Assembly: GCF_000002985.6 (NCBI RefSeq) | Contig: NC_003283.11 | Coordinates: 8,928,001-8,992,000 of the forward strand | Source: Caenorhabditis elegans | Taxonomy: Eukaryota; Nematoda; Chromadorea; Rhabditida; Rhabditidae | Direction: 5' to 3' | Length of the DNA: 64,000 nucleotides | Part shown: positions 1 through 64,000 of the stretch, piece by piece | Position numbering within the stretch: the stretch's first letter is position 1 | Layout of the letters: the number at the start of each line of letters is the position of its first letter | Notes under the pieces: model-generated | Told to the model about the DNA's origin: nothing | Database searches by the model: none | The model's input: the letters and a program-made list of their open reading frames with translations, nothing else | Translations under genes and position numbers: made by a program

Positions 1-3000
1 TGTTCTAAACTGTTTGTTGTTAATTCGGCAACTTTTTAGTGAATTAATAGAACATATCGAATTTGAATTTTGATTGTTGTCTATGACACGTGGAGAATTA
101 GGATAATATACAATGGAATCAGTTTCCTCTACAGTGATCCGCATGCTAATAATATCTATAGTGGGATGGGAATAGCTCCGCCGAGCTCCCTGTGCTCACC
201 CATTTCCCTCCGCTCAATTTATGACAATGTGCAAACGATTGGGAGTGAGAGCAAACATTTGAAAAATTGTGGACACATTCTGATCTTTTGGCAGAAAAAA
301 TCTCTTCATAAATGATTTTTGAATGGTACTTTTGTATTAACATGTTCAAGAAGGAGCCAGTAAAACCAATACACAGGTTTTTGAACTTTTAAACATTACT
401 GTGTAAACAATTTTCACAAAAATTCCAAGAATGGTAGCAAAAAGCAGCGGATCTATGAATAGGAACACCTACATTGAATGGCAGGAAATGGAATCATTAA
501 ACTAGAAATTGCGAACAGTAAACATTCAATTTTAGGTGAGAAAAATCACGTAAAAAGTCATAACAGGACTATTGATCTTTGAAAACTAGGTAACTAGATC
601 GGGAGAAAATTTTTGAATACATTTTTTTTCAGTCCCAGTAAGAAAATGTTTTTTGAGTAGCACATACTTTTTAATGATTTTTGGAAATTTAGAAGGATTT
701 TTGAAAATTACAACCAAAAAACGAAGAGCACCTGGCATCTCATAAGATCTGTTCTGGGCTGGAATGTTTATTTTAATTTAAAAATGTAGCTAATCAAAAT
801 TGTAGCTTAATGGGCAAAAGTAACGTACCCTTTTTTTTCTTCTTTCCGGTTCCTGTGAATATGATTGATATCCGATGAGAAAACTTCACTGGGACTACCT
901 CTTCTGGGCGATTCAACGTCGCCGACACGTGTGATCATTCTGCAAGTTGATTCGAATAAAAAGTTTCAAACTACAATCAGAATGACGAGGAGCTGCTCTT
1001 TTAAATACGATAGAGAGGGCGGAGAAGTTAACAATTATTTGAACTCTATTTATTACTTACTGCCACCTACTCCACAAATACCAACTAAATATACTCTGGT
1101 TCCGATGAGCACACATACATACCCATCAGGAGAGTGTGGTATCAAAATCTGGTTATTAGAGGGAGGAGAAGGAAGAAAAGAGTCCGAGGATAAATTTAAT
1201 GGTGAAACGATTTCTTGCAGCAGAACTGTTGAGTATATTTGTTTTTGATCAATTTGAAAGAAAGTTCAACCGCGATGATCTCGGGGGAGACTAAACAAAT
1301 GGAGAAGGATTAAAAAATGAATGAAGAGATTATGTTGTAGAAGTTTAGAACTTCATATACGTAATATTATTTTAACAGTCAAAATGTTCAAAGAAACAAA
1401 TAAATACAGATTGGGACAGCTACATAGCATTAAAACAATCGAAAAAAAACAGTGATTGTTAACCATGGAAATACGAAAGTTCCTGCTTATTTTAGTGCCT
1501 TTGTAAATTCGTTTAAATATTTCAAAATAAGAAGTGAAGTATACATAAACCCCATTTTTAAATACCGTAATTCGGTAAACTAAATTTGAGTAATACTTTC
1601 ATTTTTGGCAGTACTGGTTTGGACTTTTATCGGTATTTTCCAACAAAATCAAAAATATAAAAATAATCTTGAAGTGTGTGAAAACATTTTATATATCCAA
1701 TTTATCAATGTAGTATCAATTTAAAGTGCATCCTAATGTTTTTACATAAATGATCAATGATTTGCAATTTGAATTACCTTTCCAACCAAATTACCAAAAT
1801 GAACGAAATGAGCGGAAGTAATGAGAAAGGAACGGTTTCTGAAATGATCAAATTTCACGTCATTTTATTCATTCGAACTGAACGCGGGTTCCGCCTATTC
1901 TCAATACAGAAGAATATTTGAAAAATTTCCAATTTTCATTCATTTGAATAACATTTTCACGTACAGAAGATTCCGTAGATGACAAAACAGTTGTTCAAAT
2001 AAAAAATAACTGAGAAGTGAATTGTCGAAGACTTGTTAACAATTGGATTACTAGAACTCTAACACGGTAACAAAATGGACAGACTAATAAAATTGAAAAG
2101 CAAATACTGGAAGTCATGGAACTTTCTCCATTTTCAAGAAAAACACCACGAGACGAATGAGGTGTGGTGCTAAAGGGGACAAATGATTGAAAAGTAGAAT
2201 GCAACTTGTTGATGATTCTCTATTGTGAAGAAGCATTACAGGGTCAAGACAAGTTACAACGATAAAGGACATGGGTGGAGGGTAAAGAAAAAGAACAAAA
2301 CGTGTTGTAGTATCGGGACGACAAATGAGACAAAAAATGGGCTGAAAATATTTGTTGGTTGAAGAGGAGAAAGAAAAATTGGATATCAACGAAGGAAAAA
2401 GGAATTCAACGCAGAGGTAATTGGTGATCATATTGGACACAATGGAAGAACAAATTGAAATGTAAGTGAATACGTGTTCAATGAAAATGATGGACACGCC
2501 TTGGTGTAATCAATTCTGGAAGGATCGTGGATAAAGCCGGTTTAATGGATTATATAGATTAGAATGATTAACTCATCTGAAACCTTTTTTACCTAGTTTC
2601 AAAACAACTTTTTTCAAAAATGTCAACAATGGATAATTTGAGTTTAGAGAGCCAATCACTTACTGGTTAGTAATGTTTATCATCTCAAGACGTGACAGCG
2701 TCCCGTGGAAGTCTCAGGCCCTATTTCAGCGATAATCGTATTTCCTTTTTTAGACCTCTCTGAGAGTCGTGCTCCCCTCTGAGCCAATCGAACCCGAATG
2801 CAAAAAAATTTCTCTCAATTTTTAAAATCACGAATTTCATAACCTTGCCGTAAATATCTATGAACGCATCGTTTATAGTCTCATCAACGTAAAAGTTCAT
2901 CGAGGACATTATTTCGATAACCTTCAATGCACATATGTCACAAAAAATGCATTCGGTATATTTTTGCAAAACTGTTGTGGTCATCATCATCATCAGCGAC

Positions 3001-4638
3001 AATTGAGTACAATAAACGGGTCATAAATCACAAAGAGTTTTATAAAACGTGACAGGAAAAAAGTAACACCTAACTCGAACAAAGGTCGATTTTACGACAA
3101 AAAATGGTATTGATTTGGGAGATCTATATTTTATACGATTCTCTTTCTCTCAATTTTATTCGTTTTTTTTTTCCAGCGTGCACCCATCCAAACGATTACC
3201 GTGTCTAGTTGTTTGGCGGAAATATGAAAAGATAAATGGATATAGAGAGGGGATTCAGAGAGGGGATTCAGAGAGAAAGACACTTGGATCACAGGGAAAA
3301 TGTGAACACAGTTGATGCGTATCGAGAAAAGGGGATTCACGCAATCGTTCTATGTGGGGATTTTTAAAATAACCACGCTTATGTAGTAGGATCGTAGTAT
3401 GACTCAAAAAAAAAAGGGAATGAGTAGTTACATTTGGAATAAGAACAACAACACTTGCAAAAGGTCATTTTGAAGAAGTTTGACAAATAGTAGTTACCAC
3501 ACAGAAAAGTCAGATGACGATAATTTTGAGAAGAGACCTTGACTGAAAAATGCGCGGATGCCAGAAGGATTATGAGGGTAGCAAAAGGGCATTGAAAAGA
3601 AAAACGAAAGTATTTGCAGTTTTCTGAATAGACTGAGGTAAAAGTGAGGGTGGATATCTTGTCTCGTGTTCTTCTCATCTAATCTCTTTCTAAAATTTGT
3701 GAATAGGTAATCAGTTAGGTGTTTCATTTGCATTGAAGATGTTCACGTGTTTTCCTGATTATTATATCTTCCATGTTTTCTACCAGACCTGAAATGCAGC
3801 AGATGTTTGAACGACGGCGTGTTTGACGATTACCACCTTGGGTGCCTTTCAAAAATTTTGACAATTTTACCATCCTTGTTCTTATAATATTGTTGAGCCA
3901 GATCTTGGCAACACTGTGGCAATTTTCATGCCAAAACTTTGCAAGTTACATAAAATCTAATAGGAGAATTTTCAATTACTACCAAAAAGTATGGAAGTAT
4001 AGAAATACTGAACAATTGTGTATTTATTCAAAATTGAATAATGTAATCGAAAGCCAATAAAAAATTTTTAAACACTAAATCGGAAAAGCTGAACTATTAT
4101 TTATATTTTTAGGATTTCCTGCAAAATGTTTTCATCAGATATTTTTTAGCTAAAAAATCCTTTAAAATATCAATTTCAAAATACCCAAAACAAGTTGTCA
4201 TCATTCCAACATTGCCAAAACAATGGGAACAGTGTTTTAAAAACATGTAACAATGCGTACCTGGATGCGATAAAAACTGGTACTGCCATTCCCGTATTTC
4301 AAATTTCAGTTGCTACTGGAAAGTTTGAAAGTCAAAAATTAAATTTATAATAGCGAGGGATATAATAAACACTTTCTAATGCGTTCCTTACCATAGCTAT
4401 ATGTACGGATGTACGTAGTGTGAAAAAGCTCTACATCAGCCATATTTATAGAAGTATTGTTGTACCAGCCAGTCTGAAAACGTGACATGGGAGTATATGT
4501 TATTTTTATTTCATTTTCCTACGTTTTACTCTTTTAAAAATCAATCTTCAACATCTAACTTCTTATATACAACCAGTAATCTGGCAAAATCTTTGCGGCA
4601 AATGCATGTATTCTGCTAATTTTATATGAAATCTAGTC
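1..4638. other. Intergenic or intronic DNA, no supportable gene
   Basis: AT-rich DNA with poly-A/poly-T runs. Several 60-127-codon open frames exist on both strands, for example 865-1248 (+) and 2114-2497 (-). None shows a chain of phase-compatible exons, a recognisable domain or a conserved composition. I see no tRNA, rRNA or ordered repeat. It may be upstream regulatory DNA of the gene starting at 4639, or part of a large intron of a gene outside the window. Confidence 0.6.
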
Positions 4639-6426
4639 ATGAACTGCGCTCTTTCCTTGTATTTCCTTGTATTTCTGTTCGCCGGTTTTCTGTATTTCAG
4701 ACTTCACAAAATTGATGTTCGCAAATTTTGAACAGTTTTCTCATATCAGTTATATTTGTTTCAGCCGCTTAAAAACTTCTATGTTCAATTTCCCGACCAA
4801 GACAAATGCATCCGTGATTTATTATACCCGTATATCCAAGATAGAAACATCGAGGTATTGGTTTAACAGTCTATATTTCTAATAAATAAAATTTCCAATA
4901 TTTCAGCTTTTCGGCTCACTTCCACTATTTATCAATCAATGCTCATACAAACAGCTTCGATCGTATTTCCATTCTATCCGAGATGGCCAACATTTAAGCA
5001 TTTTCTTACCTGTAGAAAAGGTATGCTAATTTTATTAAAAAAAAAACCTTTTCCGTTAAAAATTGCGTTTTAGGGAGGAGATGATGATATCCCTCCACAT
5101 GGAGAGTTTCTTTTTGCAGAGGACCAATGTGTAATTGTACATGCTACAGAAAGATCCGATATCAAAACGGAGCTGAAAATGAAGGTACGATGCACATTTT
5201 CTAAAAAAGCGTCTAGATCTTATTCAAAAACTCATAAGACATTACTGGCTCTCTCTGATATAATACTTTTGAAAAATATGTAATTTAGTGAAATTTTATT
5301 GGTACACTGGAGAGCTTTACTGTTAACTCTATGTCATTTTGATGCTGAAAGCACAAAGCAGTTTTCATGCAAAAACGTTATTCTTTTTTATTATAATAAT
5401 TGAATACTGTCTTTATTTTCATACTCCCCAAATTTATCATTACATCCCTTAACAATACTCAATTCAGAAAAAGTGGCCATTATGCAAAATCGCGAAAGTC
5501 AGCACCCAAGCGACACCGGATAAGACCAATCAAATCGAAGTGGTTCAGGCCAAACTGAAATTGGCTTTCAATGAAAAATCGTTTAGCCAAGACAAAAGTT
5601 TTCTCGATTTACACACTCTAATGAGAGTTTTCCTAAATAGTCGATATATTGGTAAGACCTTAAGATTACAAGCATCCCTCATGCTTCCTAGTCATTTTTC
5701 CAAACCGCGTATTTGCATTCTGACGTGATAGTTCAACTTTAAAATTGAAAAATAATGTTCAGGTGTACTTAAGGCATGCTAATCTCAAAAAAAAGACAAT
5801 TTTGAAACAACTTTCAGAAGCGTTGTACCTTGACGAATCAGTTTCCCTTGATGAAATTCTGCAATTTTCCGATCAAAAAAGTTTTGCCATGCTATTTCCC
5901 GTTTGTCAGCTCACGGTGGTGCTTTTACAACCAGAAAATACATCAGAAGCCGCAGAGTTCTGGAATTTTATTCTAAACTTTGTTATTGATTCTCCGTAAG
6001 TTAACGTTTTTTTTTAACTTTAATCAGGATAGTCAATTTCTTATGGAATAAAATTAAAATTAGAACAATTATTTCAATAAAACATTACAGACTAGTGTTG
6101 GTATCTTCTCTGCAAATTGATCGGAATAAAATTGATATGGTATTCTACAATCCTGTTTACAAATCTTGCAACTTCAAGTATTATTTATTTTTTTGTACCC
6201 AAGAAAGTACCAATTTTTTCAGGCACTTGTCGATTCCGTTCAAGAAAGGAGGAGTCAAATTTTGAAACCATTAATTTTGTACGTACATTTGTGTCAACAT
6301 TTTCTCCCCATAAATTCTTCAGTCCTTTTTCTCCGACATCAAAATATACGAACGATTTGGTTGCCTATCACTGATTGTTTGTACAAACACAGACACGAGT
6401 ATGTGTGGGTGGAGGTGCAAAATTGA
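4639..6426 (+). CDS. Unrecognised protein with N-terminal signal/anchor, about 335 aa
   Basis: I do not recognise this protein. Phase-compatible exons are 4639-4716, 4765-4854, 4907-5020, 5074-5184, 5468-5651, 5818-5995, 6091-6139 and 6223-6426, giving 335 aa. The start opens a hydrophobic stretch (MNCALSLYFLVFLFAGF) that reads as a signal peptide or type II anchor, so the rest is probably luminal or extracellular. The body is mixed and charged, with no motif I can name. Introns are typically short; intron 1 is 48 nt and has a weak donor (GAT/gttcgc). The exon at 5818 follows a strong CTTTCAG. The tempting earlier acceptor at 5762 would break the frame. If the last 83-nt intron (6140-6222) is retained, the frame stops at 6265 and gives a 309-aa protein with a different tail. 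The internal exons are better supported than the two ends. Confidence 0.72.
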
Positions 6427-8618
6427 AAGAAAAAGTTGTGAGAAAAGGGGAAATCATGAGTCAGATTTCCGACACAACAAGGGAACAGATGACGTGACGC
6501 CTACTGTACAGATAATATGAAAAACATTGTTTTTTTTTATCGGAAGTACCTGGTTACTGTTCACTAGATTTTGATATCATTAAAGTCAATTTGTTGGTTT
6601 TTGGAATTAGTGACAAGTGAAAACTATTTTCATATAGGTCTTTTGAAAAAACATCCGGTTTCCGGATACACATTTTAAAACGATAGCAGAGAACAACTGA
6701 TAACTAAGTTAGTTGCACATTATTTACGTTATAATTGATGAAATAGAATTTTCAAGGTTTATATTTCCTCGAAACTTTTTCTGAAGTTTTCCACGTGCTA
6801 ATATACAACGGTAGATTTCTGTAAAAACCTAAAGTGAGTTTTCAAAATTAGGAGAACATTTGTGGCAAAAATTCGCGTAACTTCTTAAATTACTTATACA
6901 ACTATAAATGTTACACTTTGATGCAAAACTTCAAAAAAAATCATATTATGATTTTAGGAGTGTTTTCATCCGTATTTTTGTCTGAAAGCACGCTTTTTCA
7001 TTTCAAAAATCCTATTATGAAACAGTGAATAGAACATTCTCGTCCAACACAAAAAACCATCGTTTTGCACATTTATTTGCGCGGTACAAACACGGATAAG
7101 GCGTTAAACTAATTTAGTTTGTGGTTTTTCAAACAGAAAAAAGGCGAAAAGCACAGCAAGTAGCATCTTCAATGTTTGGACACCGACCCCACCCGTCCTA
7201 TCATTCGGTTCCATTCATTCATCACATGTTCTTCGTCTTCTTCATCTTTTTCTTCTCCTTTTGTTTCTCTATCTTACAATTTGAAGTTTAACCGACGACT
7301 TGACCACACCCTTATATAATTGATTCATCACAGTGTCTTTTGCCGTATAAAATCAATTGACCATCTAGGGTCGACGGTTCTTTGTGGTTAGTCACCCGAT
7401 AAAAAATACAGCAAAGAAACTCTTTCTGCGTTCAATTTCAATATTAGATTCAGGCATTCTTGCTGATAGTAGAATATTTCAAATTCTTTTTGATATTATC
7501 ATTCCTTTTGGACCATTGTGTTCGTTGACCATTTCATGGAGATCTTATCCTTCTATCCTGTCTGGGCGTTTCCCCGGAAACACATAGAAACAAACTATGA
7601 AGATCTCTTGTGGAGGGATGAAAATTGTGGTTTTGTCTGATTTTTCTGTCTACTGATAAGAGTGACTAATAAATTATGGAAGATGTGATTAGCCTAGTTT
7701 TTTATATTCTCTAAATTAAATTTATTACATAAAAATTGTATACCGACCGTTTAGATGTCAAAATTTTGAAATCAAACTTAGGGATATATAACATATCTTT
7801 AGGCATATGCGCCTACCCCATTCTTGTCTGCCTAGGTGTCCACCTATTTTCTACATTTCTAACTTTTCGGTTCTGCACATTTCAGATTTTAGATTTCAAC
7901 AATTCTTATTTCATCGTTAAATTGGCAGTCATTGACAAGAGGAAGATGTAGCTCAAATTTATGCTAGTCATGCAGGCGACGTGGGGTTCTCTAATACTTT
8001 AAAAAAATCGGAAAAATATTACGAAAAAATGATCGATATCAAAAAAAAATTTTCACTTTGAAAAGTAGACACAGAAATAAAAGGTGCAGCACAGCTTCGC
8101 AGTGAAAAATATATTATAGTTGCCAAAATTTATGTTTTTGGAAAAGCTGAAAAACAACAAAACACCTCGTAAAACAGTGCCTATCATTTTCATCTCTGAA
8201 TCTTCGCGTTTCACTGATTGTCTAGATTCTCAAACCAATCTCTGCGTCTCGTTTCCATATACACTGTCTCCCATCATATTTCTTCTCGAAGACTCCCGAA
8301 CTGCGGAGAACTGAATGGGCGTGGCCGGGCGCCCGCCATCAATTGTTTCGTAACTCTCTTTTCTTTGCCTCTTTTTTCCGAGAGAATAGGAGACTCAGAC
8401 CGTTTGTGTCAAACCGCCACCAGTGACTGACTGTCAAAACTTTTTGTTTCGGTGTCTGTGTCGCTGCTGCTTTTCCCCTGCATTGCTTTCCCACCTCTTT
8501 CTCCTCCAGAAAAGGCGAACCGGTCCGAGTGTTCCGCGCATATTGAAAGCAAACGAGACATCGACCTTCTCACATCCCATATTGCCCCTATTTTACCCTA
8601 CTTGACCTATTGCTAACA
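6427..8618. promoter_or_regulatory. Intergenic region upstream of unc-23
   Basis: About 2.2 kb separates the preceding stop from the unc-23 start. Pyrimidine-rich stretches near 7.2-7.3 kb and 8.3-8.6 kb are typical of worm promoter or leader DNA. A short GC-rich patch (GGGCGTGGCCGGGCGCCC) at about 8315-8333 stands out against the AT-rich background. No coding exon is supported here. Confidence 0.4.
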
Positions 8619-11278
8619 ATGCCAGTCGTGGTAAGTTTCAATTTTTATCAGCTGCTTCATTCACGTACCAGACATTATTTGCTCTCGTAAATTTTCCTGA
8701 TTAACACTTTTCTGCAAACAAAAGAACTGGTATATCAAAAGACTCAGACGCTGGTCTAACCTGGAGGTCTACAAAAAACTGGGTTATTGTGTTTCATAAT
8801 TTTCTGTCTCACGGAGCCTCGGATTCTTCCAGAAAATTGAGTCTCATCTGGCACATTTTCGCAGAAAAATTATTTTATTTTGAGAAAAAAACATTACACT
8901 GTGCCACGAGAATTGTGTTGTTATCCTCTGTTCCCTTCAATAAAGCCCTGTCTCTAAAAGAAAGACAGCTGCTTAACGTGCCTGCGTCTAGGATTTTTTA
9001 CACACTGATAACTCAACTATTACAATGAAAGAGAAAAAGAATATTCTGGACGTTTTTTGATGGGTGCGAAAATGGCCTTGAACATGCAAATCGTTTGCCC
9101 GACTTATCTCAACATTTCTATCGCTAATCCATCGAAATTGAAACGTTCCATTCGACCTGTCGATAATAGGACAACAGTTCGGAGGAGAGAAACATTTAGT
9201 AGTAGAGATGGAAATTCGAAAAATACAGTTTCGAAATCGATTTTCATTTGCCTCTGCTGAAATATGATTGAAAAACGAGAAAAAAGTGGGAGGAGTCACT
9301 CTTATCAAACAGAAACACAAGAGACACTAACCAACTCACTCATTCTTATCTTTTTTGATTCTAACTTTCATTTCTACCATCCTAATATTCAGCATGTTTC
9401 AGAACATACCAATCAAAATACTTGGTCAGAATCAATCACATAGTCGAAGTAACTCCTCGTCTTCTGTTGACAACGATCGAAATCAACCACCACAGCAGCC
9501 ACCTCAACCGCAACCACAACAGCAATCTCAGCAACAATACCAGCAGGCTCCAAACGTGAATACCAATATGCATCATTCCAACGGATTCTCACCTAACTTC
9601 CCATCTCGTAGTCCTATTCCGGACTTTCCCAGTTTTTCATCTGGGTTCCCAAACGATTCTGAATGGTCTTCGAATTTCCCGTCGTTTCCAAATTTCCCAA
9701 GTGGATTCTCAAATGGAAGTTCTAATTTCCCTGATTTTCCAAGATTCGGAAGAGATGGAGGACTATCGCCAAACCCACCGATGCAAGGATACAGGAGAAG
9801 TCCAACACCAACATCAACTCAATCTCCAACTTCTACATTAAGACGCAACTCTCAGCAGAATCAAGCTCCTCCACAATATTCTCAGCAACAACCACAACAA
9901 GCTCAACAACGTCAGACAACTCCTCCGTCAACAAAAGCTTCATCTCGACCACCATCTCGTACTCGTGAACCAAAGGAACCTGAGGTACCCGAGAGACCAG
10001 CAGTTATTCCATTGCCATATGAGAAGAAGGAGAAACCACTGGAGAAGAAAGGTAGTCGTGATTCTGGAAAGGGTGATGAGAACCTTGAAGAGAACATTGC
10101 CAAGATCACGATCGGAAAGAATAATTGCGAGTTATGTCCGGAACAAGAAACGGTGAGTCGAATTGAATTATAATTACACGTTTTGACATTTGTTACTTCA
10201 GGACGGCGACCCATCTCCACTAACCTCCCCAATCACCGAAGGAAAGCCAAAGAGAGGAAAGAAACTTCAACGTAATCAAAGTGTTGTTGATTTCAATGCC
10301 AAGACAATTGTTACTTTGGATAAAATTGAATTACAAGTTGAGCAGTTGAGGTGAGCATTATATTAAATTTTATTGCTGATAAGGAAATGGTTTAGAAAAG
10401 TTTCGCAATATTCTTATCTGATAATCATTCAAATTATGTTTTTTTTTTCAGAAAAAAAGCTGCTGAACTCGAAATGGAAAAAGAGCAAATTCTTCGTTCT
10501 CTAGGAGAAATCAGTGTTCATAACTGCATGTTCAAACTGGAAGAATGTGATCGTGAAGAGATTGAAGCAATCACTGACCGATTGACAAAAAGAACAAAGA
10601 CAGTTCAAGTTGTTGTCGAAACTCCACGAAATGAAGAACAGAAAAAAGCACTGGAAGATGCAACTTTGATGATCGATGAAGTCGGAGAAATGATGCATTC
10701 GAATATTGAAAAGGCTAAGCTGGTATGTTTTTTTTTCTTTTGAGGTTTCTTGAACCTGAGAAATTATTTAGACTATTTTAGAAATTGTGGCAAATTACTG
10801 AATTTTTTAGTTCAAGTAAATAAAAATCTACAACGAAATCTTGCAATTTTGTCATATGTAACAAAAGTTGAATTCCTGATCTTTTACTTAAAAACAGATA
10901 ATGAAAACTAGAAAATCATTTCAAATTTTTTGAATTAAACCTCCTACATTTATGCGAATAATTATGCGAGTGAACCAATTTTGAGGAACAAACAATTAAT
11001 AAACTTTTTTAAATTTCGAATATTCTCAGTCAGCTCAAAGAATTTTTTCCTTTATAAATTGATTATGAACTAATATTTTTCAGTGCCTACAAACCTACAT
11101 GAACGCCTGTTCGTACGAAGAAACTGCTGGAGCCACCTGCCAAAACTTCTTGAAGATCATAATTCAGTGCGCTGCTGATGATCAGAAACGCATCAAGCGT
11201 CGTCTGGAAAATCTGATGTCTCAAATTGAGAATGCTGAGAGAACGAAAGCAGATTTGATGGATGATCAAAGCGAATAG
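8619..11278 (+). CDS. unc-23: UNC-23, BAG2-family Hsp70 co-chaperone, 458 aa
   Basis: Exons are 8619-8630, 9403-10152, 10202-10350, 10452-10722 and 11084-11278. They sum to 458 codons plus stop, the length I recall for C. elegans UNC-23. The first coding exon is only 12 nt (MPVV) and is followed by a 772-nt intron. Residues 5 to about 250 are low complexity, with a Gln/Pro-rich run and then Phe-Pro-Ser repeats. About residues 300-458 form the helical BAG2-type domain, including LEMEKEQILRSLGEIS and a C-terminal helix with CLQTYMNAC. Family knowledge: BAG2 proteins bind the Hsc70 nucleotide-binding domain and act as nucleotide-exchange factors. Worm UNC-23 maintains anterior body-wall muscle and its hypodermal attachment by acting on HSP-1. 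The gene is convergent with the downstream minus-strand gene. Other isoforms with different starts are possible. Confidence 0.95.
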
Positions 11279-11938
11279 AAATTGTGTAAATTGTGTATAG
11301 ATACTCATGTTTTTTCTAGTAAGTATTGCCTAATTTTGACATGAATCTCTTTTGTCTCCAGCCCTTTTTTTAGAGTGTCTTTTGTGAATTTCTGTTGAAA
11401 TCTTTGTAGATTTTTTTGCTGATTGATGTCTATTTAAATGTTTCTGTGATTTTTCATGAGTTTTCAGAGCCATAGAATTTTCATTCATAATTCTTCCATT
11501 CTTTTTCACTCGTTTTGTCATTCATTCATTCCTCCTACGGTTGTCCCTTTTCTGGAACTTGTCCCTCTTCGTTTCTCAAATTCAAAGCACAAGTAATTGT
11601 TCATTTTTATTTTATCATGTTTTTTTTTCTTCAAAATTTGTTTTACAACAATCTGAATAAATAAATAGTGGATGGCAAAAAAAACTGAGCAGAATCAAAA
11701 GAATGAACAGACAAAGAAAGAGTGTTCGCAAACAAATTCGAGTTGCTCGAAAAATGTGAGTTATCCCGTTTTGAGGTCGATCGAAATGCAGTGGAAATGC
11801 AGAAGAAGGAAGAAAAAAGTGGGGAATAAAACTATGAGAAGGGAATGAGTTAGGTAGTGAGACTCTGGTGAATTGAATTTTGTAAAATAAAAACTAAAAA
11901 ATAAATTAGGGGAATTCAATGTGAAAGAGGAGAAGAAA
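11279..11938. terminator. unc-23 3' UTR and convergent intergenic region
   Basis: About 660 bp separates the unc-23 stop from the stop of the minus-strand gene. A canonical AATAAA lies at 11656-11661 on the plus strand and is a plausible unc-23 polyadenylation signal, which would make the 3' UTR about 390 nt. No coding signal is seen. Confidence 0.55.
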
Positions 11939-14900
11939 TTATTTTCCTGAAGTTTTGAAAAGATATTCAAGTTGTGGAGGAACTGTTGGCAAGAGATCAG
12001 GTGGTGGTTGGAAGTTCTTGGCGAATTTTACGAACTGAAACAAAATTGGCTTTTTTTTTTTGATTCATTCAATTCGTTTTTTTTTTTCGAAAATTTAAAG
12101 ATTTTTTAAAATGTTTGTACCTGATCTTTGAATACATCCATAGCTCCAGCAGTATTAGCCCATCTTTGAAGTCTTTGAAGATTATCTAATCCAATTGTTC
12201 TATCAACATGACCCAACAATTTAGCCTGTGAATCTAGTTTTTGAGATCCGAGAGCCACTTCCAAAATATCAATGAAAGCTGCCTCTGGTGGAGTTCCGTT
12301 CTCAAAATGATCAATAACTTGGTTGAATCCTGTGTCGGCCTTGCTTAAAACACTCAAAAGAGCCGATGGTTTTACAGTTGTTCCAGTATTTTCAACTTGA
12401 TCAACTTCTTGTCCACTGTATGGAGACTTCCCTGCTGCGGCACCTCCAAGACCAACAGCTGGAACTGGTGGTGGGGGAGCTCCGCCTGGGAATACTGGGG
12501 GTCCGTATCCGTCTCCAGTTGGTCCCTTGGAACGAGAGAGTGCCGATTCTCCAGTGAAAAATTCTTCCTCTGTTGGTCCGGCGGCTGCCGTATCTCCTCC
12601 GAAATCTGGATCAGGTCCCGATGGTGGTGATGGTGCAGCTCCTCCAAATGGAGATCCGCTTCCGAAGCCACCACCACCACCTCCGAATCCTCCTCCCCCA
12701 CCTCCGAATCCACCGCCACCGCCTCCGCCTCCGAAGCCTGGAAACCGAATTTTTCGTTATTTTAAACTTAATTTATCAAGTAAAACTAGTGTTATCTTTG
12801 TATACTCATCCTGAAAAATTAATCTACTTTTTTCAAAAATATTTTTAACTTTAAAAAAGCACATACTTCCGAAGCCTCCAGCGCCTGCAAACTCTTTTGG
12901 TGGTGAAACTGGACGGAGACCCGAATTTTGAGGAATTACAACTGGCTCATCCTTGTCGATTGCAGCATTTGGTTGTTTTCTAAATCACATCTTTTCATGA
13001 ATATAAAATTTTAAGATTAATTACCGTTGAACATGTTTTGGTTTCTTTGGAACTGGCTTCATTGTTGTAGTTGCTGGTGTGGTAGTTGTTGGTGCTGCAG
13101 TTGTCGTGGTTGTTTCTTTTTTGGGCTCCATTTTGTCAGCTGGCACATTGAAATTAAATCCTTGTGGTCCACCTCCAACTCCGAATCCGATGTTCTGGAA
13201 CTCTGGTGGCAGCTCAGATGGTCCGAATCCAAATCCTGCTCCTGAATCTCCTGGTGGTCCGAGAACTCCGGAATCTCCATTTCCAACAATTCCAGAGTCA
13301 CCAGTACCAACAAGGCCAGACTCTCCATTTCCAACAATACCAGAATCTCCAGTATCAATAATTCCTGAGTCTCCTCCAGAAATTCCGAACGAAGCTTCAA
13401 CAGGAGCTTCTGTGGTAGTGGTTGTAGTTGTTGGACGACGAGAAGCAGTTGTTGGTGGTACGTAGATTGTGGTAGTTTCTGGTGGAAGAGTTGTTGTTCC
13501 ATATCCAAATTTAGCTCTGGCATTATTCATGAATGGGGTAAGATTTGGATCTTCTGGCATTGGAAGTTCAGCTTTCTCTCCTAAATGATTATATAAGTAA
13601 GTAGCAAAGCAACAAACGCATAGAAAATAAATTTTTGGATAGACCCAAAAGCAAATAGAAAATAGAAGCACCAACCAGGACGACGAATCCTCAGACGAGG
13701 GCGAACGGACAATTTTTCTTGCACAAATTTGACACCTTTCAGAATAGGTTTTGTACGAGAATGATAATTGCCAGAAATTGGTAGCTCAGCAGGCAGAATT
13801 GGTTGCGGTTCGGGTTCGGACGGAACAAATCCTAAAGCACAATTACATTCAAAGCCACCAGAAAGAAACACGAAATATTACCCAAAGCACATAAACATTC
13901 AAACAATTCAAAATGGACTAACCTTGGTCTAATGGGTTTACAACATGAAGAATCGGTTGGTCAATTGCTGGACGTTCAACTTCAACCAACTTTTCCACTT
14001 TCTTTGGAGCATTCAACTGGCGGATAGTGTAATGATGGCCAGAGTGGGAAGATTCAGATGATTCCTGGAAAAGTTTTTTCAAATAATATGATGCCGTTTG
14101 TGAATAAAACACAATTTTTAGATTTTAAAAATTCGATAATTCATTTGATAAACAAATATTTGGAGCGATATTAAAGTATTCTGGTTAAAAAACTATGAAC
14201 TTAGTTGAGCAACTGGCATAAATTTTGCTGAAGGCAAATCCAAGACTTGTTAAAAATATAATCACATCTGGACCCTTTTTCCTAAAATTTACAGTTGTTT
14301 ATAAACTTTTTTGAATCTTTTACTCAAGTTTTGTCAGCTTTTCAGCCAAGTTTTTGAAGATTTTGGCAGGAAATTGACTCAAAATGCCACGTAATTTTTT
14401 TCGTCTACTAAAAAGTTCAAATAAATCTTACAGTGTTGAGAAGTGGATGATTGATTGTCTTAAAATTGATACCCAATCTCTTCCATCTTGCTTCAATTCT
14501 CTTTCTTCTAGCTTCATCCAAACTCTTTCCATACTTGGTCAGAGTCTGAACAACATATGTTGTTGGCACAGTTTCTGCGGAAGATTCAGCTGACTCGGTT
14601 GTGGATGACGTCACAATTGGACGTGATGCTCTTGGTGGTGCAACAGCGCGTGGTACAAACACCTGATCCTGTAAATGGAATGTGGTTTTCAACATGATCT
14701 GACGCAGACTTTCGATTGAAACAAAAAGCTGGAGATAAGCGAGGTCATCGCCGCGGGAGAGCTTAGTTTCGTTTTCGGGTGGAAGCGAGAGTGAGAGAAT
14801 CTCGATTGTCTCTCTTCTTCTAATTCACTCGCTTCCCTTTTGCGTGACCGAGACAGAGGGCATGCAGGCTTGCAAACCAGATTTTGCGGTTTCGATTTCG

Positions 14901-16022
14901 AGATTCGCAAGTGAGAAAGAACTTGTGTGGATGAATGTGCGACAACGTAGGGGGCCCCCATTCCGAAACTCTGGATGACATGCCACATATTGTCCCTTTT
15001 GAATGTGTGTATGTTGGGTGGTGGACAACAAATATGCATGCAGAAATGTAGTTTTTTCTAGCATCCATCGTTCTTTTTCAACAAATCGGTTGGTATCGGA
15101 TGGCAAATCTTTTTGATGATTTGTTCCTTCTTTTCACCGTCCTTACGATTACGTCAGAGAGTAGTAAGGCAAAAAATGAGTCAGATGGGACAAGGATGGA
15201 TATGGATAGAACACGTTTTTGCCCTTGTGAAAGGTTTTTTTTCGATGCCAGTGTAGACCTTTGACGCCTAACTGACCTGTTCGGAATCTTCAGTTGAGAC
15301 ACGGGAAGGTTGACGACGACGATCAGAAAACTCGTGTGTTGGTGAATGTTCTACTATTTGGGGAATCGGCCGAAGCATCTGGAGTTTAAAAAAAAATGAT
15401 TAGAATCATCAAATGACGGTTGATATAACTAACCCTTAACCTTCTGATTCCATATAGTCGTCTGTGAGAATGTGGAGCATCTCCGAAAGAAGCATCGTTT
15501 ATTTGCTGAATTAATTAAATTTCAATTTCAAATACTGCAAAAAATCTTTCATGAAATATATTTACCTTTAGCAAAATTATTTTTATCGAATAAAAAATTT
15601 TTTTTTCCAAAACTACAAGACGTATAATGACGAAAGCTTCCAAACTCGGTAGCTTATAATTTTTTCGCTGCCAAATCAGATTTTGAAATTTTGTCAGAAG
15701 ATCCCATTATGTATACAGTTTAAGCTAAGTTTTACGCGAATCGTCATCTGTTTTTTTTCTGTACGGTTCGGTTGTTCGTCATCAATCTCATGCAACGATC
15801 TATCGACGAACGACGTTCGCTCTTTTTTCTTGTTGTTGTTTTTCCGATTAGGTAATAAATAAACATAATTTGCCGTGGATGGTGAGACGAATGAATGAGA
15901 ATATAATTAGAGGAAAAGATGATGAGAGAGTAAGACTCTTGATGAGTCTGAGTGGGAGAACTTACCGCGTATGTAGACACTGCTTGAATGACCAATACGA
16001 GAGACAGTAACCGAATGGGCAT
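11939..16022 (-). CDS. Secreted low-complexity protein, 715 aa, function unknown
   Basis: Ten minus-strand exons join in phase: 15966-16022, 15434-15505, 15277-15378, 14432-14668, 13923-14064, 13676-13831, 13025-13580, 12867-12979, 12121-12737 and 11939-12034. They give 715 aa. The first exon (MPIRLLSLVLVIQAVSTYA) is a textbook signal peptide cleaved near the exon boundary, so the product is secreted or matrix-associated. Next comes an Arg/Pro/Ser-rich region. The long central exon holds Thr-rich blocks (TTTTTTT) around an 8-residue Gly-Asp-Ser-Gly repeat. A poly-Gly segment (GGGGGGF units) follows. The last 110 or so residues are different: ordinary, probably helical and without repeats (for example ALLSVLSKADTGFNQ). 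This C-terminal part is the likely conserved domain. I know no function. A cuticle or extracellular-matrix role is only a guess from composition. Confidence 0.85.
12655..12735 (-). repeat. GGN tract encoding poly-Gly/Phe
   Basis: Within the ninth exon of the secreted-protein gene, a CCN/CCTCCG-rich tract on the plus strand encodes blocks of six or more glycines separated by single phenylalanines on the minus strand. It is an in-frame simple repeat, prone to length change. The proline-rich frame on the opposite strand is an artefact of this composition. Confidence 0.8.
13240..13385 (-). repeat. 24-nt coding tandem repeat (GDSGIVGN-type)
   Basis: Five to six in-frame copies of a 24-nt unit encode variants of G-D-S-G-I-V-G-N (with E for D, T for N and L for I) inside the seventh exon of the secreted-protein gene. 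Copies differ by a few bases, so this is an older expansion kept in frame. The spacing of Asp-Ser-Gly every eight residues is regular. Confidence 0.85.
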
Positions 16023-19000
16023 CGTGTCTCGGGACGGGACACGGCAGCCGTCTTTGGTGACTTCTGGAATTGGCAGATTCAGAGAGATGACGTGGCAGAA
16101 AGAAGAGAGAAAGAGAAGTAATTAAAAAAGCATACAATAAACTGCGAAAGCTTCAAGCTGTGACCTAGATCGTGTACGCTCTAGAGTTTATTGGTGTAGC
16201 CTGTGTGTGTGGTAAAAGTTTCTATTGGTTTTTTTAGACAGTGGGAGTAAAGAAATGTGAATCCAAGGCGAAATAAACAGTAGCTGGAGGACATAACACA
16301 GAGGGGGCAAGGGGGAGGGAGAAGCTGAAGGAAGAAGATGAAGGTGGCCGTAGAATGAAGCGTCGCGACTATCTAAGAGAGAATAAGACGGTGTAGAAGA
16401 AGAAGAAGCCTGTCGGAAGAAGTTAAGGACTCTGAGACGCAGACGGTCTGAACATTCAAAGACAGGATTACGGTGAGAAGGCGATACATGACTAGAGGGG
16501 ACCCGATGAAGATGAACATTTCCGAGGGGGTGGCAATGCAGAGGAATGAATAAGAAAAAAAAAAGACGATGATGAAGAGCTCTGTTCTAACGAACTGTTG
16601 AAAAGTGCTTTCGAAATGGATTTCTTGTTGTTTGTAGAAATAATGTTTAATTGTGGAAGACTATCTATTTGGAGGTTACGATTTCCAACTGAACTACAAT
16701 TAAAGTTTGATTGAAGCTTCTTGAAAATATTAGTTTTATTGCTAATTTTCAATTCCAGCTCATCTGAAAATTCAAGAAAAAATCTAAATTTAAAGATCTT
16801 AATAATTTTTGTAAATAATAGCTGATAGTGAGATGTAATCAATTAAAATTGAGCAACGGTGTTGCAAAACTAGTAGTGAAAAAAAGTAAAATACTGTTCA
16901 TTTTGACATAACTGGCAATGCGCCAAACCTACCAAAAAAACGGGTTACTAGACGATAACAGATAACAAAGCTTCTGATAAAATGATTGGAAAATAAATTG
17001 AATTGAAATTAAGAAGTGGAAAGTGCGAAAATGGAAAAAGAGAGAAGTTGAAAATGTGTATTATCTCGTGAAACGGATCAATTATAACACGGAGAGACAC
17101 CAACAGAATTCAATCGAGAAACGATCCGAGGTATGAAGCGGTTGAAACGGGCGGGAATGACAGTCAACGGACGTGCGTGCTTTTCCTTCTCTCCACAAAA
17201 CCAAATCAGCTTCTTCTTCTCGCCGGACAGCCGAAGTAGCGACCGCCTGATAGATGATGACACCGAATTAGCTTCTTTGGATTTCGGAAAACGGATTGAT
17301 GAAGAACGGCGTGATTTACGAGCCAATTTCGACTAATAAATCGACTCTGGCCAATTTTGGACCACTAATTGCCAATCTGCTGATTCAATGATTTAAAGTC
17401 TGCCGGAGGAACAAACGACTTTAGTTAATTTAAGATACGCGAATAAAATAGTGTTCCAGCTATTGAGATGAAGTATACATTTCCTTTAATAAAAAGGAAC
17501 ACTGAAAATATACTTTTTTAAAAGTTATAGTAAAACTAACCGTAAAACTAACGAATCAGTATCAAAGTGATTAATCAGCATGTCTTGGAACAGTGATCAG
17601 ATATAAACTAGAACTTTTTATAATATATTTTTATACATACAGTAGACTTTATAAAACCAAAACGAAAATTGATTATTAGGGAAACTTTCTCCTAATTATT
17701 AAAAGGAGAAAGAATGGTTTCCAAAAAAGGTAACCAAATGCGAGAAATATTCTAAATACAGTTTTGCGCATATCAGGAAGTGTGCATTGTGGCAGATTTC
17801 GAGGGTGTGCACCATGTGTGTCAATGTGGCAATGGACCTGATGGGCAAATCGATATCATACTGCTAACACTGTTTGGAACATTAACTTTTATTGTCACAA
17901 ATAGAAAACACGGAGAAAAGTTTTCTACATTGGAAGTTGTTGAATCTATCATATTAAGAAGACTACGGTAAAAGGTGCGACCGATAAATTTGAGTGAAAA
18001 ATCCAGAATGGCATGCAAATCTTGCCATGCACCTTCATATATCCATATCGGCAAATTCAATCGCTTTTACTTTTTGAAATATGTCCGAGGGCATACTTTC
18101 ACACAATCTCTCTCTCGCTAGTTTTTAATGCAAATTGTAGAAAACGACATGGAAGAGAGAGTGGATAAAGAAGAAGAAGTTGAGATATTCCGGCAAAAAA
18201 AGAAACACTGAAAGTGAATTGTCTAAAAAGGGCGAAGAAAGGGGAGGATATGAAGATGAAAACGAGTTAATAGTCTTCCGATGGCCATGTTTAGTCGTTC
18301 GAATGGCAGGAAGTCAATCTAGACATCGTGCCAATTAAGGAGAGCTTCATTGGAATGGCAAAAGTGTACACTACTGTTGTTGCGTAACAGGCGGGGAGAA
18401 AAAGGCTAAGGGACTAAGATATCAAGGTTTATCACTGAGGACAAGCGGGTTTTTTAGCCTGTTGATTATGGGCGAGGTCGACTGGATAAAGATATGATAA
18501 AAAGATCTGAATAGAGGTGATGACAGATTGAGAAAGAGAGAAAAGGCTTCAAAATGAATTGAAAGATATACAGAATTAAAAAAAATCAGGGTGATGATTT
18601 AATGTTTCTCTGTTCTTTTTCATCAGAGGAAAGAAAACTGAAAAAAAACTGTGGAAACAGTAAAATCGTAGAAAACGAAAATAGAGAATGAGAGTTTAAT
18701 AAGATGATTCGAGAATTTCAAATAGTATCCAACTGTGAACATCATTTGAATAATTTCAAAAACAGAAAGGAATCCGGACACTATTGCGGATCAGGTGGAT
18801 TCTTTGAATAATTAGACTGATCCCGATATTTTCGAATCAAATTGTTTTTGTGATTGATGTTTTGTAAACGTTTTTCGATTTTCTTGATCACTTTTTCTCT
18901 ATAGAAGTAATACTATCAATTTTGGAATATGTAATCTGCAATTGTAGGCCAAAAACAACAGTTTTCTCTGATTATGAGAAATACGTTTTATTATGAATGC

Positions 19001-19810
19001 TACTTTTTTTGAGCTCTAAATACCAAAATGAGTTATTTAAAATGTTCAACTACCGCCGTATTTCTAATAGTCTAGCACGCTCAACTGCGTCGGCTCATAT
19101 CTCGAATACATACATTTAAGTTCATCAAAAATTGATAATTGCCAAAAACATTTATATTTCTCATACTATAGTTTTTAAAATTCTTTCTTTGGTATCTCAA
19201 AAATCATCCGAGATAAAAGGTGTCAAAGTAAATTAATGTGTGCAAGACTATTAGAGGCATTCCGGGATGTATCCAGAGGGTTATCTGACTGTCTGATCTT
19301 CAGTTATAGTGGAAACATCTTGCAGTACTTTGTGACGTCACAAATGTTTTTCTACTGCTATGTCACAGTAAACTGTTTGTATTCTGTTGTAAGAAGTATT
19401 TCAGGGATTTCAGGAAATTGAATAGTGAAGTGTCTCTACCGTATTCCTCTATTTATTAGTATTCTACTTTGTCAGCTTTTATATAAGTTTAACATACAAC
19501 ATATTTTTCATTCGCTGTTCCTATCGTTTGTAGTTAATTATTTATTGATTCAAAATAAGCCTTTCAGAATGATGTAGCAGGATGCAAAATTAATAGAGGT
19601 GATACGGTAAGCGTTCAAAACGGTCAGACTCGGTTACTGTAGTTCTAAATGTGTTCACTATCCGCGCATCATGTACGTGATCACGCGTGAATGAGTTTCT
19701 TCGTTTTCTCTTGTTTTACCAACAAAAATTGTTTCGTATTCTTCCAACGTGGACTATTTCTATTATTTTTCAAATCATTTCACATTAAAATGTTTTAGTC
19801 ATCACAATCA
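16023..19810. promoter_or_regulatory. Divergent intergenic region between the secreted-protein gene and gck-1
   Basis: About 3.8 kb lies between two divergently transcribed genes. The first 500 bp upstream of the minus-strand start are purine-rich on the plus strand, with many GA repeats. Small open frames (for example 17133-17336) lack phase-compatible neighbours. I see no RNA gene or mobile element. Promoters of both genes presumably lie here. Confidence 0.45.
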
Positions 19811-22800
19811 ATGACAACGACATCATCAGACGAACTTCCTCGACAGGCGGACGACGATTCAATGAAATGGGATCGAATTTATATTCAGGTAAGGTTGGAG
19901 AATACCTCCTGCAATGTCCAAAGTAATTGTAAAACACTATTGACCGTTGAGATTATAAAAACTTTTGCGGGCCGGCCGACTGACACAACAAATATGAATA
20001 ATCCGAAATTGTACTATTTTCCTCGTTCTGTCATTTTCTTCCTTACGTGTCTTTCACTCCGAAAAATGACCTCTTTGAGCACAAAAAGCTGAACTGACTT
20101 TGTATCGAATTTCACCCATTTCGCGACTTCTTTCAAGTGTGCACGGTCTGAGAATTCGGTCTAGGGTTTTCACTGCTTTTTCGATTTCTCGATTTTCTCA
20201 ACTTCTTCAAACATGGCGGCAAAGTTGACCAGCATCTCTGTTGTTTTCTAAAAATAATTTTTTTTTTCAATTTATCTTATAAAATTTTGTAAAACGTATA
20301 ATTCTAATGATTGCGTCCAAAAATACCTAATGTTTCACAAGACATTCGAAATCAGGTCGGATTTATTTAAAAAAATATATATTTTAAGAGTTAAAGATTT
20401 TTTACAAGAGTTAAAAAACGCTGGATCAATTAAATCTGTTCGGTTTTGCTCTGAACGATCACACTTGTGTTTGTCGAGCTGTCATTTCCCTTCTTATTTC
20501 CACAGACGAAACTCTCTTTACTCGTGTTATCGAAATGCATCACGCATCAGGAATTTTTATGGCATAATTCTGCCTCCTTATCGATTCGCTCGTTTCACCT
20601 ATCGTTTTATTTTTTTGGCGCCTTCTGTCCTTTCTCTTCGATTTCCTTTTGATTTGCATTTTCGCTTCTGAAAAATCGGAGCTTGTACAATTTTCATTAA
20701 TTCAGGTATGGACGATCATCGTTTCACTGACACAATTTTGAGAACAACTAATGTTCAATCTGCGATACAAAGATTTGAGAAACGAGCCCCTGTTTCTGCT
20801 CCACCATATCGAGAATCTGAGCCATTCAGAGAAGTTTTGAAAGATGAACCGGCACCACCATTTTTACAAAAACAGAATTCCTATGATTCACCGTTGTTTG
20901 TCAACACTAACATTGTGTATCCTGTGGAACAAAATTCATATTTTCCACAAATCACACCTCCACGCGAGCATGTGACATATGGAATTATGAATGATTCCAA
21001 AATGGATGATTCTATCGATAGTGCCACGTTGAATAGATTCGAGACTGGTTTCAAACCTTCGAATTTCGGAAAAACCATACAAGGAATTTACAACTCAACA
21101 GAGCATCCACAGCAAACACCAGAAGTTGTACTACCATCGAGTTTATCAGTTGATCTGAATGTCATGTCACCTGAAGTGTCACCTCCAAAACCAGCTGAAC
21201 GGCGGAAGGTGGTTAAACCAATTGAAGATAACAGCGTGAGTCGGAATTGAAAGCAGTGCATTATTATTTTCGAAAAACAATGTGACTCTCATATCAAAGT
21301 GTTTTATATTTATGACCGTTTTCGAATAATTTTCCCATTTTTAACAAAAAATGTAGACCTTGGATGGTTGACCAGATACATAAATCATTTTATAAGCATA
21401 AAAGATAAACCTAGTTGTACAAATTCCTCTTTCTGATGTCTTTACTAGCTAAATTTCATTGGAAATTTGCGAAAACTGGAAGCAATTTCACTAAAAATAA
21501 ATATTTACCACTGTCTCTGCAAGTTGTCGTAAGATGTGGTGTTTGCGTACACATTTGAACTCTGAGCTGATGATTTATTTTCTTTTCCGTATTAGCTCAG
21601 TTTTTATCATTCCTTCCCCTTTTATTGACAAAATACTCGACCTCGAGTGAATTTTCAATGGATTTCACAAATTTTGGGTCCGAAATTGAGGTAAGCTTAT
21701 GAATTTTCAACCGAAAACCTTTAAAAAATCTGTTTGTTGAGGGTTACAGTAGATATTTGCTCGGCACAAAAGTGCAATTGTGTGTAGTGTGTGTTTTTTA
21801 GTACTCTTTCCGTCATAGTCAAATACTAGTTTTGATTCCGATTCGAATTCAGGCAATTAGAGAGTGAAATTGTGTCGAATAATTGAGTGTTCCATTTCTG
21901 AACTGATACGCCACCACATGCATTCAAATTCAATTTGTAATGCCAATCACATTGAAACAGAAATGTTTTACGGGATTCTTATTCATTTCTCAATGGTGTC
22001 CTCATTCTGGCGCTTCCTTCCTGAAGTACGTCTACGTTCTCTTCCGTACGTCGTTCCAATGAATTTGTATCCGGCGGACGCGTACTGCGTGATGGTGGGA
22101 GGGTAGCCAACCGAAGCAAAACGTCCTCTCTCGTTCGGTTGACGAGGACTGTACGGCCGTCTGCCATACACTAATCTGTCGCTTTTCTCCTCATTTTCGA
22201 TGCATTTTATCCTTCTGGAGTGGGGGCTTCTAATCCAAAACTTCGCTCAGCATCTCCCATTCTCTTCGATTTGTGTCACTTTCCAAGAAATTTATGAATC
22301 TAATCCCATAACAGATGAAGATGGTTTAAATGTGCGAAGTAATCATTCTTCTTTCAAAATCGTTACTACGTTGGAATGCAGTCTGTTTGCTCAAAACGTT
22401 TAGTATCCTCCTCCTTTATTCTCCCAGTTTCTCGGCCGTTTTTTCAACTGCTCGGAACGTACGCGATTTGCAAAATCGGACGGTTTTTGATCAGGCAGCG
22501 GTAATTAGCACTCTAATACCGTTCACACGTTCTTTCTCCACGTTTGAATACACAATTGCAAAGACTTTGTATTACTTGTGAAATTATTTATTTCATGACG
22601 TTTGTCGTTTTATTGTCAACTGCAATCGCCACAAAATATTATCTAGACGTTTCATGACTCTTTATGCTCCGGTTCGATATTTTTTCTTGGAATGGACACG
22701 TTTTCCAGCCCCACCCTTATTTAATCTCATACATATGTCTGATTCCACATGAACAAATCGAGTATTGATGCTCCAAAATCGCTACACTTGGGTTTCCTAG

Positions 22801-25800
22801 CCTATCCCGCTTCTTTCCTTCCCGCACAGACCACCACAGTTTCGGAATGTTTGAACAACACGGTGTGCTGCTGTTGCCGGTGTGACAGCGGCCCCCCGAT
22901 GGACGGGAAATATCGAGAGATGGTGAGAAGCAGAAATAGAGAAGAAATTGTACGGAAGAGTACAGTTTGGTGGTGAGAGAAGGCGCAAGAATCGGACGGA
23001 GGTCTAGTTATGTTTGTAGTCCCAAGGCGTGTATTATATTCAGAAATGTGCTTATACGTCTTGTGAGCATTGCTTAGCGCTTAAAGTGATTTTAAATCGT
23101 TCGTATAGCTGAAATTTAATCGAAAATTAAAAATTTTCTTAATATATATTGAATCTCCTCTCTGTGTTCATTTTAATCACCTGTAGAAACGCATAAAGAG
23201 TAGAAAGTGAAAAGAGGGCGGGCAAGTTAAGTGTTTGATTCATCATTAGGCGCAAATATAGTTAGGAGCATAAGAGGAGTGTCGTGTGTCTAATCAGCAA
23301 CTAGTCATACTCTGCAATCTACATACCACGCTCATTTTCTATCGATTTCCGTGTCTCTAACACCGTTCTGTTTGAAAAAAACTGTTTTTATTTTGGAGAA
23401 AGAATTTTACTATACAATTCAGCTTTCACTATGACGTTTGCTAATTCTGTAAGTTTTTTTGCTTCATCTTTTAACTTGCTTCATAAGCATAATAATTTGA
23501 ATTATAATTGAAAAATGTTATTGGCTGTGCAGCCCTTTCTCTTTTTCTCCGCAAAAAATTAGTTTTAATAATGGTCTCGATAATCTTTTTTCTTTATCGA
23601 AGAAAATATTAAATGATCACCACACTTTAAAAATGCATTTTATTTTACATCCTCGTATAGTTTTCAGTATGTCTGTCGATATTTTAATACTATTTGAGTC
23701 ACATTTGGGTTTGTGTACATGGGACAGTCATAAATATGAATCACGTCTCGCATATCGTTTTTTTTGTAACTGGTTTTTCTAACAGCACAAAATCATTATT
23801 TATTATTTCAATACATTCTACAAATTTTGAAAAAAAAAACAATTATTTTTTTTTCAGAAACTGGATCCTGAGGTGATATTCACAAAGCAAGAGCGCATTG
23901 GTCGCGGCTCTTTCGGCGAGGTTTATAAGGGTATTGACAATCGAACTGGACGAGTTGTTGCCATAAAAATCATTGATCTTGAACAAGCAGAAGATGAAAT
24001 TGAAGATATTCAACAGGAAATTCAAGTGCTCAGTCAATGTGATTCACAGTATGTCACCAAATATTTTGGCAGCTTTCTCAAGGTATTTTTTTTATAAATG
24101 AAACTTTAAAAAATCTAAATTGTTTCTGTTTTATTTTTGAAAATTTTTTAAGAAATACAACAAAAAAAAGATAATAAAACCAATCTGAAACATTTTTGAG
24201 CACCTATTTGAGTTTTTTTTTCAATTACACGAGCAAAATAAATTAGAGCAGCTTTAGTTCTATTTATATTGATAAACTTTAGCAATTTGAAAAGTAATCA
24301 ATTTATAGTCACAATCACAACAATTTTTCATGAAAAATTCAATTAAAGTAATTTCGTTTCCAAATTTGAGTTATCATTATTTTGGCTCAGCATGTTCCTC
24401 GTTAATTCACTAGAGTTTACCATTTTAAATACCATGTCTTACAATTTTTTCTATTTTTCAGGGATCAAAATTATGGATCATTATGGAATACCTCGGTGGA
24501 GGCTCAGCGCTCGATTTAACTAAAAGTGGAAAGCTGGACGAAAGTCATATCGCTGTGATTCTTCGCGAAATTTTGAAAGGTCTCGAGTATCTGCATAGTG
24601 AAAGAAAAATCCACAGAGATATTAAAGGTGAGCTTTTTTAGTTTAAAATAATTTCCAAATTAAATAAAAATTCGAACATTTTTAAATGGTTTTTATTTCA
24701 ATTTATTCTATGTTTGGGATTCAGGAGCCAACGTTTTGTTGGACCGTCAAACAGCGGCTGTAAAAATTTGTGATTATGGTGTGGCAAAACCACTCGACAC
24801 AGTTTTGAAAGCGAATACTTTTGTGGGAACTCCGTTTTTTATGGCTCCTGAAGTGGTTAAAGGCGAATATAGTATTGAGGTACTTTCAAATGATGTCCTC
24901 TTTCCCCACATATTGTCGTCTTTTGTGATTGATATCTAGTGCTTAATCTGTTTCCCGGGAAATCATAATCACCTATTGTATTACAACCCTTTTGTTCACC
25001 TTTTGTTCTGTTTTCAGCTGCAAATGTACTTGTAAGTGAGCACGGTGATGTGAAGGTCGCCGATTTTGGAGTTGCTGGACAATTGACTGAAACTGTCAAA
25101 AAACGTATCACATTTGTCGGATCGCCGTTTTGGATGGCCCCCGAGCTCATTAAACAATCAAGTTACGACTATAAGGTAAAGCTTTCTTCCTTTTATGTTT
25201 CCTATGTAAATTCACCCTGGTTCGATTAGTATCGTGAATGAAAAAATTACGGGAAAGTATAGTGAAACTTTGGAATATAATAAGGTATTTTTTGGTTAAA
25301 TTTATTGTTAAAGAAATTATTTTCTGTCAACCTTTTCGAAGTTTCACTGATTTTTCAATTATTCCAAAATTCTTTGAATAAAAACAAATTAAAGCCAGAA
25401 TAAATCAAGTTGAAGTTCGAAGGAGCCTTTCTCGATCAAAAATCCTGATTTTCCGAAGTTAGAACATCTAAACTTTTCTGTAATTTTCTCATTCACCATA
25501 CTTCTTATTTCAACCATATCACAATCTAAAATATGCAATTCAGGCTGATATCTGGTCATTAGGAATCACAGCAATTGAACTGGCAAATGGTGAACCTCCG
25601 CATTCTGATCTTCATCCAATGCGTGTATTATTCTTGATCCCGAAAAATCCACCTCCAGTATTACAAGGAAGTCAGTGGTCGAAACCATTTAAAGAGTTTG
25701 TTGAAATGTGTCTGAATAAGGATCCTGAAAATGTAGGTGTTCAAATGTTTGGTGAAGTTAATTTTTAATTTTTTTGATTCTTGCAGAGACCATCCGCAAG

Positions 25801-27414
25801 CACTCTTCTTAAACATCAATTTATCAAACGAGCCAAGAAGAATAGTATTCTGGTAGATCTCATCGAACGAGCAGCCGAATATCGGTAATTTATTGACCCA
25901 TTTTCACATTTTCTGAAAATTTCCTATTTTTCTTCAGGTTGAGGACGGGAGTTTCAAGTGACAGTGATTTAGACGAAGATTCTGATGGCGGAGGTGGAAC
26001 AAGTAAATGGGATTATCCAACGGTCCGCGGGCCACGTGTTTCAGCAGATGATGATGGGACTGTACGACAAAGGACTGATAGGCCAAGAGCTCAAGTTGAT
26101 CGAAGATCGCCTAGTGGATCTCCGGGTGGTACCATAGTTAGAGTGAGTATTACACTTTTGAAAATATTTTAATTTTATTTCTGCCGAAATGATAAAATAT
26201 TATAGTTCAAAAAAACTAATGTTCTTATTTACTGACAAAAAGCAATGCAAATTGATGTCGCCCTGTTGTTAAGAAAATTAAAGCGCTATCGCATGTTAGA
26301 AGCCCCACAGTATTCAATTTTAAGCATACCTGACTAGAACAAAAACTAGAAGAACTTTTTTGGATTTACGATTTTCAAAAAAAACGACAAAAAGATATTC
26401 CTGGGGAGACCATTTTTCATTTTTTTAAAAAATAATTCATTCATACTGATGAAATTACTGTATCTATTAAAATTAAGCGATCTTTTTTTCTATACTCTTT
26501 TTTAAAAAAATAACTGATTTTAGGGAAGTCCACAAGTTGCTGCAGTTGCCGAACAGCTTCGAAATTCTTCGGTTGGCTCCTCTGGTTATGGATCAGGCGG
26601 AAACTCGGCATCGTCTCAATATGCAACATCATCATTGCCTCAATCTCATACAGCTTCATCTGGAGGTGCTACTACCATCACGCTTGGAAGTCCAAATGGA
26701 AGTCCAACATCTTCACTTGCAAGAACACAATCCATGGTATCACCAAGTGGACAACGATCCGGTTCTGCCCAATCTTGGGAACTTGAACGTGGAAATCGAC
26801 CTATGAGCGAACGGGTATCATCGCAAGTATCCCCGTCGAAATATAACCAACACAGGACATCATCGAGCAATGGTGTGCAAGGTGGAAGTGGTGGTCGTCG
26901 AGAATACATCAATGGATCTGGATCTGGATTAAATGGAAATAGTTCTAATCAGAATCATTCTGAATATTCGGATGCCGTGCGACAACGTGGACCAGGAGGG
27001 TCCGGTGGTAGACTTGATTATCGTGAAAGCCATGTTCCGACATCGTCACAAGAAAATCTGAATCATGGTAGAATGTACGGGTACGGAGCGCCACCACCAT
27101 CAAGAGAAGCTAATAATGTTCCAATGCCTCGTGTGAAAGGTGCCCTCGATTGTAGTCTTCTTCCGGCAATCGAACATTTGTCTCGAACACGTCATGCGAC
27201 TGCTGCTCTCGATCAATTGAGACACGTTTTTCGAGATGTTGAAGATTCTTGTCCTGGAATCTGTAATGAGTTAATCGAAGAGTTGATGCAAAGAATTGCA
27301 GTTCCTCAGGTTTGTGGAAGCTCTTTTATACTTTTAAAACAATTATCTGACATTTAGGTGAGCCAAAGTGACCTCGATGCTGCCATTCGCCGACTGACAA
27401 CCCCACCATCTTAA
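19811..27414 (+). CDS. gck-1: GCK-1, GCKIII-family Ser/Thr kinase (MST3/MST4/STK25 type), 653 aa
   Basis: The longest-range model joins 19811-19888, 23858-24082, 24462-24627, one of two alternative exons (25018-25175 or 24725-24879), 25544-25732, 25787-25884, 25938-26142, 26524-27309 and 27358-27414. With the DFG exon it is 653 aa. Kinase landmarks are the glycine loop IGRGSFGEV (41-48), Lys63, HRDIK (152-156), DFG (172-174) and APE (197-199). A Ser/Gly-rich linker of about 250 residues follows. A helical C-terminus containing [16 protein letters not shown] is typical of GCKIII kinases, where it binds CCM3/PDCD10. Known biology: worm GCK-1 works with CCM-3 in germline integrity, apoptosis restraint, cytokinesis and tubulogenesis. 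Four first exons, all ending in phase 0, feed exon 23858, implying several promoters. The assignment is firm; isoform usage is inferred. Confidence 0.95.
20708..21235 (+). CDS. gck-1: gck-1 alternative first exon encoding a 176-aa N-terminal extension
   Basis: This is an open 176-codon exon that starts [11 protein letters not shown] and ends in phase 0 at a GTGAGT donor, so it joins the common kinase exon at 23858 to give an 803-aa isoform. An acceptor-like AATTCAG lies directly before GTATG, as expected for a spliced-leader site. Joining the first gck-1 exon (ending 19888) to that acceptor reaches a stop within twelve codons, so this exon is a separate start and not an internal one. The encoded region is Pro/Ser-rich with no domain I recognise. 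Confidence 0.85.
21658..21690 (+). CDS. gck-1: gck-1 alternative first exon (11 aa)
   Basis: ATG followed by ten codons ([11 protein letters not shown]) ends in phase 0 at a strong GTAAGC donor, compatible with the common exon at 23858. It would give a 638-aa isoform. It is too short to be found by length alone; support comes from start, phase and donor. Confidence 0.65.
23431..23448 (+). CDS. gck-1: gck-1 alternative first exon (6 aa)
   Basis: MTFANS ends in phase 0 at GTAAGT, about 410 bp before the common kinase exon. An acceptor-like CAATTCAG lies just upstream of the ATG, consistent with spliced-leader trans-splicing. The predicted isoform is 633 aa. Confidence 0.65.
24725..24879 (+). 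CDS. gck-1: gck-1 alternative activation-segment exon A (DYG type)
   Basis: This 155-nt exon enters in phase 1 and leaves in phase 0, with a good TTCAG acceptor and GTACTT donor. It encodes a complete kinase subdomain VIb-VIII segment: GANVLL after HRDIK, then CDYGVAKP in place of DFGVAGQ, then [15 protein letters not shown]. The catalytic Asn and metal-binding Asp are kept, as is the T-loop threonine in VGTPF. The end (KGEYSIE) differs from the usual KQSxYDxK. It is clearly homologous to the exon at 25018 and arose by exon duplication. Confidence 0.82.
25018..25175 (+). CDS. gck-1: gck-1 alternative activation-segment exon B (DFG type)
   Basis: This 158-nt exon has the same phase-1 entry and phase-0 exit as its neighbour. 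It encodes the canonical GCKIII version: AANVLVSE, then [16 protein letters not shown], then [16 protein letters not shown]. The residue that is threonine in VGTPF of most GCKs is serine here. It yields the 653-aa product. Joining it after exon A would read into a stop within six codons, so the two cannot both be included in a functional message. Confidence 0.9.
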
Positions 27415-29070
27415 ATTTATAATCAAAAGACTTGTATCACAACATGTACTATCGTCAATCAATCTCCAACCTGTATGATATCCAAAGCAAATTATCCCCA
27501 ACTTTTGTGATTTTTCGCTATCCAATTAAGATGGTTTCAATTTCGACCCATTTTGTCTGGAGTTCTTTTCGAAATTGACTCTTATCGAAAAAACAAATCT
27601 CTGTGTTATCCTACTTTTTCCATCACTTTTCTCCGCACGGTTCTCATTATCTTATGCGCTTTTCTTTTTCATTTTGAAAATATTTCTCATTTACTCCCCT
27701 TCTAGTACTATTCGGCCCCATTTTCTCCCAGGAGCAAGTTCTCCACATATCATCACGATTCGATCATTACTTGTAAATATATCAATAGTCGATTCGAGAT
27801 TCATTGATTTTTTTCTCGAATTTCTCATTACCCTTTTCACTTTATTTCCAAACGATTCCGAGTGTTTTCTTCCAACCGCTCAATTTTCCACCTACCTAAT
27901 TGTTCTTTATTATTTTAACCAAACTTTTCGATGATCACCGGTCTCATTCTCCCCATTTAGGTCATTTTTCTCATGTTTATTTTATTTGTGTGTGTGTAGT
28001 TTTAATAACTATTTCTCTTTTTTTCATTTATAATATCTCTCATTGCTCTACATATGTTCATATGTAGAGAAAAGAGAGATTACTATTTCCGCCTTTATCA
28101 CTTTTTTTTCTCATTTGTTTAATTTAAACGCGGTTATTCCTCTTCACTTTTCCCTCCCACCCTTTTTTTGCTCCAAATCAAAAAGTCTTCCATTGACTGG
28201 ATTTATTTTCATTAGTTCATTGATTAGTATTGTATTGGCAGTGTCCAGAGAGACAAACATGGATATGCCTTTGTGAATAAACAATTTAAAATCATGTCTT
28301 ATTACCTATTAAAAAATATGTGTTACTACTTAATCAAACTGCTCGAGTATCTTGAATTATGAATAACGAACATGGAGAGAAAATGGTTTGTTAAATATGA
28401 AATTTGTGAAAGAAGAATTCTAGGTATTTACAAAGATCCAAATGGAATCAACGTGAAACAATATTAACAACTATCCTAGTTGCGCGTAATTGGATGCATG
28501 TATGGTGTTGTCTATGTCTCTTCGTCTGTCGTCATGGCCTTGCCCCGATTCATCGTTTTTTACGTCTTCCACCATCGCTCATTCGACAGTCTCGTTTATT
28601 TCATTTCCTTATCCTGTCGTTTCCTCTTCTTCTACATGACACATTTTGAACGAACGAATTTTACCGTTCTCTTCATTTCATATAATTTTCAACAAAAAAA
28701 AATTCAATTCATTTTTGTCACCCAAATCTCACCCAGTCCAACACCTTTTTATCGTCTGTTCCCTCTATTGTATGTACACTGTCTTCTCTCTCTCTATCTC
28801 TTTTTGACATCAATTTATATCGTCTTCTCTGTCATCTACATCGTCCCGTTTTCTTCATTCAAATCTCGCCACCATCCCAGCTTCTCTTTCTTTTCGGCTT
28901 CTTCTCATATTCCCTAATCCGAATGACGCGTGTTCTCTTTTGCCGTTTTTCGCACCGTATTCTCAAAACTACAGATTCTGACGTCACGCTTAGATCTCTT
29001 TATTGATTTTTACTTATTCAAATTAAATATCTCAAATTTTACAGAGAAAAAGGTCCGTCGGGTCGGGCCG
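27415..29070. terminator. gck-1 3' UTR and spacer before the TTC17-like gene
   Basis: Pyrimidine-rich DNA, mostly T and C. An AATAAA occurs at 28276-28281, so the gck-1 3' UTR may reach about 880 nt. A short perfect hairpin (11-bp stems, 2-nt loop) lies near 28047-28070. A TTTTACAG acceptor about 28 nt before the next ATG (near 29042) looks like a spliced-leader site. Long open frames here are low-complexity Phe/Ser-rich and not supported as genes. Confidence 0.5.
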
Positions 29071-32000
29071 ATGAATCGGAAATTCTTCGCATGGCTTTTC
29101 ACACTTCTCATTCTCAACAATGATGTAGTTCTATCAGCATATCACTGGAAAATTAGTGAAGATGGAAAGAAAATCCAGGCAGTTGTTAGTTAATTTTTTT
29201 TAAATAAAACTATTTGAACCAAAAATTTTCAGCCCGACACGAGGTACCATCTAAAATTACCGGGATCGTTGACCGACTTCATAACTCAAGTGGAAAATGT
29301 AAAAGTCGTCGATCGGCAGGCAAATGAGCTGCATGGATCGATGGGAAAAATAAAAAACCACGAGAATTTCGATAATCCAAAGTTTGAAGAAGACTTTAGG
29401 CGACAAGAAGAAGCATGTGTGTGAGTAATTTTAAATAACGGTAATTAAAAATATTTAATTTAGATAAGTTAGTTTTTGGTAAATTATCATCAGTATAAAA
29501 CTCATTTTTGGGCAAAATTGTTCAATATTAAATTTCCTATATTTCCAGAAAATCGCGTGGAATACGACTGCAATCCGACAGTTTCCACACGTCTTTCACC
29601 GCGGAACTGTGTCCCGAGTTCCATGAGTCATATCAACAATATACTGCATTTGTCAAAGAATACTTTGGATCACCACCGGACAGTGATAAACGACCGCCTA
29701 GATGTAATTATTGGTTTGAAGCAGTCAAGATGAAGGGTCAGAATAATGTGGTAAGTTGTTTCATACTTTAACAACGAATCCAATATTATTTCAGGACCTT
29801 GGAAAAAGCTTACAAGATAAGTATGACGCTGATGACGACATGTATCTGAAAGTTCTTGACTTGTACTTCCCAGGATTCGCCAAATTCACGCGAGGATCCG
29901 AAGGAATGTCTCGCTTCGGAAATATGTTGTCAAGTATGCTGAGTCACGCTGATGAGGTTTGGATTAATAATTAACAATGCGATTTAATAAAACTAGAAAT
30001 TTCAGAGAGTATCTCGCAATGCCTATCTTCATATGGCAGCTGCTGCCTACTGGAGAGCTCAAGGAAAGATTTCAGATGCGTTCACGTGCTATGCAACAGG
30101 GATACATTTTGTGTATGTTTAAGCAAGGAAAATCTGTAAAAATTACATTAAAACATTTCAGAAACGACGAAAATCGAGCACCCCACATCGGTGCATTCCA
30201 TCCATCACATGCAGAACATACTATCAGATTGTCTATCGCAACTCTTCTGAATAGAGCCGGATACTCTGTAGAAGCTCATATTATTCTTAAAGTAAGCTCA
30301 GATCCATCTAAAAGTATTATATATGAAATCCTTTTTCAGCAACTCACTTCTACTAACACTGTGGCATGTTATAGCGGAATGATGCATGCAGCAACTGGAG
30401 ATGCTTCAGTTCTAACTGGTCCGGAATCAGCTATCGACTATGATACCGAACAAATATCAATTCAATTGAAATTGACGAATAAAGAGCGAAAAAGCATGTT
30501 CAGCAACACTTTCTACAATTATGCAAAAGCAGCAAGTGATTTCAAGGTATCAATTTTTATTCTCATTTTTGTTCCAGAATATATACTTTTTTCAGGCTGC
30601 AAAAAAAGAACACAATCAAAAGGATGGAGAACTTTTCGATCAATCTTTTGATTCTGTTGAATCAAAAGCTTCTGTAATTTCATGTCATTTGAGGCTGTAT
30701 TCAGCTCTTGAAAAACAGAAAAAGAACCTTGAAGAGCTAGTCGTTGAGAAAACAAATTTTCAAGAATCATACAATAAACGAGTTGAGATGAACTCAAATA
30801 TTTTATCACTGATGCCATCAGCAGAAGCACGAGCTAATAGTCTACTTTTCTATGATCAAATCAAATATGGTGCACATCCCCGTTAGTATTAAATTTGAGT
30901 TATGTTAAGAAATCACAAAAAAAGTTTTCAGATCGAAAATGCCAGAGAGCGCAGATTAATAGATTCCCTGCCACAAATCATAAACTGAACTGGGCAACCA
31001 CGATGATTTGCTCGGTGAGTGTTTTCTATACTTGTTATCCGAAGTAGATCATATTCGTATTTCAGCTATCCTGTACTCCTGAAAAATACGAGGAATCAAT
31101 GGCGCCGCTGCGAGAGAAAACTTTACGAAATCGTCCGGCGATCAATGAAACTTCGTGGAAAGTTACAGAAGTGTATCCTCCAAATCGAGCATTTGAGAAG
31201 ACATTGTTCGATATTTCAAGAAATAGTCAGCAGGATGGATACTTCAGAATGATAGAACCCCGCTTCACTAATAAAGAGTTCGTTTTCACAAACATTAAAC
31301 ACTTTATCAAAGTTAAAAACTGATAAGATTAAAAAAAAAAAACTATTTTTTAGAATCGATGAAAGTGTGGATCGATTTTGGAGACGAGCAGATTGGCCGA
31401 ATTCCGTGGATTGTCAAGCTGTAGTGTCGTCATCCAATCCGTTCCGAATCAATACTTTCCCTCAAGTTTTTATTTCACCAGAAAATCGAGGATGGCTGTA
31501 AGTTCATTATATACACTGCTTCCATCAAATATGCTGAATTTTAGTGTCTCCGAACTGTTGACAACTCACATTGGACTTCAATCAGCCGATTCTCTTCCTC
31601 TTCCATGGTTTGAACCAAGATGTGATTTTGTAAAAATGGACGATCTTCGAGTTTTTAGTGGAGTGAGTTTTTATTAAGATTAATTTATCTTTATATACAC
31701 CTTTTTCAGTTTGAAGCGATTGAGCGACTCCTGAATCCAAGATTTGATCGAAAATCCGAAGGCTATGCTGAAAAAACTTTGAAAACGACATTTGTCCGTC
31801 TAGCAGATCGTGTCATCGAAGAACATGAAATGGCTGCAAGAATTCAACTTTTGATGAAACATGTAAGTTCTGAATCCGCTTTTCATTTTTATTGAAATCA
31901 CCTTAATTTTAGACCATCGGTCCAAGATGGGTTTCTCTGAACTTGGCAGGTCTCTACTGGAGGATTCAAGGAAATCCACATCAGGCTACAAAATGTCTTC

Positions 32001-33750
32001 TTGGTGCGTTCCTTGACAAACCTGAAGAATCATTTGTTTCGATTGTTCAACTTGCTCAAGTTATGCTCAAATCAACTAGAATGGTCAATGACGCACACGG
32101 GTTTCTGAATCAACAGCTCAATCTTCTTGGCTACAGTGAACCACTTTTCCATTATGTACAAGGACGTATGAAGCTTCTGCTTCACGATGTGGACAAAGCG
32201 ATTCAGCATCTTAAAGATGCAATGGATAAAGATCCGAATAATCTGGTAATCCAAGAAGATCTTCTCAAAATTGCATGCAGTGGAAAGTCTACAAAATCTG
32301 CCATATCATCACAGTTCCCTACAGTATGCTGCTCGCCAGTTGTTCAGAATGCAGTTTGCATCAGGGTAAATTCAATTTAATAATATATCCTTTAATTTAT
32401 AAATTGGAATTTCAGCCACGAAAAGATTCCGAAGAACAGTGCTACATCGTTGAGTCATCGAACATTCCGGATGCATCACCACAACTAGTCTATCATCGAT
32501 GCAACGGATTCTATGATGGTTTCAGTAAGAAAACGGCAGATTATGCGAGCATCGTCTCACCATTTTTACTCGTTTTCAACACTATTACTCCACGGAATGA
32601 TGTCACCAATTGGGTTAATCAAGTAGATGGAATTCAAACAGTTGAAAGTACTGAAATGCCTCTTGATTATGGTGGATGGAACTCATTTTTCACGGATAGA
32701 CCTGCAGAATGGTGGGACAGTGCCACAAATGAGATGAAGTATATACTTCCGACGAAAAAAGAAAAAGAAGTTGATTCATGGGAAGAATCGTGGGAGTCAG
32801 ATCTAGCTGAAATTCCGGGAAAACCTCTTTCCTACCTGTGGATTCGAGAAAAGTCAATGATGATTCAGTACGACGCCAAATTACCATCTGAGCTGCCAAA
32901 ACCATCAATTCATCAAATTCGACGTGGAGTTTCACTTTTCCCTCCACCACGTGTGGCAACTATGTCTTGTAACGGAGTGGCCAAACCCGAAGCAATGTTC
33001 GAAAATGCTCCATCCACTTGGGTATCGTTAACCGCCAAAGGAGAAGATATTGAAAAATATGTTGATTTACGTGGACCAATGCCTGCAATGGCTTCTCTTC
33101 AACCAATCTGCCCTAATATGGATAAATACAAAAACTCACCCCTTCTTGGACTTGGTCATATTCCTGCTTTTGCTCTTAGCGACCAGTTCTTGTTCTACCA
33201 ACCGGAGAAGGCTCTTGCTGAAGCTCTGAAATCACTTGGCAATGAAAGAGATACTATCGAACATGTAGCTGCTCGACTTCACGCTGCCATGCTTCACAGT
33301 AATGCTAGTATGTTTATTAAACAGTAAGTTTTTCTTATTCATAACATTAATTTTTCAGAGGATGGTCATGTCAGTTGGGTACTCTGTGTACTTTCTTCCC
33401 TCTACTGGAGAGTCACTGGAAATGCTGAAAATGCAATTGGATGCCTCCGATGTGCTCTTCATACTGCTCCACCACACATGAGAGACGTTGCTTTGGTGTC
33501 CCTGGCCAACATCTGCCACCAAGCTGGTCTCTTCAACTCTGCTCTGATCTCTGCCGGTGCTGCTCTCAGTGCTTCTCCTCGTCTAGTCGCCATCCATTTC
33601 ACACTTGGCAACATCTATGCGTCAATTGGAGATTATCAGAGAGCTCTAAACTTCTACTACTCTACATTATCACTTCAAGCAAACTTCCAGCCAGCGAAAG
33701 ATAAAATCCGCACGATATATTGCCATGCTGGGAAAGAATTCGAGTTTTAA
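29071..33750 (+). CDS. TTC17-family tetratricopeptide protein, 1,280 aa
   Basis: Sixteen exons join in phase: 29071-29184, 29233-29420, 29549-29750, 29795-29956, 30006-30112, 30162-30291, 30340-30546, 30596-30881, 30932-31014, 31066-31277, 31354-31497, 31545-31662, 31710-31862, 31913-32365, 32416-33307 and 33359-33750. The N-terminus (MNRKFFAWLFTLLILNN) is a signal peptide. TPR-like helices appear mid-N-terminal (AYLHMAAAAYWRAQGKISDA), again near WVSLNLAGLYWRIQG, and at the C-terminus (LVAIHFTLGNIYASIG). This order, with the Cys/Trp-containing spacer and signal peptide, matches my knowledge of the TTC17 family, which is implicated in actin organisation and ciliogenesis in vertebrates. Its worm role is not known to me. 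Two donors are unusual: exon 10 uses GA/gttcgt and exon 15 uses CTA/gtatgt. Both are needed to keep the frame. Confidence 0.9.
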
Positions 33751-33959
33751 TTGTTGAATTTAATTTGGTTAATTATTCCCTTTTCAATTCGTTAATAGTT
33801 ATAATTTTGCCTCATTTCGTGCCCACCAAGTTTGCTTGTTCACTTTCCACATTCTGTCTTGTTTTCATCAAAACGGGTAAATTATAAATTTCCTCATTTT
33901 TTTCAAAAAAGTTTATATAAATACATATTATGATGATCAAGATAATCTAATCACATGCA
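33751..33959. terminator. Short convergent 3' spacer
   Basis: Only about 210 bp separates the TTC17-like stop from the stop of the first nuclear receptor on the opposite strand. The two transcripts may overlap at their 3' ends. AT-rich, no other feature. Confidence 0.5.
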
Positions 33960-36099
33960 TTAGCAAGAAAACTGAAACATTTCAGGATGAGACAATTTCA
34001 CACGAAAAATGTTAAGTGTATTGGCCAAGAAGATTCCCTGTCGCCTGATTTCCAAATCATTCTGAAAAATTCCAAGTATTATAAATATGATTTGAAAAGA
34101 TAATTTTTTGAACTCACCTTATATTGCCGATTCAAGCTTAACAATTTGGTCAATCTGTATGAGTATCTAGAATATTTATCCTTTGCGAGATAGTATTTAT
34201 GAAGATCGTTGGCCAGAACATCTTGAAGACGATCAGTTATTTCTTGAATTCTTCCTCCCAATTTTTGGCCAGTCAAATGGAAACATAAATTACAGAGCAT
34301 AAATGACAGTTCTACATCACTTGGGCGTAATTCCATTAATGCATCAATTATTGTCTCACAAAACCATCGCGGAAGGGGACCGATGAAGCTGAAATTAGTA
34401 TTGAGTAACTGAAACAAACTGGAAAAATACTTACCTTCGTACTTCTCTATCAGTTGCTTCAGAAAACCAATCACGATCAATTTCCAGAGTATCGTAGTTA
34501 ATTCTTTGCTCTGTTCCGTATATAAATTCCTGAAAACATAAAACTTACAAAGCTTTAAATATACTTAAAATAGTCCAACATAACCAATTGTCATAATTCC
34601 AAAAAATTCTAAATTCCATATCCAAAAAATTTCAACTTTCAAATGTTTCAATCAATGGTAACTGGCCACACACATGTAGTGGAAATTTTTGATATCATTT
34701 TTTCAAAATTATAACTCTTACTTTATCATCACAAAGCTTCATTCTCCGCATCTCGGCTGTCATTGAAATTCTCTCTAGACGAATAAACAGATGCCACATA
34801 CATTTCAATATCACCATCTGAAAATTATACTCTATTAATTGAAATCTACTTTCTCTTTCAAAAACCTTTTCCTCCTGTTCCAATTGTCGAAACTCTTCAA
34901 AGTGCATAATCCATTCACCAGCTCTTCTCATTCCCTTTACCCAGTTGTCCCATGTTTCCATTTTTCCAATTTTTCTCAGTTCAGGAACACTTTCAAATAA
35001 TTGCTCTTTTCTTACTTCCTGTAATCCAAAGGCTAGTTGTTCCAATGAACTCTTCACCTTAACCGATTTTTCCAATTTTGGAATCTGGAATATGTAAGAT
35101 TAGAAAATATTTCTGTTGAGAACTTCTCTCGATGTTGGACAATACCTCTGCAGTATTTATTTTTTAACAGTACAGTTTTCCGGATAAACATATCATCACC
35201 AGCCCAGCTTTATTTTCGAAGGGTCTTGAAATTCTTTTAAAAAAAACAGGCTACTACAGTAACCCAACAAAGTAACCCAAAATGTACCAAAAATTATAAT
35301 TTACGTATAAACACACATGCATCTTATTTTATCACCGAATATATTATTTAAAACATACCCTTTTGAGAATATAATCAGCATCTTTAATGATTGGTGTAAG
35401 ATCGAAAAATGTGATATATTCAATGTTCTTTCCGGATCCAGTTGACGTGTATGTTGTCACAAGTTGTTTTCCCACGAATCGTTCGACAGACTGAATAACA
35501 AATAACATGAATAAGTTTTCATATTCCCAAGTGTTGTTTTCATTTTTGAAAAACCGTGATAGAAATCAATAATAACTTACCAATGGAACAATTGATTCAG
35601 ATGTCTTCCTTTTTCTGTCATCACGAAAATTATCAGAAAATATAAATCTATCTCGATCCCTTTGAATGTCTGAAAATTGAAGATGTTTAGTTTTGTAAAG
35701 CTGAAATGTTCAAAATCTCACTGTCTGGCTTCATTCCAAGGGCAAAACATTTATCAGATCTACATCGCTTGCAACTCCATCTAAAATAATTGTAATTCAA
35801 TCAAATATGTGAAATTTTTCAAATACCTTCCCCACTCATCCGGAGTACACTTGTTATCTCCTTCTCGACATGGAAATTGTTGCTTATGAGTGACAAATAC
35901 CCTTCTAAAAATTGACAATTAACTAATTGCACACCATAAATACTACTTATTACCTGAAGAAAGCAGCACAAGCTCTACAGCTGTCAACTCCAAAATGATT
36001 TCCATGAGAGGGTTGGAAACATACCAAACACTTTTCGGATATTAATTTAGGAGTACTAGATGCTGAAGATGATGTGGAAGGTGATGATATAGAATCCAT
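33960..36099 (-). CDS. Nuclear hormone receptor (array unit a), 428 aa
   Basis: Minus-strand exons are 35954-36099, 35827-35904, 35722-35780, 35581-35669, 35359-35490, 34866-35084, 34722-34817, 34435-34529, 34118-34388 and 33960-34061, giving 428 aa. The DNA-binding domain occupies about residues 22-95. Zinc finger 1 starts KCLVC and carries the nematode-type P-box CRACAAFFRR. Finger 2 is C-x5-C and then WSCKRCRSDKCFALGM. The ligand-binding domain follows, with the core MTAEMRRMKLCDDK and the final exon ending in HPEMFQFSC. Receptors of this type are nuclear transcription factors from the expanded, HNF4-derived nematode set; the ligand is unknown. The DBD is split by introns after FFR and after the Gly-Arg before finger 2, unlike its neighbours. 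It is convergent with the TTC17-like gene. Confidence 0.92.
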
Positions 36100-36710
36100 C
36101 TGAAAGTTCAAAAGTATAACTGAATTTTCATAAAAATACGGAAAGTCGTGTGAGAATGGAGGTTGCCATGAAGACCGACACCTTGGTTACCAACATACAC
36201 ACAGAAGTGCAACAAGGCCACGCGGAGACAAGATTAACCTCCTCAATTCGGGAGATGACCTTATGATACCCCGTGTTTGGACAACCCCGAATTCTCAATA
36301 GTGTTGTGGCGGAAAATAAAACGGCGGAAAATCAATAGTAGTATTTACGATACGCGTTGGAAATGTTTGATTTCCCGTGCCGCTGCAACGTTAAAGAGAT
36401 ACAGAGAAAGAAACATTTGTAATAAGCTTCTAATAATGTACTATAAAAGACTGGTGAACTTTAAAATTTCGTTAAGATTGACGGAGATCCAAATGAAGAA
36501 AATCTGTCTGAAGACATTAATTCAATTGAATTAGGCAGGGAGAAGACGTCATTTTATGGTTTGTAGGTAAAAATCACAGGGCAAACACATGAAAGTAAAC
36601 GGAGATCATGCGTGAAAACACATCATTTAGGTTTATAATCGCACATTTCAACCAGCTCATCTAATTCAAGACATTTATTTTCCGCAATGAATTTAAAAAG
36701 TTCATGTACT
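36100..36710. other. Spacer between receptor units a and b, with paralogous empty mariner site
   Basis: This is the upstream region of unit a. It is recognisably duplicated around 38180-38340 plus 39758-39930, upstream of unit b. The TA at 36299-36300 corresponds to the mariner insertion point in that paralogous copy. No coding feature is seen. Confidence 0.6.
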
Positions 36711-38179
36711 TTATTCAAAGCTTTGAAATCGAAAGAAATCCGGATGAGAATACTTAATTCGAAAGGCATCAAATAGGTATCCAAGAAAGACTATCTTTCG
36801 TTTTTCCCCCATTATGGTCTGAAACTCAACAATTTATATGTCATTGCTGTACCAATGCAACTTACTTTATACTTTTCGTTTATCTTTAAAATTTTCAAAA
36901 GTCTATGCGAATATCGTGACATTCTATCTTGTTCAAAATAGTAGACGTGCAAGTTGTCGGAGAGTATTTTTAGAAATCGTTCCATGGTTTCTTGCATCGG
37001 ACCACCTAATTTTCTTCCAAGATGATGAAAACATAGTTCACAAAGAATATAACAAAGTTCTTCATCTGTGGGCTGTATTTCCATCATGCACTCTGTTAGC
37101 CCTTCACATAACATTTCGGAAGGATCGCCTAAAAATGCCTTCATTTGAGCATTGGAGAGGTGTGAGAGCCAATCGAAATCAAATTTGACAGTCTGAGTAT
37201 TCACAAGACTGTCCGATTTGAACGCATAATCCTTAAAAATACCAGAAAAGTTGAAGTAATTTTCAATTGTTCAAATAATGGCTAGTTACATTTTTCTGGC
37301 ATTTATTTGCCTTTCGAAGCTTCGCAGTCATTCCACATCTTTCTAATCTTGCGAATGGAAACCACATGCACTGAACTATTGTCATCTAAAAATTAATTGA
37401 TTCAAAACGATTTTTCAAAAAAAAAAAAGGTCTCACTTTGTCATCGAAGTTCAAATCTCGGTATTGATCCATATAAGATAACCATGTAGTTGTTCGTTCT
37501 ATTTGTACTTTCCAATTTTCGAACGTTTCTTCTTTTCCAATACAGTTGATAACTGGGATATTATCCCAAAGTTGTGTTTTTCTGATTTCTTTCAATCCAA
37601 ATGCAAGACGTTGAAGAGGAGTCTGACATTGAAATGGAACACATTTAGGTGTTGTCTAAAACAATCATATTTAAAAACAAAATTAAACAATTCTAACCTC
37701 TGATAAAATGTTCTCGACTGATTCAAGTAAAGATGAAAAGTCGAAATACGTAATGCATTCTGGTTTTGATGGAATGATTCGAGTTGACTTGTAAATAACT
37801 TGTTTTGGAAATTCTCCTGTACAGGAAAACATGTCTCGATTGTACTGAATATCTGAATAAAACCAATGTTAAATTTAAAAATAAATATATTCTCACTATC
37901 GGGCCTCATTCCAAGCTCAAAACACCTATCGGTTCGACATTTCCTGCATTTCCACCGTCCACGAGCATCGGGAACACACTGCTCCAGTTCATTTATACAT
38001 TTGTATTGCTGCTTATGAGTAACAAAAACTCTTCGAAAAAAGGCAGCACAAGCTCTACAGCTATCAACTCCAAAATGATTTCCATGAGAAGGTTGATCGC
38101 ATACCAAACACTTTTCCGATATTAACTTGGGAGAGCTGGTTGTTGAAATTGACGTGGAAGGGGATGATAGAGAACCCAT
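36711..38179 (-). CDS. Nuclear hormone receptor (array unit b), 408 aa
   Basis: Exons are 37897-38179, 37698-37852, 37437-37655, 37290-37385, 36866-37231 and 36711-36818, giving 408 aa. The whole DBD lies in the first exon: KCLVCDQPSHGNHFG, CRACAAFFRRVF, then WKCRKCRTDRCFELGMRPD. The LBD core is MTAKLRKANKCQKN, and the long 366-nt exon includes ECMMEIQPTDEELCYILC. The last exon ends with HPDFFRFQSFE. Exon sizes 155, 219, 96, 366 and 108 recur in the neighbouring units, so these are tandem duplicates. The start is the ATG giving MGSLSSPSTS, which aligns with MDSISSPSTS of unit a. Ligand and targets are unknown. It lacks both DBD introns found in unit a. Confidence 0.92.
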
Positions 38180-38340
38180 CTAAAATTAGTTCTGGAGATA
38201 ACATGGTTTCTATAGAAAACGTAGAATCGTGTGAGAATGAACCGATTCTTCGAACAGAGCGAGACGGAGAAAGGAATAGACCTTTATATTAACGATATGA
38301 CCACAAAATATTTTTGTTAGGGCAACCTAAATTTTAAATA

Positions 38341-38367
38341 TTAGGTTGAACCGGAAGTCTTTATAAC
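38341..38367 (+). repeat. Mariner terminal inverted repeat, left
   Basis: About 27 bp, starting TTAGGTTGAACCGGAAG and matching the reverse complement of the right end. The TA at 38339-38340 is the target duplication. Confidence 0.92.
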
Positions 38368-38406
38368 TTTTTCAATCGTTTATTTCTCGAAGCAAGAGAA
38401 ACGACA

Positions 38407-39593
38407 GGATAAATTATATTTGCTATCATTATCAACAATATACTGCCAACGCGTGGACAACTTATGAATGCTCTACTTATAGAACCCTTCCAGGCGCAAG
38501 TCGAAATAATGCTTGAGTGCCATTTTGACACTTCCGTGGGTATTGAAGGCTCTCCCTCAGAGGACACGAGTTATATTTGAAAACGACTAGTATTCAGATA
38601 GGACAATGTCTGGAGAATACGGTGGGTGAAGGAGAACCATCCATCCATACCTGACCAGTTCATGCTCTACATGTTTCAAGACATGGTGATGATCGTTATT
38701 TTGATGAAAGTAGAGTTGCTTGTCCTATAAGGGTGACCGATCGAAGAATTTCTTTATGTTCCGTGGTTAGATAGCGTAGATGTCGCCACAAATTATTTTG
38801 ACCCGCCCAATTCCCCTATATAAGGAGCCGGAAACGCTCATTCGAGGCCTTTTCCTTGACTTTTAACCCGTTGTCACGTGTTCGCTGTTTGCCCACAACA
38901 ACCTGCTTTTCTGTAAATTACTTTATTAACTAATAAACCTGCTCATGACAAGCAATCTTTATTGGTAGCAGCGAGTGGTTGTCAGGTAGCAGATCCCAGT
39001 AGATGGGGCCGTACACTCCCCACCACACTGAAAGCATTACTTTTTTAGGGTGAAGGTCGGGTTTGGCGGCATCCTGTGGGGTCTCTCCTTAACCAATCCC
39101 CTGGGCACGGTTGTGGTTGTTATCGCAGAGGACCCACTTCTTGTCTCCAGTGATGAATCGGTCCAACCATCGATCGGCCCCGTGGAGAGTGCGGAGGGAA
39201 AGGGAATGATCCACTCAAAAATCATGGTTGGCTTGTGTCAAAGTCTGAGGTATGGATCGACCCATAATTTTTTTCATTCCGGAAGCTTCCAAGCCCCGCA
39301 CGATGTTGAATTGATAAGATCCAAGTACGGTTGACAGCTCACGGGTTGTTTGGAAAGGATCCGTTTACACGGCTTTCTTCAACGCACCCAAATCCAATTT
39401 ATGGGGTATCATGGTTCTCGAGAGAAAAGTCATCCTTCTCGAAGCGTTGGAACCAATTGCGTATGATATTATAGTAAAAGACATGTGTATGATAAACATT
39501 CTCAAGAAGACTCTCCAAATCCTTCATCGTGGTATGAGAGAAGAAGACGTACATCAAACCATGTCGGATGTGGATGGCACTAGTTACATACAT
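38407..39593 (-). pseudogene. Decayed mariner transposase
   Basis: Transposase-like segments appear in order on the minus strand, from the DNA-binding end near 39593 to the C-terminal HPPYSPD motif near 38600, split over at least two frames with stops. The typical length of an intact mariner transposase is about 340-350 aa; no open frame here approaches that. Boundaries are approximate. Confidence 0.8.
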
Positions 39594-39730
39594 TGCCGGC
39601 TAACTGAACTCAGGCCAGAGGGAAGGGAATGGGGTGTTATTTAAAATGAAGTTCCTTTACTCGTTGTTATACCCTGCCAACGAGGGAACACCAAAGTATA
39701 ACTGCGACGAGCGGTAGAACGACGAACTCG

Positions 39731-39757
39731 GTTATAAAGACTTCCGGTTCAACCTAA
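39731..39757 (-). repeat. Mariner terminal inverted repeat, right
   Basis: Reverse complement of the left end, ending in CTTCCGGTTCAACCTAA. The matching TA is at 39758-39759. Confidence 0.92.
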
Positions 39758-39775
39758 TAGTATTGCGAAGGAATA

Positions 39776-40406
39776 TCAAAAAGGAAACGGCGGAAAATCG
39801 ATGGGAGTATTTACGATGAAAATGTTTGATTTGTCGTGTGACTGCAATAAAAATATAAGAGAGATTAAGAGAAACACGAAAACGGAATAAGCTTTTAATT
39901 TAGTACTAAAAGAGACAGGAAAACTTTCAAATCTTCCTCCTATTGAAACCATTCCTGTCCGAAAAACCATTTCTGCCTGAATTTGGGAAAGTCTTTCGTT
40001 GAATGATTTTTTGGTATCAGGGAAAACAAAATTCATGAAAAAAAATTCTTCACCACTGGAAAATACATCTCGGTTGTACTGAATATCGAAATAATTGCAA
40101 ATTCAAAAAAGTTGCAAAATATAAAATTTTACTATCTGGTCTCATTCCAAGCTGAAAACACCGATCGGTTCGGCATTTCTTGCAATTCCATCGCCCACGA
40201 GGATCGGGAACGCATTGATTCTGCCCAGTTTGACACTTAAAATGTTGCTTGTGAGTAACAAAAACTCTTCGGAAAAAAGCAGCACAAGCTCTGCAGCTGT
40301 CAATTCCAAAGTGATTTCCATGAGCGGATTGAAAATAAACCAAACATTTAGTTGATCGTTCAAAACTATTAGTTTCAAGTGAATCAGTTGAAGTTGAGGC
40401 AATCAT
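39776..40406 (-). pseudogene. Truncated nuclear hormone receptor pseudogene (array unit c)
   Basis: A DBD exon (40133-40406) matches unit b closely: HGNHFGIDSCRACAAFFRR and WNCKKCRTDRCFQLGMRPD. It ends in phase 1 at a GT donor as in unit b. Three lesions are visible. First, the second zinc ligand of finger 1 is Tyr instead of Cys (KCLVYF, codon 40335-40337). Second, the acceptor before the NIQYNRD exon reads TTTCG where relatives have an AG. Third, the ligand-binding domain is missing; the exon runs into DNA related to the spacer near 36.3-36.5 kb. An alternative is a DBD-only gene, but the lost zinc ligand argues against function. Confidence 0.85.
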
Positions 40407-40736
40407 GTTTTTATTCTGAAAAGTTGGATAGATGTAGTTGAAATTTGAGTATATTGACCGAGACTACAGAACAAAGAAAGCTGTTAAGCGCACTTGTTAT
40501 GTCTGCGTTTCCCGAAACAAACCCTAACGAAACAAAACTCGTCATGGCAATGTTCTTTTGCTATTTTCAAGTGGCGACAATTGTTATGGAAACTATTAGC
40601 TTAGAATGGTCTGAAAATTAAAAACCAGGCCACACGAGGAAAATACTGAAAAATACCAAGTACATGAAGTACATTAAACATTCCTGGATAGTTCTTATTT
40701 GAATTTTTTGTGTTTTCGAAAATTAATTCAAATATT
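40407..40736. other. Spacer between units c and d
   Basis: About 330 bp between the pseudogene start and the stop of unit d. AT-rich, with no feature recognised beyond being the 3' flank of unit d. Confidence 0.4.
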
Positions 40737-42250
40737 TTATTGGAAATGAGAGTGTTGAAATATTTCAGAATGAGACCACTTGACGCGAAACGCTCCGAAA
40801 ACGTCCCCAAGAACTTCCGTCCTTCGTTTTTCTTCCATGAGGGTCTGGAAAATTATTGAATGGTTATTGAATATATAATTTGATGACACTTACTTTGTAC
40901 TGTTGACTGATTTTTAATATTTTTGTCAGTCGGTAGGAGTATCTAGTTGCATCTTTTTGTTCAACATAATACTCATGTAGATTATCGGCTAGAATATTCA
41001 ATAACCTCTCCGTTGTCTTCTGCATTGATCCTCCAATTTTATTGCCAATATGGTAGAAGCATAGTACACAAAGAATATAGCAAAGTTCTTCATCTGTTGG
41101 CTGTACTTCCATCATACATTCTGTTACACTTTCACAAAGTATTGCAGATGTATTTCCAACAAAAGTTCTCAGTTGATCCGGAGAAAAATGTGAAAGCCAA
41201 TTGAAGTCCCATTTGACGCTGTCAGTATTCACAACTGTATCGGTTTTTATAAGATATTCCTGAAATTTATTCTTTAATATTTTATCTCAAAATTTCGAAC
41301 CTCACATTCTTCTTACACATTTTTGTTCTCCGTAATTCGGCTGTCATTGCACATCGTTCTATTCTTCTGAATAATAACCACATACATCTTGTTATAGTTA
41401 TCTGAAATATTTTTTTTGAAAAAAAAAACAAATACAAACAAACAACTCATACCTTTTCATCAAATTCCAAACTTTGAAATTGATCAAGATAAGTCAGCCA
41501 AGTACTGGCTCTTTCCATTGAAATTTTCCAAATATTGAAAGATTCATTTTTACCGATGCAATCAGCTGTTTGAAATTTTTCCCCTAACTGAGTTTTTCGT
41601 ATTTCCTTCAATCCATATGACAGTCTTTTTAAAGGTGATTGATTATCTATAGGAACTTCTTTCCGGCGATTCTAAAAAGTTTTTTTTAACAACATTTAAA
41701 ACAATTTAAAAACTGTCTTACATCGGAGAGAATAGTTTCCATGGTTACGAGTAGAGGGGATAAATCAATAAAACTTTTAGTTTCCGGCGAGGAAGGAGTC
41801 TCTGATTTCTGAACAACATTTGGAGACTATATGTAGTTTAGAACTAATAAATGAATCTCTATTGTGTTTGATATCTAAATTTAAAAAAAGAGGTTATAGA
41901 TCTATTTTTTAAGGAGAAAAACTCACTGTCTGGTTTCATACCAAGTGCAAAACATCGATTTATCCTACATCTTTTGCATGTCCATCTGAAAAAAAAATAA
42001 TTTTTTACGAAAAAAGTTCGTTGAACTTAACAAACCTTCCGGCAGCATCCGGTGTACATTTTTTCCGTCCATCTAGACATTTGAAATGTTGTTTGTGAGA
42101 AACAAAAATTCTGCGAAAAAAAGCAGCACAAGCTCTACAAATTTCAACTCCAAAATGATTACCATGAGCGGGTTGATAACAAACTTTGCATTTGATTATT
42201 GGATTTGGAGTATTGGAACTTGAAGAATCAGATGAGGTAGAAGGGTGCAT
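40737..42250 (-). CDS. Nuclear hormone receptor (array unit d), 390 aa
   Basis: Exons are 42036-42250, 41927-41985, 41845-41874, 41722-41801, 41453-41671, 41306-41401, 40894-41259 and 40737-40844, giving 390 aa. The DBD has KCKVCYQPAHGNHFG, CRACAAFFRRIF and WTCKRCRINRCFALGMKPD. The LBD core is MTAELRRTKMCKKN, with ECMMEVQPTDEELCYILC in the long exon. I prefer the ATG at 42250 because a TTTGCAG spliced-leader-like acceptor lies 5 nt before it; the upstream in-frame ATG at 42268 falls before that site. The linker exon is divided by a 43-nt intron (41802-41844), needed to keep the frame and absent from units b and e. It has one DBD intron. It is very close to unit e in exon sizes. Confidence 0.9.
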
Positions 42251-42807
42251 ACTCCCTGCAAAGAACAAAAATTAAATGCGACGCAGGTGGAAAATGAAAG
42301 AAGAGAGAGCTTCTGTTTGACCTAAGTTTCCCTGCACGAGTGAAAGGACATTTACTATGACTAACCCGTTTTCAATGTTCCTAACACACCGCCCGTTGTT
42401 ATGGCAGCATAAATGTTCTCTCGAGATATTCGCTACCACGGCTTAATAAATTTCAAACTCCAGTGAGTACAACGAGATATTCTATAGAAAAAATGGAACA
42501 ACTAGTTAATTTAAATAGGAATGTCGGACACGGTTAACCCAATTCACTCTCGGCAGAACATATAGTCGGAAATGTTTGCACTGTGGCCATGTGGAATATC
42601 CAATACGAGACACAGAAGGTTAGAGAAAATATACTTTGAAGGTTAGGCCAATAGAACCGATATAGAGAGCAGACAGGAGTAAAAGAAGGAAATTAATACA
42701 GCCTTCATGAAAATTTTAATATTTTCTGCTGCTCCTAATTGAGTATTTGATCAACATTTATTTCAAACAACATATTTCAAGAAATCAGTTTGTAAAGTCC
42801 AAAACAA
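42251..42807. other. Spacer between units d and e
   Basis: About 560 bp of upstream DNA for unit d. No exon, repeat or RNA recognised. Confidence 0.4.
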
Positions 42808-44364
42808 TTATTCAAATCGTGCATATTTAAAAATATCCGGATGAGACCACTTGACTCGAAATACTCCAAATACTTCCCCAACAACTCCAACTCTTCGTTT
42901 TTCTTCCATCAATTTCTGAAATGAAAATGGCGACTTTATTTTTTATCGTTTGAGAATTTGAAAACAAAAGTTAAACTTTCTAACTTGGTGTTAATTTTGG
43001 AGACATACTTACGTTATATTGCTGACTGATTTTCATTAGTTGGGAGAGCCTATAAGTATATCTGTGTTCTCGATTTCTTTCCAAGTAGTAATTATGTAAG
43101 TTGTCAGAGAGAATTTTTTGTAGTCCTTCCAACTTTTGCTGAATTTCTCCTCCTACTTTTATACCAAGATATTGAAAGCAAAGGTCACATATGATAAAAC
43201 AAAGTTCCTCATCTGATGGTTGAACTTCCATGATACAATTTGTCAATTCTTCACAATACATTCCAGAAGAGCTTCCAAGAAAAACTTTTATTTGTTCTGC
43301 CGAAAAATGGGAAAGCCAATCAAATTCATATTTTGTTTCCATGCTTACAAGGGAGTCAGTTTTCATTGCATATTCCTGCAAGTATGCTTTGTAATCTACA
43401 AGTATATTTTATAAAACAGACAAAAACTTACACTTTTTTGACATTTTTTCGCCCGTCTCAAATCGGCTGTCATTGCACTGCGTTCTAATCTTCGGAACAA
43501 CAACCACATACATTTTGTTATAAGCATCTATAAGTACTTTTATTTTGAAACTACGTGTTTTTCAGAGCACCTTTTCTTCAGATTTCAAAGTGCAAAATTC
43601 ATCAAAATATGTCAACCAAGTAGCTGCTCTCTCCATATCCATCTTCCAAGAATTAAATGTTTCATTTTTTCCGATCGATGTTACAACAGGAATATTCTCC
43701 AAAACTTGCGATTTTCTAATTTCTTTGAGGCCATATGCAAGTTTTTGCAGAGAAGTTTGATTTGTAATAGGAGTGTCAATTTGAGTTTTCTGAAAATAAC
43801 AAGAGTTATGGCACAAAATTTGAAAAATAAAACGATTTAAAGACACTAACTAAAATATTTTCAATTGACTCAAGTAGAGATGTAAAATCAAAAAATGTAA
43901 TATATTCTTCAGATGACGAGCTTATGGCGGATGGACTTGAAGTGTCTTTAGGATCGTTTGGAATTGATTCAGAGTAACTAATAGTATCATCACTGCATTG
44001 AATATCTTAATTATGTATGTATGACTTATTTAGAAAAATTAACACTTACTATCAGGTCTCATTCCAATGTCAAAACATTTCTTTGTTCGACAACTTTTAC
44101 AGTCCCACCTGAAAAATATTATACAATTACACTTTTTAATTGAACTTGCCTTCCCACACTATTTGGCTCACATTTCATTTGGCCTCCTTGACACTTAAAA
44201 TGCTGTTTATGAGTTATGAAAACTCTTCGAAAAAAAGCGGCACAAGCTCGACAACTGACAACTCCATAATGATTTCCATGAGCACGTAAATAACAGACTT
44301 GACACTTTCTTGACTTTCGCAAAGATTTTTTTGTTTTGACATCTGCCGAAGTAGAAGCTATCAT
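42808..44364 (-). CDS. Nuclear hormone receptor (array unit e), 404 aa
   Basis: Exons are 44150-44364, 44050-44108, 43851-44005, 43571-43789, 43432-43527, 43013-43375 and 42808-42915, giving 404 aa. The DBD has KCQVCYLRAHGNHYG, CRACAAFFRRVF and WDCKSCRTKKCFDIGMRPD. The LBD core is MTADLRRAKKCQKS, with NCIMEVQPSDEELCFIIC. The terminal exon ends HPDIFKYARFE. The first intron has a GC donor (GGGAAG/gcaagt) paired with TTTTTCAG. The frame and the 215- and 59-nt exon sizes shared with unit d show it is real. The start ATG sits 5 nt after a TTGCAG acceptor-like site, as in unit d. Ligand unknown. Confidence 0.92.
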
Positions 44365-45187
44365 GTCTCCTGCAACAAAATAATAAGAATAAATTATCCG
44401 AATTTTCCAATAAGATTATTTCAAATTTTTAAACTTATGAACTTATTAAAATTGTTTGAAACGATATCATAACTATGCTGTACAAAGAGAACAATTTAGC
44501 AGATTTGCCGAGGATATTGATCAAACTTATAAATCAACATTTTTTGAATCAGAATTTTTATTGCGCTAACACAAATCACCTAGTTTTTTTTAAAGCTTAT
44601 GGAAAAATTTCAAACAGTTGCATTTAAAATTATAAACCAAACCTCACGAGGTGAAGGAAATAATGTTTGCATAAGAAGTGAGTCACTGATTTAAAACGCA
44701 GAGAAAGAGGGAAAAAGATTGCCAGCAGTATGTAAAATTGGCATGAAAAAATGAACATTTTAATTCATACATGTGTACGTATTTAGAAAAGAGGAAGAAT
44801 AAACTCAGAAAACTGTTGTGGTTTTTTTTAAAACAAAATTCAGGTAAAAAAATCTTCGGTAAATTATTTATATTCCCTAGAGTCAACTATTCTAATTTTT
44901 TCAAAATCTCATCTCCTCTGGAAAGTTATATTTCTAGAGTATACTCGATGAGAAGTATGATCTTACATTCTGATCAAAAAGCAGATTATATTATTCACTT
45001 TCGAATAAGGGTATAAAAATATTAAAATTATTTATTTCGAGAATAAACATTCAAATGTCACATAACGCTGCACCTGAACAGGATAATTGGGTATTTGGGG
45101 AGAAACTGAGATCTGGGAGATGTGGCATGTATGACACATGAGATGCTGTGTAAATGGAAATTTTAATGTTTTGTACAAAACTCTGAT
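44365..45187. other. Spacer between units e and f
   Basis: About 820 bp, AT-rich. Small open frames on both strands (for example 44771-45016 on plus) have no phase-compatible partners. Nothing else recognised. Confidence 0.4.
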
Positions 45188-46927
45188 TCAAACAGAAAAT
45201 TGGAATAAATCAGGATGTGAAAATTCCACATGAAATGCATCCAAAACCATTGCAATATGTATTCGATCTCTTGTCTTATTCAACAAACTTTGCCAATCGT
45301 TGTTTATGGAAAGTAGTTTTGTTAATCGATGTGCATATCTTGATACTTCCTGATCTTTATAGTGTTCGTGAAGATCATTTGCCAAAACATCTTGCAACTT
45401 TTGTGTGACTTCCTCAACATCTCCACCTAGCATTTTTCCTGGAAAAAAGTTGAGCATATACAATGGCTAGTCAATTGACAAACCTGTTAGCTTCAGACAT
45501 AATTGACCCAAAATGAATGCAAGTTCTGTATCTGTAGGATTCACATTAATAAACGAATCTACAAGAGAATCAGAATAATATGTCGGAATATCCAAAAGGC
45601 TGAAAAAACATTTTTTGATAAAACCGAATATTTCAATAAAACTATCAAAATACCTTCGTAACTCTTCCATGGAGTATCTTGTGCTCCACTCAGATTTTAC
45701 ATGAGTTGCATCATAGTCTACTAAAGAATCATGCGAAACCACAAATTGCTGAAATTCATGATAAGTTGGTAGGGCAAACATTGAAAAAAAACAAAACATT
45801 GAATAACCAGCCAAATTAACTTACCCTTTTTCCACAATTACCATTAACACGCATCTCAGCCGTCATTGACAGTCGCTCCAATCTTCCCCAGACATGCCAC
45901 ATACGCTTGAACATTGAGAATTTCTGATGGAACGGAAGTTCTCGAAAACCATCAAAATACATCAACCATGTGGCAGTTTTTGTCAGTTGTGCTTCCCAAA
46001 GGCTACAAGTTTCTTCTTTTCCATAGCATTTGATTAACTAAAAATAAATATTAGTTAGATTTTGCTTTAATGATAACAATACCGAAAGAGATTTCTGTTG
46101 TGTTAGTCGGGATTGTTTCAGTCCAAATGTAAGCTTTTCAAGTGTGCTCATTCCACTGTCGAAATCGGGCTCCTAAAAGTAAATTTTTTTACTGATAATT
46201 TGTAAATTAAAACAATTGCTTACCATTCGAAAAATCTTTTCAGTTTTTTCAATAATTGAACTCAAATCGATATACGTGGCTGGTCTTTCATGTAGTCTCT
46301 CTTTTTTTCGAAACAAAATTAGATGAGGAATTCCCAAGATTTTTTCCACGGTCTGAATATATTTTAAAATGAAGAATTGAATGTATTTTTCCATTAAATT
46401 CAAACTAACTTTTGGAATATTTTCCTCTATTAGCTTCCGTTTTCTGTTTTTTTCACGAAATATTAAAGAGCACTGGAATAAATCTCTGTCGTGTTGAATA
46501 TCTGAATAAAGTTCGGTATACAAAATTCTCATCGTCAGCTGGGACTTACTATCTGGTGTCATTCCTAAACTATAGCACTTTTCAAGCCGACATTTCTTGC
46601 ATTGCCATCTGAAATCAATTGAGTTGGACATTGTCAGATTAGAAGTAAAGGCCTCACCTTCCATCTTTGGGCTCACATGTTTTGTACGAACGACATTTTT
46701 GGCGATATCCGGTTCCGACGATCATCCGTCTGGAAATTTTATAATTGAAAAATTGAGAAAAATAACAGAATAAACCTGAAAAATGCCGCACAAGCTCGAC
46801 AGGCAGTAACTCCGAAGTGATTTCCATGTCCTTTAGAGCAACAAATTTCACATTTCAAGTCAAAGTTGCTCTCAACACTCCCGATTGAACTCTCTGAACT
46901 GGATACCGGTGAAGTTGCACAACTCAT
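45188..46927 (-). CDS. Nuclear hormone receptor (array unit f), 422 aa
   Basis: Exons are 46776-46927, 46658-46729, 46550-46608, 46410-46501, 46224-46352, 46083-46172, 45825-46037, 45654-45748, 45484-45599 and 45188-45438, giving 422 aa. The DBD has KCEICCSKGHGNHFG, CRACAAFFRR, then a divergent finger 2 (MIVGTGYRQKCRSYKTCEP) and WQCKKCRLEKCYSLGMTPD. The LBD core is MTAEMRVNGNCGKR. The last exon is long (83 codons) and ends HPDLFQFSV. This unit belongs to a second sub-family with unit g; unit a shares its split DBD. The LBD introns are placed differently from units b, d and e. Ligand unknown. Confidence 0.9.
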
Positions 46928-47697
46928 TTATGTAGTTCTGAATTCAAAAATACCGTATTTATTAATTTGTTTGCAGTTTTCGGAAAGGATGTGAAACAAT
47001 AAAGAATAATGAACAAAACACAAAATTCTACACGGTGCAATACTATTAAAAATAATTCGATTATAATGTTTGTTCAATAACGACTGAGTATGAAAAATCA
47101 ATAACCGACGGTATAACGGATTAAGAATATTCTCGATCAAAAATTGAATCAAAGTTCACATAATTTATTAACTCATTCGCATGACAAGGCTGATAACATG
47201 GGTGAAAAACTAAACTTCATTAGAAAAAGAAAAGGAAGCGCAGAGAGGAATGGAAAAAGAGACAAGGAGAAAGCAAACACTGAAGTTGGTACCCCTGCTT
47301 CTCGTATATGAGTGTCTGTGTATGTGGTAGAAAATTCTTTCCTTCTCTAAGTTTCTATTCCTCTAAAATTCCGTTTCCAAGATACCAGAATGAATGAGGA
47401 ACAAGAAACAAGACCGAGGACTATTATCTCGGTCACACATCTTCTGACGAGGTCACTACCGTGTTAATAATACACAAAAAATTGCAAAAATGCATTTATA
47501 CTGAAACTATTTTAACAAAACTTTAAGAAATATTCATTTGGAATGCCTAATACATAGTAAATCAAAATATGTAGGACATGAGATCAGAATGTGATAAAAA
47601 GAGATAATGAGATAATAAACAAAAATTTATCATGCAGAAGACACATTCAAAGTTGATAGTCTTATCAATTACAAAAATTGTTCAATTTTCTAAATTA
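46928..47697. other. Spacer between units f and g
   Basis: About 770 bp including a purine-rich patch near 47220-47280. No gene, repeat or RNA recognised. Confidence 0.4.
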
Positions 47698-49465
47698 TTA
47701 ACACGTGAGTTGAAAGTATTCATGATTCGAAATATTAATTTCATAAACTCCAAGAATAGCGCACAAGTGAAATTTCTCGCTTCTACTATTTCTTAGTTTC
47801 TGAAATTTTAAATATCAATCTTGTGGATGATAGTTCTCTAAACAACTCACAACAAATTTATCACAAACTTTTAGTAATTGACTCAGTCGCAATGCATATG
47901 GAACTTTATTCCTTTTTGTGTAATACAAATGCAAATCATTAGCCAACGTATCAAGTAGTTTTTCAGTAGCATCTAATAACTCGCCTTGAATGATTTTTCC
48001 TAAAAGAATTGATGGAACCGATTTTATAAAAAACTTTAATTCTCACCTGCCATTCCAAAAGATAAAGTACACAAGAGATAGGCGAGTTCAACTAAATCCG
48101 GTTTCAATTCGACAATTCCCCACACAATATCATCATAGAACAAATCTTTTGCATTGAATAAACTGTAAAAGTGTATTTGAATCCCGATGGAACACTTAGA
48201 ACAATTCTCACAAAGAAAATGAGTCAAATTACGACATAGTTTGTCTACTTTTGAAGTCCGAGACTATTATCATCACCTTTCTTTGGAAAGGAAATAGTCT
48301 TTTCTAGTCATTTTTCAACTATTTTCTTCAAACACAAAAACTTACATTGAAGTTCTTCAAAAGAATAATGGCTCCACCAGCTCATATCTGCATCCATTCG
48401 GGAGTAATCGGAAAGATGATTATTTGACACGACGAACTGCTGAAAATATGATTCAAAAATGTTTATCAAAGTCACTAACATCTTACTAACATTCTTACCG
48501 CACTGCCTATTAACCCTCATCTGTGCCGTCATTGCAGTCCTTTCTAGTTTATTCCAAGTTGACCATGTCGTTTGAACAAGTTGTAGTCTCAAATGATATG
48601 GAAGATTCCTAAACGCATTTGAGTAATTGAGCCATTTGACAACAGCTAAAATCTGATCTTCCCATGAAGATATCGCAGTTTCTCTTGTGATGAATGATGC
48701 TGCTTAAATAATAATTTGTAGATAAACTTTTAATTATTTCGAAAACGAAACGCAAGAATAGATTACTGCGGAGAACGATGCTCCTCCAATCCACGTGCAA
48801 ACTGCTCAAGGTTGTTTAATTTCCACAGATGGAGAGAACTTTGGGGATTCTGCGGGATATCTTTTGATTAATTGTATTCACCGAATCTATTCACGCTTGT
48901 TACCATTTCTTCAACCTTGCTAGCAAAACTAGTCATGTCGATGTATGTTACAGCGCAATTTGCTGATAACTCTTTTTTCGTAAAACAAATGTAATGAGGT
49001 TGTCCTAAAACGGATTCCACTGTCTGAAAGATTCCACTGAAATAAATCTCGGTCACATTGAATATCTGGAAAAATACATTAACTAATAGAAGTTAACATG
49101 AATTTTCTACTCCGTGTTGTCATTCCATTTGCAATACATCTATCGAAGCGACATTTTTTACAAGCCCATCTGAAAAAAATTCGCTATTTTTATTACTTAT
49201 TATTAAAATTTCAAATTTACCTTCCTTTATTGTCCGCTTTGCATTTAGAATTCATAAATTGGCAGACAATTTCTGGCCCTGTATTGAAATGACACCTCCT
49301 AAAAAATGCAGCACAAGCTCGACAAGTTAATGCTCCAAAATGTTTTCCATGCGCTTGAATACCACAAATTTTACAACAAGACATATCAGGAAGCACAATT
49401 TCTAATAAATCCGCGCTCTCTATGACCTCAGTTTTAGGTGTTGAAGTTGAAGCTGAACCATCCAT
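47698..49465 (-). pseudogene. Nuclear hormone receptor (array unit g), probably broken
   Basis: The first exon (49221-49465) has an intact-looking finger 1 (CCKICGIQAHGKHFG, CRACAAFFRRCHF). The next (upper end 49169) has WACKKCRFDRCIANGM. Receptor-like LBD exons follow in order and parallel unit f: TVESVLGQPHYICF (48904-49023), NNLEQFARGLEEH (up to 48849), MTAQMRVNRQCGKN (ending near 48490), FVVSNNHLSDY, VELKPDLVELAYLLC, LANDLHLYYTKR, and a final exon ending at 47698. I cannot join them in one frame. The NIQCDRDLFQ exon runs into the next without an intron and in the wrong phase. The exon ending EELQ leaves in phase 1 where phase 2 is needed. A real gene with unusual splicing is possible; decay is more likely. 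Confidence 0.65.
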
Positions 49466-51603
49466 TCTTAAAAATAAGAGTGAAGCTTAATCTTCGAAAC
49501 AAATTATTTAAAAGTACAATTACATGGACGTGAAAAGATAACAACGTTAAGAAGAAATATACATACACGCAGACACAACGAGAAATACAACTGCATCGAG
49601 AGAATATTTGCCGACAAGTGGAAACCGATAATATTTAGTATAAGAGGGTGTCCTACTAGTGCAAACTAACTTTTTTGTTTGAATTTTGATATAAAGGACA
49701 TAGATTTTTATATAGTGCGGAAAACAGGAACATTTTTATTGAACAGAGATGCTTGGGAATAAATCAAACTATCGTTTCATTGAAGACTCTAAAATTCAGT
49801 TCATATATTTTTAAAAATAATTCAAATACGGGATGAAAATTAATTGATTCATGAAAGTATAGTTATATTAGTTATTTTGTGATTAAATTTTCAAGGTTCC
49901 AGCTTCTTTTTCAGACAATATCCTATGCTACCAGAAATCAGAGAATGTTGGTAAATACTATTTGTCTACAAAAAATAAAGCATCAAATCACACTTTTTGT
50001 GACAGTAATGATTCACGGGTCGTTGTTACTTTGAGTTCTGTACGCTTCAAAATTATGAAATAGAAACAGAATTGGCGAGGTAGGGAGTTTGGAGTTTGAT
50101 AAGCTTTTAACCATACATATAATTATACCGGAATCAGTGACGACAAACCGTTAAAAATGTTGATTGTTGTTCTCCATATCTGTAAAACAGCTTCACCAAG
50201 ATTTCCATCGATAATTTATGGGGTTTATGATTCAAAGTAAAAGTAGGGCCAAAATAAACTTCGATGCCGATAAAGTTCGATAAATGAACAACTCAAAATA
50301 TCTCAAAATTTTATGTCAAAAGTGCAGCAATTTATCAATATTTCAAAAAATATGGACTGTTGCAAAAATATGAGCCCTACAGTGTTCAAATAGAAACTAT
50401 TAAAATATTTTAAAACATAACCCTATTTACATTTGGTGATAACTAAGCAACTGCAATTGTTTTGATAGAAAATAAGAAATCTAAAAAAACTTTTGAAAAA
50501 GTTTTACTGTGATATTTAGTCATCCTATCATCATACGGATTGGCTTGAACAATTTTTCTACAAATGGTTCCATTTTTAAGTTAAAAAATTACGGTGACAC
50601 CAAACCGATCAGATTTTCTCTTGGATAACAATCAAAGTCTGTATAAACTTTGAAATCTTTGAACCCAGTGATTTGCAATTTTTTATTTTTTTTTACTTTG
50701 CGTCATAGGATTATATCATAAGAATTGCAGGTGTTTTTAAAGCTAAATTCTGAGAGTGTAATGCAGGCTTTATACTGAAAATGTTTTGCCAAATATTCGA
50801 GATTGAGATTGTTGAGATCACTTGATTTTATCTTGAACAAATAATTTATCAATAAGCAATTCACAAGAAGTATAAATTAAAACTGATGTATGTCCGCGAG
50901 GACTCGATAATAAGAGATTTCTGCTCAAAATCGTTTGGAGATTTTTTTGGAGATTTTGAGCCACCATAGAACATGTTAAAAGATTTCAAGAAGTCTCTTA
51001 ATAAAATATATTTTTTTGTCGTGTTAAGAATAATAGATTAATGTAAACTTGCTAATTTACCATACTCATTCTCAAGGTTTTTGAGCAATGAACATGCAAG
51101 GTTCTTCTTAAAAAACGTAAACAACTAATTGTACAGGTGCACCACGAAAGCAATACTTATTAGCGTGAAGAAAATAAATACAGTGCATCAGAATGTAAAA
51201 TTAATTCATTTTAATCAAACATTATCTATATCTGTCCTAAATCTTAATTTTGTTACAACGAAGTCGTTCCCTTTACGTTAAAAATTGATCACTCATTGTT
51301 AGTTGGAATATTTAATTTCCAAAATAGTTTAGTTTTCAGGAAATAAAGTCTCGTAGTCCTAATTTATTTAATATTTCAAATTGCATTACATGAATCAGGT
51401 TATACAATATTCAACGATTTTCTTTTATTTAATTTGTATCCATTAGAATTATATAGTTGAACAACAGAAAACTCATTTATTACACAAGTTTATTACTACA
51501 AGTTTATACAAGTTAATACGACTATAATGTGGTTCTTCCAGTTGAATATAGAGATTGAACCTTATTCCGATCAGTTTTCTCACAGCAAATGAATCCTGAA
51601 AAC
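49466..51603. other. Intergenic DNA between receptor and chemoreceptor clusters
   Basis: About 2.1 kb of AT-rich DNA without long open frames on either strand. No repeats or RNA genes recognised. Confidence 0.5.
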
Positions 51604-52929
51604 TCAAATTCTGATTGAAGCTCTGCTTATTTCATTAATATGCTTACTTCTAATTGCATTTCTATAATCTCGAATGATCCAAATTATTGCTAGTTGATCA
51701 AGTGGAGGATAAACCGCAACTAAAGCTATTGCAATGTTAGAGTATGCTCCAAATGAAACTCCAACAATTGGAGAAACCAAGAGAAGAGCAGTTGGGGTGT
51801 ACATCATTATGATTGGAATTCCTGCTTGAATAGCCAATGCAAATAGTAATTGCTTCTGCATTCTTCTTGTATGCTCGCTCAATTCCGACTGTAATTTTGC
51901 CAATTTGAAGTAACATTGCATTCCGAAGTATCCCATGATTCCAAGACAAATGAAAAAGCATGAACATAAAGCCATCATTGTTAACCAGACACCAATTGGC
52001 TTTGTGCACTCTCCGTTGTCATCGCAAATCTGAAAGTTCATCGGTTTTCTAGACATCTTAAATTAGAGTTTCATCTTACGTAATATATTGGCCCGTTGTA
52101 AAGTACTTGATCCATTGTCAGATTATAATTCGTTTTAAATTCCTCTCTGAAAAGTTCAAACTGATCACTAATAAAAACTTTTTTGAAAATCAAAGCTCAC
52201 GTTAGCTGATCAGTGAAATAATCAAATTCACCAAGAAAGAAATATTTCAGTGAAATGAGAAAAAGTCCGAGAGTGAACGATCCGAGAACCCAAAACATAA
52301 GGTACAACTTGCTGAACATCCAGAGATACCGGTGATGAAAGATTGCGACGAATCGGTAAATGAAGTGAACGGATAGGATGATGAGCATTGTGACGTACAT
52401 TGTGCAAAATTGAACTGAAAGTTATCAAAATGGAAAATTAATGGGGTTATTCAAGTAGTGTCGGAAAATTAAAAAGTGTAGAAAAATTACGTCACAACCT
52501 TATTCAAGTAATGTAGCAAAATGTATTTAAATACATTTTGCTACATTACTTGAATAACCCCATAAGTTTTAATTTTATTACGTATTTTTATTTTCAATAA
52601 TCCTTTAAACAATTAATGAAAGAAAAACAATTAGAAGTTAATAACTCACGAATCAAGAGTGGTCCGAGAGTTCTATCCGGACCGTTGTACATTCTGAAGA
52701 GTACATAAGATGTTTCAGTACTGTGAGCTGCCAAATTTGCATTAGTTGTCGCCGTAGAATACATTATTAGAACCACGTTGTACACAATCATCAGGTACTT
52801 GTATGGACCAAAACTAGCTCGAGTTTTGAAAATTATCAAGAGAAGAAGGAAGATTTCAGATGCCAGGGAAATAATATATTTGATTCCCGATGTATGCATA
52901 GCCAAGCCAAGAAGAAACTCAGAGCTCAT
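51604..52929 (-). CDS. Str-type seven-transmembrane chemoreceptor 1, 328 aa
   Basis: Exons are 52650-52929, 52201-52414, 52080-52146 and 51604-52029, giving 328 aa, normal for nematode serpentine receptors. Hydrophobic segments fit seven helices: helix 1 (YIISLASEIFLLLLIIF), helix 2 after FGPYKYLM, helix 3 ending VHFIYRF, and helix 7 before YPPLDQLAIIWIIRDYRNA. The GxYKxLM and YPPxDQ motifs are those of the Str superfamily. An extracellular loop carries an N-glycosylation sequon (NLT) in NLTMDQVLYNGPIYY. The likely role is detection of small molecules at sensory cilia through G proteins. The ATG at 52929 follows a TTTTCAG spliced-leader-like site. It is the most divergent of the four and has fewer introns. 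Intron 1 contains a long palindrome. Confidence 0.88.
52441..52564. repeat. Hairpin insertion with a 58-bp perfect palindrome
   Basis: In intron 1 of chemoreceptor 1, positions 52500-52557 form a perfect 58-bp palindrome with a 29-bp half-site (TTATTCAAGTAATGTAGCAA and so on). The motif ATGGGGTTATTCAAGTA at 52441 is also matched inverted by the end of the palindrome and the following CCCCAT, making a nested hairpin of about 124 bp. This looks like a small foldback or MITE-type element. Confidence 0.85.
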
Positions 52930-54386
52930 TGTTGAAAGTTTAACTGAAAATTTGAAACTTAAAAATGGAGTAAATCTCGCAGGTGTTAAGATTTCGTGCG
53001 GTCTTAGCAACAAGAAACAAAGTAAACTGAAGAAAAACTTAAACGTCAAAGCAGAGAAATTGAAATGAAATTTATTAACATTCACAGTCTAATGAAATCA
53101 TGGCAATTAGATCAAAGTGCGTTAAAAAGAGATATGTTCTAGACTGATTTTTGAGAAAAAGATGATTAAAATCCCTCCCATGGGATTTTAATTTTAAGGT
53201 GGATAATTGCTCTAATGATGCGCTGAGAAAAAAGCTAGAAGAATCAAATGATGCAAGATATTGTTTCGATATATTCTTGGCAAAATATGTGCAAGTTTTG
53301 GGGAGAGAAATAATAATACAACATTTTTGAGAAAGATCTCACAGTTTTTTATAATTTGCATTATGAGAATAGTAAGGTTTTTGAAGCTTCCGTATCCAAT
53401 ATAAATCTCCAAATACTAAGTATATTATTTTATTTTTCTATAATTTAAAACGATTTCTTTTTGTGCGAAATGTTCCTGCTACTAATGAAAAATTGTAAGT
53501 CAACGCTATTACATCACACAGCATGTAAAAATATTTATATCTTGGCAAGGGCAGATGAAAACTTTTATAGTGAAAGTTTAAATATTACCTAAATGTTGGA
53601 ATCTGAATAAACAAAAATTTATTTTTTTAATTTCGAATAATGATATATCATGCGGTGAGCAGTTCTAGGAGCCTTCAGGTAGGCGTTTTTTGCCAATAGT
53701 TGTCTGACCGCCTTGACAGAACAACACTTTAGTAATCATATGAAATGGCAAAAAGCAGATGAACAGTTTTATAGTGAAAGTTTGAATACTACCAAAATTT
53801 TGGAATTTAAATAAACAAAAATTCATTTCATTATATTGAATAATGGTAAATCACGCGCTTAATCATTTTTAGGAATCTTCAGGTGAAAAGTCGTCTGGCC
53901 GACTTCACAGAACAACACTTCAGCAATCATACTAAAGTGCAGTTTTCTGCAAATATAAAAATTAGTTCTGATAAATGAAATACATAATAAGAGATAAATT
54001 CGAAAATCATGGCAATTGGCTACAGATATTGAAATAAATTTCTAGCCAGATGTTTGTAGCGTAATTGAAAGTTTATTAATATTTATTATCAATACACGCA
54101 TTTGCATCGATTTAATCTACACACGAATTTTTCAAATGAAGTATGAAATAATTGTGCTTGCTTACGTAGTTTTTTGTTAATTAAAACACAACTCAAAACT
54201 AATACATAGTTGCAATGTTTGGCCTTATATAAGTTTCATAAGTTTCAAGACATTCGCAAGCGTTTAACTATAGAAATAATTAATAATGTATACGATGTAA
54301 AGCTTAATCAATTGGTGGATAAAATACAAGTTTATTTGTTCACATGCAGATTACTGAAGTTGCTAAATGACAGAAAAACTATCGAA
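52930..54386. other. Spacer between chemoreceptors 1 and 2
   Basis: About 1.45 kb, AT-rich. It contains a diverged tandem duplication at about 53541-53945, described separately. No supportable coding exon. Confidence 0.5.
53541..53945 (+). repeat. Diverged tandem duplication, about 200 bp per unit
   Basis: Two adjacent copies, about 53541-53749 and 53750-53945, share GGCAxAxGCAGATGAA, TTTTATAGTGAAAGTTT, AATAAACAAAAATT, a GGA..CTTCAGGT block, GTCTG..CCG, ACAGAACAACACTT and AGxAATCAT in the same order. They differ by substitutions and small indels. They are noncoding and lie downstream of chemoreceptor 2. Confidence 0.8.
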
Positions 54387-55704
54387 CTATAACGATAAAT
54401 GCGATTTGGTAAGGCTTAATCTTGTAGTGAAGATTGTTGAAGAGGACGTATTGTCTGATTTTTTTCCACATTTGAAAAAATCTGAAAAAAAAAACAAATA
54501 TTTCTGTAACGAAAGCATCATCAAATTAGAATACCTTTCACACCAATTCTAAAATCTTTGATGACGTAGATGATTGCGAACTGATCAATTGGAGGATAGA
54601 TTGAAAGTGTTGCCATGGCAATATTAACATATGGTCCCAACCCAATCTTGAACATTGGGGTAATGAAGAGCAAAAGTATTGGAATGTACATGAAGATTAT
54701 TGGGATGACAGACTGAAACAATCAAAGTGGCTGACTAAACTAAAATCAGTTGTCTTACTTGAATAATTAAAGCAATCATCAACTGTTTTTGAAGATCAAC
54801 AGTTCGGCAGCTTGTCTGCTTATCATTCTTATTCAGTTTCACACAACAACGGTATCCACAGTACAACATTATGACGATTGAGAAAATCTGCCAAAAAATT
54901 GTTTATATTTTTTATTAGAAAGTGATGTTCCAACCAATCCATTACTTAGAATCATCATTGCAGTCCAGTCCTTCAATGGCATCTCACATTCATCATTTTC
55001 ATTACAAATGTAATAATTTGGTCCATTATATACAACTTGGTCCATTGTCAAGTTATAGTATAGAGAGAACTCCTCGCTGAAAAATAGGGGAAGCTTTTAA
55101 AAACAAATTACGCTGTACCTAAGCTCGATTGATCGGCGTTCGGTCTCGGGGAATGCGAAGAATTTAAGTATGCACATTGATACCCCACAAGCTGCTGACC
55201 CAAATACCCAAAACATTAAATACCCTCCGTTGAAATACTCCATTTTTTTAAAGCTAGAAAATAAATATTTGAAAAGTTATTAACCTGATAACTTACTCGC
55301 AAACAACAACATAGCGATAGATGAAATGAACGACCAGAAGGAGAATCAAGGTGAAGTAAAACGCGCAGAAATCGACTGAAAATTAGAAATTGATCACTGA
55401 ATTCCAATTAATTTGACTAACTGAGAAAAATTGGTGCAAGATAGCGGCTAACATATCCTTCATACAGATCAAAGACAACAAATGATGTTTCCGTACTATG
55501 CGCCATCATTCCTGACATTACACTTATAACTGAATACATGAGTTCAACAATTGTATAAGAAAACATCAAACGGCGATAGGCGCCATAAGAAGTGTTGGCC
55601 TTAAAAGTGAGCAAGTAGAAAAGCATTGTGTTTGAAAATAATGCAACAACGACTCCCAACTGTTCGCAACGAATTGTGAAGGTTAACATCCATCGTGCGC
55701 TCAT
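54387..55704 (-). CDS. Str-type seven-transmembrane chemoreceptor 2, 346 aa
   Basis: Exons are 55422-55704, 55297-55375, 55119-55253, 54935-55076, 54759-54887, 54535-54712 and 54387-54481, giving 346 aa. The start MSARWMLTFT aligns with paralog 4. Landmarks are YGAYRRLMFSYTIVE in helix 2, HFIYRY at the end of helix 3, the sequon in YNLTMDQVVYNGPNYY, and YPPIDQFAIIYVIKDFR in helix 7. A separate last exon encodes a cytoplasmic tail (DFFKCGKKSDN and so on). Reading through the last donor instead would stop after four codons. I prefer the spliced tail because paralogs 3 and 4 have the same exon. It is part of a tandem trio with 3 and 4 sharing exon sizes 79, 135, 142, 129 and 178. Confidence 0.88.
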
Positions 55705-56524
55705 CTCAAGGTTTCAGCGTGAATGAGCTCTTTGAAATTGTTTTCCGACATGGAACAACTGTACAATAGGGATTCACTATACGTTTTGAACTTTTTCATA
55801 TTTATGTCTACTTGTCTACTTAAAACTAAAGACCCTACGAAATGACTGTTTTGGAACAATATTTTTGAAAACAGTAGACGTCTGGCGTAAAGCTAAGGGA
55901 ATATATAAAGTAGTGTTAAGACAAGGATCACAAACTGAACATTTTATGAAGAAACACAAAATTATCAAATACTTATGGCAAGGTGTTAACAATAATTTAA
56001 TGTAATCTAATTTAATGGTAATTATGGCAAATGTCAATCCTTATCGTTAGTTGAGCCATGGGTGAAGCCAGAATTATGAAAAACGGTCCGATGACAACTG
56101 AGTGATATAAAATAAATTTTGATCTGCTGTCCATATCCAGCTTGAAGCGACTGCCAGTTGTAAACTGGTTGGGTCAACTTTTTCGACTATTTTAAAAATC
56201 CTTATACGGCTCACTATTTTGTGTGTGATTTTAATTCTTTAGGTCTACCGTTTTAACAGACTTTTCACAATAAAAAACAGCTTTTAAATAAAAAAAATTC
56301 CGCTGCTTTTCCAGCAGCTGATACCCATTTTTCAGGACTGCCGTTGTACCTGTGTTTGTAATTTATGAATGAGGATGAAAACAGAAATAAATTATTCAAT
56401 TTACAACACAACAATATTTTTTAAATGAAAATTTCAAATTAATTAAAAATATTGGTGATCTTTATGCTTAAAATTAATACGACCAAATATGTGAAAGAAA
56501 GTCATAAATATGATTGAAAGGATA
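55705..56524. other. Spacer between chemoreceptors 2 and 3
   Basis: About 820 bp, presumably the promoter of chemoreceptor 2. One open frame of 73 codons on minus has no partner. Nothing else seen. Confidence 0.4.
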
Positions 56525-57933
56525 TCAGTTAAGGAGATGATGCCAGGCCTTTTTTTTTGTTGTTAAAACAGCGGAAGACGGTGAGGTGCCCGATTTGGTT
56601 CCGCGTTTGAAGAAATCTAAAACTGAGGGAACATTTATTCAGTCGACATTTCAGAAATATCTAACTTTTTACTGCAGTTCTAAAGTCTTTGATAACATAA
56701 ATGATTGCAAATTGATCAACTGGAGGATATATGGCTACAGTAGCTATCGCAATGTTGACATAAGGACCGGCGGCAATGCGAATCATTGGAGTTACAAAGA
56801 GAATAAGAATTGGTATGTACATGAGAGTTATCGGAATGAGCGACTGAAATTTTTCCATTAAAAAATATAAAGAAGTCGAAAACTCAAATTGTCTTACTTG
56901 AATGATCAAAGCAATCATCAGCTGTTTCTGCAGTTGAACTGTGTGGTGGCTAGCATTCAGCTTGTTTTTTTCAAGTTTCATACAACAAAAATATCCACAG
57001 CAGAACATGATTATAACTGAGAACATCTGTAAGAAACTACGATTAAATGTCCATCTTCAAAAGATACTTACTAATCCACAACAAAAAATAATCATTGTAA
57101 TCCAGTCAACTAACGATATTTCGCATTTTCCATTTTCATCACAATTGTAATAATTTGGTCCATTGTAAACAACTTCTTCCATAGTCAGGTTATAGTATTG
57201 GGAAAAGTCATCTCTAAGAAATTTTGGTAGTTGATTTATATCATTAAAAAGATTTCATCGCCTTACCGCAGTTCATTTGTTAGCCGCTCTTTTTGTGGAA
57301 AAGCAAAATACTTTACAGTCACCATCGAGATTCCACAAGCTGCACATCCAAATACCCAACACAACAAATAACCTCCATCGAAGTACTTTAATTTTGCTGA
57401 GCTACAATTGTTTTTACTGAAATGTGTAGTTAAAAACTGATAGCTTACTCGCAAATAACTATATAACGGTATATGAAGTGGACAACGAGGAGAGTAATCA
57501 AAGTGTAGTAGATTGCACAAAAGCCCACTGAAAAAAAAACCAATTCATTATTCGAAAACTGAAATTACTTACGGAGAAAAATAGGTGCAAGCGAACGGCT
57601 AACATATCCTTGATAAACGTTGAACACGACAAACGAAGTTTCGGTACTATGGGCCATCATACCACAGATTTTGTTGAAAAATGTGTACATGATTTCAACG
57701 ATGGTATAGGACAACATTAAACGACGATAAGAACCATAGGAACTAGTGGCTTTGAAAGTAAGCATATAAAGAAGTAAAGAATTGGAAAATGATGCGATTC
57801 CGACTCCAACTAGCTCACAACGAGAAGTTATAGCCAACATCCATTTTGCACTTATCCTATAGAACGGAACAATGACATCAATTGAGAAATACTTCCGTGC
57901 GAGCTTCTTATAAGAAGAAAAACTGTTCTGCAA
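56525..57933 (-). CDS. Str-type seven-transmembrane chemoreceptor 3, 345-371 aa, start codon uncertain
   Basis: Exons are 57573-57933, 57449-57527, 57267-57401, 57072-57213, 56898-57026, 56666-56843 and 56525-56616. Helix and loop landmarks match paralog 2: YGSYRRLMLSYTIVE, HFIYRY, YNLTMEEVVYNGPNYY and YPPVDQFAIIYVIKDFR. The tail exon encodes NFFKRGTKSG and continues to a stop at 56525. Where paralogs 2 and 4 begin ATG-Ser-Ala-Lys/Arg-Trp-Met, this gene reads ATA (ISAKWM), so the ancestral start is lost. Translation could begin at the upstream in-frame ATG at 57933 (26 extra residues, 371 aa) or four codons downstream at the Met of KWM. The rest of the frame is fully open, so the gene may still be functional. 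Confidence 0.78.
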
Positions 57934-58693
57934 CAGGGAATTACTATACGATTCGAATTTCTCAATGTTTACAGCCTGTTATCAGAAAATCAAAGAAGGA
58001 ACTATTATTCAATCGTAGATCATGGTATGGAAAATTTCTTGTAACAAATTATGCCGGTACGTCTGGCAATTTCAATGTAAGAAATAACAGTTCAGTTATA
58101 TCAAAGAGTGATCATTGACTAGCAGACAATTATCCCACGTAGACTAACTGTATACTCCCAGAGATCCACTTCCTTCTTAAAATCGAAGATGAGTGGATCT
58201 TTGATTTTATTCAAGCAGCACAGGACTACAAAATACCTGATTCTCTACCTCCAAGACGACCTACGCCTCTTCACACCTGCAAACCTAATAGGCCTAAAAA
58301 CTGGACTGCCAGCGATGGAAATTTTCAGAACTTTACTTACTAAACTTAAATAGAAAGTTCAATAGTTGTAACTTTTGGTTTTAAAAATTTCGAAATTGCC
58401 AAATTGATATATTGAAGTCTGACCAAAAACAGTGGTTTCTTCATTTATCCATCCAAGATGAAGGTTGAAGATACACCCGCCCCATCTAAATTTGATAAAC
58501 TTTCTGTCAATTATTGACATTATTCACTGTTTACAAGTTTTACCTAATTTCATAGATCTATTAAACTCTTCAATGGAAATATTATCGTTTATTTATTTTG
58601 ATTTGATTTGTGAAAAAGTGCAAAAAAACATTAAAATGGATTAGAGAATTGTTATACACCTTCGTCTATGTGCTCAATCGCGAAGTGACGACA
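57934..58693. other. Spacer between chemoreceptors 3 and 4
   Basis: About 760 bp with no supported exon. It holds the presumed promoter of chemoreceptor 3. Confidence 0.4.
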
Positions 58694-59965
58694 TCAGTTT
58701 GATGGTGCACTTTCTTGCATCTTTCCGCATTTGAACAGATCTGAAAAAATATTTTTTATTAAAAAAATAAATTTGATATCAAATCTGGACCTTTGACAGC
58801 AGTTCTGAAATCTTCGATTACGTAGATAATTATAAATTGATCAACTGGAGGGTAGATTGCAAGAGTCGCCATAGCGATATTATCATAAGGACCAAATCCG
58901 ACTCTGAACATTGGAGTCATGAAGAGAAGAAAAACTGGTATGTACATGAAGATTATGGGAATGACAGACTGTAATTAGAATACGTAATTATATGCTGAAA
59001 AATTAAATGTTTACTTGAATAATCAATGCTGCCATTAGTTGTTTTTGAAGGTTGGCGGTGCGAGAACTCAAACGATTTTTGTGCTCGCCAAGTTTTTTAC
59101 AACAACTGTACCCGCAGAAGCACATCGTAGAGACAGAAAAAATCTGGAAATCGAAATTTGTAGAAATATTTCAGTAGTTATTAATACTTACTAGACCACC
59201 ACAGAGAATGAACATCGTAATCCAATCTGCTCGAGGCTTCTTGCAGTCATTGAACTTTTTACAAACATAATAGTTTGGTCCGTTATACACTATTTCTTCC
59301 ATTGTTAAAGCAAAGTATTGTAGAAAATCTTCGCTAAAGAACACATCTTTCCAAAAATTTACAAAAGTTCATCTCACCGGAGTTCATTTGTTAGATGTTC
59401 ACGTTCTGGGAAGGTCCAGTATTTTAAATAAGCCATTGAAAAACCAGAAATCGTCGAACCAACCACCCAGAGCATTAAGTACCATCCTTTGAAATTTTCC
59501 AGCTTACCAGCACTGAAATTACTTTAAAAAAATCCAAACGTTACATACGGTGACTTACTCGCAAACAACGAAGTAGCGGTAAATAAAATGCAAAACAAGA
59601 ATTAAAATCAAGGTGAAGTAAATTCCGCAAAAATCAACTGAAATAATGTTTTTTAGTTTAAAATTTCTTGATACAAACATACTGAGAAAGAGCGGGGCAA
59701 TAGACCGGCTAACATATCCGTGGTAGAAGTTGAAGACGACAAATGAAGTATCAGTACTGTGTGCCTTCATGCCTGAAGTGAAGCTTAAGAAAGAATATAC
59801 CATCTCAACGATAGTATAGGAAAACATCAAACGTCGATAATCTCCATAAGATGGACTTGCTTTATACGTGAGCATGTACAAAAGCATCGAGTTTGATAAC
59901 GTTGCAACGCCGACTCCTGATTGTTCGCAAAGAGACGTAAGAGTTAACATCCATTTCGCACTCAT
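58694..59965 (-). CDS. Str-type seven-transmembrane chemoreceptor 4, 330 aa
   Basis: Exons are 59683-59965, 59559-59637, 59378-59512, 59192-59333, 59015-59143, 58791-58968 and 58694-58740, giving 330 aa. Landmarks are MSAKWMLTLTS at the start, YGDYRRLMFSYTIVE, HFIYRY, YNGPNYYVCKKFNDCKK in the extracellular loop, and YPPVDQFIIIYVIEDFR. The short tail exon encodes DLFKCGKMQESAPSN. The loop sequon conserved in paralogs 1-3 (NLTMxxV) reads ALTMEEI here, so the N-glycosylation site is lost. The donor before the tail exon (AAAG/gtccag) is weak; read-through would give an eight-residue different ending. Likely a chemosensory GPCR. Confidence 0.88.
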
Positions 59966-60747
59966 CTTAGGCTCAAGACTGCTATGAAATAATTTTGAAC
60001 GCGATAAACTAACAATTCCGCTTTGACGTTTGGGAATTACTATACAATCGGTACCCAGAATAACTGATTACAATATATTTTCCAATAATATTTTTCTAAC
60101 ATGTATGTCTAGACAGTCTCTGACAATCAAAAAACCATGTTTGAATTTTCCCGTGAGGTCCAGACACTTGGTAAGTTTTGGGGCAGAGACCCATCTACAT
60201 CTTTCTCAAGGAAACGATGTTTGTGGAATGAAAATGGAGAGACAGTCTATTTCAATGATTCCATAGACTTCTAATCCAACACGAACAAAATGGGAATGTA
60301 CAGGAACATAATTGAAACTTCGGCCGGATGACGTAAAATAAGACATTATAACCGGTTCTACCGAGTACCTGAAATTCGTATTTCTTGAGAAACCGATGTT
60401 GACTTGGCACATTTTCATACTAGATATATCTTGAGAATTCTTCAACCAACTGCACGTTAAATATATGTAGAATTAAAAAATACAATAATTATCGAGAATT
60501 CACTTTTTTGGCAAGTGGTATTCACAGCAATTGTCGAATTCTGAAAATATGGCATTTGCAGTGTACTGAAAACAAATCAATGGCTTACAATTTGGAATAA
60601 TATACCTTCTAGACTGAAAATACAATAACAGCGTCCATTATAAAGAAACCGGCAAAAATTGTAAATTTTCAGAACTTCCTACTGCAGAAAGATTATTGCT
60701 TCTCACGAATTTACAAAACTTGACAATTAAAAATTTGTTTCAACTCA
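59966..60747. other. Spacer upstream of chemoreceptor 4
   Basis: About 780 bp of presumed promoter DNA. Small open frames on both strands are unsupported. Confidence 0.4.
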
Positions 60748-61998
60748 CTAGGGAAGGGTCGAAAGGTCTGAAGGTGCCAGCGGCTTTTTGAACGAAACAT
60801 GTTTCATTCGAAAGTCCATGTTTAGAAACGGTGAAATGTAAATTTTTAGCTGCGAAATTTCAGATCTGAGCTCAGGGTGAGCATTCAAAGATGCTCACAG
60901 CAGCACTGTCGGCGCACTCTCGGCGCAATATTGGGGTGTCGGTGAGGGCTGTGGAGGTGGTTTTAAGGAAAATATGTGATTTTTAGTCTATTTTACTCTT
61001 TTTGTATGTCTGGAACTAGTTCCAAAGCTTTTGGAAAAAAAACATTTTTTTGAAATTTTTTCAAAACTTCTTTTGACTTTCACAGTTAATAGACAATTCT
61101 TAAAATACTGAAATAACACCATTTTTAATGCGGTTCCAGCTTTTTTCGACTAGAAAAAAGTAAATTTTCATGTTTTTTTACGAATTGGACCTTAACTTTG
61201 GGATATGCTATCTTTGTGATGAGCCACAGCCATGGTAAGTGATCAACTACAAAGTTGTAGAAAAAATTCTCTGTTTAATATTTTGTTAGTTGGTCAGTTT
61301 TTGATATCATCGACTTTCACAGACTAATATAGCTTTGAAACTGGACAATTTTTAAATGTAAACTGCATACACGAGAATGCTCTTTTTTCCGCGTGGAGTA
61401 CTAATATAAAAAATTACCAACTAACAAAATATTAAACAGAGAATTTTCTACAACTTTGTAGTTGATCACTTACCATGGCTGTGGCTCATCACAAAGATAG
61501 CATAGCCCAAAGTTAAGGTCCAATTCGTAAAAAAAATATAAAAATTTACCTTTTTCTAGTCGAAAAAAGCTGGAACCGCATTAAAAATGGTGTTATTTCA
61601 GTATTTTAACAATTGTCTATTAACTGTGAAAGTCAAAAGAAGTTTTGAAAAAATTTCTAAAAAAAATTTTTTTGATAATTTTTTCATGCTCTGTGTAGAT
61701 TTCAAAAAAAAATTTTTTCAAAAAGCTTTGGAACTAGTTCCAGACTTACAAAAAGAGTAAAATAGACTAAAAATCACATGTTTTCCTTAAAACCACCTCC
61801 ACAGCCCTCACCGACACCTCAATATTGCGCCGAGAGTGCACCGACAGTGCTGCTGTGAGCATCTTTGAATGTTCACCCTGAGCTCAGATCTGAAATTTCG
61901 CAGCTAAAAATTCACATTTCACCGTTTCTAAACATGGGCTTTCGAATGAAACATGTTTCGTTCAAAAAGCCGCTGACACCTTCAGACCCTTCCCTAGT
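60748..61998. mobile_element. Foldback DNA element with long inverted arms, about 1.25 kb
   Basis: Two arms of about 550-580 bp, 60748-61294 and 61416-61998, are near-identical reverse complements around a central unpaired stretch of about 120 bp (61295-61415). The outer ends read ACTAGGGAAGGGTC and its complement. The left arm carries a small extra duplication (GAAAGGTC) after its first 20 bases. TCA borders the CTAGGG ends on both sides, suggesting a 3-bp target duplication. No transposase is encoded, so this is a non-autonomous element. The open frame at 61865-62092 lies in an arm and is not a gene. Confidence 0.9.
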
Positions 61999-62618
61999 CA
62001 GTCTACCTACAACAAACTATTTATATAAATTTTCTGAAAACACTCCATATCTTATTGCATCACACATCTGCAAAAATTCATTCAAAGACTGAAAAACGTC
62101 AACGTCATAACTGACTGCTGAAACTGGTATATTGTTCCTTCACAATTCGTCATGCTATAACTAGGCTACACTTACTCCAAGGTCCTCAATTGGCCAACTT
62201 CAAAACATGCATCATCCTACCTGTCGTTTCTTTTTTTCAAACTCTCTTCTTTCTTCCATTTCCTCAAAGTTCAGTTCCAATTCCTAATTTCCTGTTTTAA
62301 ATGAATGGCCTTTCAAAGGTCACTCAACTTCCTCATTATAAACCAAGTTGAGTGCAAAGGTTTTGACTGCATCGAACGTTTCTTGCTTTGTTCTATTGAT
62401 ACATTGATTCTTTTGAAATTTCTTATCTTTTCTAAAATAAATACTAGGATCATACCAACAAACACAGTCTTGAGTATTCTTCAAAAATTGTAAACAAGTC
62501 ATAAGACCTCGTTCGCCGAAAACGTCCTTCACTTACTTGCCATCGGATTTCCCATCTTTTGTTGAACCAGAAGACTCGTATTGCTACCTCACCCTCCATT
62601 TTGAATACTTTTCCAACT
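61999..62618. promoter_or_regulatory. Upstream region of the DUF19-like gene
   Basis: About 620 bp between the foldback element and the next start codon. Pyrimidine-rich near 62220-62290. No exon supported. Confidence 0.4.
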
Positions 62619-63562
62619 ATGAAGCCTACCACTAAAAATATTTTAATTGGTCTATCAATTGTAATCACTGTTATTTTAATTGTTCTTCTCATTTCATTTG
62701 TTGTTATTTACGCTATGAATGTAGTTGAACGTAATGAAGATCACAAAAAGTTAGGACATTGTGTTCCTGTAAGTTCAAATATTTGAGATGCAATATAAAA
62801 TTTTTTTAAGTTAATTGACTCTGCAATCAAACTGGAAAACTCATTCAACTCCACACATGGATTTTTAGAAAAACCTACAGAATACAAAGCCCTCGCTGAT
62901 CAATGTGATAAAGCAATAGTGAGTAAAATTATATTGCACTCAACCATTGATTTTTATATTTAGAGTTGCGTTGGAGTTGTAGACTCGCATGTGTCAGCCG
63001 ATATACTGCATACATTCTCTTCTTGCCAATTTTATGTATTCTACAACCAAGATTTTGCAGACTGTGCAAACAAGGTTTTTTTCAGTCCTTTAAAAATATT
63101 AACTATGCTTACTTTTTCAGCTATTCGACAAGAGGAACGAAGAAAAAGCTTGCTTGCATACTCTATTCAATGATTTTCATGGAGTAGGTTATCGATTTTT
63201 CAAATTTGAATATTTGAAACCTTTGTTTCTAAAATCTTCCAAGAAGTTGAACTCAAATTCAAGATCTTGAAGACTTTTCCATTCAAAAAATCAAAACACT
63301 AATCACTTTATTTATAATTTTATAAAACTTAGACCAGTAAGGAAAAATGCTTGAAATGGAATGATATACAAGAATGCATAAAAACACAGATCAGCACCAT
63401 TTGTGGCGACGATATGACGAGACGTTATGAGAAGGTTAGTAGAGGATATGCGAACGAAATTTATTTCAACTGTTTTTTTCTATTTCTCAGCATCACTTTC
63501 TATTTCAGGAGGCCGCAAACCTTCGTTCATCGATCTGCATCGGCAGTGTTGAGAAAGACTGA
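62619..63562 (+). CDS. DUF19/T20D4.11-like Cys-rich protein with membrane anchor, 195 aa
   Basis: Exons are 62619-62768, 62811-62918, 62964-63074, 63121-63183, 63333-63434 and 63509-63562, all phase 0, giving 195 aa. Residues 7-32 are a strong hydrophobic segment (NILIGLSIVITVILIVLLIS), so this is a type II membrane protein or has an uncleaved signal. The ectodomain has the spaced cysteines of the nematode DUF19 family: GHC, ADQC, SCV, SSCQFYVFYNQDFADC, KACLHTLF, EKCLKW, QECI and TICG. Function of the family is unknown. The second exon starts after TTTTTTTAAG at 62811; the later acceptor at 62868 would shift the frame. It is probably one of a local family, since the next gene also opens with a hydrophobic segment and a Cys. 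Confidence 0.85.
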
Positions 63563-63877
63563 ATCGTTTTTTTGTAACGGAAATACAGTGTATTATAGTT
63601 AAAATAAATTATTTCTTCCTTTTCTGAATTTTTTTTTTGAGAAAAAGCATCTGGGAAATCTGTAGAGATTAGTTGCAAGTTTTAGTTTTCCCATTGTTTG
63701 TATTTTTTCAACTACCGGGAATCAATGAATTGAATTCACCGTCCACACTTGCTAGAAATTATATAAAACCTTCGCAATATCTTCATTTGACCATAAGACT
63801 TATTCATTAAAATTATTCCTGAAGATTTCAGTTCTGTAGTAGAATATATTTTTCCTGTAGAATATAAAAATATAAAA
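63563..63877. promoter_or_regulatory. Spacer before the last gene
   Basis: About 315 bp between the DUF19-like stop and the next start. It holds the 3' flank of the first gene and the promoter of the second. No further feature. Confidence 0.4.
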
Positions 63878-64000
63878 ATGGCATGCCTATGTGCTGCTCA
63901 GCTTGTCTGTTGGATTTGCCTATTTTTCTCTATTATACTGTTCATTGGATTCATATCCGCTGTGTGGGAAGCAACAACTTCAAGAAGTGATTTTTGTACG
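63878..64000 (+). CDS. Start of a membrane-anchored protein, cut by window end
   Basis: An ATG opens 41 codons to the window edge without a stop. The N-terminus (MACLCAAQLVCWICL) continues into a hydrophobic segment of about 25 residues, followed by a polar stretch ending at Cys-Thr. The layout matches the preceding DUF19-like gene: short N-terminus, transmembrane helix, then a Cys after a polar linker. It is on the same strand about 300 bp downstream. A DUF19 paralog is the best guess, but the domain itself lies outside the window. Confidence 0.6.
   Translation, partial: MACLCAAQLVCWICLFFSIILFIGFISAVWEATTSRSDFCT

Follow-up and report, generated by a model that had tools for sequence, protein, structure and literature searches.

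The window, by which we mean the whole stretch of 64,000 nucleotides of Caenorhabditis elegans DNA that was analysed, carries on its forward strand the gene gck-1 (T19A5.2), described as encoding the sole GCKIII kinase (MST3/MST4/STK25 type) of this worm. Both breakpoint sequences published for the deletion allele gck-1(km15) (PMC2757678) are found in the window, once each, at 24813-24825 and 26148-26159, and the 1322 bases that lie between them equal the base count between cosmid positions 13646 and 14969 (PMC2757678); the text of that paper also gives 1334 bp as the size of the deletion. When PDB sequences are searched with the two predicted isoforms of the gene (as queries carrying one extra Val after DPEN), the best 13 of the 60 sequences listed are STK25, STK24 or MST4 in both cases. 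By these closest sequence relatives, the predicted gck-1 product is a GCKIII kinase.

The features of the locus are collected in Table 1. An open frame extends from 23858 to the TAA codon at 27412-27414; it comprises 626 codons if the first of two alternative middle exons (A) is used and 627 if the second (B) is used. The two candidate first coding exons lie ~3.5 kb apart and are both in phase with 23858; the 26 residues of the distal one fit the R55/I64 residue numbering of the published GCK-1a protein (PMC2757678). A search of the whole window against Rfam at gathering thresholds gave 0 matches.

Table 1. Positions of gck-1 features in the window; a slash marks a splice border
Feature	Positions	Strand	Remarks
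Distal first coding exon, probable	19811-19888	+	26 aa; phase 0 to 23858; predicted from ORF and GT donor
Proximal first coding exon, probable alternative	23431-23448	+	6 aa (MTFANS); donor GTAAGT; phase 0; predicted
Constitutive exon	23858-24082	+	kinase N-lobe start
Constitutive exon	24462-24627	+	HRDIK at end; donor common to A and B, AAG/gtgagc
Alternative exon A	24725-24879	+	ggattcag/GAGC ... GAG/gtactt; catalytic loop end, DYG, activation loop, P+1 loop GTPFF, APE, KGEYSIE end
km15 deletion (published)	24826-26147	+	left break within exon A, exon B entirely gone; breakpoint sequences of PMC2757678
A-B intron	24880-25017	+	138 nt; GT-AG sites
Alternative exon B	25018-25175	+	gttttcag/CTGC ... 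AAG/gtaaag; DFG, activation loop, GSPFW, APE, KQSSYDYK end
Constitutive exon	25544-25732	+	ADIWSLG start; acceptor common to A and B, caattcag/GCTG
Remaining coding exons, common to both isoforms	25787-27414	+	25787-25884, 25938-26142, 26524-27309, 27358 to TAA at 27412-27414

A frame-locked pair of exons

An earlier note on this DNA, made from its letters alone, had proposed that exons A and B are homologous and mutually exclusive, each covering the whole activation segment from HRDIK to just past APE. When the splice borders are checked, its coordinates for A, B and the flanking exons hold to the base, and the motifs that it gave for A and B are as it described them. Both exons are entered in phase 1 and left in phase 0, and their lengths (155 nt for A, 158 nt for B) are both 2 mod 3. 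Their homology is borne out by tblastn (E=2.7e-12 over 46 residues, in a search of a 1.9-kb region) and by a full pairwise alignment, in which 26 of 51 aligned residues are identical; a search of the whole genome with the A segment matches the place of B at E=2.5e-7. No third copy of the exon was found between 24083 and 26000, where the next-best tblastn match (E=0.39) falls at the end of the intron before 25544. Adjoining homologous exons of similar length, with the same phases and with GT-AG sites each, A and B look like a tandem-duplicated pair.

Four joins between the shared donor and the shared acceptor can be read (A, B, AB and neither) and a full protein comes only from the two single-exon joins. 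Inclusion of both exons brings a stop at the sixth codon of B (LQMYL-stop) and skipping of both yields HRDIKG-stop, as the earlier note had it. Judged by frame, double and zero inclusion are thus non-productive. The further proposition that frame alone enforces the either/or choice stands only in part: the AB and skipped joins do break the frame, but the A-B intron, at 138 nt and with ordinary GT-AG sites, makes splicing of A to B look mechanically possible, and spliceosome geometry is not obviously a barrier. Since geometry does not obviously force the choice, frame together with mRNA surveillance and/or a regulator would be needed as its enforcer.

The worm acceptor consensus is TTTTCAG. The acceptor of B agrees with it at 7 of 7 positions, a full match that only 26 of the 3335 plus-strand AG sites in the window reach; the acceptor of A agrees at 5 of 7, and so does the downstream acceptor common to both. 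The donors of A and B score alike (7/11). A scan of the three flanking introns for splicing-factor motifs (twelve strings from recall) found only UCUU, which is uninformative. Because the acceptor of B is perfect and its sequence the more canonical, and because the acceptor of A is poorer, these comparisons suggest that B is the default and A the regulated form.

Predicted competence of the A form

The catalytic residues were said to be kept in both variants, and for A this is so: the catalytic Asp and Asn, DxG, the T-loop Thr, GT and APE are all present. Against the Pfam Pkinase model the A isoform scores 226 bits and the B isoform 233 (the queries again with one extra Val after DPEN), compared with 148 for a test protein from which the segment had been removed in frame. 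B is the version closer to the human GCKIII kinases.

The contrast of DYG in A with DFG in B, to which the earlier note drew attention, is present as stated, but DYG is not exotic, being used by atypical PKC. At 26 worm loci outside gck-1 the motif is DFG in 25 and DYG in one (L017), the best solved relative of which is human PKC iota, likewise with DYG. The GTPFF P+1 loop of A also occurs at another worm locus, L006, for which the solved relatives listed at E<=1e-15 are three TAO kinase sequences and no others. At ~1507-1665 this TAO-like locus reads GTPFFMAPE where human TAO3 reads GTPYWMAPE, the same P+1 Trp-to-Phe change as in exon A.

Of the residues that are invariant in five STE20 kinases, six have been lost by A (L, F, Q, T, R and W, the T lying in an ambiguously aligned stretch) and four by B. 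Among the losses of A are the DFG Phe, the P+1 Trp and the Arg that precedes the T-loop. Together with the longer branch of A in the trees described below, these six losses could mean reduced function; altered specificity and lowered activity of the A form would both fit.

Selective maintenance of exon A

The silent sites of A and B are very different: fourfold sites agree at 2 of 14 and third positions at 15 of 51, and the NG86 estimate of dS is not finite. With the base composition of the window, agreement at 2 of 14 fourfold sites rejects, at the 5% level, any total A-B distance up to ~1.3 substitutions per site. Simulated drift without selection, by substitutions only and with no insertions or deletions, seldom leaves anything like exon A at such distances. 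With 0.65, half of that distance, placed on the branch of A, 611 of 10000 copies remained free of stops, 1 reached an identity of at least 26/51, and 0 did both; copies that did both numbered 11 of 10000 at 0.5 and 106 of 10000 at 0.4. At 1.0, with all of the divergence placed on one branch and the identity bar set at 52% (the observed 26/51 is slightly lower), the best of 4000 copies retained 34% identity. Taken alone the drift test would be weakened only if most of the silent divergence lay on the branch of B.

A comparison with human STK25 is independent of how the silent divergence splits between the two branches. Exon A and STK25 differ at 24 of 51 aligned residues, yet of the 13 columns with conservation of 80% or more across 21 other kinases just 1 is affected (hypergeometric P=0.0009), by the change from DFG to DYG. 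The 21 comprise two human sequences and 19 of the 30 worm loci fetched; left out were gck-1 itself (two loci), L004, which duplicates L003, and eight loci that do not cover the segment. Of the 13 columns, 12 are retained in A and 11 in B; the corresponding test for B (2/13, P=0.45), where changes are few, is not significant.

The case that the earlier note had named as the refutation of its proposal, that exon A is a relic duplicate, is thus the opposite of what these within-genome tests return: frame, splice sites and kinase core are intact, and A does not show the loss of frame, splice sites or conserved residues by which a relic or pseudo-exon would be recognized. That exon A has been kept by purifying selection for kinase function over a long time is, on this evidence, well supported. 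Being made within one genome, the tests reach long maintenance and not present-day expression, and a very recent loss of function would escape them. Exon A should, by prediction, be conserved in other nematodes.

Age and origin of the pair

There are nine positions at which B has left the state common to STK25 and MST3. A shows the ancestral residue at four of them (L, N, T and V), the residue of B at none, and another residue or a gap at five; an alternative gap placement, that of the pairwise alignment, would permit one Val common to A and B. Since A holds ancestral residues that B has lost, an old duplication is suggested. The A/B split would appear to predate most of the changes of B itself, and we would place it early on the line to C. 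elegans, after its parting from vertebrates.

Over the exon, the multiple alignment gives identities of 27/51 for A and STK25, 23/51 for A and B, and 42/53 for B and STK25. In two trees the branch of A measures 0.67 and 1.07 and that of B 0.27 and 0.24, making A ~2.5 to 4.5 times longer. Free trees of ~52 residues place A, with modest support, nearer to other worm STE20-like loci (L005, L007 and L006) than to B and human STK25/MST3. In an AU test with 10 sequences, sisterhood of A and B has p=0.36 and none of the four topologies that were compared falls outside the 95% set. The tandem position of the exons and their matching phases nonetheless lead us to favour a simple exon duplication.

Interpretation

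The pair is well supported as real, apparently old and frame-locked, in its existence and in its maintenance; splicing use, tissue pattern and biochemical difference of A and B are what we infer from it. The best explanation, which we think probable, is that two adjacent homologous exons of old origin are used one at a time to swap the activation segment of gck-1. Splicing would pick A or B, with B as the default and A under regulation, and nonsense-mediated decay would clear the AB and skipped products. The two isoforms, which have a C-terminal tail in common, would also share the ATP lobe and the ERK-docking site, and would differ at the Phe/Tyr position of the magnesium loop, in the neighbours of the T-loop threonine, in the P+1 pocket and where the alpha-EF region begins. 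Such differences would most likely make for differing autoactivation and for differences in the substrates phosphorylated, so that the one gck-1 gene probably makes two differently tuned enzymes. More tentatively, and with somewhat less than even confidence, the pair can be seen as an ancient nematode switch, in which the whole activation segment of a GCKIII kinase required for fertility is swapped to give two active kinases with the same regulators and the same tail but with different activation rules and substrates by tissue, for example in germline and excretory canal.

That the A form is active is the point at which another reading departs. The A form might be a GCK-1 with little or no catalytic activity that can still bind partners (CCM-3, for example, or MPK-1 through the N-terminal docking site), so that splicing tunes the kinase dose or yields a scaffold. 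The three losses from the STE20-invariant set at the DFG Phe, the P+1 Trp and the Arg before the T-loop, as well as the longer branch of A, lean that way, and GCK-1 has been suggested to act perhaps by binding and sequestering MPK-1 (PMC2757678). We nevertheless consider it unlikely, the catalytic residues and motifs named above having all been kept and DYG and GTPFF each recurring in another kinase; a scaffold, moreover, would not be expected to keep 12 of the 13 conserved columns. The same retention bears on the proposal that exon A, left over from an old duplication, is a relic or a minor, noise-level exon with no present role. Its weaker acceptor and faster divergence are what such an exon might show, but preservation of frame, splice sites and kinase core in the face of silent divergence near saturation makes that quite improbable.

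A different question is whether A came from B at all, rather than from another STE20 kinase (MAP4K-like) or from a time before the GCKIII group. The position of A in the free trees, near L005, L007 and L006, and its greater closeness to STK25 than to B in the multiple alignment would be accounted for in this way; sisterhood of A and B is not rejected, however, and tandem position with the same entry and exit phases fits simple duplication, while the L007 match continues without an intron where exon A ends. An origin other than from B is, on balance, rather improbable. Least credible, and in our estimate highly improbable, is that the pair serves mainly as a regulated-decay switch, with AB or skipped products made on purpose to cut the level of GCK-1. 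Early stops in both mis-spliced products and an A-B intron that is ordinary in length and sites would permit it, but a pure poison exon needs no maintained in-frame kinase segment.

CCM-3 is a co-factor of GCK-1 (PMC9676254), and the two are the worm counterparts of the GCKIII/CCM3 module that is linked to cerebral cavernous malformation (compare PMC6663315). The deletion km15, starting inside A and removing B, cannot separate the isoforms and should disrupt both variants. RNAi in the 2009 paper used full-length cDNA (PMC2757678) and so does not separate them either. If the pair is used as we propose, the km15 and RNAi phenotypes of that paper pool two possible isoforms. Two kinases that differed in the activation segment alone would, if real, offer a clean natural experiment on the role of that segment in activation and substrate choice.

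Relation to known systems

The alternative exon pair of JNK sits after the activation segment (subdomains IX-X), whereas gck-1 swaps the activation segment itself, from DxG to APE, and belongs to another kinase family. Like those of gck-1, exons 7a/7b of mammalian JNK1/JNK2 are either/or exons within a protein kinase catalytic domain, the choice between which seems to alter kinase activity and may bear on substrate specificity (PMC8746764). FYN offers another likeness, its FynT/FynB pair being tandem duplicated, mutually exclusive exons in a kinase gene, with isoforms that differ in partner binding and phosphorylation; the FYN exon spans the SH2-kinase linker and, in the kinase domain, the N-terminal portion that holds the ATP site, in contrast to the C-lobe activation segment of the gck-1 exon (PMC9741552). 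Three C. elegans genes, unc-32 (which encodes a V-ATPase subunit; PMC6105014), egl-15 and let-2, have mutually exclusive exons whose choice is governed by cell type or by development (PMC3585155). For these three, in contrast to gck-1, the regulators are known. The egl-15 pair belongs to an FGF receptor and lies outside its kinase part, and let-2 is a collagen gene. The best solved relatives of both gck-1 isoforms among the PDB sequences listed are MST3, MST4 and STK25, the vertebrate genes for which are not known to contain a pair of activation-segment exons.

The earlier note knew of no description of the gck-1 pair. A literature search agrees, in that none of the titles and abstracts that it found (subscription papers and supplementary tables being outside its scope) deals with the exon pair of gck-1 or with activation segments that are mutually exclusive. 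Against this, WormBase predicted four gck-1 isoforms as long ago as 2009 (Schouest et al. 2009, PMC2757678), so that the pair may already be annotated; two first coding exons combined with two middle exons would give four. The Kassiopeia catalogue, with 389 predicted mutually exclusive exons in 138 worm genes (PMC3923563), may list it as well. GCKIII is absent from the 12 gene families named as having such events in worm, fly and human, among which a worm-only event would not figure (PMC9741552). The splicing of gck-1 is not treated in the accessible portions of PMC5913292, PMC3585155, PMC3771449, PMC9676254, PMC3775402, PMC12005262 and PMC6105014.

The B segment, searched against the worm genome in a way that would miss kinases unlike GCKs, matches at least 139 places at E<=0.1 (150 of 181 candidates having been scored). 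Among the matches listed, and judged by eye, gck-1 is the only place at which two matches less than 1 kb apart share most of their query range. Three other close pairs, all on C6, were considered as a second worm kinase with a tandem activation segment and set aside: they are successive pieces, with query overlaps of 0, 5 and 13 positions, and no such kinase is found among the matches listed. Also on C6, L003 (4334940, minus strand) and L004 (4340541, plus strand) lie in opposite orientation ~5.6 kb apart and have identical match scores to the activation segment; presumably they are the cst-1/cst-2 (MST1/2-like) pair.
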